From assembly GCA_001570385.1 (NCBI GenBank), contig BBYL01000008.1:1-64000 (forward strand): DNA of 64,000 nt. The letters are read 5' to 3'. Of the stretch, positions 1-64,000 are shown one piece after another. A program made the position numbers and the translations under genes. The notes beneath the pieces were generated by a model. That model worked only from the letters and a program-made list of their open reading frames with translations. It made no database searches and had not been told where the DNA came from. Each line of letters opens with the position of its first letter. Positions within the stretch are counted from its first letter, which is position 1. This DNA comes from Microtetraspora glauca. Lineage in GTDB: Bacteria > Actinomycetota > Actinomycetes > Streptosporangiales > Streptosporangiaceae.

Positions 1-957
1 GGTGCCGGTTTGGTGTAGATCATCAGTGTGGATGAGGAACGCCTGAAACGTCACGATCTGACCGATGAGGAGTGGGCGCGGCTGGGGCCGTTGCTACCAG
101 TGAGCACGGGCTGGGGCGCGCGGTGGAACGACCACCGGACTGTGCTCAACGGGATCTTCCACCGGACGCGGACAGGAACCGTGTGGCGGGATCTGCCGCC
201 GTGTTACGGGAACTGGAAGACGGTCTACAACCGGCATCGCCGCTGGTCATTGGACGGAACGTGGGAACGGATCCTGGATGAGCTGCGGGCGGGGTGTGAC
301 GAGGCCGAGGGGGATGATTGGACGGTGAGCGCTGACTCCACGGTGGTGCGTGCCCACCAGCACGCGGCCGGGGCGCGGCACGCCCCGGCCGTCGATATCC
401 CTTCAAGGGGGCCGGAAAAGATCACAAGCGAGTGACGTCGGGCCGGGAGGCGTTGGGCCGATCCCGGGGTGGACTGTCCACCAAGATTCACCTGGTCGCC
501 GATCGGCGATGCCGTCCGATCGCCCGGCTCACCTCTCCCGGCCAGCACGGTGATTGCCCACGGTTCATTCCACTGATGAAGTCCGTCCGTATCCTGCGCC
601 GTGGGCTCGGGCGGCCCCGCACGCGACCGGCCCGGGCGATGGCCGACAAGGCCTACTCCTCCCGAGCCAATCGCCGCTACCTGCGCCGACGTGGCATCAA
701 GGCGGTCATCCCCGTCAAGAAGGACCAGCAGGCCAACCGGCAGAAGCTCGGTTCCAAGGGTGGGCGGCCGCCCGCGTTCGATCGTGAGCGCTACAAGGAG
801 CGCAACACCGTCGAACGCTGCGTCAACAAGCTCCGCCAGAATCGCGCCGTGGCGACCCGGTACGACAAGCGGGAGCTTATCTACCAGGGCACTCTCGATG
901 TTGCCTCGATCCGGATCTGGCTCCGCGACCCAGTCACATGATCACGGGACACGCCCT
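1..957 (+). mobile_element. IS5-type insertion sequence (left end not seen)
   Basis: Most of an IS5/IS427-like insertion sequence. The transposase fills 28-941. The right end probably lies in the stretch after the stop, around the string GGGACACGCCCTAG near 944-957. No convincing matching left inverted repeat is visible, so the left tip is probably outside the window. The exact borders and target duplication cannot be given. Nothing shows whether it is active. Confidence 0.65.
28..941 (+). CDS. IS5-family DDE transposase, two overlapping frames (-1 frameshift)
   Basis: The first frame runs 28-435 and carries the N-terminal transposase region and the first catalytic Asp (SADSTVVRAHQH). The second frame, entered near 414-421 at GGAAAAG, ends at 941 and carries GRSRGGLSTKIHL, the second Asp (MADKAYSS) and the catalytic Glu (ERCVNKLRQNR). 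A -1 slip on the A-rich string joins them into a continuous protein of about 300 residues whose junction reads GKDHKRVTSGRE, as in intact IS5 relatives. Such IS elements often use programmed -1 frameshifting, so this is probably functional rather than broken. A simple mutation cannot be ruled out by inspection. Confidence 0.8.
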
Positions 958-1110
958 AGTGGGGCGTCTCCGGACCTTGACCCGGTTTCGTTCCCAGGAC
1001 TGCTGGTCGGCGACCGTGAATTACCTGGCCAAGGTTGAGTGACGGGCCACTAGCTCTCCCGCAAGCCGCTGCCCCCGCAGCACACCTGACCTTCTGATCC
1101 GTAGGACCGG

Positions 1111-1724
1111 GTGCTGCTCGTGATCGCGGTGCAAGCTCCCGTTCAGCGATCCGCCCGGTTTGTCGGCACGCGACCGGCTACCGTGGTGCCGCTCGTCACG
1201 GCGGCGAGTGCGTACGCGAAGTTCAGCAAGCCGACTGGTCTCATTGAGGAGGAGTGCCCGGCCAAGGGATGCCGCCCGCTCCGGGTGGCCGGTGCCGAGC
1301 TGGGCGAGGTACCACGGGAGACCAGCCGCGGCACGATCCAGGTGCCCGCATGGCTGTTCACTGTCAAGGGGGTCGAGCGAAATACGTCCATGTGGCGGCC
1401 GCCCCCTCCGCCGTCACCGCCCGTCCCGAGCGGGTTCCTGGAGGGGACGAAGAGGTGAATGCAGTTCGACCTCATTGCCGGCAAGCCGGACGAGCTGCTT
1501 CTCGAATACGGCTACGGCGCCTGTGACAGCGTTCACGGGGCGCGCGCTTACGAGACCGACCACCTGGTGGTGGTTGACATGGACGAGGAGGGCTCCGGCG
1601 AGACGTGCCCCGCGATACTCAAGACAGCCACGACCACCGTCACGCTCACGCGAGCGCTCGCGACCGCCTCGTGCTCGACGCTGGCACCGGGCTGCCAGTA
1701 GTGCAGGGGGTGAAAAGGCGTTGA
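1111..1724 (+). pseudogene. Decayed hypothetical (secreted/lipoprotein-like) gene
   Basis: Coding-like sequence continues through three frame changes. One frame reads EEECPAKGCRPLRVAG and VPAWLFTVKG up to about 1375. A second reads AKYVHVAAAPSAVTARPE to about 1455. The first frame then resumes with FDLIAGKPDELLLEYG and HGARAYETDHLVVVDMDEE, after an in-frame TGA at 1456-1458. From about 1662 another frame gives DRLVLDAGTGLPVVQG and stops at 1724. The pieces join smoothly, so one ancestral gene seems to have taken several indels. It resembles small extracytoplasmic proteins of actinomycetes, but I cannot name a family. It sits between an IS element and an integrase remnant, in a decayed stretch. 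Confidence 0.5.
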
Positions 1725-1783
1725 CGTCCCGGCACCATATGCTGCGCCGCTGACCGTTCCATGGTCACCAGAAGCACCACAGG

Positions 1784-2005
1784 TTGCCGCCATGGCTTGC
1801 TCATGTCCGGGAGAGCAAGCGGGGCCCGCGGCTGATGGCCCTGTTCGCCTGCATGTACTACGCGGCCCTTCGGCTCGGCGAGACCGTCGCCCTTCGTCAG
1901 CAGGATTGCCATCTTCCGGCCACCGGCTGGGGCCGACTTCTCGTCGATGTCTCCCGCCCAGAGGTCAACGGAAGTGCCCGCCGAGCGCCCCGGACGCGCA
2001 TGGGT
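1784..2005 (+). pseudogene. Tyrosine recombinase (phage/ICE integrase) remnant
   Basis: About 70 residues resemble the middle of actinomycete tyrosine integrases: GPRLMALFACMYYAALRLGE, then QQDCHLPATGWGRLLVD. The intact integrase at 26628-28013 carries the equivalent MKAFFGCMYYAGLRPEEAVD around its catalytic Arg. No N-terminal arm-binding domain, HxxR or catalytic Tyr region remains on either side, and the frame soon runs into unrelated sequence. This looks like the scar of an earlier integrated element. The 270 bases after it, up to the hydrolase gene, show no gene I can support. Confidence 0.6.
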
Positions 2006-2279
2006 GATGCCTCCGGGCAGGGGCTCTCCGGTTCCGGGATGGCGTTCGACCACATGCGGGCCTCCGCCGTACAACGGCCCGCCGTGACGGCATTGGCGGT
2101 GCCGGATGCGAGTGCGACGGCGACGGTGACGGTGACGGTGGCGGTGGCGACCAGCGCGAGCCATGGTGACGACCGTTCTCCGGATGTGGAAGCCTGTCGG
2201 CCACGCCGACCAGAGTGCGCTGAACGCGCCGATCGGGAACGGATCTCGATCGGCGCGTCGCGAACGGCAGTCGCTGGTA

Positions 2280-2996
2280 TCAGCCCAGATGCCGGGCGAA
2301 GAACCGCAACGCACTGTCGGCCTCGAAGGCCGGCACATCCCCGTGCTTGCCGGGATTGGCGTGCAGCGTCTTCTCAGTCGAGGCCAAGGCGTCGAACAGT
2401 GCCAGGGCCTCCTCGCGCGGCACCCGCTCATCGTCCCACTGCATCAGGAACTGCACAGGGATGGTGACCCCGGCGGCGCCCTCGGCCGACGCCAACGACG
2501 TCCCGTTCAGCCCCAGTACCGCCGCGCGGATCCGCGGCTCGGCGGCAACCAACGGAATGCCGAGAGCGCAGCCCAGCGACATGCCCCAGTAACCCACGGG
2601 GCCCAGATCCCCGAGCGCGTCCAGGACCGAGCGCCATTCCGGGACTGTCTGGGCGGCCAGCAGCGTGTGAAGCTCGGCCAGCAGTGGGACCGGGTCGCCC
2701 GCGCCGGCCATGCGGGCCCGCATCTCGGTGATGATCCGGTCGTGTTCGGCGGTCTTGGGCCGGTCGCCGTGGGCTGGGGCGTCGATGGCCGCCACCGCGA
2801 AACCGCACTCGGCCACCAACCGGAGGGCGCGGGCCACGACGCCAGGAGCCTGCTTGTCCTGTCCGCCGCCGTGTCCGATGAGGATCAGGGCACAGGGTTC
2901 AGCATCTTCCGGCGTCCACAGCACGCCGGGGATCTCGCCGAGGGTGAAGGATCGTTCGGTGACGCCGTCGGTCGACGTCTGCGAGGTGAAGCGCAT
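2280..2996 (-). CDS. Alpha/beta hydrolase (dienelactone hydrolase-like)
   Basis: A 238-residue alpha/beta hydrolase. The nucleophile elbow is GMSLG (in GYWGMSLGCALG). The acid is probably the Asp in QWDDERVP and the catalytic His is in PGKHGDVP. LIGHGGG near residue 40 fits the oxyanion region. Residues DAPAHGDRP also fit the fold. The start is set at the ATG reading MRFTSQ because GAAAGG lies just upstream; a longer frame to 3146 has no such site. The substrate is unknown; relatives are esterases or small-molecule hydrolases. The gene stands alone, convergent with the decayed region. Confidence 0.8.
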   Translation of the reverse strand: MRFTSQTSTDGVTERSFTLGEIPGVLWTPEDAEPCALILIGHGGGQDKQAPGVVARALRLVAECGFAVAAIDAPAHGDRPKTAEHDRIITEMRARMAGAGDPVPLLAELHTLLAAQTVPEWRSVLDALGDLGPVGYWGMSLGCALGIPLVAAEPRIRAAVLGLNGTSLASAEGAAGVTIPVQFLMQWDDERVPREEALALFDALASTEKTLHANPGKHGDVPAFEADSALRFFARHLG

Positions 2997-3262
2997 GCGC
3001 GTTTCAAGCCTTTCGGGATGCCTTGTGCGGGCGCTCCCTAGGCGATACATGGGAGGGAGCCCCGACCTGTCACAGCGTTGATCGGTCTCACCTCCTTCGG
3101 TCGATGCGGTGCACTGCGGTGCGCACCGTATCACAACGGGCTTCACTCACGTCTCGCCAGGGCGAACGTTTCCTGACGCGGCACTATCGGAACCTGCTGC
3201 AAAATCGCTGGGCCAATGGGCTAGAGAGAAACGCTTTTCGATAAACAGATGAGGCCTCCGGC

Positions 3263-3469
3263 ATGACAGGTGATCGCCTCTCTGCCGTCTACGGCCACGC
3301 CAGTGACGGCGCGGAGGAACCACACACATACGTCTTGGTCCAGCCGGACATCGACGGCAGCCCCCACACCATGAACGCCCGAGCCACCATCGCCGCCACC
3401 CCGATGATCATCGCCGATCTCGTCGAACTGGTAGCGGGAGCCGAAAAGGACGCAGACCATCCGGTGTAG
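3263..3469 (+). CDS. Small hypothetical protein (68 aa), uncertain
   Basis: A short frame beginning MTGDRLSAVYGHASDG and containing YVLVQPDIDGSPHTMNARAT and MIIADLVELVAGAEKD. The composition looks protein-like and the C-terminal helix is plausible, but there is no clear ribosome binding site and no family I recognise. An opposing minus frame covers the same bases but looks less natural. It lies between the hydrolase and the arsenic genes. Confidence 0.3.
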   Translation: MTGDRLSAVYGHASDGAEEPHTYVLVQPDIDGSPHTMNARATIAATPMIIADLVELVAGAEKDADHPV

Positions 3470-3552
3470 CGCCGCCGTTCGAAATCACGCAGCCTGACAG
3501 GAGCGCCCAGCAGTCACCTTCTTGATGATCGCCGGGCGTCTTCTGGTTTGGC

Positions 3553-4008
3553 TCAGCAGCAGGACTTGGCCGCGATTGTCGTGTCGTCTGCCGAGTCGCC
3601 GGTAGCGCAGCAGACCGAGTCCTCCTGCTTGGTCAGAGCGTCGGCGTCGGCCTTGACCACGTAGACCTCCCAAGGCTCGCTTCCAGGGCCGTGGACCCAG
3701 ACCTTGTCCTGGAGCGCGTAGCAGCAGGTGGTGTCGTTCTCCTCGAAGGTCGCCAGGCCGGCCTCCTTCAGACGCTCGGTGGCGGCGTTGACCTGGGCGG
3801 TGTCCTCGACTTCGACGCCGAGGTGGTCCATCCGGGTCGGCTCGCCCGCCTCGCCTTCGAGGAGGACCAGCTTGAGCGGGGGCTCGGCGATGGCGAAGTT
3901 GGCGTAGCCGGGCCGCCGCTTGGCGGGCTCGACACCGAACAGCTTGGAGTAGAAGGCGATGGAGCCTTCCAGGTCGGCGACCCGGAGGGCGAGTTGGACA
4001 CGGGACAT
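3553..4008 (-). CDS. arsI: ArsI/CadI-family glyoxalase-fold metalloenzyme
   Basis: A 151-residue vicinal-oxygen-chelate protein. It has the N-terminal ALRVADLEGSIAFYSKLFG, the metal ligands expected around MDHLGVEV and the C-terminal PWEVYVVKAD. The vicinal Cys pair in TCCYALQDKVWV is typical of ArsI C-As lyases, and CadI relatives share the scaffold. The C-terminal tail adds two more Cys pairs (VCCATG and a terminal SCC), probably for metal or metalloid binding. The start at MSRVQ is supported by AGGAGG just upstream. It is transcribed away from arsR with a 58-aa ORF before it. By family it removes methyl groups from organoarsenicals or binds the metalloid in the cytoplasm; the exact activity is inferred. 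Confidence 0.85.
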   Translation of the reverse strand: MSRVQLALRVADLEGSIAFYSKLFGVEPAKRRPGYANFAIAEPPLKLVLLEGEAGEPTRMDHLGVEVEDTAQVNAATERLKEAGLATFEENDTTCCYALQDKVWVHGPGSEPWEVYVVKADADALTKQEDSVCCATGDSADDTTIAAKSCC

Positions 4009-4052
4009 GGCGTTCCTCCTGACGGTGATACGGGTCTGACGTGTGGGCTGGA

Positions 4053-4229
4053 TCAAAGGCGGCCGAGGCCGGCCGCGAGAGCGGAAGTACGGGCTCGATC
4101 GAGGCGGGCGTCGCTGCGGCAGGCGGAGTCGCAGACCTCACCAGTGGCCTCGTTGAACGCCACGACGCCGCGTAGCGGGCGAGCCCGGTGGGTGCTCCTG
4201 CGGATCAGGGCAGAAAGTCGGCGGCCCAT
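4053..4229 (-). CDS. Small Cys-containing protein in the ars locus (58 aa)
   Basis: ATG at 4229 is preceded by a good CAGGAGG site. The frame starts MGRRLSALIRRSTHRARPL and includes GEVCDSACRSDARLDRART. It is basic, with one CxxxC motif that could bind a metalloid or zinc. It is the first gene downstream of the palindromic operator and precedes arsI, so the two probably form one arsenic-induced transcript. I do not recognise a named family. Confidence 0.6.
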   Translation of the reverse strand: MGRRLSALIRRSTHRARPLRGVVAFNEATGEVCDSACRSDARLDRARTSALAAGLGRL

Positions 4230-4241
4230 CGCAACCTCCTG

Positions 4242-4259
4242 ATTAGATGTCCGTCTAAT
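4242..4259. promoter_or_regulatory. Probable ArsR operator between divergent ars transcripts
   Basis: Perfect inverted repeat ATTAGA-TGTCCG-TCTAAT in the 83-bp divergent region between the arsI-side operon (start 4229) and arsR (start 4313). A second palindromic core, AGATATCT, lies at 4291-4298, next to the arsR start. AT-rich dyads of this kind are usual ArsR targets. Control of both transcripts is inferred from position. Confidence 0.6.
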
Positions 4260-4312
4260 TAACGGATGGGCTCAGCTTGCCTCCACACATAGATATCTGT
4301 CAAATTAGAGCT

Positions 4313-4693
4313 ATGTCGAAGCAAGAGCTACCGATCATCGATGCAGGTGTGGACGTGGCAGGCGCGGCATGTTGCGCGCCGTTGGTGTGTGAGCCGCTCT
4401 CGGAGAGCGAGGCCGCCGAGCTGGCACCGCTGTTCAAGGCGATCGCCGACCCGGTGCGACTGCGCCTGCTGTCGTTGATCGCCTGCCACGAGGGCGGCGA
4501 GGCGTGCGTGTGTGACCTGACGGTGGCGTTCGACCTGACCCCGCCGACGATCAGCCACCACCTCAAGGTGCTCAAGCAGGCGGGCCTCATCGACTCCGAG
4601 CGCCGGGGCACCTGGGTCTACTACTGGATCAACCCGAGCATGCTGGAGCGGCTTGCGGTGGTTCTGGGACCCCGGGTGGCGGCGACGACATGA
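4313..4693 (+). CDS. arsR: ArsR-family arsenic-responsive repressor
   Basis: A 126-residue winged-helix repressor. It has FKAIADPVRLRLLSLI at the start of the DNA-binding domain, the metal-box-like ACVCDL, and the recognition helix TPPTISHHLKVLKQAGLI followed by the wing RRGTWVYYWI. An N-terminal Cys cluster (GAACCAPLVC) probably adds As(III) ligands, as in other actinobacterial ArsR proteins. The start MSKQELP was chosen over an upstream in-frame ATG at 4277, which would sit inside the operator. The stop overlaps the ACR3 start (ATGA), so regulator and pump are translationally coupled. Confidence 0.9.
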   Translation: MSKQELPIIDAGVDVAGAACCAPLVCEPLSESEAAELAPLFKAIADPVRLRLLSLIACHEGGEACVCDLTVAFDLTPPTISHHLKVLKQAGLIDSERRGTWVYYWINPSMLERLAVVLGPRVAATT

Positions 4694-5787
4694 CCGACGT
4701 ACGCCCCGCTGCCAGCGCGCGCGGCATCGCGGACGGAGCAGCGGCGGTCGTGGGAGGGCTGTCGATGCTGGACCGGCTATTGCCGGTCTGGATCGCCGCC
4801 GCGATGGCGGCCGGACTGGTGGCCGGACGGGCGGTTCCCGGCTTGGGTACAGCCCTGGAGGCGGTGCAGGTGAATGGGATCTCACTCCCGATCGCTCTCG
4901 GCCTCCTGGTGATGATGTATCCGGTGCTGGCCAAGGTCCGCTATGACCGCCTGGAGTCGGTCACTGGGGACCGGCGACTGCTCCTCTCGTCGCTGGTGCT
5001 GAACTGGGTGGCCGGACCCGCCCTGATGTTCGCACTGGCCTGGATCTTCCTGCCGGACCTGCCCACCTACCGCACCGGACTCATCATTGTCGGCCTGGCC
5101 CGCTGCATCGCCATGGTCGTGATCTGGAACGACCTGGCCTGCGGTGACCGGGAGGCCGCCGCCGTCCTGGTCGCACTCAACAGCGTGTTCCAGGTCCTCG
5201 CCTTCGCCGGTCTCGGCTGGTTCTACCTCACCGTGCTACCCGGCTGGCTCGGCCTACCGCAGACCGAGTTGGACGTCTCCACCTGGGATATCGCCCGCTC
5301 CGTACTGATCTTCCTTGGAATCCCGCTCGTCGCCGGCTACCTCACCCGCCGCCTGGGCGAGAAGGCCAAGGGCCGGTATTGGTACGAGACCCGTTTCCTG
5401 CCGAAGATCGGCCCCGCGGCGCTGTGGGGTCTGCTGTTCACCATCGTGATCTTGTTCGCCCTGCAAGGTGAGGCCATCACCTCCCAACCCTTCGACGTGG
5501 CCCGGATCGCGCTGCCGCTGCTGGCCTACTTCGCGATCATGTGGTGTGGATCCTTCGGCCTGGGACGGCTGGTCGGCCTCGGATACGCGCGCACCGCGAC
5601 GCTGGCGTTCACAGCGGCGGGCAACAACTTCGAGTTGGCCATCGCGGTGGCCATCGCCACCTTCGGCCTCACCTCCGGCCAAGCCCTCGCCGGAGTGGTC
5701 GGCCCGCTGATCGAGGTTCCCGCCCTGGTCGCGCTCGTCTATCTCTCCCTGGCCCTGCGCCGCCGCTTCCAGTCGCCGACCTCCTGA
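4690..5787 (+). CDS. arsB: ACR3-family arsenite efflux permease
   Basis: A 365-residue membrane protein with about ten hydrophobic segments, first around MLDRLLPVWIAAAMAAGL. The ACR3 signature GLARCIAMVVIWNDLACGD contains the conserved Cys needed for arsenite transport in the family, and FTAAGNNFELAIAVAIATFG is the second conserved transport segment. It starts inside the arsR stop codon and is followed 30 bp later by arsC. It expels As(III) across the cytoplasmic membrane, including the product of ArsC. Often named acr3 as well as arsB. Confidence 0.92.
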   Translation: MTDVRPAASARGIADGAAAVVGGLSMLDRLLPVWIAAAMAAGLVAGRAVPGLGTALEAVQVNGISLPIALGLLVMMYPVLAKVRYDRLESVTGDRRLLLSSLVLNWVAGPALMFALAWIFLPDLPTYRTGLIIVGLARCIAMVVIWNDLACGDREAAAVLVALNSVFQVLAFAGLGWFYLTVLPGWLGLPQTELDVSTWDIARSVLIFLGIPLVAGYLTRRLGEKAKGRYWYETRFLPKIGPAALWGLLFTIVILFALQGEAITSQPFDVARIALPLLAYFAIMWCGSFGLGRLVGLGYARTATLAFTAAGNNFELAIAVAIATFGLTSGQALAGVVGPLIEVPALVALVYLSLALRRRFQSPTS

Positions 5788-5816
5788 TCCGCACCCCACC
5801 CGCTGAGGAGTCACCC

Positions 5817-6224
5817 GTGTCCGACATCCCCGAGGTGCTGTTCGTCTGCGTCCACAACGCCGGACGCTCGCAGATGGCCGCCGCCCTGCTCGACCACCAC
5901 GCCGCCGGTCGGGTACAGGTCCGGTCCGCCGGATCGGCCCCCGCCGACACCATCAATCCCGCTGTCATCGCGGTCATGGACGAACTCGGGCTCGACCTGT
6001 CCAAGGAGTTCCCCAAGCCGCTGACCGCCGAGGCCGTCCAGGCCGCCGACGTGGTCATCACGATGGGCTGCGGAGACGCCTGCCCATACTTCCCCGGTAA
6101 GCGCTACCTGGACTGGCAGCTCGACGACCCCGCAGGCAAGCCAATCGACCAGGTCCGCCCCATCCGCGACGAGATCGACCGCCGCGTACTAGACCTGCTC
6201 GCCGAACTCATCGCCACGCACTAG
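5817..6224 (+). CDS. arsC: Arsenate reductase, low-molecular-weight phosphatase type
   Basis: A 135-residue protein. The P-loop CVHNAGRSQM follows the first strand, and the redox Cys residues are in TMGCGDACPYFPGK. This matches LMW-PTP-type arsenate reductases coupled to thioredoxin or mycothiol; the two classes cannot be separated here. The GTG start at 5817 has TGAGGAG just upstream and is 29 bp after the permease. It converts As(V) to As(III) for export by ACR3. Confidence 0.9.
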   Translation: MSDIPEVLFVCVHNAGRSQMAAALLDHHAAGRVQVRSAGSAPADTINPAVIAVMDELGLDLSKEFPKPLTAEAVQAADVVITMGCGDACPYFPGKRYLDWQLDDPAGKPIDQVRPIRDEIDRRVLDLLAELIATH

Positions 6225-6288
6225 AACGCCTTAACGCCTACCGGCCCGGCATTCGCTGCGCCGGTCTTTGGCTCTTCCATACCAGCGA

Positions 6289-6310
6289 TTCATCGTTTAC
6301 CGCCGATGAA
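6289..6310. promoter_or_regulatory. Probable operator of the second arsR
   Basis: Inverted repeat TTCATCG (6289-6295) and CGATGAA (6304-6310), directly upstream of the second ArsR-like reading frame. Arm length and position fit an autoregulatory ArsR/SmtB operator. Inference only. Confidence 0.45.
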
Positions 6311-6324
6311 CGATGAAAGGCGAA

Positions 6325-6650
6325 ATGAAACCGATCGACCGAGCCACCGCCGCCGAGTACGCCAGTTGGTTCAAGGCCCTGGCCGACGCCACCCGCATCC
6401 AGATCGTGCCCTGCTCGCCCGTACACAGGCGCCCATGGCGGTCAAGGACATCGTCGACGCCGTCGAGGTCGGCCAGTCGACCGCCTCGGCCCATCTCAAG
6501 GTGCTGACCGAGGTGCGGTTCGTTCTGGTCGAGCGTCGCGGCACGGCCAGACTCTTCCGGATCAACGACGCCTGCGTGGAGCGCTTCCCCACCGCCGCCG
6601 ACGTCGTCATGGGCCGTCCCGTTCCCGATCCCACGCCCTCGCCCTGCTGA
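6325..6650 (+). pseudogene. Second ArsR-family regulator, frameshifted
   Basis: The first frame reads MKPIDRATAAEYASWFKALADATRIQIV. Near 6407-6415 (GTGCCCTGCTCG) the homologous reading moves to another frame: ALLARTQAPMAVKDIVDAVE, then the recognition helix QSTASAHLKVL and ERRGTARLFRIND, ending at 6650. One base must be added or removed to restore about 108 residues. AAAGG precedes the ATG at 6325. It starts just after arsC and precedes the truncated GNAT gene. It could be a true loss of function or a base-calling error, and no Cys-pair metal box is obvious. Confidence 0.75.
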
Positions 6651-6661
6651 TCGGAGGAGCC

Positions 6662-6805
6662 ATGTCCGACCGCGCCGAGCCCGAAGCCCTGACCGACGTC
6701 ACCATCCACCCCATGATGGAGACCGACGCCGGGCAGGTTCTCGACATCTACCAAACCGGTCTTGACGGCGGAAACGCCAGCAGCTGCGCGGGCTGCTCGG
6801 GGTGA
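6662..6805 (+). pseudogene. Truncated GNAT acetyltransferase (ArsN-like)
   Basis: GGAGGAGCC precedes the ATG. The N-terminal text TDVTIHPMMETDAGQVLDIY then QTGLDGGNAS is that of phosphinothricin-type GNAT acetyltransferases, which accompany ars operons as ArsN. Homology ends after about 40 residues, and the frame stops at 6805 inside the left end of the IS256-type element. No C-terminal remainder is visible on the other side of the IS. The gene has therefore lost its acetyl-CoA-binding core. Confidence 0.65.
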
Positions 6806-8240
6806 CGTCCCCCCGAGTGGTGTAACTCCAAGCTGCTGAAGCAACTCCCGGACATGGGACGAGCCATCGTGTGACGGTCAGCGAGTTCCCGCCAAGGTTC
6901 TCGCGAAGGACATCACACGATGGCTCTGGACCAGTCTGCCCTGCTCGAGTTGCTGGAGTCTTTGAAAGCCTCCGACGCCGACGACGTCATCCGCCAAGCG
7001 CTGCAAGCCATGCTCCAAGCACTCATCGAAGCCGAGGCCACCACGGTGATCGGCGCCGCACCACATGAGCGGACCGAGCAGCGCACCACACGCCGCAACG
7101 GCTACCGCGACCGGCTGCTCACCACCGCCGCCGGAGACCTGGAACTGAAGATCCCCAAACTGCGGTCCGGGTCGTTCTTCCCCTCCCTGCTGGAACGCCG
7201 CCGCCGTATCGACCAAGCATTGTTCGCGGTGGTGATGGAGGCCTACCTGCAAGGAGTGTCCACCAGAAGCGTCGATGACCTGGTCAAAGCCCTCGGCGCC
7301 GACTCCGGCATCTCCAAGAGCGAGGTGTCCCGCATCTGCGCTGACCTCGACAGTGAGGTGGCCGCCTTCCGCGACCGGCCGTTATCGCACACGGCCTTCC
7401 CGTATGTGTTCCTGGACGCGACCTACTGCAAGGCGAGGGTGAACCACCGGGTCGTCTCCCAAGCCGTCGTCATCGCCACCGGCGTCTCGGCTGACGGCCG
7501 CCGAGAGATCCTCGGCTTCTCCGTCGGTGACTCCGAGGACGGCGCATTCTGGACCGCGTTCCTGCGCTCGCTGAAGGCCCGCGGTCTGGGCGGTGTCCAA
7601 CTGGTCATCTCCGACGCCCACGCCGGCCTGGTCAGCGCGCTGCGGGCGGTCTTCCTCGGCGCAGCCTGGCAGCGCTGTCGGGTTCATTTCGTGCGCAACG
7701 TTTTGGCCCGCGTCCCGAAGGGATCGGCGGAGATGGTCGCCGCAGCGATCCGCACCATCTTCGCCCAGCCCACCGCCCAAACCGTCCGCGCCCAGCTGGC
7801 CACCATCGCCACCATGCTCGGCCGCCAATTCCCGGTGGTGGAACAGATGCTCCTCGACGCCGCCGACGACATCACCGCCTTCGCTGACTTCCCCCAGCAG
7901 CACTGGAAGAAGATCTGGTCGACCAACCCCCTGGAACGGCTCAACCGGGAGATCAAACGCCGCTCGGACGTCGTCGGAGTCTTCCCCACCCCCCCGCTCT
8001 GGCCCGTCTGGCCGGCGCTGTCCTGGCCGAACACCACGATGAATGGCAGGTCAGCGACCGCCGCTACCTGTCGGAGGGTTCCATGGCCCAACTCGCCGCC
8101 CCGACCAGCGAGCCGAGCGGTGATCTGACCGAATCGCTGGCGCCGACCGCTCTGGCCGCGTCATAGTCACAACGTTCCGATACAACTCGCCGACCTCACA
8201 TGATCGGCTGGAGTTACACCACTCAACGGGACGTGACCCA
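6799..8240 (+). mobile_element. IS256-family insertion sequence
   Basis: Imperfect terminal inverted repeats of about 32 bp bound the element. The inner 16 bp GAGTGGTGTAACTCCA (6815-6830) are matched exactly by TGGAGTTACACCACTC at 8209-8224. The match continues outward as GGGTGACGTCCC on the left and, inverted, GGGACGTGACCC on the right. No clear target duplication is visible. It interrupts the ars-linked GNAT gene. Confidence 0.85.
6920..8166 (+). pseudogene. IS256-family (Mutator) transposase, frameshifted near the C-terminus
   Basis: The frame gives 350 residues of good homology. The three catalytic residues are present: Asp in FLDATYCKARVN, Asp in VISDAHAGL and Glu in NPLERLNREIKRR. After RSDVVGVFP the reading changes at a C-rich run (about 7987-7998). 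The other frame continues with LARLAGAVLAEHHDEWQ, then DRRYLSEGSMAQL, to a TAG at 8166. In the uncorrected frame translation runs to 8128 with unrelated sequence. One extra base would restore a protein of about 415 residues. The homopolymer makes a sequencing error as likely as mutation. Confidence 0.85.
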
Positions 8241-8241
8241 G

Positions 8242-8281
8242 CTCCCTCCTCCCCTCCTCTCCTCTCCTCCCTCCTCTCCTC
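8242..8281. repeat. 40-nt homopyrimidine tract
   Basis: An uninterrupted run of C and T on the plus strand, made of CTCC/TCCT units, just outside the right end of the IS256 element. It contains no gene. Such tracts can form unusual structures or arise by slippage; no function is shown. Confidence 0.6.
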
Positions 8282-8335
8282 GGGCCGCCTTACGCTCTTG
8301 ACCTCAATCCAGATCATCGGAATAGCATCCCTCTC

Positions 8336-8623
8336 ATGGCACAGGGACAGTTCCGCCCCGAAGGCGGCCGTGGGGCGTCGAACACCCTGCTGTTAATAGG
8401 ATGGGCCGTCATGCTCTACGGAGCAGGAGCCGCCGTCATATCGCCTCGCGATCCTTACGGATTCCAGGGCCTTGGGATCGGCCTCGTCGGCTTGGGCCTC
8501 ATGGTCTCCGGCGTACTCATCAGGCTTCACCAACTCGTAGATCGCCTCTCACTGCGCGTCCCACCGCCGCCGACCGCTCCGCCAACCGGAGATGCGGTCC
8601 GCAGCACAGAGCCTTGTCAATAG
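8336..8623 (+). CDS. Small membrane protein, function unknown (95 aa)
   Basis: Two hydrophobic segments: NTLLLIGWAVMLYGAGAAVI near residues 16-35 and GIGLVGLGLMVSGVLIRLHQ near 47-66. A Pro-rich cytoplasmic-looking tail follows. No ribosome binding site stands out, so the start could be leaderless or different. It is isolated between the IS256 element and the left attachment site. The family was not recognised. Confidence 0.5.
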   Translation: MAQGQFRPEGGRGASNTLLLIGWAVMLYGAGAAVISPRDPYGFQGLGIGLVGLGLMVSGVLIRLHQLVDRLSLRVPPPPTAPPTGDAVRSTEPCQ

Positions 8624-9014
8624 CCCTCAATGCAGTTGCCTCCGGCGGGGGCCTCGGCTCCGGGATGATCGCCAGGGCGTGAGCCGGGGCCGTAGCTGGC
8701 TGAGGTGGAAGCCTGATCATCCCGCCCGCCACGACCCAGGCAAGCCCAGCAGACCGGCTCCTACGGCTCAAGCCCGTCTGTGCCCCTTGGCGTCCCATGA
8801 TCGGAACGGCGACCGGCTTGCGTACACGCGAAGGCGGGCTTGCACCTCCGTCGCCGGCCCGCTGCCGCTGCGTGATGGGTCGAGGCAGACGGGATGATCA
8901 GAGGCGAGACGTGCGCGTCCGCGCCGAGTTCCGGGCTTGATCGCGTGCCACACCCGTGCCATATCTCGCGGGGAACAGTGGGAAATCAGGGGTACTCACA
9001 GATCAAGAAACGAA
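8624..9014. other. Intergenic stretch without a supported gene
   Basis: About 390 bases between the small membrane protein and the terminator by the left attachment site. Several short frames exist on both strands, but none has a ribosome binding site, a recognisable motif or gene-like composition. Nothing else is visible here. Confidence 0.5.
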
Positions 9015-9052
9015 GTAGCCCCAACCAGCATCTCTGCTGGTCAGGGGCTACT
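9015..9052 (-). terminator. Original terminator of the tRNA-Tyr transcript
   Basis: Stem GTAGCCCC/GGGGCTAC with an inner ACCAGCA/TGCTGGT extension, followed on the minus strand by a T-rich stretch. It lies immediately beyond the left copy of the tRNA-Tyr 3' segment in the direction of tRNA transcription. It is therefore likely the chromosomal terminator that was separated from the tRNA gene when the element integrated. Confidence 0.6.
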
Positions 9053-9063
9053 TCTCCTGCTGG

Positions 9064-9116
9064 TGGCAGGTCCAGGGTTCGAACCTGGGTAGGCTGAGCC
9101 GACGGTTTTACAGACC
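9064..9116. other. attL: Left attachment site, 53-bp direct repeat
   Basis: Identical over 53 bases to 28137-28189. It begins TGGCAGGTCCAGGGTTCGAA and ends CGACGGTTTTACAGACC. It contains the tRNA-Tyr acceptor, T-arm, variable arm and 3' half of the anticodon stem-loop, but not the 5' half of the tRNA. It marks the left end of the integrated element. Confidence 0.92.
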
Positions 9117-9168
9117 CGCCACGAAAACGCGCTGACCAGCGGTTTCTATTGTCAACACACCCCAACGG

Positions 9169-9191
9169 GAACGCATGGGGAACGATCAAGG
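9169..9191. repeat. Arm-type repeat near the left end of the element
   Basis: GGGAACGCATGGGGAACGAT followed by CAA. The same string with one mismatch lies at 28020-28042, beside the integrase gene. Paired copies just inside both ends suggest binding sites for the integrase N-terminal domain or Xis. Each copy also holds two GGGAACG half-sites. Confidence 0.55.
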
Positions 9192-9522
9192 CCTAAAAGC
9201 CTCTGTAGGGCGACCGAACCCACGCGCATCCGATGCATCCGGCCCTCGCCTGAACGGCTCTCTGCGTCCGTTCCAGGGGCCTCGTTTTGTGCAGTGATCT
9301 CCTACTGGAGCGCGTGGCCCGGCGTGGGCATCCCTCCTGGCCGGAAGCTGCAATCGCCCGCTTGCTGCGCGAGGTCCAGCCCATCCCTCCATAACCCAGT
9401 TCGCCCTAGGCAAGCAGACTCCAACGCATCGACATCCCCTGAGTGACCTTCTGGGCCCGAATCGCACCCGATGCCCGGAGTCTCCCGCATCACGATCAGC
9501 CTGGGACTCGAATCTACGTTCG
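9192..9522. other. Intergenic stretch inside the left end of the element
   Basis: About 330 bases between the arm-type repeat and the promoter of the DUF6932-like gene. Minus-strand frames are open here but have Arg/Pro-rich, shadow-like composition and no ribosome binding site. I see no gene or RNA. Confidence 0.45.
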
Positions 9523-9550
9523 TTGACTTGTCGGACCCAGCGTGTATAAA
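9523..9550 (+). promoter_or_regulatory. Promoter of the DUF6932-like operon
   Basis: TTGACT, a 16-bp spacer and TATAAA: a near-consensus housekeeping promoter, in AT-rich DNA unlike its surroundings. It implies a leader of roughly 110 nt before the first start codon at 9668. The leader contains a second -10-like TAGAAT at 9614-9619. Confidence 0.6.
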
Positions 9551-9667
9551 GAGATCAGATACCAAAAGCATCACGAACAAATCCATCGCAAGTCCTAAAA
9601 GTCTTGGGTCCGCTAGAATCATCGTCTTTAATATGCAAAGGCGATCCGGTGGGGGTTGACAGACTTC

Positions 9668-10267
9668 ATGGCGAGGGCGTCCGCGATACCCGAATTTGAT
9701 GCAACCACTGGGCATCTGAGGCCAGGACGATACAGAGTCGATGCCACAGAGGCTTCCGAAATGCTTGTCGAGGCAGACGTTTTTGCAAATTCCACCAGGC
9801 GCCGAGAGCTTTGGAGGGGACTCGAACGTTATTTAGGCAGATTCTTTAAGCTGGAGGAAGAGTACGCCGACTTACTAGAAGGCGGCCAGCTAATCCATTA
9901 CATTTGGCTGGGAGGAAGTTTCGTCAGCCTCAAGTTGGACCCGAAGAACATAGACGCAACGATCGTTGTTGACGAATCCGCTGCACTGGCGCTCAGAAAA
10001 AAGCCCGGCGTCCGGTGGCTTGTTGATGCGTTTCATCGCGAATCCTGTCTCAGAGAATTTGGCGTTTCTCCCCTTGAGCTGAGATATCGGCCTATAGCCT
10101 CGGTCTTCCCACCGGCAAGGCTCCCCCTCGAGGATCAAGCCTATCTGCGTGATCGTGGGGCATGGGATGACTGGTGGCAACGATGTCGGATCGATGGACT
10201 ACCCAACCGGGCGCCGACGTTAGATACTGCGAAGGTGGCACGCGGATACCTGGAGGTGACGCTGTGA
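9668..10267 (+). CDS. DUF6932-like protein with nucleotidyltransferase-type fold
   Basis: A 199-residue protein. Matches to the DUF6932 pattern, recalled from memory, are the N-terminal IPEFDATTGHLRPGRY, the central WLGGSFVSLKLDPKNIDATI (glycine-serine motif followed by Asp, as in minimal nucleotidyltransferases) and the C-terminal RDRGAWDDWWQR. ATG at 9668 was chosen; a TTG at 9656 is also in frame, and a G-rich GGTGGGGG lies upstream. GC content and codon use are clearly lower than in the element backbone, so it was probably acquired separately. It ends in a GTGA overlap with its partner, which indicates coupled expression. The family's activity is unknown to me; a nucleotidyl transfer role is inference. 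Confidence 0.65.
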   Translation: MARASAIPEFDATTGHLRPGRYRVDATEASEMLVEADVFANSTRRRELWRGLERYLGRFFKLEEEYADLLEGGQLIHYIWLGGSFVSLKLDPKNIDATIVVDESAALALRKKPGVRWLVDAFHRESCLREFGVSPLELRYRPIASVFPPARLPLEDQAYLRDRGAWDDWWQRCRIDGLPNRAPTLDTAKVARGYLEVTL

Positions 10268-11172
10268 GCACGAACTGGCGACAGCGCGTGGCCAGGGAGC
10301 ACCGCTCGGAAACGGCTGAGTGGTTCGAGGATCTTACGGAAGCCGAGCCGCTCAGCGAATCACAGTTCGATGCTCAGAGATGGGCAAACCGGCTGGAATC
10401 CGCTCGGGCTTATGATCCCGATTCCTCCCTCGTCGAGGAACTGGCTCTCAGACTGATAGGCGAGGAAGCCTCTGGAGGGTTGCGCTTTGACATCGGAAGC
10501 GCGCTCATGAAGCCACTCCAAGATGGCATTACTGCAAACAATCTCAGAGTCTCCCTTGAACTTACTGGGATTTCCGAGGGAAGTACGGTACTTCACGTTA
10601 AGCCACGAATCGCCCAAGTCGATGCTGACCATGAGCCAGGGCTGGTCACAGTCGACGACTCACCCGCCGATGCAGCGATACGGGAATTAATCGACTTAGT
10701 AGACACCGCAGAGACGCATGGAGACATTCGGCGCTGGACAAATATGCTCGGCAGTCTCGACTCGCTCGTTGCCGTTCTGGATCGCTTCAATCTAGACATG
10801 GACCTAGGATGGTGCTCACGCAACGGGTCTATCCGTATGTCCAGCCTGACAGCAACTGGCAGAGCTTACGTGAGAGGACTCCGTGAAACCAGCTCCGATA
10901 CCGCCATTCGATCCATAACTGGGCGAATCACCGAACTAAAATCGTCAGGGCTAATCAAGGTTAAAACAGGATCCGCCAGAAACTCTTCCGCCTATGAAAT
11001 CAGGGTAGACTCCAATCAGCTGATGGAGATGCACCTTGAGCTCGGCATGAATGTCACTTTCGAGGTTCGGGAAGAGCGAAAGGCAGATAGAGTCGGCCGA
11101 ATCCGTGATCACGAATACCATTTCGTGAGTCACATCAACCAGCCGATGATTGACGAATCAGATCCGAGCTAG
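10264..11172 (+). CDS. Unknown partner of the DUF6932-like protein (302 aa)
   Basis: GTG at 10264 overlaps the previous stop. Residues 1-80 are acidic and helical (RSETAEWFEDLTEAEPLSES). Residues 60-115 include a segment rich in beta-strand text (NLRVSLELTGISEGSTVLHV). Residues 200-290 read as an RNA- or DNA-binding-like beta domain (SITGRITELKSSGLIKVKTG, then AYEIRVDSN and GMNVTFEVREER). No catalytic motif, signal peptide or membrane segment is seen. Codon use matches its upstream neighbour. It could be an immunity protein, antitoxin or effector of that protein. I do not recognise the family. Confidence 0.6.
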   Translation: MSTNWRQRVAREHRSETAEWFEDLTEAEPLSESQFDAQRWANRLESARAYDPDSSLVEELALRLIGEEASGGLRFDIGSALMKPLQDGITANNLRVSLELTGISEGSTVLHVKPRIAQVDADHEPGLVTVDDSPADAAIRELIDLVDTAETHGDIRRWTNMLGSLDSLVAVLDRFNLDMDLGWCSRNGSIRMSSLTATGRAYVRGLRETSSDTAIRSITGRITELKSSGLIKVKTGSARNSSAYEIRVDSNQLMEMHLELGMNVTFEVREERKADRVGRIRDHEYHFVSHINQPMIDESDPS

Positions 11173-11197
11173 TCATATCCAAATATTTCAGGAACCA

Positions 11198-11237
11198 ATG
11201 AGGCCGTAATGCCAGCTTTCTGACATTACGGCCTCAT
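11198..11237 (+). terminator. Terminator after the DUF6932-like operon
   Basis: Perfect 14-bp stem ATGAGGCCGTAATG / CATTACGGCCTCAT with a 12-nt loop, 25 bp after the stop codon. It is followed by an AT-rich string rather than a long T run. It closes the two-gene unit as an independent cassette. Confidence 0.75.
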
Positions 11238-11383
11238 CATATTTCCGGGGAATTTAGACCATAGCGTCGTTGAGTCTCTCACTCCGCGAAGAGACCAAGG
11301 GTCGCTTCGTACCCGAACGTGCTTCTCCGGCCATCCTGGAAGGCCGATCCGGCGATGATCGCTCACTCTGGCTCGATTGGCCG

Positions 11384-11824
11384 TCACTCGCGCCAGTCGG
11401 CCCTGCGATGCCTCCGCAAGAGCAGGAAGGCCCAGGCCGTCAGCACGGCTGGGCTCGCCCCAATCAGTGCGAGAACTACGCCTCCGACCTCGTAACCGCC
11501 CTCCCACCCGGCAAAAGCCATGAAGGCGACCGGCAGGCCCACGATCAGCCATGCCAGGTATCTCCCCCCGTTGGTCAGGTACTTCTTTTCGCTGGCGGGT
11601 GCCCAACTCAGTGCGACCTCAAGGGTGAGGAGCATCCCCACGAAGAGGGGGGCAACGTAGTAGTTCCAGTCTCCGCGATGCGCGGCAGTCGCGTAGGCCC
11701 ACGGAAGCCAGAACAGCCACGCCGCCCCGACAAGCGCCACGAGGTACAGACGGGAAACGCTGGGCTCCGCCCCAGAATGAGCCTTTTGCCATCCACGGAA
11801 TCGTTCGAGCCAGGGAAGCCTCAC
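11384..11824 (-). CDS. Membrane protein of unknown function (146 aa)
   Basis: About four hydrophobic segments: LYLVALVGAAWLFWLPWAYA, the segment around YYVAPLFVGMLLTLEVAL, YLAWLIVGLPVAFMAFAG, and VGGVVLALIGASPAVLTAWA. It ends in a basic tail (LRRHRRADWRE). The start is taken as GTG at 11824. No good ribosome binding site is visible. The symmetric GTTGAC array begins 45 bp upstream of this start, so the gene may be regulated from it. Not recognised. Confidence 0.5.
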   Translation of the reverse strand: MRLPWLERFRGWQKAHSGAEPSVSRLYLVALVGAAWLFWLPWAYATAAHRGDWNYYVAPLFVGMLLTLEVALSWAPASEKKYLTNGGRYLAWLIVGLPVAFMAFAGWEGGYEVGGVVLALIGASPAVLTAWAFLLLRRHRRADWRE

Positions 11825-11868
11825 GAACTCACGTTAAACACGCAAGCTCGCCCCGTCACGCCCTGAGC

Positions 11869-12096
11869 GTTGACAGCGTTGACAGCGTTGACGCAATCCC
11901 TCATTCGAGCATGTCAGAGCGGCTATTGGTCTGACCCACTGCGCGTTGACAGCCGTTGACAGGCGTTGACACATTCCTAGAGCACTCCCTTTGTGTCAAC
12001 GCGCGTCAACGGCTGTCAACGCTCCGATCCATCCTTCGATATCAGGAATGACCTGCACCGATGCGTAGCCGTGTCAACGCTGTCAACGCTGTCAAC
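11869..12096. repeat. Exactly symmetric array of twelve GTTGAC boxes
   Basis: Three direct GTTGAC boxes at 9-bp period (11869, 11878, 11887) and three at 10-bp period (11945, 11955, 11965). Then come three inverted GTCAAC boxes at 10-bp period (11995, 12005, 12015) and three at 9-bp period (12073, 12082, 12091). Every box has its mirror partner about one centre, 11982.5. The two inner arms are nearly perfect inverted repeats over 30 bp, separated by a 24-bp centre. The 52-bp spacers on each side are equal in length but not in sequence. The array lies between the deaminase gene and the membrane gene. It could be an iteron origin, a regulator array or a recombination site. Confidence 0.85.
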
Positions 12097-12129
12097 GAGG
12101 TTCGGCAGCCGCCCGTCCAGGGGGAGCCC

Positions 12130-12582
12130 TCAAGCCAGGAGATGCCCGTTGATCTCCTGAACGGACGTCGCCATGTCGCCGTACTCCAGGACGGAGATCC
12201 CCGCTTCCGCGAGCGTCTCGGCACCGCGACAGCCTTGGACCAGCAAATCCGGTTCGCGCCATGCGAAGACAACCCGACGGATGCCCGATCGCAGAATGAG
12301 TTCCGTGCAGGAGTTGGGCCGCGACTTACGGATCGTGCAGGGCTCCAATGAGCTGTAGATCGTGGCGGTCGGCAGTCGTGTGTCGTCAGCGGACAGCTTG
12401 CCGAGGGCGGATTCTTCAGCGTGCACATGCACATCTGTCTCGCGGGAGTATCCCTCTGCCATGAGATTGCCTGCGCCATCTACGATGACGGCCCCCACCG
12501 AGAAAGCCGTATGCGATGGCGGGCAGAGCCGCGACAACTCGATTGCCCGTGATAGCCAAACACGGTCGTCAGGCATGTTCAC
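12130..12582 (-). CDS. RibD-type pyrimidine deaminase
   Basis: A 150-residue zinc deaminase. The zinc/catalytic motif is HAEESAL, and the paired-Cys motif is SLEPCTIRKSRPNSC, which has the RibD spacing and RKSRP text rather than that of cytidine deaminases. The C-terminus reads SGIRRVVFAWREPD. GTG at 12582 overlaps the reductase stop (GTGA); ATG at 12576 is an alternative. In riboflavin synthesis this domain is fused in front of the reductase; here the two are separate genes in reverse order. The reaction is probably deamination of a pyrimidine or related heterocycle. The true substrate is unknown because no other riboflavin gene is present. Confidence 0.75.
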   Translation of the reverse strand: MNMPDDRVWLSRAIELSRLCPPSHTAFSVGAVIVDGAGNLMAEGYSRETDVHVHAEESALGKLSADDTRLPTATIYSSLEPCTIRKSRPNSCTELILRSGIRRVVFAWREPDLLVQGCRGAETLAEAGISVLEYGDMATSVQEINGHLLA

Positions 12583-13247
12583 CTGGGGAGATACCTCACC
12601 AACACGATGTCACCGATCTGCCTGACTTCTGCGACATCCATACGGCGCTGTGGGTTCTGCGGGAAGGTGCCGTCGTTGACAAATCTTGGAGCCGCTGAGT
12701 CACCCACGAAGAACGGCGCGATTGCCAGGTGAATTTCGTCAGCAAGTCCCTGGGTGAGGAACTGAGTATGGATGGTGCCGCCGCCTTCCACCATGAGAGT
12801 CTGGACACCGCGGGCTCCCAGGTCGTCGAGCACTGCGGGTAGTGACACAGGATCGCCGCCGTCCACGACGTTGGCGAAGTCCCCCAACTCTTCCCGCATC
12901 TTCTCCACAGCCGTCGTGGAGCTATAGACAAGCTTCTCTCCACCCGTGTGGAAGAATTTGAAGCTCGAATCAAGACCGCCGCCGGTAATGGTCACCTTGA
13001 TTGGGTATGGCGGAAGTCCACGACGTACCCGCTCCGTGCGGCGTTCTTCGGAGTTGACGAGCAGTCTCGGATTGTCACGGCGGATGGTGTTCCCGCCGAT
13101 CAGAATCGCATCGCAATTCGCGCGTACCTCGTCCACCCGGTCGAAGTCTTCCGCGTTCGACAACAGAAGTCGGTCGGGAGTCGTGTCGTCGATGTATCCG
13201 TCCACGGACATAGCAACGCTGAGGAGGACGTGAGGGCGTTTGCTCAT
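12579..13247 (-). CDS. RibD C-terminal/dihydrofolate reductase-like reductase
   Basis: A 222-residue reductase. It opens with MSKRPHVLLSVAMSVDGYID, typical of the RibD-C family. AILIGGNTIRRDNPRLLV is the conserved substrate/NADPH region, and TLMVEGGGTIHTQFL the cofactor-binding segment. The start at 13247 overlaps the regulator stop by ATGA, and its stop overlaps the deaminase start by GTGA. It is expected to reduce an N-glycosidic ribosyl or pterin-like group with NADPH in the cytosol. With the deaminase it forms a split RibD pair, an inference from family and context. Confidence 0.8.
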   Translation of the reverse strand: MSKRPHVLLSVAMSVDGYIDDTTPDRLLLSNAEDFDRVDEVRANCDAILIGGNTIRRDNPRLLVNSEERRTERVRRGLPPYPIKVTITGGGLDSSFKFFHTGGEKLVYSSTTAVEKMREELGDFANVVDGGDPVSLPAVLDDLGARGVQTLMVEGGGTIHTQFLTQGLADEIHLAIAPFFVGDSAAPRFVNDGTFPQNPQRRMDVAEVRQIGDIVLVRYLPR

Positions 13248-14668
13248 GAGGGGATTGTCCCGTTCCCTACGGCGGATGTGGAAATCATCTGGGTCAGGCT
13301 GGCAGTGAACTCTCTTACCTGCGGGATGGTCTTCCACCTGTCGAGTGCGCTACACAGGGGTGTCAGCTCGGCGACGATCCGCGCCGAACTCGTACCCCTC
13401 GCGATAGCCAGAGCTGCGCTGGCGGCGTGTGCCGCCTGCTCCGGCTCGCACGCCAAGGCATGAGATCGCGCCATCCGGCCAAGGTAGAGCCCTCGGTCGC
13501 GCTGGAATTCCGCAGGCCACCCGTTGAGCGCCTGTTCATAAGCCCGAATGGCTTTGTGGTGCTGCCCGAGATCTGCCCATCCGGCGGCTTCGTGAATGGT
13601 CACGTAGGCCGGCGTGCACCAAGGCGCCCAGTCGTCAGGGACAAGGGGAGGTGCGTGCTCTGCGAGGTCATGGGCCAGGTCGATCGCCGCTCTGAACGCG
13701 GCCTCGTCGCCAGCGAGAGCGTGGCCGCGGGCTTCGTACTGTACCGCGGCGGAGTGCACGCGGTGAGTCAAGCCGGGCTTTCGCTGTGCGGCCTGAGCAA
13801 GGCTGATAGCCGAAGCTGTGTCGGCGACTTCGCCCGCCCGCTGCGACTGCCGTAAGAGCACGTAACCGACCAACAGGTTGTTGTCAGCCTCGTGTGCCCA
13901 CTGAAGCGCATTGTTGATCCAGTGCTGTCCAGCATTGCGATCCCCAAGGTCATCAACCAGCCAGCCGGCGAACTCTGCGTAGGCCGCCTGGAGGTCCATG
14001 ACCGCAGCACGAGATCGGCCTGATGCTGTACGGCTCAGTTCTCGGAGAATGCTCACCTGGTGGACGGCGGTCGGCGCGACGGCGTTCGCTCCGAGGATGT
14101 TGTCTTGGGAGGCCAGGATGCCCCGGAGCTGCCACATGTTCTGAAGTACGTCTCTCAGATCACCTTCGGCAACCGGTGTCGGAACACCGGCAGCGCCGAT
14201 TCGGCTCTGACTGAGCCACGCCATTGCTGGCATGGCTGCGATGCCGGACATGAAGGTTCGGCGATCCATGGACACTGCTACCGGCTCCCCCGTGAGGCTC
14301 ATCATCTGAACGACAATGCTCTCCCCCGCATTCAAGTCCGACATAGCGCCGATCAGGCTTTCGGTACCGACAGTTCGCTTGTCGGTATGGGCGGCGTTGT
14401 CGGCACTGCGCCGCTCCTCATCGACTGCCTCCCAGAGCCGAACCAGGGCGCCGACGGTGTCTAGAGCGTGGTCACACCGCTCGGCGAAGTCCCGCGTTGG
14501 CCAGCGTTCGGCTATTTCGATAAGGCGGACTAGGTCGGCGCTGACGTGCACCTTTGCGCCTAGCCGCGCCTGTGAGAGTCCGCGCGCCTTACGCCAGGAC
14601 CTCAGCTCGAATCCAAAGCGATCCCGGGCTGAGCGCTGGGGGTGAAGTTCCAGTTCAGGGCGGGCCAT
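13244..14668 (-). CDS. XRE-family regulator with TPR-like domain (474 aa)
   Basis: Residues about 14-80 form a Cro/C1-type helix-turn-helix (ELRSWRKARGLSQARLGAKV). A DRRTFMSG string near 135 is the common linker of large actinomycete regulators. From about 200 onward the protein is alpha-helical with TPR-like repeats (AYAEFAGWLVDDLGDRNAGQ and HKAIRAYEQALNGWP). Such proteins often sense a small molecule or peptide through the helical domain. It is first in the operon and coupled to the reductase by ATGA. Two CTGTTACCGAC repeats upstream of its start are likely operators. Confidence 0.75.
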   Translation of the reverse strand: MARPELELHPQRSARDRFGFELRSWRKARGLSQARLGAKVHVSADLVRLIEIAERWPTRDFAERCDHALDTVGALVRLWEAVDEERRSADNAAHTDKRTVGTESLIGAMSDLNAGESIVVQMMSLTGEPVAVSMDRRTFMSGIAAMPAMAWLSQSRIGAAGVPTPVAEGDLRDVLQNMWQLRGILASQDNILGANAVAPTAVHQVSILRELSRTASGRSRAAVMDLQAAYAEFAGWLVDDLGDRNAGQHWINNALQWAHEADNNLLVGYVLLRQSQRAGEVADTASAISLAQAAQRKPGLTHRVHSAAVQYEARGHALAGDEAAFRAAIDLAHDLAEHAPPLVPDDWAPWCTPAYVTIHEAAGWADLGQHHKAIRAYEQALNGWPAEFQRDRGLYLGRMARSHALACEPEQAAHAASAALAIARGTSSARIVAELTPLCSALDRWKTIPQVREFTASLTQMISTSAVGNGTIPS

Positions 14669-14694
14669 GAATGGCGCCTTCCTTGTGGATACCG

Positions 14695-14740
14695 CTGTTA
14701 CCGACTCTGCCCGTGTCGGCTCCGAAACCCTGTTACCGAC
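14695..14740. promoter_or_regulatory. Direct repeats, candidate operators of the XRE regulator
   Basis: CTGTTACCGAC occurs twice, at 14695-14705 and 14730-14740, a 35-bp offset. Both lie in the gap upstream of the XRE gene start at 14668. A matched pair there suggests autoregulation and perhaps control of the divergent frame at 14824. Confidence 0.5.
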
Positions 14741-14823
14741 GCATGGCAGCGAGCACGCTTAGTGGTGTCCAACCTAACTGTCCGGCTTGACCGGAGTCGA
14801 TAACCACGAAGGGAGGTAATCAG

Positions 14824-15270
14824 ATGAGCCCTCAGAGGCGGAACGTCGGTGAATTGCCAGCCGAATCCTGGAAGCTCGACATAACCCCCGATGGCCAGCT
14901 ACTCGACATGCAGCCGGTCAACAAGACCCGCAACGGTGTCTTCCGCCGCTACCAGCATCTTTCGGACTTCCCTGAGCTGCTGTTGGACCTCCGCAAGCTC
15001 AGCCCGAAGCTGCTCGGGCGTATTGCTCAAAGGCACTTCGGTGTAGTCGAGAACGTAAGCACCGCTCGCAGCCCGAATTGCCACCAAGCCCTCGGCCTGA
15101 AGTATGCGCACGGCCGCTTGGGCGGTGTTCTGTGCTACGCCGTACTGATCTGCGAGCCTCCGGTAGGACGGAAGTCGAGTTCCGGCCGGCAGATGCCCGC
15201 TCTCGATGTCCGCACGAATGGTCGCCGCAAGCCTGCGGCTCGCGTGGACTTTCTGGTCGCCCACCCCTGA
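14824..15270 (+). CDS. Possible short or truncated gene antisense to the GntR gene
   Basis: The ATG at 14824 has a strong AGGGAGGTAA site, and the first 35 residues (MSPQRRNVGELPAESWKLDI, then TPDGQLLDMQPV) look natural. Beyond about 14899 the frame is simply the antisense of the GntR gene, so the reported length is unlikely to be a real protein. It may be the remnant of a gene once divergent from the XRE regulator. Confidence 0.25.
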   Translation: MSPQRRNVGELPAESWKLDITPDGQLLDMQPVNKTRNGVFRRYQHLSDFPELLLDLRKLSPKLLGRIAQRHFGVVENVSTARSPNCHQALGLKYAHGRLGGVLCYAVLICEPPVGRKSSSGRQMPALDVRTNGRRKPAARVDFLVAHP

Positions 15271-15282
15271 TCGATCTCCCAC
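14899..15282 (-). CDS. GntR-family transfer repressor (KorSA-like)
   Basis: A 127-residue regulator. The winged helix spans RRLAATIRADIESGHLPAGT, YRRLADQYGVAQNTAQAAVR and EGLVAIRAASGAYV. A short coiled-coil-like tail follows (LRAELAEVQQQLREVRKMLV). GTG at 15282 was chosen because a longer start (15336) would overlap the operator at 15300-15313; GTG at 15264 is another option. It is divergent from the tra operon. KorSA-type GntR proteins in this position repress transfer genes of AICEs such as pSAM2. That role is inferred from position and operators. Confidence 0.8.
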   Translation of the reverse strand: MGDRSGVGDQKVHASRRLAATIRADIESGHLPAGTRLPSYRRLADQYGVAQNTAQAAVRILQAEGLVAIRAASGAYVLDYTEVPLSNTPEQLRAELAEVQQQLREVRKMLVAAEDTVAGLVDRLHVE

Positions 15283-15299
15283 ACGGCAAGCGTACTCAA

Positions 15300-15375
15300 C
15301 TGCCTTAAGGCAGAGGGTTGACGCTCGCCACCTCACGCCTTACTGTCATGAGTTAGCTGAACTGCCTCAAGGCAG
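15300..15375. promoter_or_regulatory. Transfer-operon promoter flanked by two palindromic operators
   Basis: Palindrome CTGCCTTAAGGCAG at 15300-15313 and its near copy CTGCCTCAAGGCAG at 15362-15375, about 62 bp apart. Between them lies TTGACG (15318-15323), a 17-bp spacer and TACTGT (15341-15346), a good rightward promoter. The arrangement fits a GntR repressor that blocks both its own promoter and the transfer operon. Confidence 0.8.
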
Positions 15376-15396
15376 TCGCAGTCGGAGGAGTCAGCC

Positions 15397-15564
15397 GTGC
15401 TTCCTGTCAAACCTCGCCGCTTCCTGCCCACCGTCCTCGTCATCTGCGCCCTGTTCTTCGTCATTCGGGAGCCGGCCAAGGCCGCGACTGCCGCAACGAC
15501 CGCTTTCAACGGCCTGATGGTCGTGGCCGACGCGTTGATGACCTTCGCCGGAAACCTCGGCTGA
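15397..15564 (+). CDS. Small single-pass membrane protein, first gene of the tra operon (55 aa)
   Basis: GTG at 15397 follows CGGAGGAG. The protein has a basic start, one hydrophobic helix (FLPTVLVICALFFVI) and a second amphipathic segment (TTAFNGLMVVADALMTFAGN). Small proteins of this type follow the repressor in other AICEs. The function is unknown; a role in transfer or spreading is inference. Confidence 0.55.
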   Translation: MLPVKPRRFLPTVLVICALFFVIREPAKAATAATTAFNGLMVVADALMTFAGNLG

Positions 15565-15661
15565 CCCTGCGCCAACGAAAACGGGGCGACCCCCAATCCG
15601 CCAAGACCCGGGGCCGCCCCACTACTCCCACCCACTGCAAGCAAGAAGGAGCACCACCATC

Positions 15662-15802
15662 ATGACCCGCCCGAACGCCGACGCCAACCCCAGCGGCTGC
15701 TGCCTGCTGGAGTGCCGCAACGGCCAGATCTGGAACCCCGGCGCCGGCCCGTCCCCCTGCCCGTTCTGCCACCCGAACGCGACGCCGGGCAAGGCCGCCT
15801 GA
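15662..15802 (+). CDS. Cys-rich small protein (46 aa)
   Basis: AAGGAG precedes the ATG. The Cys pattern SGCCLLEC followed by SPCPFCHP can form a small zinc ribbon. The stop overlaps the next ATG by one base. The 97 bp before it contain a weak GC hairpin but no gene. Function unknown. Confidence 0.5.
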   Translation: MTRPNADANPSGCCLLECRNGQIWNPGAGPSPCPFCHPNATPGKAA

Positions 15803-15963
15803 TGGGCACCCGTTCCCGCATCGCCGGCGCCGCGGCTTCCAGCGTGCTCAAGTGCGCGGCGCTCGCGGTGATCCTCGCCAGCGGCAACCAGACCGAGACC
15901 ACGCTCCACCTTCAGACGTGCTCGGACTGCGCTGCCCAGACCGTTCAGGAGAACAGCCGATGA
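15802..15963 (+). CDS. Small protein with N-terminal hydrophobic segment (53 aa)
   Basis: Frame MGTRSRIAGAAASSVLKCAA followed by LAVILASGN and a short tail with CSDC. It overlaps both neighbours (one base upstream, ATGA downstream), which argues for translation as part of the chain. Not recognised. Confidence 0.45.
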   Translation: MGTRSRIAGAAASSVLKCAALAVILASGNQTETTLHLQTCSDCAAQTVQENSR

Positions 15964-16292
15964 GCGTCCCGAACCCGTCTCTGAGCGTCCCGAACCCGAA
16001 CGAGGTGCGCGAGCTGCGTGAGGCGATGGTGGAGGCCGGTCCGGCCTGCACCACTGCCGACGCGGAGCTGTTCACCGGCCCCGACTCCTTCGATCCCGAG
16101 CCGCTCGCCGACCGCATGGAGCGGGAGAAGCAGGCCAAGCAGATCTGCCTTTCCTGCCCCGCCCGGCCCGAGTGCCTGGCCTACGCCCTGGACGTCCTCC
16201 CCAACGAGGGCGTGTGGGCTGGTCTGACCTACAGCCAGATCCGCTCCCTGTCCTTCCGCCTGAAGGCCGCCGACGCGCGGGAGGTGGCCTGA
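15960..16292 (+). CDS. WhiB-like iron-sulfur regulator
   Basis: A 110-residue protein with the four-Cys WhiB pattern: GPACTTAD near residue 27, then ICLSCPARPEC, which supplies three cysteines. The turn GVWAGLT before a basic C-terminal helix (IRSLSFRLKA) also fits. WhiB proteins hold a [4Fe-4S] cluster and act with sigma factors. AICEs and phages often carry one. ATG at 15960 overlaps the previous stop. Targets are unknown. Confidence 0.85.
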   Translation: MSVPNPSLSVPNPNEVRELREAMVEAGPACTTADAELFTGPDSFDPEPLADRMEREKQAKQICLSCPARPECLAYALDVLPNEGVWAGLTYSQIRSLSFRLKAADAREVA

Positions 16293-16294
16293 CC

Positions 16295-16465
16295 ATGGCC
16301 CGCTTCCAGTGCATCGAGTGCGACCGCGACCACGGCTGCGCGACCGGTTGCCCCCGCTGCCGCATCACCGGCCTTCAGGTCGAGATCTGCCACACGCACG
16401 GCGCCCGCGCCGTCCACTCCTGCGGCTCCTGCCGCACCCTCACCCGCACGCAGACCGGACGGTAG
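16295..16465 (+). CDS. Zinc-ribbon-like small protein (56 aa)
   Basis: ATG 3 bp after the WhiB stop. It has eight Cys: FQCIECD, HGCATGCPRC, EICHTHG, and HSCGSCRTL. Spacing suggests two zinc sites. It is part of a run of tiny Cys-rich genes in the transfer operon. Function unknown. Confidence 0.55.
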   Translation: MARFQCIECDRDHGCATGCPRCRITGLQVEICHTHGARAVHSCGSCRTLTRTQTGR

Positions 16466-16477
16466 GAGATTCCCGGC

Positions 16478-16654
16478 ATGTCCACCCTGACCACCTCGAC
16501 CGGCACCCGCGCGCCGGCCAAGAAGCGGTGCCCGCGCTGCACCACCGCCCTGGACGGCGGCCCGGTCCTGTTCCACTGCCCCACCTGCAAGAAGTCGGTC
16601 TACGCCGCCGACCTGGACAACGAGTTCCCCGCCACCCTCGGGAGGGCCGCGTGA
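16478..16654 (+). CDS. Zinc-ribbon small protein (58 aa)
   Basis: GGTAGGAG precedes the ATG. KRCPRCTTALDGGPVLFHCP followed by TCKK forms a classic CxxC...CxxC ribbon. The stop overlaps the next GTG (GTGA). Possibly DNA- or protein-binding. Function unknown. Confidence 0.55.
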   Translation: MSTLTTSTGTRAPAKKRCPRCTTALDGGPVLFHCPTCKKSVYAADLDNEFPATLGRAA

Positions 16655-16794
16655 CCCTCGCCCGCTCCCCGTCCATTGCCCCGGCCACCACGGCGGGGCC
16701 GTGGCTGCCGCCGGGCACCGCCTCCACCTGGGTCTGCCAGTGCGGCGCCGTCAACCCCCGTACCTCCACCACCTGCCACAAGTGCAGCAAGTGA
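16651..16794 (+). CDS. RanBP2-type zinc-finger-like small protein (47 aa)
   Basis: GTG overlaps the previous stop. A Pro/Ala-rich start precedes WVCQCGAVNPRTSTTCHKC, which has the W-x-C-x-C...N...C-x-x-C layout of RanBP2-type fingers. Function unknown. Confidence 0.5.
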   Translation: MTLARSPSIAPATTAGPWLPPGTASTWVCQCGAVNPRTSTTCHKCSK

Positions 16795-16811
16795 ACCGGA
16801 AGGAGACCCGC

Positions 16812-16988
16812 ATGAAGCTGCGCAAGCTCGACACCGGTGGCCGTCCCGGCATCACCGTGCACGGCCACAAGCTCGCCACCTTCCAGAAGTCGGAGGACGC
16901 GTTCCTGGAGGCCATGCGCAAGCACGGCATGACCCGTTCGACCAGGCCAACCCGCGACCGCCGCCCGACCGGAGGTAAGCGGCCGTGA
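16812..16988 (+). CDS. Small basic protein (58 aa)
   Basis: GGAAGGAG precedes the ATG. The sequence is basic (GRPGITVHGHKLATFQKSED, then MRKHGMTRSTRPTRDRR) and may bind nucleic acid. Overlaps the next gene by GTGA. Not recognised. Confidence 0.5.
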   Translation: MKLRKLDTGGRPGITVHGHKLATFQKSEDAFLEAMRKHGMTRSTRPTRDRRPTGGKRP

Positions 16989-17182
16989 AGAAGCCGATCA
17001 GCATCACCGCCCGCGTCTGTCTCGGTGAGGTGGCGACCTGGGCACGCGCCCGCCAGATCATCACCACCGCCGCCCTGACCGGCCGCACCGCCGACGTGAC
17101 TGCCCAGGAATGGGCCGCCGCCCCCGCCAACTGGTGCGACCGGCCCGGCTGCCCGAAGTGCTGGAACGGAGGTTCCAAGTGA
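16985..17182 (+). CDS. Small hypothetical protein (65 aa)
   Basis: Starts MKKPISITARVCLGEVATWA and ends with WCDRPGCPKCWNGGSK. The Cys pairs at the end again suggest metal binding. Overlaps both neighbours by GTGA. Not recognised. Confidence 0.55.
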   Translation: MKKPISITARVCLGEVATWARARQIITTAALTGRTADVTAQEWAAAPANWCDRPGCPKCWNGGSK

Positions 17183-18135
17183 GCACCACCACCCCCACCC
17201 CGGAGCCGACGCCCGAGGACATCTCGCGCGGCTTGGCCGAACTTGAGCGGCACCTCGCCGACGTCGCACCCGTGCCGCCTGTCACAGCCCCCGCCCCGGC
17301 GCCCCTGGTGGACGAGGGCGAGACCAAGCGGGTCCGCGCGCTGCGTGCCGAGGTGGCCGAAGCGCACCTGCTGGCCGATCTCCAGGACGACGACGCCCCG
17401 CTGCTTGTGGACACGCCGAAGGTTCGCAAGCTGCGCAAGCGTGCTCAGGAGGCGGCCCGGCTGCACGCGCTGGGCCAGAACCCCGCGATGCGCGCCTACC
17501 AGGCAAGCCGGATGCGCCGCCTGCTGGTCACCGTGGCCATGGTTTCGCTGACGCTGGCGCTGGCCTGGTCCACCGCCGGTGTCCAGGACTTCGCCTCCGA
17601 GGGCGCGGACATGTGGTCGCCCGGCTGGGTCTTCGCCTGGCTGGTCGAGCCGTTCATGTCCATGGCGCTCCTGGTCGTCGTCGGCGCCCGCGCCTACATG
17701 GGCACCCGCGGCCAGCCGATCACCTCCAAGACCCTGACCCGGATCGAGATCCTGTTCCTTGCGCTGACGCTTGGCATGAACGCCTGGCCGCACCTGCCCG
17801 GCGTGGCGGAGGAGTTCAGCTTCTCGGGCCTAGTCCTCCACCTGATCGGCCCTGTCGTCGCGGTCGCCATCGTGACCGCCCTCCCGATCGTGCTCGCCGC
17901 GTTCGCCAACCTCGACCACGGCCGCCTTACCGGCCTTACGTACAGCGGAAACACCACCGATCCGGCCAAGCAGACCGGCGCCCCTGTGAGCGCTCTGATC
18001 GAGCGGGCACAGGCGCTCATCGCCGCCGGAGAGCTACCCCCGACCCCCAGCGCCTACAAGATCCAGCGGTCGCTCAGGTGCGGGATGGACGACGCCCGCG
18101 CCGTACGAGACGCCCTCAACCCCGCCAACGACTGA
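17179..18135 (+). CDS. DUF2637-type membrane protein (transfer/spread role)
   Basis: A 318-residue protein. Residues 1-110 are soluble and charged (ELERHLADV and RVRALRAEVAEAHLLADLQD). Four membrane segments follow between about 115 and 250: VTVAMVSLTLALAWSTAGV, VFAWLVEPFMSMALLVVVGA, IEILFLALTLGMNAWP and LHLIGPVVAVAIVTALPIVL. The C-terminal 60 residues resemble a small helical DNA-binding end (ALIERAQALIAAG and AYKIQRSLRCGMDDARAVRD). DUF2637 proteins sit before TraB in many AICEs, like Spd proteins of Streptomyces plasmids. The function in spreading is inferred. Confidence 0.7.
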   Translation: MSTTTPTPEPTPEDISRGLAELERHLADVAPVPPVTAPAPAPLVDEGETKRVRALRAEVAEAHLLADLQDDDAPLLVDTPKVRKLRKRAQEAARLHALGQNPAMRAYQASRMRRLLVTVAMVSLTLALAWSTAGVQDFASEGADMWSPGWVFAWLVEPFMSMALLVVVGARAYMGTRGQPITSKTLTRIEILFLALTLGMNAWPHLPGVAEEFSFSGLVLHLIGPVVAVAIVTALPIVLAAFANLDHGRLTGLTYSGNTTDPAKQTGAPVSALIERAQALIAAGELPPTPSAYKIQRSLRCGMDDARAVRDALNPAND

Positions 18136-18150
18136 CAAGGAACAACCCGC

Positions 18151-18303
18151 ATGCTCACCTTCGCCGTCATCGCCACCCTGGCCGCTCTCGCCGTCCCGGC
18201 GACCGTCTACATCCGGATGCTGGCCACCGGCCCGCAGACGCGCCGCGAGATCCACACCCGCATGTCCGACTACCGCCGGTCCCAGCGCGAGGTGCCCCAA
18301 TGA
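18151..18303 (+). CDS. Tiny membrane protein (50 aa)
   Basis: ATG follows AAGGAACA. One hydrophobic helix (MLTFAVIATLAALAVPATV) and a basic tail (RREIHTRMSDYRRSQRE). It overlaps the next gene by ATGA. SpdA-like by size and position only. Confidence 0.5.
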   Translation: MLTFAVIATLAALAVPATVYIRMLATGPQTRREIHTRMSDYRRSQREVPQ

Positions 18304-18416
18304 GCCCGCGCACCCTCCACACCCGCACGACGCGGGGCGCGGCCTCATCCGCCAAGACCAAGCCGCGCCCCGCCACCCCGACCACCATCAACGCGCCCGA
18401 GGTGACGCCATCATGA
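18300..18416 (+). CDS. Tiny basic, Thr/Pro-rich protein (38 aa)
   Basis: Coupled by ATGA to both neighbours. The sequence is MSPRTLHTRTTRGAASSAKT then KPRPATP. It may be a true small protein or serve only to couple translation to traB. Confidence 0.4.
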   Translation: MSPRTLHTRTTRGAASSAKTKPRPATPTTINAPEVTPS

Positions 18417-20656
18417 CGCACAACCCCAACCAGCCCACCGACACCCCCACCGACCGCCCGGACCGGCCCGAGGACAAGGGCGCGGACATCGTCCAATTGG
18501 ACACTGCCCGCGACCGCCGCCAGCGCGGACCGATCGAGCTGCTCGACGACGACGAGTTCGCCCCCGCCCCCGGCACGGCGACCGGTCCCGCCGACGGTCC
18601 GGTCTTGGAAGGGCAGATCGTCCGCGTCGACTCCAACGACGGACCGGACCGCGGTGACTGGCTGGCCGACCTGGAGAACAAGGCCCGCGACCGCCGCCCG
18701 ATCGTCCCGCTGTGGCTGCGCTCCCGCACCGAGGCGATCGACACCCTCAAGTGGGTCGGCGCCCACTTCGCCCACGTCGCCGGTTTCCAGGTCACCCGCA
18801 CCCCGCTCTACGCCGGCCGTCTGGCCGTGCGCGCCCCGCGCGGCCTGGCCCGGCTCATCGCCGGCATGGTCAAGTGGACGTTCGACCTGGAGGGCATGCC
18901 GGTCCGGCTCTCCGCTGTCGGCAAGGCCGACGCAGAGGGATACCTGAAGCTGTCCCGTCAGCGGGACTCCCGGGTCCGGCTGCGCGTGTGGATCGCCGGA
19001 ACGGCGCTGGTCACGCTGCTGATCGCGGGCGTCCTCATCGCCTCGGCGCCCACCGCTGTGCAGTGGAGCGCGCTCGCCGTCGCGCTGGCCGTGCTCGGCA
19101 CGCTGGGCAAGCCCGCGGACCGGCCGCTGATCAACCGCGCCGTCATCCCCACCACGGTGGAGCGGCTGACCAGTGACATCGTGATCCGTGCGCTGACCGC
19201 GATCGGCGTGTCCGGCATCAACGCCAAGAACGCCGACGTGCGGTTCGTCGCCCCGATCACCCGTGACGGCCCCGGCTGGCGCGCGGACATCGACCTGCCG
19301 TATGGGGTGACGGTGGCCGACGTGCTGGATCGGCGCGACCGCATGGCGTCCGCGCTGCGCCGGCCGCTGGGCTGCATCTGGCCCGAGGGGGATTCCTCCG
19401 TCCACGAGGGGCGCCTGATCCTGTGGGTGGGCGACAAGGACCTGTCCAAGACCATCGTTAAGTCGCCGCTGCTCAAGGCCGCCTCGCACGACGTGTTCAA
19501 GGGCATCCCGTTCGGCAACGACCCCCGAGGCCGCCTTGTCACTGTGCCGCTCATCCAGCACAACATCCTGATCGGCTCCCTGCCCGGCCAGGGCAAGACC
19601 GCCTCGGTTCGCGAGCTGGCCGCCGGCATCGTGCTCGATGCCACCACCGAGGCGTGGTTCCACGAGCTCAAGGGCACCGGCGACCTGGACCCGTACGAGA
19701 AGGTCTGCCACCGGTACATCTCCGGCATCGAAGACGAGGCCATCGCGTATGCCGCGGACTCGCTGACGCTGCTGCGTCAGGAGGTCATGCGGCGGGCCGC
19801 CGCGCTCAAGACCCTGCCGTCGGACCTGTGCCCGGACAAGCGCGTGACCCGGCAGATCGCCGACAAGCGCTCTCTCGGACTTCACCCGCTGGTGGCCATC
19901 TTCGACGAGTGCCAGAACCTGTTCGCCCACCCCGAGTACGGCAAGCAGGCCGGCATGGATGCCGAGTTCATCATCAAGCTCGGTCGCGCGCTCGGTGTGG
20001 TGCTGATCCTCGCCACCCAGCGCCCGGACAAGGACAGCCTTCCCACCGGGATCAGCGCGAACGTGTCCATCCGGTTCTGCCTGCGGGTCGCCGGTCAGAT
20101 CGAGAACGACATGATCCTTGGCACGTCGGCGTACAAGAACGGCATCCGCGCCACCATGTTCGTGCCCGAGGCGGATGCAGGCACCGGGTACCTGGTCGGT
20201 GCGACACCGATGCCCAAGGTGGTCAAGGCTGCCTACCTTGACACCCCGGCCACCCAGCGGATCGCCGACCGCGCCCACGCCCTTCACATGGCCGCGGGGA
20301 CGCTGTCCGGGCACGCCACCGGCGAGCGGCCCGAGGCCGCCGCGCCCGCGTTCGATCTGCTGGCCGATATCGCCGCCGTCGTCGGCCCGCGCGAGGCGAA
20401 GGTGTGGAACGAGGTCGTGGTGGAGCGGCTGGCCGACGTGCGGCCCGAGATCTACGGGCCGTGGGCTGAGCTGGAGGGCGCGGCCAAGACCGCGCAACTG
20501 ACCAACGCGCTCAAGCCGTACGGCGTCAAGACCGGACAGGTGTGGGGGACCACCGAGGACGGCAAGGGCGCCAACCGGATCGGAATCGTCCGCGACGACA
20601 TCATCACCGCCATCACGAAGCGTGACGACAAGCGGGGTTCCGGCGCCGCTTCCTGA
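18413..20656 (+). CDS. TraB/FtsK-like DNA translocase for conjugation
   Basis: A 747-residue protein. An acidic, Pro-rich N-terminus is followed by two membrane segments around residues 195-230 (VWIAGTALVTLLIAGVLIAS and SALAVALAVLGTLG). The FtsK-type motor follows: Walker A GSLPGQGKT near 388 and Walker B LVAIFDECQN near 493, with ILATQRPDKDSLP after it. The C-terminal 80 residues (AAKTAQLTNALKPYGVKTGQ) fit the winged helix that reads the transfer repeats. This is the single-protein transfer machine of actinomycete elements, moving double-stranded DNA through a septal pore. It is the last gene before a repeat cluster that may be its target. Confidence 0.88.
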   Translation: MTHNPNQPTDTPTDRPDRPEDKGADIVQLDTARDRRQRGPIELLDDDEFAPAPGTATGPADGPVLEGQIVRVDSNDGPDRGDWLADLENKARDRRPIVPLWLRSRTEAIDTLKWVGAHFAHVAGFQVTRTPLYAGRLAVRAPRGLARLIAGMVKWTFDLEGMPVRLSAVGKADAEGYLKLSRQRDSRVRLRVWIAGTALVTLLIAGVLIASAPTAVQWSALAVALAVLGTLGKPADRPLINRAVIPTTVERLTSDIVIRALTAIGVSGINAKNADVRFVAPITRDGPGWRADIDLPYGVTVADVLDRRDRMASALRRPLGCIWPEGDSSVHEGRLILWVGDKDLSKTIVKSPLLKAASHDVFKGIPFGNDPRGRLVTVPLIQHNILIGSLPGQGKTASVRELAAGIVLDATTEAWFHELKGTGDLDPYEKVCHRYISGIEDEAIAYAADSLTLLRQEVMRRAAALKTLPSDLCPDKRVTRQIADKRSLGLHPLVAIFDECQNLFAHPEYGKQAGMDAEFIIKLGRALGVVLILATQRPDKDSLPTGISANVSIRFCLRVAGQIENDMILGTSAYKNGIRATMFVPEADAGTGYLVGATPMPKVVKAAYLDTPATQRIADRAHALHMAAGTLSGHATGERPEAAAPAFDLLADIAAVVGPREAKVWNEVVVERLADVRPEIYGPWAELEGAAKTAQLTNALKPYGVKTGQVWGTTEDGKGANRIGIVRDDIITAITKRDDKRGSGAAS

Positions 20657-20667
20657 CCGGCGGATCG

Positions 20668-20756
20668 CCTCTAGGTCTAGAGGCCACGCCCTCTAGACCT
20701 AGAGGCCCGCCTAGACCCCGTTCGTGGATCTACCAGCGACCTAGCGCCTAGACGCT
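20668..20756. repeat. CCTAG repeat cluster, candidate transfer locus (clt)
   Basis: CCTCTAGGTCTAGAGG at 20668-20683 and its exact reverse complement at 20690-20705 form a 16-bp-arm hairpin. GCCTAGAC then recurs twice and ACCTAGCG once before the next gene. The 139 bp hold no gene. Streptomyces clt loci lie beside traB and consist of 8-mer repeats plus an inverted repeat, which matches this layout though not the published 8-mers. Part of it may also terminate traB. Confidence 0.55.
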
Positions 20757-20795
20757 CACCTGCGGAAAACCCCGGAAACCGGCCTGGAGGCCACC

Positions 20796-21014
20796 ATGAC
20801 GCCCGTCCTTGTCCTTCTAGGACTCTGCCTGACCGTCGTCACGCTCTGTTATCTCGCGTGGTGTGCAGTCTCCCCGTGGGGGACCTGCCTGCGCTGCGCT
20901 CCCGGCGGCAAGAACCGCACCTGCCGCGCCTGCAAGGGCACCGGAATGCGGCCCCGGCTCGGCTGGCAGGTCTGGACCTACCTCACCCGCTTCCACCGCG
21001 ACGGCACCCGCTGA
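20796..21014 (+). CDS. Small membrane-anchored Cys-rich protein (72 aa)
   Basis: ATG at 20796 follows CTGGAGG. It has an N-terminal hydrophobic helix (PVLVLLGLCLTVVTLCYLAW), then CLRCAPGGKNRTCRACKGTG, a zinc-binding DnaJ-like CxxC pair, and a basic tail. It is first after the repeat cluster. Function unknown. Confidence 0.55.
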   Translation: MTPVLVLLGLCLTVVTLCYLAWCAVSPWGTCLRCAPGGKNRTCRACKGTGMRPRLGWQVWTYLTRFHRDGTR

Positions 21015-21037
21015 CCCCTCGAAACCGGAGACCCACC

Positions 21038-21211
21038 ATGGCCACCACCGCCAACCACTCTTCCTGCGGCACCACCCGCGACGGCTCGATCATCCCCGGC
21101 GTGGGCTGCGGCGCCTACTTCCACCACAACCACCTGGTCACCCACCCCACCGACCCCAGCGTTTTCGTGTGCCAGCTATGCGCCACCCGAGCCCGGCGAA
21201 TGGCCCGCTGA
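21038..21211 (+). CDS. Small Cys/His-containing protein (57 aa)
   Basis: ACCGGAG precedes the ATG. HSSCGTTRDGSIIPGVGCGA and FVCQLCATRARR contain possible zinc ligands together with HHNHLVTH. Not recognised. Confidence 0.5.
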   Translation: MATTANHSSCGTTRDGSIIPGVGCGAYFHHNHLVTHPTDPSVFVCQLCATRARRMAR

Positions 21212-21252
21212 GAGCCCACTGACCGCGTACTCGAATCAGGAGAACCCGAACC

Positions 21253-21948
21253 ATGACCACCGCCCTTGCCCCCGTCACCCTCGACGTCATGACCGGCCGC
21301 GAACTCCGCGAACTGATCGCCCCGGTGCTCGCACACGCCGACAGCAGTCGCTTCGCCCACCCGAAATTCACCCTCGTGGACTGCGAGGTGGACGGCGGGA
21401 CACTCTACCTGGCCGCTACCGACCGCTACACGCTCGGCATCACCTGCCACCCCGTACCCGAGGCGCAGAACCACATCCGAGGCTCGATCACGGTCCCGGC
21501 TGCCGCGTTGCGGACCGTCCTACGCACCGCCAAGGCGCGGGACCGGCTGCTGATGAGTCTGGACCGGCGCGGCATAACCGTCACCCACGCCGGTGGCGAC
21601 GGGCTGAGCCACCACATCCCCGCCTCGCCGATGGACTTCCCGCTCAACTGGCGAGGTTGGTTTGGCACCAAGCTCCACAACCCGGCCGCACCGGGCAGCG
21701 CGTTGGCGCTTGACCCGCGCAAGCTGGCCCGATTCGCCCCCGCGGTGCGGAATGGCTGGCCACTGGAGGTCCGGCAGACCACCGGCGGACACGGGCCGGT
21801 ACTGGTCACCTGCGGAGACCACTTCCTCGGCGTGATCATGCCCATTCGGCTGCCCGATGAGGACAAGCCCGGCCGCTCTGCCGACCCGCTGACCACCTGG
21901 CAGGCCATCTGCCCCGACACGCCCGCCACGACCGGCCAGGCCGCCTGA
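21253..21948 (+). CDS. DnaN-like sliding clamp homologue (231 aa)
   Basis: About 60% of the usual DnaN length. YLAATDRYTLGI is the clamp's conserved TDRYRL-like turn, and ITVPAAALRTVLRTAKARD fits a domain start. The C-terminal HFLGVIMPIRLP resembles the clamp's end. The three-domain architecture seems reduced to about two domains. It may act as a processivity factor for element replication or mimic the host clamp; both are inference. It lies in the replication half of the element. Confidence 0.65.
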   Translation: MTTALAPVTLDVMTGRELRELIAPVLAHADSSRFAHPKFTLVDCEVDGGTLYLAATDRYTLGITCHPVPEAQNHIRGSITVPAAALRTVLRTAKARDRLLMSLDRRGITVTHAGGDGLSHHIPASPMDFPLNWRGWFGTKLHNPAAPGSALALDPRKLARFAPAVRNGWPLEVRQTTGGHGPVLVTCGDHFLGVIMPIRLPDEDKPGRSADPLTTWQAICPDTPATTGQAA

Positions 21949-21967
21949 CTCAGAGAGAAGGACGCTC

Positions 21968-22381
21968 GTGAACAGGAAGGACAGCCTGGCGTCGCTGGTC
22001 GACGCCATCCTCGACGCTCTTGACGCCCGCGACCTGCACGGTGCCCGCCGTCACTTCGACCTCGCCGTCCAGCGCGGGCCGCTGACGGCCGTGGTCAAGC
22101 AGCTCGCCGCGACCGTCGAGATCCCCAAGCACACGATCGTGTGGGGCTTCGGCATCGACGTGTGGGCCAACCCGCACCGGTCCGACTACGCCTGGAGGTG
22201 CGGGGACTGCCGGTGGACCGGCAGCAACTACAGGACCGCCCACGCTGCCCGCAACACCGCCGAGACGCACGCCAGCGACCACCGGATCTCCGGTGGGTCG
22301 GTCCCCGCGGTCGTGGAGTACGCCGACATGGTGTCCGAGGCCGACAACGACGACCAGTTCCCGGAGGCCAGCCCGTGCTGA
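21968..22381 (+). CDS. Hypothetical protein with zinc ribbon (137 aa)
   Basis: GTG at 21968 follows AGAGAAGGA. An N-terminal helical part (LASLVDAILDALDARDLHGA) is followed by YAWRCGDCRWTGSNYRT and a His-rich AAETHASDHRI-like stretch, giving a CxxC...H...H zinc-finger look. The stop overlaps the methyltransferase start. The family was not recognised. Confidence 0.55.
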   Translation: MNRKDSLASLVDAILDALDARDLHGARRHFDLAVQRGPLTAVVKQLAATVEIPKHTIVWGFGIDVWANPHRSDYAWRCGDCRWTGSNYRTAHAARNTAETHASDHRISGGSVPAVVEYADMVSEADNDDQFPEASPC

Positions 22382-23931
22382 CACTGATGGATTGGTTCTG
22401 CGGCGCCGGTGGCTCTTCCCAGGGCGCTCACGCGGTGCCCGGCGTGGAAGTCACCCGCGCCGCCAACCACTGGGACACCGCCATTCAGTCCCACGCGCTG
22501 AACTTCCCCGCCGCCGACCACTACAAGGGCGACATCCGCACCGCCCCGGTCGAGCGCTGGCCCGTCGCTGACATCTTCTGGGCCTCTCCCGAGTGCCCGA
22601 AGTGGAGCCGCGCCCGCGGCAAGCGCCGCGACTTCCACAACACCCGGCAAGGCGAGTTGTTCGCGCTTCCCGACGCTGGCCGGTCGGAGGAAGACGAACG
22701 GTCCCGCGCGCTCATGCAGGAAGTCCCCCAATACCTGGAAGGCGTCCGGGCGCGCGGTGGCCGCGTGCTGGCGGGAGTGGTCGAGAACGTCATCGACTGC
22801 CGCGAGTGGGACCAGTGGGACGCCTGGATCGGCCGCCTGCACGCGCTGGGCTACCAGACCCACGTCATCGCGCTGAACTCCATGCACGCCCGCCCGATGC
22901 GCACCCCGGCCGCCCCGCAGTCCCGTGACCGCCTGTACGTCGCCTACTGGCATCGCAGCCTCCGACGCCGCCCGGACTTCGACAAGTGGCTACGGCCGAC
23001 CGCCTACTGCCCCACCTGCGACCGCACCGTCACCGCGATCCAGGTGTTCAAGAACCCGCGCAAGGACATGGGCCGCTACCGCCAGCAGTACCTTTACCGC
23101 TGCCCGCACACCACCTGCCGCAACGCCGTCGTCGAACCCACCGTGCTCCCGGCCGCGCACGCGATCGACTGGAGCATCCCCGGCAAGCGAATCGGGGACC
23201 GCACTGAGCCGCTCGCCGACGCCACCATGGACCGCATCCGCACCGGGATAGCCCGCTACTGGGGGCCGCTGCTGACCCCGGCCGGCGGCACCTGGCGCAA
23301 CGACGCGAGCCCGATCACGGCGCCGATGCCGACCCGCACCACACGCGAGAACGACGGCCTTGCCGTGCCGCCCATGCTGGTCCCGGTCGAAGGCCGTGAC
23401 GGCAAAACCGCCGCATCCGCCGCCGACCCGATGCGCACCCAGACCGCCCGCAACGAAACCGGCCTTGCCTTCCCGCCCGAGACGCTTCCGGCGTTCATCG
23501 CGGAGCTGCGCGGCGGCAGCTCCGATGCCCGATCCGTCGCTGAGGCGCTGGCCACCGTGACCGCCTCCGGCAACCACCACGGCCTTGTCACCCCACCCGG
23601 CCCGGCTGAGACCCTGCTGGTCCCGTACTACGGCACCGGCACCGCACGACCCGCCGCGCTCCCGGTCGGCGCGCTGACCACCCGCGACCGGTACGCCCTC
23701 GCCGCCGGTCAGGACGGCGCGAGCGTGGACGTGGACGACGTCCTTTTCCGGATGCTCGAACCCCACGAGATCGGCCGCGCAATGGCGTTCACCACCGGCT
23801 ATCAGGTGGTCGGCAACAAGCGGCAGAAGGTCCGCCAGTACGGCAACGCCGTCACCCCGCCCGTGGCCGAGGTCCTCGTATCGGCCCTCGTGGAGGCCAT
23901 CACCGGCACCGAGTTGGAGGCCGCCGCATGA
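22375..23931 (+). CDS. C5 cytosine DNA methyltransferase, divergent
   Basis: A 518-residue protein. Motif I is DWFCGAGGSSQG at residues 6-17. Motif IV reads WASPECPKWS, with Glu-Cys where most enzymes have Pro-Cys; the catalytic Cys74 is kept. Motif VI is VVENVID and motif VIII SRDRLYVAYW. A zinc ribbon (YCPTCDRT...YRCPHTTC) is inserted at about 205-245 in the target-recognition region. The C-terminus has motif X-like RQYGNAVTPPVAEV. No restriction gene is adjacent, so it is probably an orphan enzyme that protects or marks the element. GTG at 22375 overlaps the previous stop. Confidence 0.85.
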   Translation: MLTLMDWFCGAGGSSQGAHAVPGVEVTRAANHWDTAIQSHALNFPAADHYKGDIRTAPVERWPVADIFWASPECPKWSRARGKRRDFHNTRQGELFALPDAGRSEEDERSRALMQEVPQYLEGVRARGGRVLAGVVENVIDCREWDQWDAWIGRLHALGYQTHVIALNSMHARPMRTPAAPQSRDRLYVAYWHRSLRRRPDFDKWLRPTAYCPTCDRTVTAIQVFKNPRKDMGRYRQQYLYRCPHTTCRNAVVEPTVLPAAHAIDWSIPGKRIGDRTEPLADATMDRIRTGIARYWGPLLTPAGGTWRNDASPITAPMPTRTTRENDGLAVPPMLVPVEGRDGKTAASAADPMRTQTARNETGLAFPPETLPAFIAELRGGSSDARSVAEALATVTASGNHHGLVTPPGPAETLLVPYYGTGTARPAALPVGALTTRDRYALAAGQDGASVDVDDVLFRMLEPHEIGRAMAFTTGYQVVGNKRQKVRQYGNAVTPPVAEVLVSALVEAITGTELEAAA

Positions 23932-24836
23932 CCGGCACCGATCAGCTCCGTTACGCCCTCGCTGCCGCCGCTCGTGGCTGGCACGTCTTCCCGATCGCCT
24001 ACGGCGACAAGGTCCCGCTCAAGGGCTGGCCATGGAAGGAGCACACCACCACCGACCCGAGCGTGATCCGCCGATTCTGGACCAGCGGCGCCTACAACAT
24101 CGGCATCGCCACCGGCCCCTCCCGGCTCGTCGTGGTGGACCTGGACAAGCCCAAGCTCGGCGAGAGCACCCCGCCCAAGTGGGCGATTCCCGGTGTGAAC
24201 GACGGCGCCGACGTGCTCGCCGTGCTCTGCGAGCGCGCCGGCCAGCCGCTCCCGTTCGACACCTTCACCGTGACCACACGGCGCGGCGGGCTGCATCTGT
24301 ACTTCACCGCTCCCGACGGCGCCACGCTCGGCAACACCAGCGGCGACAAGGGCAACGGTCTCGGCTGGCTGATCGACACCCGCGCCGTCGGCGGATACGT
24401 CGTCGGCCCTGGCAGCTTCGTGGACCTCGAAGACGGCACCGGCCCCTACGAGGTGATCCGGGGCGGTGAGGTGGCGCCGCTGCCGGAATGGCTCGCCGTA
24501 CGGCTCACCCCCCGCACCCCGGAAACCATGCCCGCTACCCAGGTTCTGGCCGTATCCGCTGGAGGGATGGCCGCCGGCTACGCCCGCGCTGCGCTCCAAG
24601 GCGAGGTAGAGCGCGTGTTCGCTGCCGCACCCGGCACCCGCAACCACACTCTCAACACGGCCGCGTTCGCCTTGGGCCAGCTCATCGCCGGCGGACTGCT
24701 GCCGCGCCACCTGGTGGAGTCCGCTCTCCAGACGGCCGCCGAATCCATCGGCCTGACCTCGCGGGAAGCGTTCGCCACCATCCGATCCGGCATCGAGTCC
24801 GGGCATCGTCAGCCACGCCGTGGAGCCGCCGCGTGA
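23928..24836 (+). CDS. Bifunctional DNA primase/polymerase (Prim-Pol)
   Basis: A 302-residue protein with an archaeo-eukaryotic-primase-type core: LVVVDLDKPK (metal-binding Asp71 and Asp73), the His in GGLHLYF near 123, and DTRAVGGYVVGPGS. A short helical C-terminal domain follows (RNHTLNTAAFALGQLIAGG). Couplings are ATGA with the methyltransferase and GTGA with the next gene. In AICEs such proteins start or carry out element replication. Confidence 0.88.
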   Translation: MTGTDQLRYALAAAARGWHVFPIAYGDKVPLKGWPWKEHTTTDPSVIRRFWTSGAYNIGIATGPSRLVVVDLDKPKLGESTPPKWAIPGVNDGADVLAVLCERAGQPLPFDTFTVTTRRGGLHLYFTAPDGATLGNTSGDKGNGLGWLIDTRAVGGYVVGPGSFVDLEDGTGPYEVIRGGEVAPLPEWLAVRLTPRTPETMPATQVLAVSAGGMAAGYARAALQGEVERVFAAAPGTRNHTLNTAAFALGQLIAGGLLPRHLVESALQTAAESIGLTSREAFATIRSGIESGHRQPRRGAAA

Positions 24837-26410
24837 CCACCGCCACCCCACCGGAGCCGAGCGAGCGGGCCGCCGCGCTGCTGTCCAGCTTGGCCGCCGA
24901 CCACGTCATCACCGCCATACACGGCCAGCCCGCGCCGGGGGCGTCGATCGAGTGGGAGACGCCGGTCCCGCTCACCGCCCGGCCCATGCTCCCGGCCTTC
25001 CCCGCCCACACGCTGCCCTCATGGGCGGGACAGTTCACCGCCGCGCTCGCCGAGGAGACCCAGACCCCCACCGACCTGGCAGGGTGCATCGTGCTCGCCG
25101 CGTTGTCCACCGCCGCTGGCGGGCGCGCCCTGGTCAACGTGCGCGGCACCTGGCGCGAGCCGGTCAACCTGTTCGTCGTCGTCGCCATGCCGCCCGGCTC
25201 CCGCAAGTCCCCGGTGTTCCGGGCGATCGTCGCCCCGTTGCAGGCCGCGGAGAAGGCGTTGCAGGCGCAGACCAAGCCGCTCATCACCGAGGCCATGCTG
25301 ACCCAGCGGGTAGCCCAAGAGGCCGCCGACAAGGCCGCCCGCACGGCCGCCCACGCGCGAGGCGAGAACGCCGATACCGCCCTGGCCGAAGCCCAAAGCG
25401 CCGCCCTGGCCGTGGAGGACATCGCCGTCCCGGTAGAGCCGAGACTGATCGCCGACGACATCACCCCCGAGGCCGCCGCGACCCTGCTCGCCGAACAGGG
25501 CGGACGCCTCGCTGTCCTGTCGGCTGAGGGCGGCATCTTCGCCACCCTCGCTGGCCGCTACTCCGGCGTAGCGAACCTGGATCTCTTCCTGAAAGGCCAC
25601 GCCGGAGACCTGCTCATCGTGGACCGCCGCAACCGGCGCGAACGCATCGACCACGCCGCCCTCACGCTCGGTCTCGCGGTCCAGCCCGACATCGTCACCG
25701 AGATCGCCGGAAGCCCTGGATTCCGCGGCAAGGGTCTGCTCGGACGCATCCTCTACAGCCTCCCGCCCTCGAACGTCGGCTTCCGCCGGATCGACCCGCC
25801 GCCCATCCCCGAGAGCGTGTCAGCCGCCTACGCCACCAACCTGGAACGGCTCGTGCTCACCATGCACGGCTGGGACGACCCCGCGCAGCTCGTGCTCTCC
25901 CCCGAGGCGGGCGAGCTGTTCCACCAGCAGCGCGAGCGCACCGAACCCCGGCTACGCCCCGACGCCGGCGACTTGTCCCACATCGCCGATTGGGCCGCCA
26001 AGTTCGACGGCGCCGTTGCCCGCATCGCGGGACTGCTGCACCTGGCCGCCCACGTCGGCGACGGATGGCGACGCCCGATCAGCGCGGACACGATGACCGC
26101 CGCCATGGAGCTGGGCGAGTACTTCACCACTCACGCCCTGGCCGCGTTCGACGCCATGGGCCAGGACCCCAATGTGACCGCCGCCCGCACCGTTCATGAG
26201 TGGCTCAGCCGGACCCGGCCCGAGCACTTCACCCGGCGCGACGCACACCGGGCGCTGCAACGCCACTTCAAGAAGGCCGCCGACCTGGACCCCGCCGTAG
26301 AGCTGCTGGAACAGCTCGGCTGGATCCGACGCGAACCCGACCCGACCGGCACGCGCGGCAACCCCTCGCCGCGCTACGCCGTTCATCCCGACCTCAGCAC
26401 GCCCGTCTGA
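24833..26410 (+). CDS. DUF3987-type replication protein (P-loop, helicase-like)
   Basis: A 525-residue protein. MPPGSRKSPVFRAIVAPLQ contains a P-loop-like GSRKS. It is followed by a long Ala-rich coiled coil (about 145-200), RLAVLSAEGGIFATLAGRYS, RKGLLGRILYSLPPS-type text and a helical C-terminus. DUF3987 proteins pair with Prim-Pol proteins in integrative elements and are thought to act as the replicative ATPase. GTG at 24833 overlaps the Prim-Pol stop. Confidence 0.8.
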   Translation: MTTATPPEPSERAAALLSSLAADHVITAIHGQPAPGASIEWETPVPLTARPMLPAFPAHTLPSWAGQFTAALAEETQTPTDLAGCIVLAALSTAAGGRALVNVRGTWREPVNLFVVVAMPPGSRKSPVFRAIVAPLQAAEKALQAQTKPLITEAMLTQRVAQEAADKAARTAAHARGENADTALAEAQSAALAVEDIAVPVEPRLIADDITPEAAATLLAEQGGRLAVLSAEGGIFATLAGRYSGVANLDLFLKGHAGDLLIVDRRNRRERIDHAALTLGLAVQPDIVTEIAGSPGFRGKGLLGRILYSLPPSNVGFRRIDPPPIPESVSAAYATNLERLVLTMHGWDDPAQLVLSPEAGELFHQQRERTEPRLRPDAGDLSHIADWAAKFDGAVARIAGLLHLAAHVGDGWRRPISADTMTAAMELGEYFTTHALAAFDAMGQDPNVTAARTVHEWLSRTRPEHFTRRDAHRALQRHFKKAADLDPAVELLEQLGWIRREPDPTGTRGNPSPRYAVHPDLSTPV

Positions 26411-26430
26411 TGACCAAGGAGAAAGCCGAC

Positions 26431-26628
26431 ATGGCCACCGGCACCAAGCCGCGAGGAACGCTCACCCTCGCCGAACTCTGCGAGGAACTCCAGATCTCCC
26501 GATCCACCTTCTACGACTGGCGCGCCAAGGGCCGCGCGCCCCGTTGCCTCAAGCTCCCCAACGGCGACCTCCGCATCCGCCGTACCGACCTGGACCGCTG
26601 GCTCTCGGAACTGGAGGACGCCGCTTGA
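26431..26628 (+). CDS. xis: Excisionase (MerR-like helix-turn-helix)
   Basis: A 65-residue protein: TLAELCEELQISRSTFYDWR then PNGDLRIRRTDLDRWL, the HTH_17/Xis fold. ATG at 26431 has AAGGAG at a good distance; an upstream ATG at 26410 overlaps the previous stop and is an alternative. The stop overlaps the integrase start (ATGA). It directs the integrase toward excision. Confidence 0.88.
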   Translation: MATGTKPRGTLTLAELCEELQISRSTFYDWRAKGRAPRCLKLPNGDLRIRRTDLDRWLSELEDAA

Positions 26629-28013
26629 TGAACGACATCAGCTATGACGTGCGCATTCATGGAATCGAGAAGCGTAAAAACGCCGAAGGGGCAGTTACCT
26701 CCTACCGTCTTTCGTGGAAGGTGGCAGGCAAGCCCTGGAAGGAGCGCTTCGGCACAGCCGCGCAGGCCGATGCTTTCCGCTCGGAACTCATGACCGCGGC
26801 ACGTCGTGGCGAGGCGTTCTCTCTGGCCACCGGTAGGCCGGCCTCGTGGGCGCGGGAGCAATCGGCGCTGAGGTGGTACGCGTTCACGCTGGCCTATGTG
26901 GATACCAAATGGCCGTATGCCTCGCCGAATCATCGGCGGGGCATCGCCGAAGCGCTCACAGACGCCACCGAGGCCCTTCTCACCGGAGACTGCGGGCACT
27001 CACGCGAGGCTCGACGCGCGGCCCTCCGCTGGGCATACAGCGCACGTGTACGGGACAACGAGGACCCGCCGACCGACCTCATCCCGGTGATCCGCTGGTT
27101 GGAAACCAACACGATCCCGATGACCGCGTTGGCCACGCGAGGCACGGGGGCCGCCCTGGTGCGGAACGCGCTGACCAGAATCAGCCAGACCAAGGAGGGC
27201 AAGGCCGCCGCCGCGAACACGGCCAACCGCAAGCGGATGGTGCTCAACAACGCGATGGAGTACGCGTGTGAGATCGGCGTACTTTCGTCCAATCCGCTCA
27301 AGGCTGTGAAGTGGACCAAGCCTCGCACGCTGACCAGCGTGGATCCGCGCGTGGTCATCAACACCGATCAAGCCCGGCGTTTCCTCGCCGCTGTGGAGGC
27401 GCACAGCGAGCGCGGCAAGAGGATGAAGGCGTTCTTCGGCTGCATGTACTACGCGGGACTTCGGCCAGAGGAAGCCGTGGACCTGCGCAGAGAGCACCTG
27501 ATCAGCCTCCCCGAGGCCGCTGAGGAATGGGGAGAGATGCGCCTGACGAACGCTGAACCCCGCTCCGGAAGCCGCTGGACGAACAACGGCAAACCGCGGG
27601 AACGTCGCAGCCTGAAGCACCGAGCGGACGGAGACACCCGCCCCGTGCCCATTCATCCCGATCTCGTGGCACTGCTGCGCTCGCACCTGGTGGCTTACGG
27701 TGTCGGCGCTGAGGGCCGCGTGTTCGTCGGTCCACGGAATGGGCTGATGACCGATAGGGCCTATCTCAAGGTGTTCCACGACGCGAGGGCCAAGGCGTTC
27801 ACCAAGGAGGAAGCCGCCTCACCGCTCATGGACGTGCCGTACTCGCTTCGGCATGCGGCGGTATCCACTTGGCTACGCACCGCCGGGGACCCTGCCCAGG
27901 TCGCTGAGTGGGCAGGGCACAGCGTGGCCGTGCTGTTGCGCGTCTATGCCAAGTGCATCCACGGCATGGAGAAGGAAGCTCTACGCCGAATCTGGGACGC
28001 CACCCGCCGTTGA
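26628..28013 (+). CDS. int: Tyrosine site-specific integrase of the element
   Basis: A 461-residue recombinase. It has an N-terminal arm-binding part (SYRLSWKVAGKPWKERFGTA) and a core-binding helical region. In the catalytic domain the first Arg is in MYYAGLRPEEAVDL, LRHAAVSTW is the HxxR-type box, and EWAGHSVAVLLRVYAKC holds the Tyr nucleophile. It lies beside the attachment site in tRNA-Tyr, which is the target tRNA of the Streptomyces element SLP1. Coupled to xis by ATGA. Confidence 0.93.
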   Translation: MNDISYDVRIHGIEKRKNAEGAVTSYRLSWKVAGKPWKERFGTAAQADAFRSELMTAARRGEAFSLATGRPASWAREQSALRWYAFTLAYVDTKWPYASPNHRRGIAEALTDATEALLTGDCGHSREARRAALRWAYSARVRDNEDPPTDLIPVIRWLETNTIPMTALATRGTGAALVRNALTRISQTKEGKAAAANTANRKRMVLNNAMEYACEIGVLSSNPLKAVKWTKPRTLTSVDPRVVINTDQARRFLAAVEAHSERGKRMKAFFGCMYYAGLRPEEAVDLRREHLISLPEAAEEWGEMRLTNAEPRSGSRWTNNGKPRERRSLKHRADGDTRPVPIHPDLVALLRSHLVAYGVGAEGRVFVGPRNGLMTDRAYLKVFHDARAKAFTKEEAASPLMDVPYSLRHAAVSTWLRTAGDPAQVAEWAGHSVAVLLRVYAKCIHGMEKEALRRIWDATRR

Positions 28014-28019
28014 TCCCAT

Positions 28020-28042
28020 GGGAACGCATTGGGAACGATCAA
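28020..28042. repeat. Arm-type repeat near the right end of the element
   Basis: GGGAACGCATTGGGAACGAT followed by CAA, matching 9169-9191 with one mismatch, 7 bp after the integrase stop. Likely a binding site for integrase or Xis. Confidence 0.55.
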
Positions 28043-28087
28043 CCGTAGATGGCCGGTGACGGTCGGACGTAGCCGGACATCACGAAA

Positions 28088-28127
28088 GAGGCCCCTCACC
28101 GCGTTTCCGCTGGTGAAGGGCCTCTTT
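28088..28127 (+). terminator. Terminator between int and the tRNA gene
   Basis: GAGGCCC...GGGCCTC stem enclosing CTCACC/GGTGA pairs, followed by TTTTT on the plus strand. It ends the integrase transcript. On the minus strand it also offers a short T run and may replace the displaced tRNA terminator. Confidence 0.75.
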
Positions 28128-28136
28128 TTGCTGGTG

Positions 28137-28189
28137 TGGCAGGTCCAGGGTTCGAACCTGGGTAGGCTGAGCCGACGGTTTTACAGACC
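28137..28189. other. attR: Right attachment site, 53-bp direct repeat
   Basis: Identical to 9064-9116. Here it forms the 3' two-thirds of the intact tRNA-Tyr, so integration keeps the tRNA functional. The element between the repeats is about 19.1 kb. Confidence 0.92.
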
Positions 28190-28218
28190 GCTCCCTTTGG
28201 CCGCTCGGGCAACCTGCC
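28137..28218 (-). tRNA. tRNA-Tyr (anticodon GTA)
   Basis: The 82-nt minus-strand RNA begins GGCAGGTTGCCCGAGCGGCC. Its anticodon loop is CTGTAAA (anticodon GTA), and it has a long class II variable arm and the T-loop GGTTCGAACC. The 7-bp acceptor stem GGCAGGT/ACCTGCC closes it, with A as discriminator. CCA is not encoded. The 3' part is supplied by the integrated element. Confidence 0.93.
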
Positions 28219-28353
28219 GTGTCTCCCGCTTGTCGCGGCGACAGGTAGAAGAATAGCGGACTTCGGGCGTGCGCGTGACACCGGTTTGTCCCGGCCCGAA
28301 CCGGACGGCCGTACGTCTACAGGACACCACCATGCTCGCGAGATGATTGCCTC

Positions 28354-28830
28354 ATGATCAGATGGGCTGACAACGAGGACCTCGAAGGACTGGTCGAGGT
28401 CGAGCTCGCGGCTGACCGGACATTCGCCCCTCTGGGCATCGTCTTCCCCCCTGGCACCACAATGATCGAGGAGTGCGACGATCCCGGGCGTGTGATCGTC
28501 GCCGGTCGGCCGGCGGTGGGGTTCGCCCTTCTCGGGCGGGTCGACGGGCTGCCGCACCTCGATCAACTCGCGGTGCATCCCGACCACCACAACCAGGGCA
28601 TCGGCACGCGGTTGCTCGACGCCGTCTGCGACGAGGCCGCGACCGGCGCCGCCGCGATCACTCTCACGACATTTCGTGACGTCCCCTGGAACGCGCCCTG
28701 GTACGCCCGACGCGGCTTCGCCGTACTGCCTCCGGAGAAGTGGGGGCCGGAGCTGCGGGCCCTGGTCGAACACGAGCGTGCGCTGGGCCTCGAACTGGCA
28801 CCCCGCGTGGTCATGCGCAAGGACCTCTGA
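28354..28830 (+). CDS. GNAT-family N-acetyltransferase
   Basis: A 158-residue protein. LDQLAVHPDHHNQGIGTRLL is the acetyl-CoA pyrophosphate-binding motif A, and WYARRGFAVLPPEKW the C-terminal motif. No ribosome binding site is clear before the ATG, so translation may be leaderless. The acceptor substrate is unknown. The gene stands alone next to the tRNA. Confidence 0.85.
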   Translation: MIRWADNEDLEGLVEVELAADRTFAPLGIVFPPGTTMIEECDDPGRVIVAGRPAVGFALLGRVDGLPHLDQLAVHPDHHNQGIGTRLLDAVCDEAATGAAAITLTTFRDVPWNAPWYARRGFAVLPPEKWGPELRALVEHERALGLELAPRVVMRKDL

Positions 28831-28874
28831 GCCCATGGACCGCTGATGTACGGAGCAACAAGGAGAGGACGCCG

Positions 28875-28922
28875 ATGGCCGACAGCGGTTTCGAGCATCG
28901 GCCCCTGACACCCCGCATGTGA
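28875..28922 (+). CDS. Possible 15-aa peptide with strong ribosome binding site
   Basis: ACAAGGAGAGGA sits at good spacing before an ATG; the frame MADSGFEHRPLTPRM stops after 15 codons, 20 bp before a hairpin. It could be a leader or a regulatory mini-ORF, or a chance match. No downstream gene lies close. Confidence 0.2.
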   Translation: MADSGFEHRPLTPRM

Positions 28923-28941
28923 TCTGTTCGTTCGCCTCTCG

Positions 28942-28970
28942 GTGCCCCGAGCTTCCGCGGCTCGGGGCAC
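28942..28970. terminator. Terminator downstream of the GNAT gene
   Basis: Perfect 10-bp stem GTGCCCCGAG / CTCGGGGCAC with a 9-nt loop. No T run follows, as is common in high-GC actinomycetes. Confidence 0.65.
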
Positions 28971-29192
28971 TGCGTCGTTCCGGGATGTGGCCCTCCGCCG
29001 CGTCGGCCAACCGCGGAAGGAACCGTGCCTGAAGCGCTCCACCTTCTCGGCCGCACATCGCATCTGGAGTCATCTCCGCGAAAGCGCTGCCCACCGATCC
29101 TCGTGAGATCACCGGAAACCGGCCAGTTCGGTAATGCCCCCGATATTCCGGACATGGAGTTGGGTGACCGATGATCCAAGTGAGGAGGCCGG

Positions 29193-29726
29193 ATGGGATC
29201 GGATCCCCACGGCCGGTTCGTGGACATATACGAACGTGCCTACCGCCCGATACTCGGGTACGTCCTGCGCCGCTGCGAGGATCCCGACGACGCGGCCGAC
29301 GTGGTGGCGGAGACCTTCGTCACCGCGTGGCGGCGCATCGACGAGATCCCACCGGGCGACGAGGCACGGCTCTGGCTGTACGGCGTGGCACGCAGGACCC
29401 TCGCCAACCACCGGCGCGGTGAACGACGTCACCAGCGGCGCACCGCCGCACTGCGCGAGCAACTCGCCGCCTCCCCCGCGCTGGCCGCCCCGCCGCCGGG
29501 CGAGTACACACAGCTCGGCCGGGCCTTCGCCGGCCTCAGCGACGACGACAGGGAGCTGCTGTCGCTGGTCGCCTGGGAGCAGCTCGACACCGAGCAGGTG
29601 GCGCGAACGCTCGGCATCACACGCAACGCCGTGCGCGTCCGGCTGCACCGCGCGCGCAGGCGGTTCGCCCGCACCCTGGCCGCCACCGGAATCGACCTTC
29701 CGCTCATGGAGAGGACCGCACCGTGA
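29193..29726 (+). CDS. ECF-type RNA polymerase sigma factor
   Basis: A 177-residue protein. Region 2 is YRPILGYVLRRCEDPDDAAD with VVAETFVTAWRRID. Region 4 is LSDDDRELLSLVAWEQLD with TEQVARTLGITRNAVRVRLH. GAGGAGG precedes the ATG. It is coupled by GTGA to a membrane protein that is probably its regulator. Confidence 0.9.
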   Translation: MGSDPHGRFVDIYERAYRPILGYVLRRCEDPDDAADVVAETFVTAWRRIDEIPPGDEARLWLYGVARRTLANHRRGERRHQRRTAALREQLAASPALAAPPPGEYTQLGRAFAGLSDDDRELLSLVAWEQLDTEQVARTLGITRNAVRVRLHRARRRFARTLAATGIDLPLMERTAP

Positions 29727-30883
29727 ACCTGACCGACCTCGCCAGAGTGCATGACGACGACCTGGGCGACGACCCGGCCGGGCAGGCGTCCGGAGCGGGG
29801 GCTCGAACGCTGCTGACCTCGATCATGTCCGAGCCGCCGGGTCAGGGGGGCAGGCCGCGCGCGAGGCGACTGCGCGGGCCGGTGCCGTGGCTGGCCTCCG
29901 CGGCCGGCTTGGCCGCCGCCGCGACCCTGGTGGTCACCGTGGTGGTGGCGCCGGACGGGCCGGTTCCGAACCCGTCTCCCACCACGGCCTCGCCCGGAAT
30001 CCAGCCGTCGGCGCGCCAGGTCCTGCTCGCCGCCGCGTCCGCCGTCATGAAGGTGCCGACGTCGGGCGCGTATTGGCGTACCACCACGATCTCTGGCATG
30101 GACGCGATATCGCCTGATCGCGGCTACGTGATCAGGCGGCGTTTCTCCAGGGAGGAGTGGCTGGCGCGTCGGCCGGGAGCGCAGAGCTGGTGGATCTCGC
30201 AGTACCTCGGTGCTAAACCGCTCACGGACGAGGACGAGGCCGCCTGGCGTAAGGCGGGCTCACCTACCGAGTGGAGGTATCCGCTCGACATGACCGAATA
30301 TGTCGGGGTCAACTCGTCGGAGGTGGTGCGAGCCGCCGCCGAGGAGAAGGTGGCCACGCGGCTGCGCGGCAAGTGGAAGGGCTCGGGCGGGACGCTGGCG
30401 AAGGAGCGCATCACCTGGGACGAGATCCGCCGCATCCCGAGTGGCGAGCGGGAGCTGCGCGCCTACCTCGAACAGCGCATCACCGCCCATGCCAAGGGTG
30501 GCGGGAACGATCCGGAATGGCGGGAGTCGGCCCTGCAGGGAAGCTGCATGGAAGTCTTCAGCCTGCCGGTCTCGCCCGCAGTCCGTGCCTCCGCTTACCG
30601 CATCCTGGCCACCTTTCCCAAGATGACGTCTCTTGGCAAGGTGAAGGATCCGCTCGGCCGTACGGGCGAGGCACTCGGGTATCAGACGCGCGACAGCATC
30701 CGGGCGGGCACCAACCAGATCGTGATGGTGATCGATCCCGAGACGGGTATGCCGCTCTCGCAGTCGTCGACGAGCACGATCGGACTCGCCGATGGGCGCA
30801 CCGTGGAGGTCACGGGCTTCTGGGCCCTCCGGCGGATGGGCTGGACCGACGAGAAGCCGTCCCTGCCCGCCAAGCGCGATTGA
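29723..30883 (+). CDS. CU044_5270-type membrane protein, likely sigma partner
   Basis: A 386-residue protein. A short cytoplasmic N-terminus is followed by one membrane helix (WLASAAGLAAAATLVVTVVV, residues about 54-74) and a large extracytoplasmic domain. SARQVLLAAASAVMKVPTSG and the GxYW-type AYWRTTTISG are typical of the CU044_5270 family, which follows ECF sigma genes in actinomycetes. Control of the sigma factor by it is inferred from gene order. Confidence 0.75.
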   Translation: MNLTDLARVHDDDLGDDPAGQASGAGARTLLTSIMSEPPGQGGRPRARRLRGPVPWLASAAGLAAAATLVVTVVVAPDGPVPNPSPTTASPGIQPSARQVLLAAASAVMKVPTSGAYWRTTTISGMDAISPDRGYVIRRRFSREEWLARRPGAQSWWISQYLGAKPLTDEDEAAWRKAGSPTEWRYPLDMTEYVGVNSSEVVRAAAEEKVATRLRGKWKGSGGTLAKERITWDEIRRIPSGERELRAYLEQRITAHAKGGGNDPEWRESALQGSCMEVFSLPVSPAVRASAYRILATFPKMTSLGKVKDPLGRTGEALGYQTRDSIRAGTNQIVMVIDPETGMPLSQSSTSTIGLADGRTVEVTGFWALRRMGWTDEKPSLPAKRD

Positions 30884-31056
30884 CGGCGGAGGAGCGAATA
30901 GTGCCTGCACCCCAGCATCGGACGATGCTCGATAGGCTGATCCATACGTGAAGCTGTCACGGGTCGGTCCCGTGAAAAGCCGCGCGCATCGCTGGTGACA
31001 CCTGTGTGGGCGCCTCCCGACGATGAGCCGGACCAACAGTGAGAGAGGTTTGTGCT

Positions 31057-31548
31057 TTGGCAGATTCGTCATTCGACGTCGTCAGCAAGATCGACCGCCA
31101 GGAGGTGGACAACGCACTGAACCAGACGGTCAAGGAGGTCGGACACCGCTTCGACTTCAAGGGCACCGGAGCGAGCATCTCCTGGTCGGGCCAGAACGAC
31201 GTCGAGATCAAGGCGAACAGCGAGGAGCGCGCGAACGCCGTTCTCGACGTGTTCAAGGAAAAGCTGATCAAGCGCGGCCTGTCGCTCAAGGTCCTCGACG
31301 CGGGTGAGCCGAAGCTGTCCGGCAAGGAATACCGCCTGATGGTCGCCCTCAAGGAGGGCATCGACCAGGAGAACGCCAAGAAGATCTCCAAGCTCATCCG
31401 GGATGAGGGCCCGAAGGGCATCAAGGCCCAGATCCAGGGTGACGAGCTCCGCGTCAGCTCCAAGAAGAAGGACGACCTCCAGGAGGTCATCACCCTTCTC
31501 AAGGGCAAGGACCTCGACATCGCCCTGCAGTTCACGAACTACCGGTGA
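31057..31548 (+). CDS. YajQ-family (DUF520) nucleotide-binding protein
   Basis: A 163-residue protein of the YajQ family: [50 protein letters not shown] and the C-terminal [16 protein letters not shown] at 31057 gives the canonical start (M)ADSSFDVV and has AGAGAGG upstream; an ATG/GTG frame reaching 31039 is less likely. YajQ proteins bind cyclic-di-GMP or RNA-like ligands in other bacteria; the role here is unknown. Confidence 0.9.
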
Positions 31549-31550
31549 CG

Positions 31551-31578
31551 GAGCGGTGATCCGGACGGGTCACCGCTC
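31551..31578 (+). terminator. Terminator after the YajQ-family gene
   Basis: Stem GAGCGGTGA / TCACCGCTC with a 10-nt loop, 2 bp after the stop codon, followed by TTCC. The 280 bases beyond it hold no supported gene. Confidence 0.75.
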
Positions 31579-31862
31579 TTCCATCTGGTGCCGCGTGACT
31601 GCCCGGCCGGTGGCCGCTTCGCGGGTCAGCACGAGCCGCGCACACGAGCCGCGCGCACGTGCCGTCCCGGCACGCCCGATGCTCGACCTCCTCGGCTGCC
31701 CGGACACGTGCCCCCCTGAGGAGTCGCCGCGTCCGGGAGGGAATCATCGACCGGCTGTGGCCGCCGGAGGCATGTCCCCGGCGAGACGCGCGGGCTCCCG
31801 GCCTCCTTCACCGGCACCACCGCCCGCCCCGAGCCGTCCCTCGGGGCGGAGCCGTACGGGCC

Positions 31863-32195
31863 TCAGGCGCGCTTCCACCGCCACTTGCCGTTGCTGTACC
31901 GCACGCACCTGTACTTACGGCCCTTGTACTTGTCATAGCCGTACTTCCCATGCGCCGCGGCCGGGCAGTACGCCCCGGGCGTGACGCAGTTCCAGTGGTC
32001 ACTGACCCGCTGTACGCCGCACGCGGCGGACATGAACGCCGGCGCCGCCACCGACACCGCAGCCGACGCCGGCGCGGGTCCGGCGAGCAGGCCGGTCGCG
32101 ATGACGGCGACGGCGGCCAACGATGCCGTGGAGAGCGGAAAGCCTCTGGATGCTCGAGAAGCCGGAGATGACGCCGAAGCGGCGGGGATCCGCAT
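31863..32195 (-). CDS. Small secreted Cys-containing protein (110 aa)
   Basis: Signal peptide: basic start, hydrophobic LAAVAVIATGLLAG, cleavage after PAPASAA. The mature part has four Cys (AACGVQ, WNCVTP, AYCPAA, YRCVRY) and ends in a basic, aromatic YSNGKWRWKRA. It may be cell-wall-associated. ATG at 32195 was preferred to GTG at 32201. The family was not recognised. Confidence 0.6.
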   Translation of the reverse strand: MRIPAASASSPASRASRGFPLSTASLAAVAVIATGLLAGPAPASAAVSVAAPAFMSAACGVQRVSDHWNCVTPGAYCPAAAHGKYGYDKYKGRKYRCVRYSNGKWRWKRA

Positions 32196-32441
32196 ACGCA
32201 CTCTTTCCGAAGGGGGATGTGAGAGTGGAATACACCCCCGACCCCGCCTTGTCCCGCTAAATCATCAAGATTGGCATAATCTCGCTGGAGAACGTCACCG
32301 CAGGGCACATCGAGGGCACGTGAGACGACGAGAACACCGACAGCCACGGCACCCGGCGATCACGCTCACGATTCGCCGGACGGGACGGCCCTCTGATCGG
32401 GCCCATCCGTTCTACGCGGAGGCCCTACGAAGGGTGCTCGG

Positions 32442-32984
32442 GTGACCGCCCTCTCTGAGCAGGTACGGGCGGCGATCGCCGGAAACGTCCGGCACGCCCG
32501 CCGTACGAGAGGGCTCAGCATCCGTGACCTCGCCGACCGGTGCGGGTTCAGCAAGGCCCTGCTGTCGCAGATCGAACGCGGTCTGGCCAACCCGACGGTG
32601 GAAGTCCTGTCGGGGATCGCCGAGGCCCTGGAACTCTCCTTCGCCGACATCACCCGGACCCCGCTGTACGAGCCGCAGGTGATGCGGCGCACGGCGGCCG
32701 ACGCGGCGGCGCGCACGCTCCTCAGTTCGGTGGATCGCCGCCGCTTCGAGATCTACGAGTCTCTGCTGCCGCCGGAGCACAGCCACGAGAGCGCACCGCA
32801 CGGCCGCGGGTCGGAGGAATTCGCCTATGTGGTGTCCGGCGCGGTGACCCTGGAGATCGCGACCTGGACGGTACGGCTGCGCGCCGGAGACGCGGTCCGG
32901 TTCTCGTGCGAGGTCGAGCACAGCTACCAGACCCGCGCGCGGGCCACCCGCCTGCTGACCATGGTCTCCATGCCCTCCGACTAG
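32442..32984 (+). CDS. XRE-cupin transcription regulator
   Basis: A 180-residue protein. Residues 13-67 are a helix-turn-helix (HARRTRGLSIRDLADRCGFS with KALLSQIERG). Residues 105-175 are a cupin (GRGSEEFAYVVSGAVTLEI and LRAGDAVRFSCEVEHSYQ). Family members respond to small metabolites bound in the cupin. Target and ligand are unknown. GTG start. Confidence 0.85.
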   Translation: MTALSEQVRAAIAGNVRHARRTRGLSIRDLADRCGFSKALLSQIERGLANPTVEVLSGIAEALELSFADITRTPLYEPQVMRRTAADAAARTLLSSVDRRRFEIYESLLPPEHSHESAPHGRGSEEFAYVVSGAVTLEIATWTVRLRAGDAVRFSCEVEHSYQTRARATRLLTMVSMPSD

Positions 32985-33067
32985 CGTCGCCTTCCACCGT
33001 TCCGCCCACCCCCGGCCCCTTCCTCCGCATGATCGCCCGGTTCCCGCGCGCCCGTACGATGATCGGC

Positions 33068-34030
33068 ATGCCCCTCACACCCTCCGAGGTATCCGCCGAC
33101 CCCGTACAGGCCGAACCGGTGAACACGCCCGTGGCCGTGGCCGACGGCACCCCTACCAGGACGAACCCCGCCACGGAGCCCTCCGACGCCGAAGAGGGCA
33201 CCGGTGTGGTCGACCTGCTCGAACGCGGCGGTTCGATCATCCTGCCGATCGGCATCGCCCTGTACGCCCTGCTCTACCTGGGCATCCAGCAGGTCTACGG
33301 CGTCTTCAACATCAGCCCCGAGCAGGCGGGCATCGACCAGGCGACCATGTTCGGCCGCCTCGTGGGAACGCTGATCCTCCTGGCACTCGGCGGCGCCCTG
33401 ATCCTCGGAATCATCGTGGCGATCTGCTGGCTGGTGGACAAGGCCACCCTCGGCTGGGCCACCCGGCTGGTCCGGGCCATACGGCGACGCCCCTGGGCGA
33501 TGGCGTCCGTCGGCGCACTGTGGTGCGGCGCGAGCTACTGGGGATTCCTCGGCTACCTCGACCTGGACGAGGGCGCGACATTCGCCTCGATCGTGATCGT
33601 CGCGGCGATCATCGGCGTCCTCGCCTTCCTCGTACCGTTTCGGCTGCTGCGCTCCCGCCCGGTCGGCCGAGCGGGCATGAAGATCGTGGTGGCCGCGTTC
33701 ACCGGGATCGGGCTCGGTTTCGCGCTCATGGGCCAGATGGAGAGCGACGCCGCCGACCTCGCCACCACCGGGCGGTCCAGCCTTCTGCTGAGCATGGTCG
33801 GTTTCCAGGACCAGTGGGCGGTCGCGGTCGATCGCGAGAGCGACAAGCCGCTGCGCGACGGCGAAGAGGTGCTGCTGCTGGGCGAGCACGAAGGCGTCTA
33901 CGTCTTCTACGACTGCGCCAAGCAGGAAACCTTCCGCAGATCGATGGAGGCGACCGTCATCCGCCAGATCATGCTCGACCCCGATCGCCCCGACGACTAC
34001 CAGTGCGGGGCGCCGCAGCCCGCGTCGTGA
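33068..34030 (+). CDS. Multi-pass membrane protein of unknown function (about 320 aa)
   Basis: Hydrophobic segments at IILPIGIALYALLYLGI, LVGTLILLALGGALILGIIV, WAMASVGALWCGASYWGFLG, ASIVIVAAIIGVLAFLVPF and KIVVAAFTGIGLGFALMG. A soluble C-terminal domain follows (KPLRDGEEVLLLGEHEGVYV). No ribosome binding site decides among ATG codons at 33029, 33059 and 33068. Not recognised. Confidence 0.6.
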   Translation: MPLTPSEVSADPVQAEPVNTPVAVADGTPTRTNPATEPSDAEEGTGVVDLLERGGSIILPIGIALYALLYLGIQQVYGVFNISPEQAGIDQATMFGRLVGTLILLALGGALILGIIVAICWLVDKATLGWATRLVRAIRRRPWAMASVGALWCGASYWGFLGYLDLDEGATFASIVIVAAIIGVLAFLVPFRLLRSRPVGRAGMKIVVAAFTGIGLGFALMGQMESDAADLATTGRSSLLLSMVGFQDQWAVAVDRESDKPLRDGEEVLLLGEHEGVYVFYDCAKQETFRRSMEATVIRQIMLDPDRPDDYQCGAPQPAS

Positions 34031-34058
34031 TACTCCCCGACGCGGCCTGACGCGGGGA

Positions 34059-35477
34059 TCAGGCCGCCCTGAGCACCACCATGCTCCGATAGCTGGGCGC
34101 GCCGTACCACGCCAGCCGGTCCAGCGTCGCGGCGGGAAGGGGCAGGTCGAGGGCGTCGAGGTAGGTCTCTCCCAGGTCCGCGTCCGTCCACGGGTCGTTG
34201 GCGTAGAAGATGTCACCATCCACGCTGTGCACCGTGATCCAGTGCGGCGAGGGCTCGGCGTGCATCCCGAGCTGCTCGATCAGCACCAGCGCGATGCCGC
34301 CGTCGGCCAGGACCGCGCGCAGGCGGTCCAGGTCGAACGCCGCCGTCTCCACCGCGATCCCCCGGTCGGCCAGGTCGGCGCGGAAGCCCGACTGGATGAA
34401 CCGCCGCAGATCGCGCTCCTCGTCCGTACGGCACAGCTCCAGCAGGATCGGCCGTTCGGTCGACAGCAGCACCTCGGGGACGGCGCCCCGGTCGGCGGCG
34501 GCGAGCGCCAGCCCGAGGGGATCGCATCCGGCCACGGTCGTGGCCTGGCGCCACATGCGCATCTCCTCGGCCCGGTCCGGCTGGTCCTGCAGTCCAAGCC
34601 CGCACAGCGCCAGCTGCAGTGCCACCGGCCCGCAGGTGAAGTCCGTGGTCTGCCGCATGTACGGCAGAGCCCGGTCGGGGGCCGCCCCCCGCCATCGCAC
34701 CTGTCCGTAACCGGTGTCCGCCGGGTCGCTGGTGACCGGCGCCGCCCACACCGGAACCGGCGTCTCCTGATACCCGCGTTCCAGCGAACGCCGCCAGGCG
34801 GTCGTCCCACCGGCACCCGCGGAAGCGTCGTTCCTCCCGGCATCGGCGCCACCACCGTGGCCCCGGCCGTCGCCGGCGCGGTCGTCATCGGCCCCAGGGA
34901 CGTCCACGGAGTCCCCGGCCACGTCCACGGAGACTCCGGCAACGAACCCGGGAACATCATCACCGGCGAAGCCGTCGTTCTCACGGTCGGCGGAGTCCTT
35001 GGCGGCGAACCAGCGTTTGACGGCGACCGCGCCCTCTCGCCAGGCACGCTCCTCGATGGTGTCCACCAGGATGTCGGCCACCCGCTCGTCCGGCGCCCAG
35101 ACGTCCACGATCTTCCGGTAGGCGGTCAGCGGGCGGTGTACCTCGAACGCGGCCCCCACCAGCACACCGCGGGTACGGGCCGTGACGAGGGTGCGTACCT
35201 GGATCCCTCCGGCCAGCCGCCAGCGGCGCAGGATGTCCTCCGGCAGGTCCCGGATGCCGTCGGCGACTTCCCCGACGTCCCCGATCACCGGCAGAACGTC
35301 GATGTCAAGCGTGTCGAGGTCCAGCGCACGACCATCGAGCGCACGACCATCGGCCGCGCCATCTTCAAGCGCCGGACCTTCAAGCGCCAGATCTCCAACC
35401 GCACGGCCGTCGACCCCATCGGCACCCTGAGCACCACGGGCACCGACGGCGACCGTATGGACATCACGTTCAGACAT
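34059..35477 (-). CDS. Peptidase C39-like protein with low-complexity N-terminus
   Basis: A 472-residue protein. The C-terminal half has QTTDFTCGPVALQLAL (cysteine of the C39-like fold) and SPHWITVHSVDGDIFYANDP (His and Asp), consistent with a papain-like protease. Residues about 80-165 (IRDLPEDILRRWRLAGGIQV, VDVWAPDERVADILVDTIEE) look like a separate, perhaps acetyltransferase-like, domain. Residues 1-60 are built of degenerate GxALDGRALD units, and 175-235 are Gly/Asp-rich. No signal peptide is visible. The substrate is unknown. Confidence 0.6.
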   Translation of the reverse strand: MSERDVHTVAVGARGAQGADGVDGRAVGDLALEGPALEDGAADGRALDGRALDLDTLDIDVLPVIGDVGEVADGIRDLPEDILRRWRLAGGIQVRTLVTARTRGVLVGAAFEVHRPLTAYRKIVDVWAPDERVADILVDTIEERAWREGAVAVKRWFAAKDSADRENDGFAGDDVPGFVAGVSVDVAGDSVDVPGADDDRAGDGRGHGGGADAGRNDASAGAGGTTAWRRSLERGYQETPVPVWAAPVTSDPADTGYGQVRWRGAAPDRALPYMRQTTDFTCGPVALQLALCGLGLQDQPDRAEEMRMWRQATTVAGCDPLGLALAAADRGAVPEVLLSTERPILLELCRTDEERDLRRFIQSGFRADLADRGIAVETAAFDLDRLRAVLADGGIALVLIEQLGMHAEPSPHWITVHSVDGDIFYANDPWTDADLGETYLDALDLPLPAATLDRLAWYGAPSYRSMVVLRAA

Positions 35478-35595
35478 GTACGCGCAACCCCTTAGTCCGC
35501 TTTGGGAGTGTTTCGAGGATCTTTGCCGTAGCGAGGATCAGCCGGATGGACGCCTCGCAAGGCGGAGGAGAAGGTCGGAGCGGAGCCTCCGGCCC

Positions 35596-35695
35596 GCATG
35601 CCCGGGGCCCGCGAAACTCCGGGCCCGCATGCCCGGGGCCCGCGAAACTCCGGGCCCGCATGCCCAGGGCCCGCGAAACTCCGGGCCTGCGAGCA
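35596..35695. repeat. 31-bp tandem repeat, about three copies
   Basis: Copies begin at 35596, 35627 and 35658; each starts GCATGCCC and carries CGCGAAACTCCGGGCC. It fills much of the gap between the C39-like gene and the ABC ATPase stop. The GCATGCCCGG string also occurs in the minisatellite within the ATPase gene. No gene lies here. Confidence 0.8.
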
Positions 35696-35776
35696 GGTGC
35701 CGTGAGTGGGGCCGACGACACCGCGAGGCGCCGTCCGAGCGACCGCGGTAGGCCGAGCAGGACCACGCCACACGGC

Positions 35777-38083
35777 CTAGTCCGCCGCCGGGATGGAGGC
35801 CAGCAGCCGTTGGGTGTATTCGTGCGCCGGAGCACCCAGCACGGAGTCGACGGGTCCCGTTTCCACCACCCGACCGTGGTGCATGACGTAGACGCGATCC
35901 GCGATCTGCCGGGCGACCGCCAGATCGTGGGTGATGAACAGCAGAGTCAGACCGAGCCTGCGCCGCAGGTCCGCGAGCAGGTTCAGCACCTGTGCCTGCA
36001 CGGAGACGTCCAGCGCGGACACCGACTCGTCGCAGACCAGCAGATCGGCCCTCGGGGCGAGCGCCCGCGCGATGGCGACCCGTTGGCGCTCGCCGCCGGA
36101 CAACGCCCGCGGCCTGCGACGGGCGTACGCCGCCGGAAGTCCCACGAGCTCCAGGAGCTCGCCCACCTCGGACTTCGGCCGTCCGGCCGCCCGCAACGCC
36201 TCGGCGAGCGAGGTGCCGACGGTCAGTCCGGGGTTGAGCGCGGAGTACGGATCCTGGAAGACGATCTGCACCCGCCTGGCCCCCGTGGCCGTGCCGTGGA
36301 AGTCGATCCGGCCGGTGTCCGCCCGCTCCAGGCCCACGACGCACCGGGCGAGGGTGGTCTTGCCCGAGCCGGACTCGCCGACCACCGCGACCGTCTCTCC
36401 CGCCGCGATCGTCAGATCGACCCCGTCCAGGGCCGGTACGGCAGAGCCCGGGAACGTCTTGGCCAGTCCTTCCACGCTGAGCAGCGGCGAGGCCGGAATC
36501 CCCTGGTCTTCCCCAGCATGGAACAGAGACGCCGCGGCCTCCCTGCCTCGCCCGCTGTGCTCAGGAGAAGGCGAGACCGTCTCTGCTGGAGAAGATGGGA
36601 CGGTCTCCGCCGGAGAAGACGAGACGGTCGCCGCCGGAGGGAGCGGAACTGCCACCGCCGGAGGAGGCGGCACGGTCTCCGCCGGAGAGGGCGGGACGTC
36701 CACCGGGAGACCCGCCGTCTCGGGACGCAGGCAGGCCGCCCGATGTCCCTCGGCCACCTCCGCCAGTGCGGGCTCCGCCATACGGCAGGCGTCGACGGCG
36801 AAGGCGCACCGTGCCGCGAAGGCGCACTCGGCACCGACCGACGAGGGTTGGGGGACGGACCCGGGAATCGTCGGAAGAACCGGAAGCCGGTGGGTGATCG
36901 GGGGGTCACAGGCCGCCAGCCGCGCGGTGTAGGGATGCGCGGGCGCGTCCATCACCAGGGCGGTCGGCCCTTCCTCGACCAGCCGGCCCGCGTACATCAC
37001 CATGATCCGATCCGCCCTGCTGCGGGCGAGCCGCAGGTCGTGGGTGATCAGGATCAGCCCCATATCGCGTTCGCGCTGGAGCCCGGCGATCAGCTCCAAG
37101 ACCTCGTGCTGGGTGGTGACGTCGAGTGCCGTGGTCGGCTCGTCGGCGATCAGCAGGTCGGGATCGGCGGCCAGCCCCGCCGCGATCGCGACGCGCTGGC
37201 GCATGCCTCCGGAGAGCTGGAACGGGTACTTCTCCGCGACATCGGCGGGCAGCCCGACCTCGGCCAGCAGACGCGCCACACGCTCGGCCCGGCCGCGCCC
37301 CGAGATCGCCCAACCGATCTGCTCTCCGCAGCGATGCACCGGGGACAGCGACGTGAAGGGATCCTGGAGCAGCAGCGCGATCCGCGATCCCCGGACGTCG
37401 CGCCAAATCGTTCCCTGCGCGGCCAGATCGATCTCACGCCCGGAGCGCCCCGCAGGCCCCGCATGCCCGAAAGGTCCCGCATGTCCGGAGGACCCCGCAT
37501 GCCCGGAAGACCCCACATGCCCGGAAGACCCCACATGCCCGGAAGACCCCACATGCCCGGAAGACCCCACATGCCCGGAAGACCCCGCATGCCTGGAACG
37601 CCCCGTCGGCTCCGAAGGCCCCGCAGGCTCCTCCGTAGGCGCTGCACGCCCTGCCTGGCCGGAACGCCCTTCCACAAGTCCTGCACGTCCTGACAGCCCG
37701 GAACTCCCCTGCGCGAGCTCTGCGCGCCCGGGGAGCTCCATCCGACCGGTGGCGCGTACGCCTTCGGGCAGCAGTCCGGTCAGCGCCTTGACGGTCATCG
37801 ACTTGCCTGACCCGGACTCCCCCACGATGGCGACCGTCTCGCCGGGCGCCACGGTGAGATCGAGCCCGGCGACGATGGTCCCGGAGGCCGACGCGACCCG
37901 GAGATCGCGTACGGCCAGCATCGGGGCCGCGACCATAGCCGCCGTCGAACCGTCGACTGCCGCCATCGGTCCATCGCCTGCCGCCGCGGAACCGTCACTC
38001 GTCATCGGGCCACCGCCTGCCACCGTGGAACCGTCACCGTTCATCGCGCCATCGCCAGCCGCCGCGGAACCGTCACCAGTCAT
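35777..38083 (-). CDS. Fused peptide-ABC ATPase (DppD-DppF type)
   Basis: A 768-residue protein with two ABC domains. The first has Walker A GESGSGKS, signature QLSGGMRQRVAIAAGL and Walker B LLIADEPTTAL. The second has GESGSGKT, ALSGGERQRVAIARAL and LLVCDESVSALD. Each is followed by the oligopeptide-transporter C-terminal region. Between Walker A and the Q-loop of the first domain lies a run of six GSSGHV-like repeats. A Ser/Pro-rich linker (SPAETV units) joins the halves, and the N-terminus has GDGSxAAGDG repeats. It energises the two permeases encoded upstream. Confidence 0.88.
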   Translation of the reverse strand: MTGDGSAAAGDGAMNGDGSTVAGGGPMTSDGSAAAGDGPMAAVDGSTAAMVAAPMLAVRDLRVASASGTIVAGLDLTVAPGETVAIVGESGSGKSMTVKALTGLLPEGVRATGRMELPGRAELAQGSSGLSGRAGLVEGRSGQAGRAAPTEEPAGPSEPTGRSRHAGSSGHVGSSGHVGSSGHVGSSGHVGSSGHAGSSGHAGPFGHAGPAGRSGREIDLAAQGTIWRDVRGSRIALLLQDPFTSLSPVHRCGEQIGWAISGRGRAERVARLLAEVGLPADVAEKYPFQLSGGMRQRVAIAAGLAADPDLLIADEPTTALDVTTQHEVLELIAGLQRERDMGLILITHDLRLARSRADRIMVMYAGRLVEEGPTALVMDAPAHPYTARLAACDPPITHRLPVLPTIPGSVPQPSSVGAECAFAARCAFAVDACRMAEPALAEVAEGHRAACLRPETAGLPVDVPPSPAETVPPPPAVAVPLPPAATVSSSPAETVPSSPAETVSPSPEHSGRGREAAASLFHAGEDQGIPASPLLSVEGLAKTFPGSAVPALDGVDLTIAAGETVAVVGESGSGKTTLARCVVGLERADTGRIDFHGTATGARRVQIVFQDPYSALNPGLTVGTSLAEALRAAGRPKSEVGELLELVGLPAAYARRRPRALSGGERQRVAIARALAPRADLLVCDESVSALDVSVQAQVLNLLADLRRRLGLTLLFITHDLAVARQIADRVYVMHHGRVVETGPVDSVLGAPAHEYTQRLLASIPAAD
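37440..37610. repeat. In-frame 18-bp minisatellite in the ABC ATPase gene
   Basis: The unit CCCCACATGCCCGGAAGA repeats about six times with small changes; read on the minus strand each unit encodes S-S-G-H-(V/A)-G. It keeps the frame (18 = 6 codons). The copy number may vary between strains. Confidence 0.85.
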
Positions 38084-38931
38084 CGCGCCACCACCCGTCG
38101 GTCCAGCAGGTCGGAGAGCCAGTCGCCGAGCAGGTTCACCGCCGTGGCGGTCAGGATGATCAGCACCCCGGGAACGACGGCCGCGAGGGGGTTGTCGCCG
38201 AGTAGCTGTCGCCCGTCCGCGAGCTGGCGTCCCCAGTCGGGGGCACCCGGCGGGACACCGAGGCCGAGGTACGACAACGAGGACAGCGCGACCAGCGCGA
38301 AGGCGACGTTCAGCAGCAGGTTCGCCACCACGATCGGCACGATGTTGGGCGCGATGTGCCGGAACATGATCCTGGACGGGCGGATGCCGAGCACCCGCGC
38401 CGACTCGATGTACGGCCGGGGTGCCTGCTCGATGACCGCGCCGCGCACCAGCCGTACGTCCGACGGCGAGAACAGGACGATCAGCACGACGACCGTGACC
38501 CAGTAGCCCCTGCCGACCAGTCCGGCGACGACGATGGCGAGCAGCACGGCGGGAAGCGCGAGCAGCAGGTCGGCGTAGCGACCGGCCAGCATGTCGACGA
38601 TCCCGCCCCGGTATCCGGCGTACGTGCCGAGGAAGAACCCGATCAGCATCGATCCCACGGCGACGACAACCGGCCCGGCCAACGCCGAACGGGCGCCCGC
38701 CAGGGAGAGCTGGAGGATGTCCCGGCCGAGCTGGTCGGTGCCGAACAGGTGGCCGTCGACGCCGCCGCCGACCACTCCGAGATAGATGTCCTGTTCCAGC
38801 GCCTTCGGGGCGATGATCTCCTGGGCCAGGGCGCAGATCGCGACGAAGGCCAGCAGCGCGGCCGACACGATCGCGACGACCGGGATCCGCCTGCTACGTC
38901 CGTTGGCCGTACTGTCCGGGCGCGGGCTCAT
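38080..38931 (-). CDS. Peptide ABC transporter permease (DppC type)
   Basis: A 283-residue membrane protein. An N-terminal helix (IPVVAIVSAALLAFVAICAL) is followed by four or five membrane segments and the EAA-type loop VIEQAPRPYIESARVLGIRP. GTDQLGRDILQLSLAGARSA is the typical DppC periplasmic entry. It overlaps both neighbours by ATGA. Confidence 0.9.
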   Translation of the reverse strand: MSPRPDSTANGRSRRIPVVAIVSAALLAFVAICALAQEIIAPKALEQDIYLGVVGGGVDGHLFGTDQLGRDILQLSLAGARSALAGPVVVAVGSMLIGFFLGTYAGYRGGIVDMLAGRYADLLLALPAVLLAIVVAGLVGRGYWVTVVVLIVLFSPSDVRLVRGAVIEQAPRPYIESARVLGIRPSRIMFRHIAPNIVPIVVANLLLNVAFALVALSSLSYLGLGVPPGAPDWGRQLADGRQLLGDNPLAAVVPGVLIILTATAVNLLGDWLSDLLDRRVVAR

Positions 38932-39887
38932 CGGCGCACCGCCCTGGCTCGTACGCGCGGATCGATCAGCAGGTACGACAGGTCGACGAGGAACGCGGCC
39001 GCGGAGACCACGAAGGCGACGGCGAGCGTAAGTGCCTGCACCACAGGGATGTCCTTGAACAGCACCGACTCCTCCATCAGCGACCCGAGGCCGGGCAGGG
39101 CGAAGGTGACCTCGATGAGCACGGTGCCGCCGAACAGGTAGGCGACCATCAGGCCCAGGCTCGTGACGATCGGGATGGCGGCGTTGCGCAGGACGATGCG
39201 CAACGTCGCGCCCTCCGACAGGCCGCGGCCGCGGGCGAAGGTCACGTAGTCCTGGTCGAGCTCGCGGATCACCGCGGCCCTGGTCAGCTTGACGACGAAG
39301 GCGCCGAGCCCGAGCGCCAGCGCCACCGCGGGCAGCGCGAGGTGCCAGAGGGAGTCGAGGAATCCCTCACCGGTTCCGTAGATCGGGAACCAGCCCAGGC
39401 CGAGCGCGAAGACGTACAGCAGCAGGAGACCGATCGCGAAGCCGGGCGCGCTGACCCCGACGACGGAGACCGTGACGAGCACCCGGTCGAGCCAGCGGCC
39501 CCGGCGGACCGCCGTCGCGATGCCCGCGGGGACGCCGACGAGGACGGACAGCAGGAACGCCAGTCCGGCGGTGGCCGCGGTGATCCCGGTCTTCTCCAGC
39601 ATCAGCGGCCCGATGGGGCGGCCGGTGCGGATGGAGGTGCCGAAGTCGCCGGTGACCGCGTGCGTCAGCCACCGCCAGTACTGCTGCAGGAACGGGTCGT
39701 CCAGGTGGTACCGGGCGCGGATCTGGGCCAGCGCCTCCGGGGTGACGTTGCGGGTGCCCAGCAGGTTGCGGGCGACGTCCCCCGGCGCGAGGTACAGCAG
39801 CCCGAACACCAGCAGGGAGAGCGCGAGCAGCAACAGCAGCGTCGCGCCCGCCCTGCGCAGGACGAAGGCGAGCACCGGGCTTCTCAC
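38928..39887 (-). CDS. Peptide ABC transporter permease (DppB type)
   Basis: A 319-residue protein. The start FVLRRAGATLLLLLALSLLV is the DppB first helix; YWRWLTHAVTGDFGTSI and the EAA loop VIRELDQDYVTFARGRGLSE are family motifs. GTG at 39887 overlaps the stop of the binding-protein gene (GTGA). Confidence 0.92.
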   Translation of the reverse strand: MRSPVLAFVLRRAGATLLLLLALSLLVFGLLYLAPGDVARNLLGTRNVTPEALAQIRARYHLDDPFLQQYWRWLTHAVTGDFGTSIRTGRPIGPLMLEKTGITAATAGLAFLLSVLVGVPAGIATAVRRGRWLDRVLVTVSVVGVSAPGFAIGLLLLYVFALGLGWFPIYGTGEGFLDSLWHLALPAVALALGLGAFVVKLTRAAVIRELDQDYVTFARGRGLSEGATLRIVLRNAAIPIVTSLGLMVAYLFGGTVLIEVTFALPGLGSLMEESVLFKDIPVVQALTLAVAFVVSAAAFLVDLSYLLIDPRVRARAVRR

Positions 39888-41530
39888 TTGGCCGCGTACA
39901 GGTGTTCCGGCCAGTTGGCCAGCAGGGTGTAGGAGGTGTAGTCGTGCACGCCGACGGCGCTGCTCAGCGCGATCGCGGACTGTCCCCACCACAGCGGAAG
40001 GTAGGCCACGTCGGCGGCCTGGGCGCTCTGCGCCTCGATCAGCAGCGCGGCCCTCTTGGCCGGCTCGGACTCGGCACCGGCCTTGGCCATGGTGTCGGTG
40101 ATCGTGGCGTTGGTGTACTTCGCCGGGTTGCCCTCGCCGAGGAACCAGCTCGCGAGCTCGCCCGGGTCGCCGGTGGTGTTGAAGTACCACATGTAACTCA
40201 GCGGCGGGAAGGTGTTCAGCTCGGCCAGCCACTGCTCGATGGGCAGTTCCTTGACGTCGAGGGTGATCCCGATCTTCTTCAGGTCCGCGCCGAAGGCGAG
40301 CGCGGCCGTGCCCAGGTGCGGTCCGGTGTTGGGATACGAGAGGGCGGCGGTGAACCCGTTCGGCACCGACGACTGGGCGAGCTCCTTCTTGGCCTGCTCC
40401 AGGTCGTACGCGTACTGCGGGATCGCGGCGAGTTCCTTCGTCGCCTGGTCCGGCGTCCACAGCCCGCCGAACTGCTCGGGCGTGGACAGCGCGGTCGCGA
40501 CCTGCCCCCGGCCGTGCAGGATGTTCTTGACGATGGCGTCGCGGTTCACCGCGTGCGCGATGGCCTTGCGCACGTGCACGTCGTCGAACGGCTTGGCCGA
40601 CACGTTGAAGGTCAGCCCGGCGTAGGACCGGTCGGCCGCGTAGACCACACGGGTGCCGGCCGCCGACTCCCATTGACGCGCCTGGGCCAGCGGCACGTTC
40701 AACGACATGTCGGCCTTGTTCGCCTTCCATGCCAGCAGGCGGGTGTTGTCGTCGGCGATGAACTCGAACCGGATCTTGGCGACCTTCGGCCGGGTGCCCC
40801 GCCAGGTGTCCACCCGGGTGAGCTCGACGTGCGAGTCCGGCGCGAAGTCGGTCACCTTGTACGGCCCGGAGCCGACCAGGAGGGACTGGGCCGTGCCGAT
40901 CTGGTTCTTCGCCTTCTCCCAGGCGGCCTTCGGAGCGATCCACAACGCGTCGACGTTGGACGGGATCCATCCGAACGCCTCGTCGGCGGTCTTGCTGGAC
41001 AGCGTGATCTCGTTCGCGCCCGACTTGGTGGCCTTGTCGAGGTTGGCCCAGTAGCTGGCGGTGCTCGGCGACGCCTTCGCGTCCCTGGCCATCTCGATCG
41101 AGTGGAGGATGTCGTCGGCGGTGACCGGGCTGCCGTCGTGGAACCTGGCGTCGTCGCGGATGGTGTAGACGTAGGTCGTCGGCGAGGTGCGCTCGACCTT
41201 CGAGGCCAGCGCCGGGACGATCGCGCCGGAGGTGTCGACGCCGACGAGGCCCTCCATGCAGATGCCGGCCACGTAGTAGTTCAGGATGCCGGACTCCTGG
41301 CCCGGATAGAGGTTCGACAACGATCCGGGCAGTGCGACCCGCAGCAGTTCGATGTCCTTGCCGGTGTCCGCGCCCTCCGCGGCGCTCCCGCCCGATCCGG
41401 ACGACTCGGGGGCCGGTGCCGCGCCGCACGCTTCCAGCAGCGTGGCGGCAGACAGGATGGTCACACCTGTGACGGCCGCCTTGAGCAGCCCGCGACGGCT
41501 GAGAACGCCGCGCTCGTCGATACCTGCCAT
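39884..41530 (-). CDS. Peptide-binding lipoprotein (SBP family 5)
   Basis: A 548-residue protein. Twin-Arg-like RRGLLKAAVTGVTILSAAT followed by lipobox LLEAC marks a lipoprotein, possibly Tat-exported. The family-5 body includes RFHDGSPVTADDILHSIEMA and KAIAHAVNRDAIVKNILHGR. ATG at 41530 has GGGAAGG upstream; earlier in-frame ATGs lack this. First gene of the importer operon; it captures peptides or similar solutes outside the membrane. Confidence 0.92.
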   Translation of the reverse strand: MAGIDERGVLSRRGLLKAAVTGVTILSAATLLEACGAAPAPESSGSGGSAAEGADTGKDIELLRVALPGSLSNLYPGQESGILNYYVAGICMEGLVGVDTSGAIVPALASKVERTSPTTYVYTIRDDARFHDGSPVTADDILHSIEMARDAKASPSTASYWANLDKATKSGANEITLSSKTADEAFGWIPSNVDALWIAPKAAWEKAKNQIGTAQSLLVGSGPYKVTDFAPDSHVELTRVDTWRGTRPKVAKIRFEFIADDNTRLLAWKANKADMSLNVPLAQARQWESAAGTRVVYAADRSYAGLTFNVSAKPFDDVHVRKAIAHAVNRDAIVKNILHGRGQVATALSTPEQFGGLWTPDQATKELAAIPQYAYDLEQAKKELAQSSVPNGFTAALSYPNTGPHLGTAALAFGADLKKIGITLDVKELPIEQWLAELNTFPPLSYMWYFNTTGDPGELASWFLGEGNPAKYTNATITDTMAKAGAESEPAKRAALLIEAQSAQAADVAYLPLWWGQSAIALSSAVGVHDYTSYTLLANWPEHLYAAK

Positions 41531-41734
41531 GCCACACCTTCCCGGCACTGTGATCTGTCTACCAAAACACCCCAAATGGCTAGAAGTAGTAAACACCATC
41601 AATGTCCGGATCTTCCATAGCTTTCCCTACTGGAACAGTAGGGAAATGCTGTGACATTCGACACACCGTGGCCTATTCGTAACGCAACCTTTCGGCCAAG
41701 CCCGGCATCTATCAGATGACGAAAGGAGCAAGCG

Positions 41735-42748
41735 ATGACAAGGAAACTGGCGGTCCTCGCCGCCGCGGTCGCCGCGACGGCCTCCGCCCTGGCCGTCCCC
41801 ACCGCCGCGGAGGCGAAGACGGGAGCCGCCTCCGCCGCGAGCGCCCAGATCCGCTACGCGTGGGTGAAGTCATGCCCGAAGAAGGACTACACCGTCCCCT
41901 GCGGGTCGTGGACCCTCGCCCTGCGCGACGGCAAGACCCGTAAACTCACCGACGCCCGGGTCAACCCCGTGACCGCCTCCGGCAAGGTCGACAAGGACAT
42001 GGTCTCGACGCTCGCCATCAGCGGCGACGGCCAGAACGTGGCCTACTTCCGCAAGTCGGACAACAAGCTGGTCGTCCGCGACCTCGCGGCGAACCGGGTG
42101 CGCGTACTGCCCGGCAAGGCGGCCCTCGTGCCCAAGGGCATCGGCATGGGCGACGTCGCCGCCACCCTGTCCCCGGACGGCGACAGCGTCGTGATCGAGT
42201 ACCAGGACGACGCGGGCAAGCTCCCGTCGCTGCTGGTCGACATGAACGCGGGCAAGGTCACCAAGATCCGGGCGAATGTCGACGTCCAGGGCTTCAGCCC
42301 CGACGGCCACCACATCCTGGCGTCCCGGTACACCAGCGAGAACACCACGGAACTCGTCGTCTTCGACGAGAGCGGCGCAACCACCGGCCGCAAGGTCGTG
42401 CCGCAGGTGATCGCGAACAACATGCCGCAGGCCCTGGCGAACGACGGGAACACCGTCGCGGTGATGATCAGCACGTCGGGGGGCAAGCAGCGGGTACGCG
42501 TCTACGACCTGGCGAGCGACACCGTCGGCGACGCCGTGAACGTGAACACGCCGAAGAACGAGTCGCCCCACCGGCTCAGCTGGGACGACTCCGACAACCT
42601 GACCCTGTGGCAACTGCGCAACGACGCCGAGGGCAACACGACGGGCATCGTCCGGCGCTCCCTCGACCCGACCTCGGGCGCCACGAAGAAGGCCGACACA
42701 TGCACGATCACTTCCAAGATGTACATGTGGTGGCTGCCGGGCGAGTGA
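41735..42748 (+). CDS. Secreted TolB-like beta-propeller protein
   Basis: A 337-residue protein. AAAGGAG precedes the ATG. The signal peptide KLAVLAAAVAATASALAVPT ends at AEA. Repeats with SGDGQNVAYFRKSDNK, SPDGDSVVIEYQDD and FSPDGHHILASRY are WD40/TolB-type blades. CPKKDYTVPCG may form a disulfide. The function outside the cell is unknown. Confidence 0.75.
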   Translation: MTRKLAVLAAAVAATASALAVPTAAEAKTGAASAASAQIRYAWVKSCPKKDYTVPCGSWTLALRDGKTRKLTDARVNPVTASGKVDKDMVSTLAISGDGQNVAYFRKSDNKLVVRDLAANRVRVLPGKAALVPKGIGMGDVAATLSPDGDSVVIEYQDDAGKLPSLLVDMNAGKVTKIRANVDVQGFSPDGHHILASRYTSENTTELVVFDESGATTGRKVVPQVIANNMPQALANDGNTVAVMISTSGGKQRVRVYDLASDTVGDAVNVNTPKNESPHRLSWDDSDNLTLWQLRNDAEGNTTGIVRRSLDPTSGATKKADTCTITSKMYMWWLPGE

Positions 42749-42944
42749 CGCCGCCCGCACGTACCGCACAGGATCCGCACACGGATCCGGAGACGGAACC
42801 GGAGACGGAACAGATGACGGACCGGTCGCGCACCCTCGCCTCGACGTGACCGGTCCGACGGAACGCCGTCAGCGGACCCCTCCGAATGCGCGCCGTCGGT
42901 GGACCCGTGCGGAACGGAGCGCCGTCGGCGGAACCCCCGGGCCG

Positions 42945-43793
42945 TCAGCGGCGGTAGCCGGCCATCCGCTCCAGCCGGGCGACCCGCTCGGCGGTCGGCG
43001 GGTGGGTGGAGAAGAGCTTGCCGATGCCCGCGCCGCGGAACGGGTTCGCGATCATCATGTGGCTCGCCGAGGCCAGCCGTCCGTTCTCCGGGAGCGGCAG
43101 CCGCCGGGCCCCCATCTCGATCTTGCGGAGCGCGGAGGCCAGCGCCAGCGGATCACCGGTGAGCCGGGCACTCGACTCGTCCGCGGCGAACTCACGCGAC
43201 CGGGAGATCGCCATCTGGATCATCGAGGCGGCGACCGGACCGAGGATCATCATGAGCAGCGCACCGAGGAAGCCCGGACCGTCGTCGTCATCGGAGCCGA
43301 AGAATATCCCGATGTATCCGAAATAGGTGATCATCGTGGCCAGTGCACCCGCGACCGACGAGATCAGGATGTCCCGGTTGTAGACATGGGACAGCTCGTG
43401 CCCGATCACTCCCCTGAGCTCCCGCTCGTCCAGCATGACGAGGATGCCGTGGGTGACGCAGACGGCCGCGTTACGCGGGTTCCGCCCGGTCGCGAACGCG
43501 TTGGGCTGCATTGTGGGGGAGACATAGAGCCGGGGCATCGGCTGCCGGGCGTCGTTGGACAACTCCCGGACGACGCGGTAGAGAACCGGCTGCTCCACCT
43601 CACTGACGGGCCGGGCCCGCATGGCGGAGAGGGCGATCCGGTCGGAGAAGAAGTACGCGATGCCGTTGGTCAGAAGCGCGACCACGAGGGCCAGTCGCAC
43701 ACCGGAGCCGCCTCCGAGCCAGGCACCCGCCGCCAGGATCAACGCAGAGAGAGCCCCCAGAAGGATCGCGGTACGCAGGCCGTTGTGGTGCAC
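42945..43793 (-). CDS. htpX: HtpX-like membrane zinc metalloprotease (M48B)
   Basis: A 282-residue protein. Two N-terminal membrane helices (TAILLGALSALILAAGAWLG and LVVALLTNGIAYFFSD) are followed by the zinc motif VIGHELSHVYNRD and the third ligand region REFAADESSARLTGD. STHPPTAERVARLERM ends the family. It degrades damaged membrane proteins. It lies directly after nuoN on the same strand. Confidence 0.92.
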   Translation of the reverse strand: MHHNGLRTAILLGALSALILAAGAWLGGGSGVRLALVVALLTNGIAYFFSDRIALSAMRARPVSEVEQPVLYRVVRELSNDARQPMPRLYVSPTMQPNAFATGRNPRNAAVCVTHGILVMLDERELRGVIGHELSHVYNRDILISSVAGALATMITYFGYIGIFFGSDDDDGPGFLGALLMMILGPVAASMIQMAISRSREFAADESSARLTGDPLALASALRKIEMGARRLPLPENGRLASASHMMIANPFRGAGIGKLFSTHPPTAERVARLERMAGYRR

Positions 43794-43868
43794 GCCTCCT
43801 CCTCACGATTTGGTGCGTTCTCCCTTACCAACGCGTGTGGCCTGGCAGAACGTTCCCAATGGGAAAGG

Positions 43869-45317
43869 TCAGCCGGAGGCGGAGAGAACGAGCTGCGGAG
43901 CGACGGAGAAGGCCAGCGTGACCAGGACGGCGACCCCCACGGCGACCGTGACCGGCACCGATCGGGTACGGCTCGCGCCCGCCGGGCCGGGAGCGAACAG
44001 CCGGGCCGTCCACGCGATGTAGTAGTAGAGCCCGATGACCGTGTTGACCGCCATCACGACGGCCAGCCACCCGAGGCCGCCCTCCACGATCTCCCGGAAC
44101 ACCACCACCTTGGCGAACAACCCGGCGAGCCCAGGGGGCAGGCCGGCCAGGCAGACGAGGAAGAAACCGAGCGCGACGGCTGTGCCCGGCCTGCGGGAGG
44201 CCAGACCGCGATAGTCGTCCAGCTCGTTCCGCGGCGCCGTACGGGAGATCGCCATCACCACGGCGAACGCCCCCAGGTTCATCGCCGCGTAGATGACCAG
44301 GTACGACATCGACGCGGTGAACGCACGGCCGCCGACCACCGCGAGCGGGGCCAGGATGTAGCCGGACTGGGCCACCGACGACCACGCGAGCAGCCGCAAC
44401 GCGGCGCGCTGGCGCAGGGCGAGGACGTTGCCCGCGGTCATGGTCGCCGCGGCCACCACCGCGACGACCGGCCCCCACAACGTCGCCTGGTCGCGCAGCC
44501 CGGTGACCAGGATCAGGATCAGCCCGGCGAACCCGGCGGCCTTGGAGACGACGGAGAGCAGCGCCGCCACCGGGACGGGCGCGCCCTGGTAGACGTCACC
44601 GGCCCAGAAGTGGAACGGCACAGCGGCCACCTTGAACGCGAACCCCGCCAGCACCAGCACGACGGCGACCGACACGACCCCGGACGCGCCCGAGCCCGCG
44701 GAGAGGGCCGGGGAGAGCCGCTCCAGGTAGAGGGTCCCGGTAAGGCCGTACAGCAGGGAGACGCCGAACAGCGTGATCGCGGTCGAGACGACGGAGACGA
44801 GGAACAGCTTGAGCGCCGCCTCCGAGGCCCGGCCGTCGTACCGCTTCAGGGCGGTCAGCGCGAACACCGGCAGGGACACCACTTCGAGCGCCACGACGAG
44901 CGTGGCGAGGTCACGCGCGGCGGGCAGCAGGACCGCCCCCGTCAGCGCGCTCAACAGCAGGAAGTACCACTCGCCGGCTGGGATCCTCCGGTCGGTCAAC
45001 TCTGCCATGGACAGCAGCACGATCACGATCCCGGCGACGAGCGCCAGCCCGGACATGACCAGGGTGAAGCGGTCCACCACGAAGGAGCATCCGCCGCCGC
45101 CCAGCGAGTCGGGCACGCAGAACGTGCGCCGCCGCCCGCCTTCGGCGGCCTGCGCCATCAGGACGCCGAACGCCGCGACGACCCCCGCCAGCGTGACGAG
45201 CCCGAGTGCCCCCGGCGTACGGCGGGGCAGGAAGGCGTCGAGCAGCAGCACCACCCCCGCCACCAGGGCGAGGATCAGCGGCGCGGCTATCGCGACGTAG
45301 TCGATCGACTGGATCAC
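43869..45317 (-). CDS. nuoN: Complex I proton-pumping subunit N
   Basis: A 482-residue membrane protein with about 14 helices. SKAAGFAGLILILVTGL, LLAWSSVAQSGYILAPLAVV and FLVCLAGLPPGLAGLFAKVV are antiporter-like subunit motifs with the Lys/Glu network expected of NuoN. GTG at 45317 overlaps nuoM (GTGA). Last gene of the nuo run. Confidence 0.92.
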   Translation of the reverse strand: MIQSIDYVAIAAPLILALVAGVVLLLDAFLPRRTPGALGLVTLAGVVAAFGVLMAQAAEGGRRRTFCVPDSLGGGGCSFVVDRFTLVMSGLALVAGIVIVLLSMAELTDRRIPAGEWYFLLLSALTGAVLLPAARDLATLVVALEVVSLPVFALTALKRYDGRASEAALKLFLVSVVSTAITLFGVSLLYGLTGTLYLERLSPALSAGSGASGVVSVAVVLVLAGFAFKVAAVPFHFWAGDVYQGAPVPVAALLSVVSKAAGFAGLILILVTGLRDQATLWGPVVAVVAAATMTAGNVLALRQRAALRLLAWSSVAQSGYILAPLAVVGGRAFTASMSYLVIYAAMNLGAFAVVMAISRTAPRNELDDYRGLASRRPGTAVALGFFLVCLAGLPPGLAGLFAKVVVFREIVEGGLGWLAVVMAVNTVIGLYYYIAWTARLFAPGPAGASRTRSVPVTVAVGVAVLVTLAFSVAPQLVLSASG

Positions 45318-46801
45318 GAGCCCACCCCCGGGAGGATCGCCTGGACGGCGGGCGTGGTGATCGCGAGCAGCGCCTTGGGCCACAGGCCGAAGAGGAGCGT
45401 CAGAAGCACCAGCGGCATCCAGGCGGCCAGCTCGTACGCGGTCACGTCCACCGCCGGCCCGCGATCTCGCGCGGGACGGCCGTGCGTCACCCGGGACAGC
45501 ATGAGCAGGAAGTACGCGGCGGTCAGCACCGTGCCGATGCCGCCGATCACCATGAACGTCAGGAACAGCGGCCGGGACAGCTCGGCGGCGGGCCGGAACG
45601 CCCCGAACAGCGCGAGCATCTCGCCCCAGAACCCGGCCAGACCCGGCAGCCCCAGCGACGCGACGCAGGCGAAGGTCAGCAACGAGCCGATGTACGGCAG
45701 GCGGCCCAGCATCCCGCCACCCAGCCGGGCCATGTCGGCCGTGCCGTACCGGTCCTTGACCGCCCCGGCGACGAAGAAGAGCAGTCCGGTGATCAGACCG
45801 TGCGCGACGTTGCCGAAGAGCGCGGCGTTCACGCCGACCGGAGTCAGCGTCGCGAAGCCGAGCAACACGAACCCCATGTGCCCGACCGACGAATAGGCGA
45901 TCATCCGTTTCAGGTCGCGCTGGGCGAGGCAGGCCAAGGACCCGTAGATGATGCCGATCACCGCGAACGCCCCCAGCCATGGGGCCACCGTGGCGGCCCC
46001 CTCCGGGAGGATCGGGATCGCGATGCGCGCGAAGCCGTACGTGCCCATCTTGAGCAGCACCCCGGCGAGCAGCACCGAACCCACGGTCGGAGCCTCGGTG
46101 TGGGCGTCCGGCAGCCACGTGTGCAGCGGCCACATCGGGGCCTTGACCGCCAGACCGGCCCCGATCGCCAGGAACGCCAGGATCTGCGTCGAACGCGCGA
46201 TGCCGTTGCCCCGGGCGAGCGCCACCATGTCGAGCGTCCCGGCCTGGGACCAGACGACCAGCAGCCCCAGCAGCAGGACGGCGGATCCGAGCAGCGTGTA
46301 GAGGATGAACTTGACCGCCGCCGCCCGGCGCTCCGGCCCGCCCCAGACCGCGATCACGAAGTACATCGGGACGAGGACGACCTCGAAGAACACGAAGAAC
46401 AGCAGGAGATCGAGCGCGAGGAACGTGCCGATCATGCCGGTTTCGAGGACGAGCAGTGTGAACGCCAGCGCCCGCGGCCTGCTCTGCGGGCGGCCAGCCA
46501 GGTGGACGAAACACAGGAACGTCAGCAGCGCGGTCAGCACGACCAGCGGCAGCGAGATCCCGTCCACGCCGAGGTGGAACCGCAGGTCAAGGCCCGGGAT
46601 CCACGGCACGTCCGTCTGGAACTGCATCCGCGCGGTGTCCCCGTAGTCGAAGACGGCCGCCATCGCGACGGCGAGGGCCAGCGTCACCCCGGACACGGCG
46701 AGCCCGTACCCGCGCGGCACCCGTCCCGCGAACCTCGGCAGGAGGAGCACGGCGGCCCCGAGCAGGGGCACGGCGAGCATCGCGATCGGGATCCAGCTCA
46801 T
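45314..46801 (-). CDS. nuoM: Complex I proton-pumping subunit M
   Basis: A 495-residue membrane protein. FHLGVDGISLPLVVLTALLT, the LPDAHTEAPTVGSVLLAGVL segment, the AYSSVGHMGFVLLG motif and LPGLAGFWGEMLALFGAF are NuoM features. ATG at 46801 has CGGAGGTG upstream. Overlaps nuoN; separated from nuoL by about 90 bp. Confidence 0.93.
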   Translation of the reverse strand: MSWIPIAMLAVPLLGAAVLLLPRFAGRVPRGYGLAVSGVTLALAVAMAAVFDYGDTARMQFQTDVPWIPGLDLRFHLGVDGISLPLVVLTALLTFLCFVHLAGRPQSRPRALAFTLLVLETGMIGTFLALDLLLFFVFFEVVLVPMYFVIAVWGGPERRAAAVKFILYTLLGSAVLLLGLLVVWSQAGTLDMVALARGNGIARSTQILAFLAIGAGLAVKAPMWPLHTWLPDAHTEAPTVGSVLLAGVLLKMGTYGFARIAIPILPEGAATVAPWLGAFAVIGIIYGSLACLAQRDLKRMIAYSSVGHMGFVLLGFATLTPVGVNAALFGNVAHGLITGLLFFVAGAVKDRYGTADMARLGGGMLGRLPYIGSLLTFACVASLGLPGLAGFWGEMLALFGAFRPAAELSRPLFLTFMVIGGIGTVLTAAYFLLMLSRVTHGRPARDRGPAVDVTAYELAAWMPLVLLTLLFGLWPKALLAITTPAVQAILPGVGS

Positions 46802-46892
46802 CGGCGGGACACCTCCGGAACCCGTACCGACCGGCCCGGAACCGGTCCCCACGGCGAAGCATCACGAGGCATCCCGATCACGGCATCGCGGA

Positions 46893-48767
46893 TCATGCGA
46901 GCACCACCACCCCTACCGCGATCAGCAGCACCCCGGCGAGCACGCCGGTGACGTAGAGCTGGGCGTTGCCGTTCTGCGCGAGCCGCAGGAGGCCGGACAG
47001 GCCGACCGCCGCCCGCCCCGACCCGCGCACCGCCCCGTCCACCACCCGGTCGTCGGTCCGTACGACGCCCCGGGCGAGCCGCAGGACGGGACGGGCGACC
47101 AGCCGGTCGTAGACGGTGTCCAGGTAGAACGCCCGCTCGCACGGCACCCGGAACGGGCCGAGCATCCTCGCCGGATCCTGCGCGGGCGAGCCGCGCCAGA
47201 GCGAGTAGACGACCCCGGCGCCGAGCAGCGCGATCACCACGCTGATCGCGGCCGACTCCGCGTCGAACTCGCGCACCCCGGCGAACCCGAGCAGCAGGGC
47301 CGGTACGGCGAGCAGCACGACGGGCCAGAGCATCGACCGGGGAACCGCCGGACGCCCCCGCTCCTCGTGCTGTGCGCGGCCATGGCCGTGATCGTCCGCG
47401 TCGGACGGCGGCACGGGACGGCGGGAGCCGAAGAAGGTCCGCAACCAGGCGCGGGCCGAGTAGGCGCCGGTCACCCCGACGGTGACCAGCGCGCAGCCGT
47501 ACAGGAAGAGCTGGGCGGGACTGCGCGAGTGCTCGATGGCCGCGATCACCGCGTCCTTGCTGAAGAACCCGCTGGCCGGAGGCAACCCGGCGAGCGCGGC
47601 GAACCCGATCGTCATCGCCCAGAACGTGACGGGCAGGCTGGTGCGGAGCCCGCCCATATGGCTCATCAGGTTCGACCCGACGTAATGGATGACCACGCCC
47701 GCGCACAGGAACAGCAGCGCCTTGAACGCGCCGTGCGTCACCAGATGGAAGATCGCCGCGTGATCCGACCCCGCGGCCAGCGCCGCCGCCATGAAGGCGA
47801 GCTGGCTGATCGTGGAGTACGCGAGCACCCGCTTGAGATCGTCCTGGGCCAGGGCGGAGAGGGCCGCGCCCAACATGCCGACGGCGGCGATCACGCCGAG
47901 CACGTCCAGCGTGGGCTGGGCCGCGAGAAAGACCGGATAGAGCCGGGCGACCACGAAGATGCCGGCCGCGACCATCGTGGCCGCGTGGATGAGCGCGCTG
48001 ATCGGGGTCGGGCCCGCCATGGCGTCCGGCAGCCAGGTGTGCAGCGGCACCTGGGCGCTCTTGCCCGCGACGCCCGCGAGGAGCAACATCGTCGCCGCGA
48101 TCAGCGTGCTCGTCGGTATGTCGGCGGCGAGGACGTCGTCGATCCGGAAGCTGCCCGCCGACAGGCCGAGCGTGAATATCCCGAACAGGAATCCGACGTC
48201 ACCGAGACGGGTGACGAGGAACGCCTTGACCGCCGCGCGGGAGTTGGCCCGGTCCTCCCACCAGTGCCCGATCAGCAGGTAGGAGCACAGGCCCATGATC
48301 TCCCACCCGACGTACAGGACGATCAGGTCGCCCGCGTAGACCACGAGCAGCATGGCGCTGGTGAACAGGCTGATGAACGCGCTGTACGACGGGTAGCGCG
48401 GATCGTCCCGCATGTACCCGACCGAGTACACCTGGACCGCGAGCGCCACCACGGTGACGAGGACGCCGATGAGTGCCGACAGCTCGCCTACCTGGAGTCC
48501 CACGGAGATCGGGACGGACCCAGTCTCGATCTCGGCCAGGGTGCCCGCGACGGTGTCCGCGGCCCCGTGGTCACCGGTGATCGCCTGCCGCGCGGCGAGC
48601 CACACCGCCGCGACGGCCGAGATCGCGACGGGCAGGACGGCGAACCACGCCGCCCGCCGCCGGGCCGTACGGGCCGGGGTGCGGCTGCGCGGGACCCGCG
48701 ACCCGAGCAGTCCGGCGGCGGCGCCGACGAACGGCAGCAGGATGGCGAGTACGGCCAGGACGATCAT
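46893..48767 (-). CDS. nuoL: Complex I proton-pumping subunit L
   Basis: A 624-residue membrane protein with the NuoL core: [60 protein letters not shown], and [15 protein letters not shown]. The C-terminal amphipathic helix and last membrane segment ([20 protein letters not shown]) are present. ATG overlaps the end of nuoK. Confidence 0.94.
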
Positions 48768-49276
48768 CCGGCCTCCGAACGGTCAAGGACTGCCCCGCCT
48801 TCGGAGCCCGGGGCGGGAGGATCGGCGGGACCGGGGTCCGGCGAGTCGCCTGGGGGCGCGCCCGCCGGACCGGGACCGGAGCCGACCGGAGTGTCCGGGC
48901 CGGAGCCGAGCGGGCCGTCCGGGCCGGGATCGGAGCCGACCGGAGCGTCCGGACCGGGACCGATGAGGTCGCGCTCGGTGAGGTCCCGGAGCCGGTCGAT
49001 GTCGATGGTCCGGCGGTTCCTGAAGACCGAGAGCACGATCGCCAGGCCCAGACCCACCTCGGCCGCCGCGATCACGATGATGAACAGCGTGAGCACCTGG
49101 CCGCCGTGCAGCCGGTCCCGCAGCCAGATGTCGAAGACGACCAGGTTGAGGTTGACCGCGTTGAGCATGAGCTCGACGGACATGAGCACGAGGATCGCGT
49201 TACGCCGGGCGAGCACGCCGTAGACGCCGATGGAGAAGAGCAACGCGGAGACGACGACGGGATAGACGACGTGCAC
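48764..49276 (-). CDS. nuoK: Complex I subunit K with long Pro/Gly-rich tail
   Basis: Three membrane helices: [40 protein letters not shown] with the conserved Glu, and [20 protein letters not shown]. The canonical protein of about 100 residues is followed by about 70 extra residues made of [14 protein letters not shown]-like units. GTG at 49276 matches the usual NuoK start; a longer frame begins at 49300. Part of the coupled nuoI-to-L run. Confidence 0.9.
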
Positions 49277-49277
49277 G

Positions 49278-49946
49278 TCAACCGCCGTTCCGGGAGACAC
49301 CGTCAGAGCCGGTCTCCTGATCGCTCCGCGGCTCGCTCCCGGAGCCGCCCTCGGGGTCGCTGCCCGTTCCGTCCGGTGAGGGATCGGAACCGGGCGAGTC
49401 GGTGACGCGGCTCGGGCCGCCGATGTCGGTACGGGAGAGGACGATGGCGCCGATCAGCGCGGCCAGCAGGAGCACGGACAGCGCCTCGAAGGGCAGCACC
49501 CACGACCGGAAGATGCTCGACCCCAGCGCGCCCGCCGCGCCACCCCCGGGTTCCAGCGGCGTATAGGCGGTCGCGAAACCCTGGACGACCACGGTCACCA
49601 GGACCGCGGCCGTCGCGACCGCCACCAGCACGGCAGCCGCCCGGTTGCCCGAGTCGAGGTCGGCGCTCCGGCCGATGGGCGCCCGGGTCAGCATGATGCC
49701 GAACAGCAGCAGTACGACGATCGCGCCGACATAGATCAGGACCTGGACCCAGGCGACGAACTCGGCGGTCAGGACCAGATAGCCCCCGGCAAGCGCACCG
49801 AAGCACACGACGAGCCAGAGAGCGGCGTGGACGAGTTGTCTGGTGGTCACCACCAGCAGGGCGGACCCGAGAGCGACGACTCCGAGCAGCAGGAACACGA
49901 CTTCCTGCCCGGTCGGCGGCCACAGGTCCGGCACCTGCGATGTCAC
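49278..49946 (-). CDS. nuoJ: Complex I subunit J with charged tail
   Basis: A 222-residue protein. [40 protein letters not shown] (the NuoJ signature) and [18 protein letters not shown] are the expected helices. The last 45 residues are a Gly/Ser/Asp-rich tail ([20 protein letters not shown]). Overlaps nuoI by ATGA. Confidence 0.92.
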
Positions 49947-51130
49947 GATTCGCCTCCCTGATCGGGTGGCGCGTCCTTCTTCGGCAGTGACCCGGGCGGT
50001 CGGATCGAACGGACGTTCCGCAGAGCTCTGGGCGGCTCGCGACGGTCCGGTTGCTCCCGCTCGCCGGACGCCCCGGACCCGGACTCACCGGACGCCCCGG
50101 TCCCGCCCTCTCCGGACGACCCGGGCTCGGCGGTCGGCCCTGTGGACTCGCTACCCGCTGGCCCCGAGGGCTCCGGGGGTCCCGAGGGCTCCGGGGGCTT
50201 CGCGCCCGCGCCCGGTCGTGGAGGCAGCGAGCCCGGAGGGCGGATCGCGCGGATCGCGGCCGGACTCCGTGGCGCCTCCCGCCGTACGCGGGGGCCGCTG
50301 TCGGCCGCGCCAGCCCCGGCGGGGGCCTCCGCCGTCCCTGACGTGTCTTGGCCACCCGAGGCGTCGGCGGTGTCGGCTCCGCTCGCCGTGCTGGCCGTAC
50401 GGGCGGCGGGACCGCCGGAGCCGGCCGAACGGCCGGGTTCGCCGGGTCGGTCCGCGCTTGGACCGGTGGTCTCACCGGGTCGGCCCGCGCTTGGACCCGT
50501 GGTCTCACCGGGTCGGTCCGCGCTTGGACCCGTGGTCTCACCGGGTCGGCCCGTCCGGGTGCCGGTCGCCTCGCCGGGCCGCCCGGCACCCGGACGGGCG
50601 GTGTCACCGGGGCGGGCGGCGGGTCCCCGAGCCGGGCGGGAAGCGGCGGCGGCCTCCTTGGGCGGCTCGGCGCCGATCTCGTGGGGCGGCGGAGGGGGCA
50701 CGCTCTCGACCCACTCGCCCAATCGATCCTTTTCGTGCAGAAGGTCGCGAATGTCGTATTCGGCGTACTCGAACTCGGGCGCCCAGAACAGCGCGTCGAA
50801 CGGACACACCTCGACACAGATGCCGCAGTACATGCAGAGCGAGAAGTCGATCGCGAACCGGTCGAGCACGTTCCGCGCGCGAGGGCGCCCACCCTCGGGA
50901 GCCGGAAGCGTCTCCTTGTGCGAATCGATATAGATGCACCAGTCGGGACACTCGCGGGCGCAGAGCATGCAGACCGTGCAGTTCTCCTCGACCAGGGCGA
51001 TCACGCCCCGGCTGCGAGGAGGCAGGTCAGGCTGGACCTCGGGGTACTGCTGGGTCACCGATTTGCGCACCATGTGCTTGAACGTGACCGCCAGCCCCTT
51101 GGCCAGCCCTTCTCCTGGTATGCGCGCCAC
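49943..51130 (-). CDS. nuoI: Complex I ferredoxin-like subunit I with long disordered tail
   Basis: A 395-residue protein; the core of about 170 residues holds both [4Fe-4S] motifs, [15 protein letters not shown] and [16 protein letters not shown]. The remaining 225 residues are Pro/Gly/Arg/Glu-rich, with an 11-residue repeat encoded by a 33-bp tandem unit ([11 protein letters not shown]). It carries electrons from the donor side toward NuoB. The tail is not part of the usual family. First gene of the downstream nuo block. Confidence 0.9.
50442..50560. repeat. 33-bp tandem repeat in the nuoI tail
   Basis: Units start at 50442, 50475, 50508 and 50541 with CCGGGTCGG and run through GTGGTCTCA. 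They keep the frame and encode [11 protein letters not shown]-like repeats on the minus strand. Confidence 0.85.
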
Positions 51131-51263
51131 AATTCCCCATCATCGCGCACTACGGGCGACACGTGAATGCGCTGATGCGCCCCTCTGTGTTTTCCACAGT
51201 TTCCACAGGCTTCTCCACTGGTTGTCCACAAGTGGAGCGGTAGAAAGGGCTTATTCTGCCACT

Positions 51264-52307
51264 ATGCGGCCCCCACACCCCGGTCCTCCTCCACAGTCGC
51301 CCTACGGGCAGGCACCGCACGGTGAGGCATCCGCCGAACCGCCCACTGCCCCGCAGCGGTTGCCACGCGAACAGGCGCCCCAGCGCCCGACGCCGTACGG
51401 GCAGGCACCGCAGGGACCGGCCCCTCATGGCCACACACCATACGGCCAGCCGCTCCAGACACGACCACCACACGGCCAGGCACTCCCCGGCCGCCCCCCG
51501 CACGGCCAGGTACTCCCGGGCAACCCGCCGCCGGGCCAGGCTCCGCGGACGCAACCGCCGCTGGGACAGGCACCCGCCATGCCCTCCGCTCCTCCACGGC
51601 ATCCGCATTACGTACAGGGGCCACCCGGGCCGGTGCCGTACCGCCAGGTGCCCGGCATGCCTCCCGCCGCCGTCCCACGTCCGCCCGGCGCACGGACGTT
51701 CCTCAGCGTCCTGTGGGCGCTGGTCCCGTTGGGGAGCGTCGGGGCTCTCACTCCGGCCGTCTTCCTGCACGCCGCGATCAAAATGCGGTCGACGCTCGCC
51801 TGGGCCGCCTTCGTGATCTACCTGGTCGGCACGGTGACGATGTTCACCACCGTCAGTTCGAACGACGCGCTGTTCAGCGCGGGCCTGGTCCTCAACACCC
51901 TCGGCGGTACCGCCCACGCATTCGCCGTCCGCCGCCGCGTGTTCCCCCGTCCCGATCCCGTGGCGTACGGGAACGACCAGGCGATCCAGTTCGCGCAGCA
52001 CCGCCGCGACCTGCGCCAGGAGGCACGCGAGCTGGCCGAGCGCGACCCCGGGCTCGCCATGGAGCTGCGCATCGGGCGGCCCGACCTGCCCCGGCGCTAT
52101 GACGACGGCGGCCTCGTGGACATGAACCACGCCCCCGCCGCGGTGATCGCCGGCCTCCCCGGGATGACGCCCGAACTGGTCGAGCAGATCCTCGAGGCCC
52201 GGCAGGCGGTCGGAACCTTCACCTCTGCCGTGGAAGTGTGCATCACCGCGAACCTCCCGGCCGACCTGACCAGCCCGCTCACCGAATACACCGTGTACCT
52301 CCCCTGA
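51264..52307 (+). CDS. Membrane protein with helix-hairpin-helix end and Pro-rich start
   Basis: A 347-residue protein. The first 140 residues are Pro/Gln/His/Gly-rich (GQAPHG and PYGQ repeats). Two or three membrane segments follow ([20 protein letters not shown] and [16 protein letters not shown]). The end, [20 protein letters not shown] with [12 protein letters not shown], is a ComEA-type helix-hairpin-helix. It splits the nuo genes on the opposite strand. Function unknown; DNA or protein binding is inferred. Confidence 0.65.
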
Positions 52308-52746
52308 CGGGGGGTTCCGCGCGCTCTTGCCGAAGGGTCCAGACGGCCCTTGCCGCGCGCCGCAACCTTCCGCCCGGCCGGTGGTGGTGGTGCCCGGCGT
52401 GGAGTTCATGAACCAGGAAACCGCCTGCGCGCTCGACAAGGCCGGCATCGTGTGCGGCCACCGGCACGATCAGCGCGGGCACCACCGGCGGGGCGGTCCA
52501 GTACCGGTTCCTGCGGGTCCCGGAACGGCGTGTCCACCGCCCTGGCGTGACAGAGCGGAGAGGCGCCCGCCTGGGATCGCCGATCGACGGGATCCGGCAC
52601 GGGGATCGCGCCGCGGCTCGCTGGTGGCGGAAACCTCTGCGACCTGCGCCCCAAGTGAGCCACCAGTGAGCGCCCTTATTTTCCGGGGCGCCCTTTCCTG
52701 ACGTACCGGGACGCATGATGCATCCCACGACAGACCAAGGAATCCC

Positions 52747-54295
52747 ACGAAGCGCACTCTGGCTTTCGGTGGCGCCGTAGCCGCCGCGGGCCTGCTCGCG
52801 GTCGGGCTGACCGTCCCTGCGAGCGCCGCCCCCAAGGACCAGGCCCCCAGCGTCATCCTGGCCAACACGAACCTGGCCGCTCGGCAGATCGCCACGTTCT
52901 GGTTCGGCCAGCGCGCGGCGAACCTGATCGGCGCCACGCCGTACAACGTCGAGACCAAGGTCGTCGCCAAGCACATCTCCACCGGCGGCCCGGCGGCCGA
53001 CAGCAAGCCCGGCGTCGTCCCCGCGATCGGCGACGAGAAGAAGACGACCGCCAAGTCCAAGAACATCAACCTGCCCAAGACCACGGGCAAGGTGTTCTTC
53101 ATCGGCGCCGACCACAAGCCGCACTGGTGCTCCGCCACCTCCGTGCAGGCGAACTACCGCAACCTCGTGGCCACCGCCGGCCACTGCGTCTACGACACCG
53201 AGTCGAACAAGGCCACCCTCGACAAGTGGGTCTTCATCCCGGGCTACTACGAGGGCAAGACCCCGTGGGGCATCTACGTCGGTAAGCAGGCCTTCACCCA
53301 CTACGACTACGACGTCTACGAGGACGGCGACCGCAACTTCGCGTTCGTCACCGTCTGCGACGGCGTCCTGCCGACGAAGGTCACCAAGGGCGGCACCTAC
53401 GAGAAGGTCTGGGAGACCAGCGCCGAAGCCAGGGCGGACGCCTCGAGGCTGGACGACGACCCCGCGTACTCGAACATTCCAGACCGAGAAGATCTACACC
53501 CGCGACCTCGCGCATTCGACCCAGGTTGAAGAGAACTGGGTGCACGATCACACCCGTGCCGAGATCAAGCGACTGACCGGATTCTCCGATCTGGAGCTGG
53601 GCGACAAGCCCGCCGGCGCGTTTCCCGCCAACGTCACCGTGTACCCCCGCCCTGTCGACGCCAAGTTCTTCGAGGACGCCAAGGCCACGCCGGGCCCCGA
53701 CGGCGGCGAGGGCACCAACGGCGGACGGGACAACTGGGCCCGGACTCAGAACGAGCAGAATCTCGTCTCCAAGCGAGGAGACACCTACACATGGCGCTCC
53801 TTCCACACGGAATACGACCTGGACTTCAAGGTCACCGCCACCACGAAGCGCGGACTCACCATCGAGCTGAAGAGCGTCGGCCATCTCGGTGACAACGTCG
53901 GCGGTCAGGGCCTGGCCTACAACCAGAAGCTCGGCTCCCCGGTCTTCGTGTTCGGCTACCCGAGCGGCGCCCACCTGGACGGCAACCACGCCTACACCGG
54001 CAAGACCCTCAAGTGGGCCTACGGTAAGATCTTCGCGGTCCAGGCTCCCGCCATCAAGGGCGAGGAACTCCAGGGCATGAAGCCCTCCTTCACCGGCGAG
54101 GGCTCCATCGGCTCCTCCTGGCTGCTGAAGTACAACAACAGCCGTCGCCTCGGCTACCTGAACGGCGTCACCATCGGCGTCGCCGACACCGACGCCAACA
54201 ACCGCTACGACACCAGCGTCTCCCCGTACTTCGACGGCGAGACCTACGGCGTCTACAAGGCCGCCGCCAACGTCTGGTCCGGCAAGATCGTCTGA
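52747..54295 (+). pseudogene. Secreted trypsin-like serine protease, frameshifted, without a normal start codon
   Basis: AAGGA precedes ACG AAG CGC at 52747, where an ATG would be expected. The signal peptide KRTLAFGGAVAAAGLLAVG ends at ASAA. The mature part has NLVATAGHCVYD (His) and DRNFAFVTV (Asp region). At about 53477 one base must be removed: the frame that stops at 53529 gives way to FQTEKIYTRDLAHSTQVEEN and continues to 54295, with GEGSIGSSWLL near the Ser region. Corrected length is about 515 residues. Either the gene is dead or the sequence has two errors. It lies between nuoH and nuoI on the opposite strand. Confidence 0.7.
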
Positions 54296-54375
54296 TTCTT
54301 CACGGACGGCCGCCTCGCCATGGACTCGATCGTGCCCGACCGGTGTCTGCGCTCCGGTCAGGCCACGATCGCAGG

Positions 54376-54445
54376 GCCTCGAACCCTTGAAGGATCGGGG
54401 CCCTGTCGACCTTTCCGTCTGTCGGCCCTGATTCCTTCTCGAGGC
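54376..54445. terminator. Imperfect hairpin between the protease gene and nuoH
   Basis: GCCTCGA (54376-54382) pairs with TCGAGGC (54439-54445), and inner CCTTGAAGGATCGGGGCC pairs loosely with GGCCCTGATTCCTTC. It separates convergent genes and may act in both directions. Confidence 0.45.
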
Positions 54446-54448
54446 TCG

Positions 54449-55404
54449 TCAGGCGGCGATGACCTTGACGACGCCGGTGAGAGCGAGCTGGAGGAGCGCG
54501 AGCGGCACCAGACCGACCCAGGCCAGCTTCTGGAGCTGGTCCTCACGCAGGCGCGGATAGCTCACCCGTACCCAGATCACCACGAACGCCAGCGCGAACA
54601 CCTTGAGGAGCGTCCACACCGGGCCGGGAAGCAGCGGTCCATGCCAGCCGCCGAGGAACAGCACGGTCGTCAACGCCGACAGCACCACGATCCCGGCGTA
54701 CTCGGCGAGCATGAACAGGGCAAACCGGATCCCGGTGTACTCCGTCATCGGACCCATGATGATCTCGGACTCGGCGATCGGCATGTCGAACGGGGGCCTG
54801 CGCAGCTCCGCCAGCCCGGCGACGAAGAACACCACCCCGCCGATGGCCTGCCAGGGCAGCCACCACCACTGCCACTGCTCCACGATGCCGTTCAGCGACA
54901 GAGTGCCCGCCGCCATCGCCACGCTCGACGCGGCCAGCACCAGCGGCAGCTCGTACGACATGAGCTGGGCCGCCGCCCGCATGCCGCCGAGGACGCTGTA
55001 CTTGTTGGCGGACGCCCATCCGGCCATGATCGCGCCGAGCACGCCGACGCCCATGACGGCGAGGACGAAGAACAGACCGGCGTCGAGGTCCACTCCGTAC
55101 AGCCCGGGCCCCACCGGGATCACGATCATCACGACGAGGTACGGCACGAGCGCCACACCCGGGGCGATGGCGAAGATCCTGCGGTCGGCCGCCGCGGGAA
55201 TGACGTCCTCCTTCTGGACGAACTTCACGCCGTCGGCGATGAGCTGGGCCCAGCCGTGGAAACCCCCGGCGTACTGGGGCCGAGGCGCGACTGCATGTGC
55301 GCCATCGCCTTGTGCTCCATCTGCCCGACGATCAGCGGCAACGCGAGGAACACGACCACGATCACGACCAGCCGGACCGCGATGTCGAGCACCTCACTCA
55401 CCAC
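54449..55404 (-). pseudogene. nuoH: Complex I subunit H, one-base frameshift
   Basis: The N-terminus [20 protein letters not shown] up to MAHMQSRLGP starts at GTG 55404 with AGGAGGAAC upstream. Near 55273-55277, at a G run (plus strand CTGGGGCC), the reading moves to the frame of YAGGFHGWAQLIADGVKFVQ, KEDVIPAAADRRIFAIAPG and the remaining helices (VLGAIMAGWASANKYSVLGG). Adding one base gives a normal NuoH of about 318 residues. NuoH forms the quinone channel and is essential, so an error in the sequence is quite possible. Confidence 0.85.
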
Positions 55405-55987
55405 GTTCCTCCTGGTCGGGTGCGGATCCCGTCCCCCAGCCGGACGGCACGCCCGGCGGGAACATCTTGCGGCGGCTCGGCGACCCGTGACCGGACTCGC
55501 CCGGCTCCTTGGCCCCGGGCCACGCCTTGGCGACCCTCGCCGCCAGGACGAAGTCCTTGCGCAGCGGATGGCCCTCGAACCCGTCCGGAAGCAGGAGCGG
55601 CCGCAGGTCGGGGTGGCCGTCGAAGACGACGCCGAACATCTCGAACGTCTCACGCTCGTGCCAGTTCGCCCCGCGGAAGACGCCGGTGGCCGTGGGCAGC
55701 CGCGGGTCCTCCTTGGGCACCCGGGTGCGCAGGAGCAGGTGTGCCATCGCGACCGGGTCGAAGACGTGCGCGACGACGGCGAAGCCGTCGGGCGGCTCGT
55801 CCACGCCGGTCAGCCAGTCGAAGAACTCGAAGCCCTCGGCCCTGGCGAAGTCCAGCAGCTCGATCCAGTCCTCCGGCGCCACGTCCACCACGGGCTCACC
55901 GAAGGAGTCGGAGATCCGGGCGCGCGAGCCGTACCTGGACCGGATCGCGGCCGCGATCCCGGTGCCGGCGTCAGGGGAGGCGGTCAC
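55394..55987 (-). CDS. nuoC: Complex I subunit C (30-kDa type)
   Basis: A 197-residue protein. [20 protein letters not shown] starts the fold; [20 protein letters not shown] followed by [18 protein letters not shown] is the NuoC signature. GTG at 55987 overlaps nuoB; the end overlaps nuoH. Normally NuoD follows or is fused, but none is present here. Confidence 0.9.
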
Positions 55988-56505
55988 GCGCCACCGCCCT
56001 GGTAGCGGTCGCCGAGCGACTCGGCGGCGATCTTCTCCTGGAGCTTCATGATGCCGTGGAGCAGCGCCTCGGGCCGGGGCGGGCAGCCGGGGACGTAGAC
56101 GTCGACCGGGATGATCTGGTCCACGCCCTTGGTGACGCAGTAGGAGTCCCAGTACGGTCCCCCGCAGTTGGAGCAGGCGCCGAACGAGATGACGTACTTG
56201 GGATCGGGCATCTGCTCGTAGAGCCGCTTCACGGCCGGGGCCATCTTGTCGGTGACGGTGCCCGAGACGATCATCAGATCGGCCTGGCGGGGCCCGTTGG
56301 CGAACGGGATGACCCCGAACCGGATGAAGTCGTGCCTGCTCATCGATGTCGCGATGAACTCGATCGCGCAGCAGGCCAGCCCGAAGTTGAACACCCACAG
56401 GGAGTACCGCCGGCCCCAGTTGAGCACGAACTTCATCGGCTTGGGAGCCAGCCTGGACACCGGGCCGACCGTCGGCATCGGAAGGTTCACCGCCATGAGA
56501 GCCAT
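55984..56505 (-). CDS. nuoB: Complex I iron-sulfur subunit B
   Basis: A 173-residue protein holding the ligands of cluster N2: [12 protein letters not shown], the Cys in [15 protein letters not shown], and [26 protein letters not shown] precedes the ATG. It hands electrons to quinone at the NuoB/NuoD interface in canonical complex I. Confidence 0.94.
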
Positions 56506-56640
56506 TCTCCCCCCGTCCTGGCCGCCGGTACAGCGCCGGGCAAACCCTCGCCACCGTAAAACCGTGCCCGATGAAGCTCGCCGTGCCCCCGCGCCGCCGT
56601 AGCCCGCCCACCGTGAAGCCGCTCCAGGGGGTGGCGGTGC

Positions 56641-57912
56641 TCACTGGTAGAGCGCCGCCCGTGCCCGGTCGGTGATCTCGCGGGCGATCCGATCGCCCGC
56701 CGTGTCCAGCTCGCCCTGGATCCGCTCCATCTCTCCCTCCGTCACGGTGACCCCCGCCGCTCCGTACGGCAGGGCCACGGTGAACGCCATGCGCAGGTGA
56801 CTCGGTGGGTGGAAGGCGTCGACCCGAACCGCTTCGAGCGGGGCCAGCCGACGCAGCCGCTCCTCCTCAAGTTCGGGGAACCCGTCCATATACTCCCGAA
56901 GCCCCTCCCACAAGTCTCCGGTGCGATGGGCCGAGGACGCCAGGTGCCTGCCGGCGGCGGAGACCCTGGTGATGGACTTGTCCATCAGGCCGGCTGCGGC
57001 GACCGGAGAGGCGACCTGGGCCGCTCTCTCGTCGGCGGCGTATTCGGCGAGTTGCGATGACCGATACGTCATCAACTCCAACAGCATGATCATGCCGGTG
57101 ACCGGCACGCGGACCAGCCATATCACGATGTTGAGCAAGAACATCGCGGCGATCTCGAGCAGTCCCCCGTCGAGCACGATGGGGGCCAGCACTCGGCGCA
57201 GTTCGTAAAGCGTGTTCAGCGCGCTGCCGACATAGAGACCGTGTCGGGAGTCACCGTTGGTCGAGTGCCCCAACTCGTGGCCCAGCAGGGCGACACGCTC
57301 CGCCCGGTCCAGGATCAGCCACAGCGGCAGCCCGATCGTCAGCACGTGCCTGCGGCGGAGCCCGATGGTCGCGAAGCAGGCGTTGAGGTCGCCGTTCACG
57401 GCGACGATGTCCACGGGCGGCGCCCCGACCTCGTCGGCCACGCGGTCGAGCAGGTCGTACAGGGTCGGCGCCTCCTGCCGGGTGAGCGTCAGGGCGTCCT
57501 TTCTGACGCGCCCCAGGCGTGGACGCACCAGATAAGCGAACGCCAGAACCATGATTCCGAGGGCGATCCCGAAAGGGCTCGGCCAGGTCGCCGCCAGGAG
57601 CCAGACCCCGGCCAGCGTCAAGGAGAGCGCGAACAGGTGGACGGTCGTGGCGAGAGCATACGAGGCGATCCTGGCCGGATCACGGGACGGCAGGCCGGGC
57701 CCGGAATCGAGCACCCTCCGATGCAGGTCGGCGACGTACCGGCGAGCCAGGCGGCTGCGGGAACGAGCCAGCATGCCCTGCGGGCGCTGCCACTCTCCGT
57801 TGTCCGGGCGGATGTTCCATTCGCAATCCCGGCACCAGACGACGAACCGAGGGTCGGCGCTGATCGACGCCGAACATTGCGGGCATTCCTGAATGATCGC
57901 TGAAGGCGTCAT
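56641..57912 (-). CDS. M48-family membrane metallopeptidase
   Basis: A 423-residue protein. An N-terminal zinc ribbon (ECPQCSAS...WCRDCEWN) is followed by two membrane helices (ATTVHLFALSLTLAGVWLLA and ALGIMVLAFAYLVRP). VALLGHELGHSTNGD is the zinc motif, and YAADERAAQVA supplies the third ligand. Two further membrane segments lie after the motif. It separates nuoA from nuoB on the same strand. A role in membrane protein quality control is inferred from the family. Confidence 0.85.
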   Translation of the reverse strand: MTPSAIIQECPQCSASISADPRFVVWCRDCEWNIRPDNGEWQRPQGMLARSRSRLARRYVADLHRRVLDSGPGLPSRDPARIASYALATTVHLFALSLTLAGVWLLAATWPSPFGIALGIMVLAFAYLVRPRLGRVRKDALTLTRQEAPTLYDLLDRVADEVGAPPVDIVAVNGDLNACFATIGLRRRHVLTIGLPLWLILDRAERVALLGHELGHSTNGDSRHGLYVGSALNTLYELRRVLAPIVLDGGLLEIAAMFLLNIVIWLVRVPVTGMIMLLELMTYRSSQLAEYAADERAAQVASPVAAAGLMDKSITRVSAAGRHLASSAHRTGDLWEGLREYMDGFPELEEERLRRLAPLEAVRVDAFHPPSHLRMAFTVALPYGAAGVTVTEGEMERIQGELDTAGDRIAREITDRARAALYQ

Positions 57913-58007
57913 GGACCGAGAAGCGTGGCACAGTGACGACGATCACGTCCAGATCGAACCCAGGCGAATCGGGCCAACTCCGCGTCAGCTCCAGGGCCGG
58001 GTCCGCG

Positions 58008-58379
58008 TCACGTCCAGGTCAGTACGCGCTTGCGCCAGGCGTACAGGATCCCGATGGCGATGAAGACCAGGAAGACGAACATCTCGACCAGCGTGGTGAC
58101 GCCGAATCCGGGAGCGGAGAAGACCGTCGCCCACGGGAAGAGGAACACCGCGTCCACCGCGAAGACGACATAGAGGTACGTGAAGACGTAGTAGCGGACC
58201 TGGGACTGGGCCCAGCCCTCGCCGACCGGGTCGACGCCGCACTCGTAGGTCAGCAGTTTCTCCGGGGTGGGCCGGTGCGGACGCAGCAGCCGGTTGACGA
58301 GCAGACCTCCGGCGACGATGGCCAGGCCGAGTCCGAAGAGCACCACGACAACTAGATAAGAGCTGAAATATCCGTTCAT
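58008..58379 (-). CDS. nuoA: Complex I subunit A
   Basis: A 123-residue protein with three membrane helices. YECGVDPVGEGWAQSQVRYY is the NuoA cytoplasmic loop with its conserved Cys; VVFAVDAVFLFPWATVF and VFLVFIAIGILYAWRK follow. First gene of the nuo set, 95 bp before the M48 gene. Confidence 0.93.
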   Translation of the reverse strand: MNGYFSSYLVVVVLFGLGLAIVAGGLLVNRLLRPHRPTPEKLLTYECGVDPVGEGWAQSQVRYYVFTYLYVVFAVDAVFLFPWATVFSAPGFGVTTLVEMFVFLVFIAIGILYAWRKRVLTWT

Positions 58380-58515
58380 GCCCGCCTCCGAGCCCGTACG
58401 GCCTTCGCCACGATCATAACCGTGTCACCCTTTAGTCACCGTTCGCAGCCAAAAGATGCGCGGTGATCACACAAAGGGGGGGTAAAACCGGCATATCCGC
58501 TCATACCCTCCACTC

Positions 58516-59991
58516 ATGCCCCCACTCGGTTTCGTCGGCGTCATCACCTTGCTGATCATCGCCGTGACCAGCTGCGGCCTGCCCCTGCTCGGCGGCGGGC
58601 GGGACAAGGGCATCGACGTCGCGTCCGAACCGACGGTGCTCACCTTCGCCGACCCGGCCAAGATTGCGGGACTCTCGGTGGCGACGATCTCCAGTGGCAC
58701 GGCCAAGCCGCACGTGCACGTCAGCTATCCCACGCTCTCGGACGCACCCGCGCTCAACAAGCGCCTCAAGGAAGAGCTGTCGGCCAAGGCGCGGCGGTTC
58801 TCCGAGAAGACCGCCAACCGGGAGGGGTTGCGCACCCCCGAATACAACGTGGACTGGGAGCTCACCGCCGCGTCCCGCGACGCCGTCGGGGTCAGGCTGA
58901 GGGAGAGCCGGTTCACCGGCCGCACCTGGGTCGACTCCTACCGCACGCTCTGGTACGACCGGCGGGGCGAGAAGGTGGTGGACTCCACCAGCCTGGTCTC
59001 GAACATCAAGGAGCTCTCGACGCTGGTGCGCAAGCACCTGCCGAGCACCGCCCCGGTCCACGCCGAAAGTGTCGTCGTGGATCCCGATCTCTTCGACTCC
59101 CTCAACTTCAACACGCGGGGCGACCTGGTCGTGGAGTTCGACGGCCAGGAGTCCAGCCCGGGATCGACCGGCAGAGTGGCCGTGGCCATCCCGCGCAAGG
59201 AGGCCGACCGGCTGCTGACGACCTTCGGGCGCCAGGTCCGCACGGCGGTGGCCGAGACGACCACGCGGCCCTTGTCCGCGACCCTGGACCACAACCCGAC
59301 CGCCGTCAGCGAGCTGAACGGCACGGTCGACTGCGCCGTGGCCCACTGCGTCGCCCTCGCGTTCCAGGGCGGGCCGGGGCCGTACACCGAGCGGCTGCTG
59401 TCGGCGCTGTCCACGCACGGCGCGCGGGCGACGTTCTTCATGGTCGGCTCGAACGCGGCGGCGATGCCCGGCCTCCTGCACCGGATGCGCGAGCAGGGGG
59501 ATCTCGTCGCCAACCAGACGTGGACCCATCGGGACCTCACCCTGCTCTCGACCACTGTGATCTACGACCAGATCCGGCGTGCCCAGCACGCGATCGGCGT
59601 GGGGAGCGGCCAGACCCCGGCCCTCCTCCTCCCGCCGTACGGTGCGACGGACGCCAGGGTGGCCGACGTCGCGCGCGAGCTGGGGCTCGCGATCGTGCAG
59701 GGGAACGTCGACGCGGGCGACGTGGCGGGAGCGACCCCGGAGGCGGTCGTGAAGCGGGTCCTCGCCGACGCCCGGCGGGGGTCGATCATCCTGATGCGCG
59801 ACATGGACCAGGTCACCGCCGACGCGCTCCCTCAGGTGCTCGACAAGCTCCGCGAGCGCGGGTTCGTCTTCGTGACCGTGCCGGAGCTGTACGGTTCCGG
59901 CCGCATGATGCCGGGCCTGACCTATTCCTCCCCCATCGTGCCCACCGGCGTCGCGCCTACCGGCGGGTTGCGGAGCCACCAGGTACCGTGA
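58516..59991 (+). CDS. Polysaccharide-deacetylase-fold lipoprotein, probably inactive
   Basis: A 491-residue protein. VITLLIIAVTSCG is a lipobox signal. Residues 60-250 look like the RsiV/DUF3298-type domain seen before deacetylase domains. The NodB-like domain starts near 275. The usual TFDDGP is AFQGGP, the first His of the H-x-x-x-H site is Gln (NQTWTH), and the Arg before PPYG is replaced (LLLPPYGAT). Two of three metal ligands and the base Asp are therefore lost. The fold may bind cell-wall glycan without cutting it. It is divergent from nuoA. Confidence 0.75.
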   Translation: MPPLGFVGVITLLIIAVTSCGLPLLGGGRDKGIDVASEPTVLTFADPAKIAGLSVATISSGTAKPHVHVSYPTLSDAPALNKRLKEELSAKARRFSEKTANREGLRTPEYNVDWELTAASRDAVGVRLRESRFTGRTWVDSYRTLWYDRRGEKVVDSTSLVSNIKELSTLVRKHLPSTAPVHAESVVVDPDLFDSLNFNTRGDLVVEFDGQESSPGSTGRVAVAIPRKEADRLLTTFGRQVRTAVAETTTRPLSATLDHNPTAVSELNGTVDCAVAHCVALAFQGGPGPYTERLLSALSTHGARATFFMVGSNAAAMPGLLHRMREQGDLVANQTWTHRDLTLLSTTVIYDQIRRAQHAIGVGSGQTPALLLPPYGATDARVADVARELGLAIVQGNVDAGDVAGATPEAVVKRVLADARRGSIILMRDMDQVTADALPQVLDKLRERGFVFVTVPELYGSGRMMPGLTYSSPIVPTGVAPTGGLRSHQVP

Positions 59992-60019
59992 AACGCGCGG
60001 GGACATATAGTTGGACCTC

Positions 60020-60112
60020 GTGACCCGCAACATCCTCTTCGCCCGCTTGCACGTTGATCTGTGCCGGCTCGCGGCGGGGCTGTGTCGCACGAAGCGTCAC
60101 CCTCGATCGTGA
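60020..60112 (+). CDS. Possible Cys-containing leader peptide (30 aa)
   Basis: GTG at 60020 opens the frame MTRNILFARLHVDLCRLAAG ending with LCRTKRHPRS. The core LHVDLCR...LC resembles actinomycete leader peptides with clustered Cys found ahead of sulfur-related genes. A strong hairpin follows at 60159-60197. TTG at 60047 is another possible start. The ribosome binding site is weak. The only gene downstream is korA, 370 bp away. Confidence 0.4.
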   Translation: MTRNILFARLHVDLCRLAAGLCRTKRHPRS

Positions 60113-60158
60113 CCATGCCGTCGATCCGGCGGCCATGGAATCCCCGAACGATCTGCGT

Positions 60159-60197
60159 ACCGGCGGGCGCCCCTCTGAGCGGGCGCCGCCCGCCGGT
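60159..60197. terminator. GC-rich hairpin after the leader peptide
   Basis: Perfect 11-bp stem ACCGGCGGGCG / CGCCCGCCGGT with further pairing inside the loop (GCGCCC/GGGCGC). No T run. It may end the upstream lipoprotein transcript or serve as the switch of an attenuator before korAB. The rest of 59992-60483 shows no gene. Confidence 0.5.
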
Positions 60198-60483
60198 CGA
60201 TGCGACGCACGTCACACCTTGGCGGTGAGCGGTTCACGCGACAATCGAACGCGTGCGCCTGGTGACTCCGCCGCTCCCTGAAGAGAGCGGCTTCTCGCTT
60301 TCCTCGGTTGAGGCGGGCGACGGCCAAGTCCTGACCGTTTCGAACAACCGAACCCTGACCGGGAAGCGATTCCCCTGCCGGGTGAACCGGCAGTCTCGTC
60401 GCTAGAGATGATGGATCTAGCATGGATAGAACAACGTGCCACGAGCTAAGACGCCTTGGCGCGTCGAGGAGGACTGAGCAGCT

Positions 60484-62328
60484 GTGACCAAGCAGGTTCA
60501 GCAACTCGATCGCGTGATCATCCGGTTCGCCGGCGACTCCGGCGACGGAATGCAGCTGACCGGCGACCGTTTCACCGCGGAAACGGCGAAATTCGGCAAC
60601 GACCTCTCGACTCTCCCCAACTTCCCGGCGGAGATCCGCGCCCCTGCGGGCACCCTGCCCGGCGTGTCGAGCTTCCAACTCCACTTCGCCGACCACGACA
60701 TCCTCACCCCCGGCGACGCCCCCAACGTGCTGGTGGCGATGAACCCGGCCGCGCTCAAGGCGAACATCGCCGACCTGCCGCGCGGGGCGGACATCATCGC
60801 GAACACCGACGAGTTCACCAAGCGCAACCTGCAGAAGGTGGGCTACGCCGCCAACCCGCTCGAGGACGACACGCTGAGCGAATGGCGGCTCCACTCGGTG
60901 CCGCTGACCTCGCTGACCGTCAAGGCGCTCGAGGGCTTCGAGATCTCCAAGAAGGACGCCGAGCGGGCCAAGAACATGTTCGCGCTCGGTCTGCTCTCCT
61001 GGCTGTACCACCGGCCTACCGAGGCGACGATCAAGTTCCTTGAGGCGAAGTTCGCCAAGAAGCCGGACATCGCCAAGGCCAACGTCGCGGCGTTCCAGGC
61101 CGGGTGGAACTACGGCGAGACCACCGAGTCGTTCTCGGTCTCCTACGAGATCAAGCCCGCGACGCTGGCTCCCGGCGTCTACCGGAACATCTCCGGCAAC
61201 CAGGCCCTGGCCTACGGGCTGATCGCGGCGTCGGTCCAGTCGGGGCTGCCGCTGTTCCTCGGCTCCTACCCGATCACCCCGGCCTCCGACATCCTGCACG
61301 AGCTGTCCAAGCACAAGCGGTTCGGCATCAGGACGTTCCAGGCCGAGGACGAGATCGCCGGCGTGGGCGCCGCCCTGGGCGCCGCGTTCGGCGGCGCGCT
61401 CGGCGTGACGACCACGTCCGGCCCGGGTGTCGCGCTGAAGGCCGAGACCGTCGGCCTCGCCGTGGCGACCGAGCTGCCGCTGATCGTCGTGGACGTGCAG
61501 CGGGCCGGCCCGTCGACCGGCATGCCGACCAAGACCGAGCAGACCGACCTGCTGATGGCGATGTTCGGCCGCAACGGCGAGTCCCCGGTCCCGGTCATCG
61601 CCCCCGCGACACCGTCGGACTGCTTCGACGCCGCCATCGAGGCGGCGCGGATCGCGCTGAAGTACCGCACGCCCGTCATGCTGCTGTCCGACGGCTACCT
61701 GGCCAACGGCTCCGAGCCGTGGCGGGTGCCCGAGGTCGCCGAACTGCCGGACATCTCGGTTGAGTTCACCACCGAACCCAATAGTGAGGACGGCACCTAC
61801 CTGCCGTTCAAGCGCGACCCGGAGACGTTGGCCCGGCCGTGGGCCGTACCCGGGACCGCGGGTCTGGAGCACCGCATCGGCGGCATCGAGAAGGCCGACG
61901 GCAGCGGCAACATCTCCTACGACCCGAACAACCACGACCGGATGGTCCGGCTCCGCCAGGCCAAGATCGACGGCGTCGACGTCCCTGCCCTGGAGGTGGA
62001 CGACCCCGACGGCGACGCCCGGGTGCTGGTCCTCGGCTGGGGATCGACCTACGGCCCGATCGCGGCGGCGGTGCGGCGGGTGCGCAAGGACGGCGGCAAG
62101 GTCGCCCAGGCCCACCTGCGGCACCTCAACCCGCTGCCCGCCAACACCGGCGACGTGCTGCGGGCCTACGACAAGGTGCTGCTTCCCGAGATCAACCTCG
62201 GCCAGCTCGCGCTGCTCCTGCGGGCGCGTTTCCTGATCGATGTGATCAGCTACAACCGCGTGCGCGGTCTTCCGTTCAAGGCCGAGGAACTGGCCGGTGT
62301 CATCCAGGACGTGATCAACAGTGACTGA
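60484..62328 (+). CDS. korA: 2-oxoacid:ferredoxin oxidoreductase, alpha subunit
   Basis: A 614-residue protein. The gamma domain is fused at the N-terminus (DRVIIRFAGDSGDGMQLTGD). The alpha domain includes GSYPITPASDILHELS, FQAEDEIAGVGAALGAAFGG and TTTSGPGVALKAETVGLAVA. GTG at 60484 has GAGGAGGAC upstream. With KorB it oxidises 2-oxoglutarate (or a related oxoacid) to the acyl-CoA and reduces ferredoxin. Overlaps korB by GTGACTGA. Confidence 0.93.
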   Translation: MTKQVQQLDRVIIRFAGDSGDGMQLTGDRFTAETAKFGNDLSTLPNFPAEIRAPAGTLPGVSSFQLHFADHDILTPGDAPNVLVAMNPAALKANIADLPRGADIIANTDEFTKRNLQKVGYAANPLEDDTLSEWRLHSVPLTSLTVKALEGFEISKKDAERAKNMFALGLLSWLYHRPTEATIKFLEAKFAKKPDIAKANVAAFQAGWNYGETTESFSVSYEIKPATLAPGVYRNISGNQALAYGLIAASVQSGLPLFLGSYPITPASDILHELSKHKRFGIRTFQAEDEIAGVGAALGAAFGGALGVTTTSGPGVALKAETVGLAVATELPLIVVDVQRAGPSTGMPTKTEQTDLLMAMFGRNGESPVPVIAPATPSDCFDAAIEAARIALKYRTPVMLLSDGYLANGSEPWRVPEVAELPDISVEFTTEPNSEDGTYLPFKRDPETLARPWAVPGTAGLEHRIGGIEKADGSGNISYDPNNHDRMVRLRQAKIDGVDVPALEVDDPDGDARVLVLGWGSTYGPIAAAVRRVRKDGGKVAQAHLRHLNPLPANTGDVLRAYDKVLLPEINLGQLALLLRARFLIDVISYNRVRGLPFKAEELAGVIQDVINSD

Positions 62329-63379
62329 GAGCCTCAACGGCAAGGGCCTGGCCCTGGTGCCCAAGACCGAGGGCAAGCAGACCCTCAAGGACTTCAAGTC
62401 CGACCAGGAGGTCCGCTGGTGCCCCGGCTGCGGTGACTACGCCATCCTCGCGGCCGTCCAGAGCTTCCTGCCCGAGCTCGGCCTGCGCCGGGAGAACATC
62501 GTCTTCGTCTCCGGCATCGGCTGCTCGTCCCGGTTCCCGTACTACATGAACACCTACGGGTTCCACTCGATCCACGGGCGGGCTCCGGCCATCGCCACGG
62601 GTCTGGCGACGTCGCGTCCCGACCTGTCGGTGTGGGTGATCACCGGCGACGGCGACGCCCTGTCCATCGGCGGCAACCACCTGATCCACGCGCTGCGCCG
62701 CAACGTCAACCTGAACATCCTGCTGTTCAACAACAGGATCTACGGCCTGACCAAGGGGCAGTACTCGCCCACCTCCGAGGTCGGCAAGATCACCAAGTCG
62801 ACGCCGATGGGCTCGCTGGACAAGCCGTTCAACCCCATCTCGCTGGCGGTCGGCGCCGAGGCCGGATTCGTCGCCCGGACCATCGACTCCGACCGTAAGC
62901 ACCTGCAGAGCGTCCTGCGGGAGGCGGCGGCGCACCGGGGCACGTCGCTGGTGGAGATCTACCAGAACTGCAACATCTTCAACGACGGCGCCTTCGAAGC
63001 GCTCAAGGAGCCGGACACCCGGGACGAGATCACGATCCGGCTGGAGCACGGGCAGCCGATCGTCTTCGGCACCGGCGAGAACGAGAAGGCCGTACGGCTC
63101 TCGCCCACCGGCGGGGTCGAGGTCGTCCGCCGCTCCGAGGTGGCCGACAGCGAGATCCTCGTCCACGACGCGCACCGCGACGACCCGTCCCTGGCGTTCG
63201 CGCTGTCCAGGTTGGACGAGCCGGCGTTCCAGCACGTCCCGATCGGGATCTTCCGCTCGGTGGACCGCCCGGCGTATGACACGCTCATGAGCGAGCAGCT
63301 TGAGCAGGCCACCGCCGACAAGGGCAAGGGCCAGCTCGCCGACCTGCTCCTCGGTGGCGACACCTGGCGGATCAACTAG
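62321..63379 (+). CDS. korB: 2-oxoacid:ferredoxin oxidoreductase, beta subunit
   Basis: A 352-residue protein. RWCPGCGDYAILAAVQSF starts the iron-sulfur/TPP subunit and SGIGCSSRFPYYMNTYGFHS follows. The thiamine diphosphate motif is ITGDGDALSIGGNHLIHALR with NRIYGLTKGQYSPTS. A single [4Fe-4S] is held by the Cys in CPGC and later Cys residues. GTG overlaps korA, so the two are made together. Confidence 0.94.
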   Translation: MTESLNGKGLALVPKTEGKQTLKDFKSDQEVRWCPGCGDYAILAAVQSFLPELGLRRENIVFVSGIGCSSRFPYYMNTYGFHSIHGRAPAIATGLATSRPDLSVWVITGDGDALSIGGNHLIHALRRNVNLNILLFNNRIYGLTKGQYSPTSEVGKITKSTPMGSLDKPFNPISLAVGAEAGFVARTIDSDRKHLQSVLREAAAHRGTSLVEIYQNCNIFNDGAFEALKEPDTRDEITIRLEHGQPIVFGTGENEKAVRLSPTGGVEVVRRSEVADSEILVHDAHRDDPSLAFALSRLDEPAFQHVPIGIFRSVDRPAYDTLMSEQLEQATADKGKGQLADLLLGGDTWRIN

Positions 63380-63426
63380 TTCACGGGTCCCCGGATCCAC
63401 CGCTTCATCGCTTCACCGCTTCACCG

Positions 63427-63462
63427 CGAAGGCCCGCGTCTCGCCCGAGACGCGGGCCTTCG
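63427..63462 (+). terminator. Strong terminator of the kor operon
   Basis: Perfect 17-bp stem CGAAGGCCCGCGTCTCG with its exact reverse complement and a 2-nt loop, 47 bp after korB. Confidence 0.85.
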
Positions 63463-63511
63463 CGTGTCAGCAAGGGCCGGCACAGCGGGACGGCGGCGTC
63501 GTGGTGGCTTT

Positions 63512-63625
63512 TCAGACGCTGTCCGCGATCACGGCCAGTCCTGCGATGAGCCCCATCAGGGCGACGATCGCGATCACGCAGACGAAGAGCATCAGCCAGC
63601 CGGGCACGATGCTCAGCAACGCCAT
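63512..63625 (-). CDS. Very small membrane protein (37 aa)
   Basis: ATG at 63625 opens MALLSIVPGWLMLFVCVIAI then VALMGLIAGLAVIADSV: one or two hydrophobic helices and nothing else. The ribosome binding site is weak. It may be a real small membrane protein or a chance frame. Confidence 0.35.
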   Translation of the reverse strand: MALLSIVPGWLMLFVCVIAIVALMGLIAGLAVIADSV

Positions 63626-63796
63626 CCCGCGTCCGTCGCCGTCCAGACTTCGCCCCCGTTAGCGGCCGACATGTCCGACAAGGTCATGACAGAGCGGCGT
63701 CGCATGGCGAACCACCCCGGATCGTCTTCACACCACGACAGTCGGCATCAAAACGCTGGAAATCGTCCGGCGTGATCGCGCCCCTGTGACGACGAG

Positions 63797-64000
63797 CTAG
63801 TCGTATTCGAGGTCGGGAAGCGGTGAAGGGGGATCGGGGCTGCGCCAGACGACGACGTAACCGTCACTCGCCGCCTCGACGGCGGAGCTGAGCCGGTCGA
63901 GGTCGAAGTCGGGCAGGTATCTCAGGCGGGCCAGGAAGGACGCGTCGGTCGCCGACCGGGGGACGACGCACCCCTCGCCGTCACGGTCGAGCAGGACGAT
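63797..64000 (-). CDS. Hypothetical protein, cut by the window edge
   Basis: The last 67 codons of a minus-strand gene: VLLDRDGEGCVVPRSATDAS, RLRYLPDFDLDRLSSAVEAA, and an acidic end PLPDLEYD. The composition is natural. The start lies beyond the window. The family cannot be named from this part. Confidence 0.6.
   Translation of the reverse strand: MVLLDRDGEGCVVPRSATDASFLARLRYLPDFDLDRLSSAVEAASDGYVVVWRSPDPPSPLPDLEYD

Follow-up and report, generated by a model that had tools for sequence, protein, structure and literature searches.

A mirror-symmetric array of twelve GTTGAC boxes as a candidate replication origin of an AICE-like element in Microtetraspora glauca

The alpha protein of phage P4 contains a winged helix, and the P4 iteron box, GGTGAACA, resembles the GGTGACA box of the arrays described here. 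In the P4 literature, alpha is a primase-helicase that recognizes its own origin, the role that we propose for a DUF3987 protein, although P4 has a Toprim-type primase and the primase here is a Prim-Pol protein. SaPI/PICI origins, according to PMC6092414, consist of two sets of short iterons, like the arrays studied here, and lie immediately 3′ of the rep gene, as do the arrays in 11 of our 68 loci; iteron sequences are given there per element, and a pri-rep-ori segment drives replication. Unlike a PICI, the present element is AICE-like and no phage satellite, carries Prim-Pol plus DUF3987, and has a 12-box mirror with fixed 9/10/10/9 periods; its center is only mildly AT-rich. Plasmid pRN1 (PMC4234260) encodes a primase/helicase with a C-terminal winged helix, as in our DUF3987 model, and has an essential origin just 3′ of that gene, the structure of which is kept while its sequence varies; that origin is a 100-nt stem-loop, whereas the arrays here are iterons. 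SLP1 and other Prim-Pol AICEs combine an integrase, FtsK-type transfer and a Prim-Pol gene followed by a replication gene, as the element in the window appears to do, and Prim-Pol was located in one of the two regions that are important for replication of SLP1; the relevant passages of the same source describe a rolling-circle dso for pSAM2 and no origin for Prim-Pol-type AICEs (PMC3218068). The term DUF3987 occurs 0 times in PMC3218068, and PMC5862659 gives DUF3987 as a predicted helicase. By the sequence-only reading of this DNA, no AICE site of this form is known to be described, and we likewise found none among the listed open-access titles and abstract openings on DUF3987, GTTGAC iterons, TGTTGACA phage replication, Prim-Pol AICEs and SLP1 SCO4618; of the papers listed on iterons, winged helices or double hexamers, none mentioned DUF3987.

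Within the window, a stretch of 64,000 nucleotides from M. glauca, lies a 19-kb element. A 54-bp repeat of the 3′ part of tRNA-Tyr marks its two ends, and it carries genes for a tyrosine integrase, an FtsK-like translocase, a C5 methyltransferase, a Prim-Pol protein and a DUF3987 protein (Table 1). With its tyrosine integrase, tRNA att sites and Prim-Pol-type replication module (PF09250 and PF13148), it resembles the actinomycete integrative elements of the Prim-Pol type and is AICE-like. The GTG start of DUF3987, which overlaps the Prim-Pol stop codon, was picked by eye from the sequence. The FtsK-like protein has no Pfam match, and its NCBIfam matches to an EccCa domain (6.2e-09) and plasmid TraB (7.9e-04) both lie far below the cut-offs; homologues are present in related loci, one of them annotated 'cell division protein FtsK'. 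Beside the array, on the minus strand at 12130–14668, are cargo genes for a deaminase-like protein, a RibD_C reductase and an NsdA-family regulator.

Table 1. Coordinates of the array and of the features of the AICE-like element in the window
Feature	Position	Strand	Support
attL, 54-bp direct repeat of tRNA-Tyr 3′ part	9063..9116	.	
Outer left triplet, period 9 (GTTGACAGC GTTGACAGC GTTGAC)	11869..11892	+	
Left copy of mirrored spacer 8-mer, GCATGTCA, −70 from center	11909..11916	+	
Inner left triplet, period 10	11945..11970	+	
Central 24-bp spacer, GC 0.46	11971..11994	.	
Inner right triplet, period 10	11995..12020	-	
Right copy of spacer 8-mer, TGACCTGC (= GCAGGTCA on - strand), +70	12049..12056	-	
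Outer right triplet, period 9	12073..12096	-	
FtsK/TraB-like DNA translocase	18413..20656	+	Weak NCBIfam matches, homologues
Separate array, seven CTAG boxes (CCTAGGTCTAGAGG...), directly 3′ of FtsK-like gene	20671..20752	.	
Prim-Pol primase/polymerase	23928..24836	+	PF09250 2.1e-42
DUF3987 AAA+ helicase, 525 aa, proposed initiator	24833..26410	+	PF13148 Pfam 3.3e-108
C-terminal winged-helix domain of DUF3987 (residues 446-520), proposed box reader	26168..26392	+	AlphaFold models
Tyrosine integrase	26544..28013	+	PF00589 6.9e-07, PHROG integrase 6e-23
attR inside tRNA-Tyr (28136-28218, - strand)	28136..28189	.	

The array comprises twelve GTTGAC boxes at 11869–12096 in four groups of three with periods 9/10/10/9, six on the plus strand (11869, 11878, 11887, 11945, 11955, 11965) and six on the minus strand (11995, 12005, 12015, 12073, 12082, 12091). 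All six mirror pairs share one center, 11982.5, and the two halves flank the central region, with spacers of 52, 24 and 52 bp; the positions, grouping and single center given by the sequence-only reading were thus all confirmed. The outer boxes are alike beyond the hexamer (unit TTGACAGCG). GC content is 0.56 in the array, lower still in the central spacer (Table 1) and 0.67 in the element, so the AT-richness of the array is only mild. GTTGAC occurs 37 times in the window against 24.5 (SD, 4.8) expected, a count that none of 100 shuffles reached, and spaced triplets (gaps of 2 to 5) occur four times against 0.00 in 100 shuffles. The window holds a single GTTGAC array; the rest of the 9.27-Mb genome has no further triplet, and the triplet pattern read backwards gave 0 matches in the whole genome. 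A box-agnostic scan of 2.42 Mb for at least four mirrored copies of one hexamer found five sites against none in a control that was reversed but not complemented, while exactly three mirrored pairs were found at 20 real and 10 control sites. Triplet shuffles, the whole-genome count and the mirror scan against its control together rule out chance repeats. Among the mirror sites, L302, one of the five, was dropped as a tandem repeat, and those of L291/L292 were dropped for their CRISPR-type repeat look (61-bp period). A general run-based symmetry scan was too insensitive (25 real versus 19 control sites, many from L291/L292).

The sequence-only reading had called the 52-bp spacers unrelated. The left spacer is 52% identical to the reverse complement of the right, against 54% in shuffles, and the two are thus unrelated overall; that reading overlooked, however, an 8-mer, GCWGGTCA, mirrored 70 bp to either side of the center, the left copy with one mismatch against the right.

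When the formal layout of 3×9/3×10/3×10/3×9 was scored in 29 loci, the window reached 58/60, three Herbidospora elements 56, 56 and 55/60 (box TGACA), and G018 and G222 69/72 and 66/72 (box CGCAGA), against shuffle maxima (eight per locus) of 38/60 and 47/72. A search for the 228-bp layout elsewhere, as proposed at the outset, therefore produced five good fits far above shuffles, from Herbidospora and two further genera. Scores were weaker in G179 (44/60), in L153, L228, L229 and G091 (40–45/60) and in G204-type loci (50–53/72); G293 and G123, at 35/60, were no better than shuffles and do not fit the 12-box layout, and the remaining tested loci were at shuffle level except G231 (52/72) and G304 (54/72). 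Left and right outer spacers in the well-fitting elements, the window included, measure 52/52, 51/50, 51/50, 51/50, 62/61 and 60/62 bp: they are matched within each element and therefore shift between elements by about one helical turn. In all three Herbidospora species the left outer spacer measures 51 bp, at a near-chance identity of 59–65% (shuffle means, 54–55%; maxima, 63–67%); the right spacer is 50 bp, and its sequence is conserved too (72–94%). The earlier proposal of selection on spacing, and hence of an assembly that reads position, is upheld by the five layout fits and by the constant length of the Herbidospora left spacer.

DUF3987 proteins were found in 24 of 120 genomes of the family and, in a second search (E up to 1e-40), in 75 of 297. 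Our 68 DUF3987 loci are 59 merged loci, the window, a Streptomyces plasmid, and L181, L227–L231 and L234; the merged loci take 20 of the 26 non-window places of the first PF13148 search and 39 from the second, leaving out six partial PF13148 matches of the first and the remaining places of the second. Arrays were accepted in 27 of the 68 loci: 11 at the DUF3987 stop codon (G091, G063:C16, G068, G104, G066, G233, G123, G293, L153, L228, L229), 12 found de novo at distal positions (the window, G018, G057, G274:C29, G204, G257, G198, G164, G241:C4, G261, G150, G179) and four found by a box scan (G110, G148, G162, G222). Weaker or odd clusters in G190, L234, G140, G026, G304, G231 and L181 were left unaccepted. 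The other 41 loci, several of whose stretches stop at contig edges, have no accepted array; among them are all 20 loci of the A helix class defined below, and none was detected in the window-related V-class loci L227 (protein 68% identical), G305, G283 and G221. Boxes of the de novo arrays vary (CGCAGAA, GACAGAA, GGTGACA, GATGACA, ACAGAAA and others). Exact mirrors recur in G057 (four pairs, one center) and on the Streptomyces plasmid NZ_CP107792 (three pairs), and the arrays of G068, G104, G066, G123 and G233 are of mixed orientation with no clean mirror. With the array DNA as query, blastn (E 1e-3) found no relatives in phages or plasmids. GTTGAC triplets occurred in 17 of 250 family genomes (backwards control, 6), and among these 250 only the window's genome had them on both strands. 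The Streptomyces plasmid (L153, NZ_CP107792.1; 18.4 kb), which encodes an integrase, resembles an AICE-type element in free circular form, and its inverted GACAGAAC array (14539–14789) adjoins the DUF3987 stop codon.

The position of the array relative to DUF3987 and the att sites bears on what the array does. In 11 of the 68 loci the array start falls between −9 and +26 bp of the DUF3987 stop codon, against 0.09 loci expected (P about 1e-19). In the window it lies instead at the far end of the integrated element, opposite DUF3987 and thus not in the PICI position 3′ of rep. Once an element is circularized, however, both placements come to lie downstream of DUF3987, the distal type with int and attP in between. 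Arm-type sites for the integrase or an excisionase, that is, part of a recombination site, would be expected close to att, and in 6 of 18 loci tested (G018, G222, G257, G241, G057, G179) the array is indeed 188–388 bp inside attL. This explanation is nevertheless quite improbable: the distance is 2.75 kb in the window, 4.3 kb in G261 and 10–13 kb in Herbidospora, where the att repeats are 93–97.5% identical, and the L228 array adjoins DUF3987 with the nearest tRNA gene 3.3 kb away and no att repeat found. Att repeats in related loci were called by a single script, which located no pair for G204, G198, G164, L228 and G091. The boxes also do not follow the integrase, since those of the window and G222 differ although their integrases are 67% identical, and those of the window and G162 are of the same family with integrases only 46% identical.

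AlphaFold models show the last 80 residues of DUF3987 as a winged helix (pLDDT, 66–89 per ten-residue block), with helices at residues 446–461, 468–474 and 482–494 and strands at 465–467, 498–500 and 514–517. Winged-helix proteins are its top structural matches (VIA-align Z up to 8.9 over 81 residues), with Foldseek E values no better than 3.6e-3. Helix 2 and the following turn track the box: the window has FTRRDAHRALQR-HF and box GTTGACAGC, G179 has FTRREAHRAMQR-RF and GGTGACAGC, G018 has FTVREAFTALPRSRF and CGCAGAATC, the GCAGAACC group has FTVREAFSGLPRGTF, and the Streptomyces plasmid has FTKRELFRGLPRGDF and TGACAGAAC. The DUF3987 cores of G179 and G018 are 95% identical (17 of 347 residues differ), yet their boxes are different, and the differences between the two proteins are concentrated in helix 2-turn (8/18) and the wing (8/13; 16/31 together, p = 1.4e-10), with 4/17 in helix 3. 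Between G018 and G222, which have the box CGCAGA in common, 1 of 18 residues differs in helix 2-turn and 0 of 13 in the wing. Since winged helix and box change together, the DUF3987 winged helix is the likely reader of the boxes, as far as sequence comparison and models can tell.

The G179/G018 pair also bears on regulation. Their XRE-type regulators are 96% identical over 457 aa (26% to the XRE protein of the window, which matches the NsdA family) and stand beside two different boxes, so the regulator is not what changes the box. A cooperative operator of this NsdA-like regulator, or a promoter region of the membrane ORF at 11384–11824, is accordingly a highly improbable explanation, even though the array lies 44 bp upstream of a possible start of that ORF and the boxes contain a −35-like TTGACA. 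In G179 (locus L293 near 2571) the membrane ORF is apparently cut to its 3′ part with the array kept, and CGCAGAA boxes have no −35 core.

Scanning the 68 loci for three box types revealed ordered TGACA arrays in the three Herbidospora loci, which had been missed de novo, and an ordered GCAGA array in G222, a later-added stretch. Each of these four agrees with its helix class, the Herbidospora helix being that of the window bar one or two residues. At a threshold of 6, the K/R/Q/P helix class (n = 12) had 11 TGACA, 0 GCAGA and 1 without an array; the V class (n = 24) had 11 GCAGA, 2 TGACA and 11 without; and all 20 A-class and all 12 unclassified loci had none. Fisher's test on positives only gives 3e-5, a value that overstates independence because seven of the 11 V-class positives come from one genus (G204, G257, G198, G164, G241, G261, G150). 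The classes were set after the first array-bearing proteins had been inspected, and, with loci also related, the near-independent evidence consists of the G179/G018 swap pair and the four later arrays. G190 and G233 fall into the V class by regular expression yet have TGACA-type boxes; the V-class loci without a GCAGA array are G305, G283, G221, G322, L227, G069, G063:C3, G298:C220, G231, G104 and G140, of which G104 and G140 have other boxes. At a threshold of 5, clusters of either box appeared in five A-class loci too.

Counted with up to one mismatch to GCAGGTCA, after it had first been spotted by eye, the spacer 8-mer GCWGGTCA is enriched 2.8-fold in arrays (43 in 7,861 bp versus 1,896 in 961,522 bp; post hoc Poisson p = 7e-9). 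At least one copy, again with up to one mismatch, is present in 25 of 27 arrays, a set that differs slightly from the accepted 27 in including L181 and G190 and omitting G150 and G063:C16. Because it accompanies both box classes, the winged helix is probably not its reader. A tentative generalization is possible, though we give it less than even confidence: the geometry (9/10/10/9 periods, mirror, helical-turn spacer steps) would be the conserved signal, and the box a swappable address exchanged together with helix-turn and wing.

As in iteron origins, the array clusters repeats of one short box, here twelve, within a replicon. It probably serves as the origin from which the element replicates once excised as a circle, the DUF3987 winged helix reading the boxes in two opposed sets and Prim-Pol priming. 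In this model, the C-terminal winged helix would attach DUF3987 helicase subunits to the boxes, of which each half has six, in opposite orientation to those of the other half; the fixed mirror geometry would set two DUF3987 rings head to head, the opposed rings would open the DNA, and the Prim-Pol partner would then make primers. With six boxes in each half, every subunit of a hexamer could take one; the fewer boxes per half in L028, a phage array described below, and G057 argue against a strict one-box-per-subunit rule. The MCM double-hexamer helicase likewise has an AAA+ core followed by a winged helix. The predicted DUF3987 core aligns to MCM (Z, 11.9; 261–270 residues; rmsd, 4.3–4.6) in a re-examination of Foldseek's own list, and all 50 structural matches listed for the core are MCM, CMG, OCCM or replisome entries. 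The resemblance is one of fold only: Foldseek gave no match for the core below 1e-3 (best, 2.7e-3), and a sequence search against the PDB gave none at E up to 1. Among the site types offered by the sequence-only reading, an iteron origin for the Prim-Pol/DUF3987 pair is thus favored, while its recombination site is opposed by the varying att distance and its regulator array by the near-identical XRE proteins beside different boxes.

Besides ori, phage P4 has a separate crr. By analogy, the array could be a cis-acting replication or copy-control site that is read by DUF3987 while synthesis starts elsewhere. Box-helix covariation suits any DUF3987-read site, and the array center is not strongly AT-rich, but we regard this as unlikely, since there is only the one GTTGAC array in the window and the array adjoins the helicase gene in 11 loci, the place where PICI and pRN1 origins lie.

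FtsK/TraB-type translocases read clusters of short direct repeats, and on this ground the array might be a transfer site (clt) for the FtsK/TraB-like protein. That has very little probability, because a separate CTAG array lies directly 3′ of the FtsK-like gene (Table 1), and in 22 of the 68 loci CTAG or CTAC box arrays precede the end of the DUF3987 gene by 2.4–6.2 kb. For a transfer site, the CTAG array, which is no part of the origin, is the stronger candidate.

Most likely, then, the GTTGAC array is an iteron origin of PICI/P4-like logic in an AICE-like element, marked by an uncommonly strict geometry and by boxes that vary along with a short stretch of protein. It offers a concrete origin candidate with a named likely reader domain and natural element pairs that exchange box and winged helix together. 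Origins in related elements could become predictable from a protein helix, and the system could serve as a model, in bacteria, of the way in which a loading helicase gauges spacing.

Spaced GTTGAC triplets also occur in at least 120 stretches of viral contigs, some of them dense non-coding arrays in both orientations. The mirrored-pair pattern is present in 11 viral contigs, and near-exact mirrors of the form 3+2+2+3 span 250 bp in L028, L082 and L152. Among the matches listed, 29 of 128 loci pack six or more boxes, with both orientations represented, into 400 bp. The largest neighboring ORF in these 29, again among the matches listed, is VapE in nine, DUF5906 in nine (the two may overlap) and DUF3987 in two, against three, three and none in 50 controls; DUF5906 plus DUF3987, as 11/29 versus 3/50 among the matches listed, gives a Fisher p of 6e-4 if the DUF5906 and DUF3987 sets do not overlap. 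Terminase gpA did not differ among the matches listed (4/29 versus 7/50). Controls were 50 of the 99 non-array loci, taken in order, and the long ORF of L009 was skipped. These counts indicate that phage GTTGAC arrays tend to accompany replicative primase-helicases. By eye, the protein tails of L145, L147, L148, L149 and L150 have no obvious DUF3987-like helix motif; in the same five phage loci, large primase-helicase-like genes have the GTTGAC arrays at their 3′ ends.
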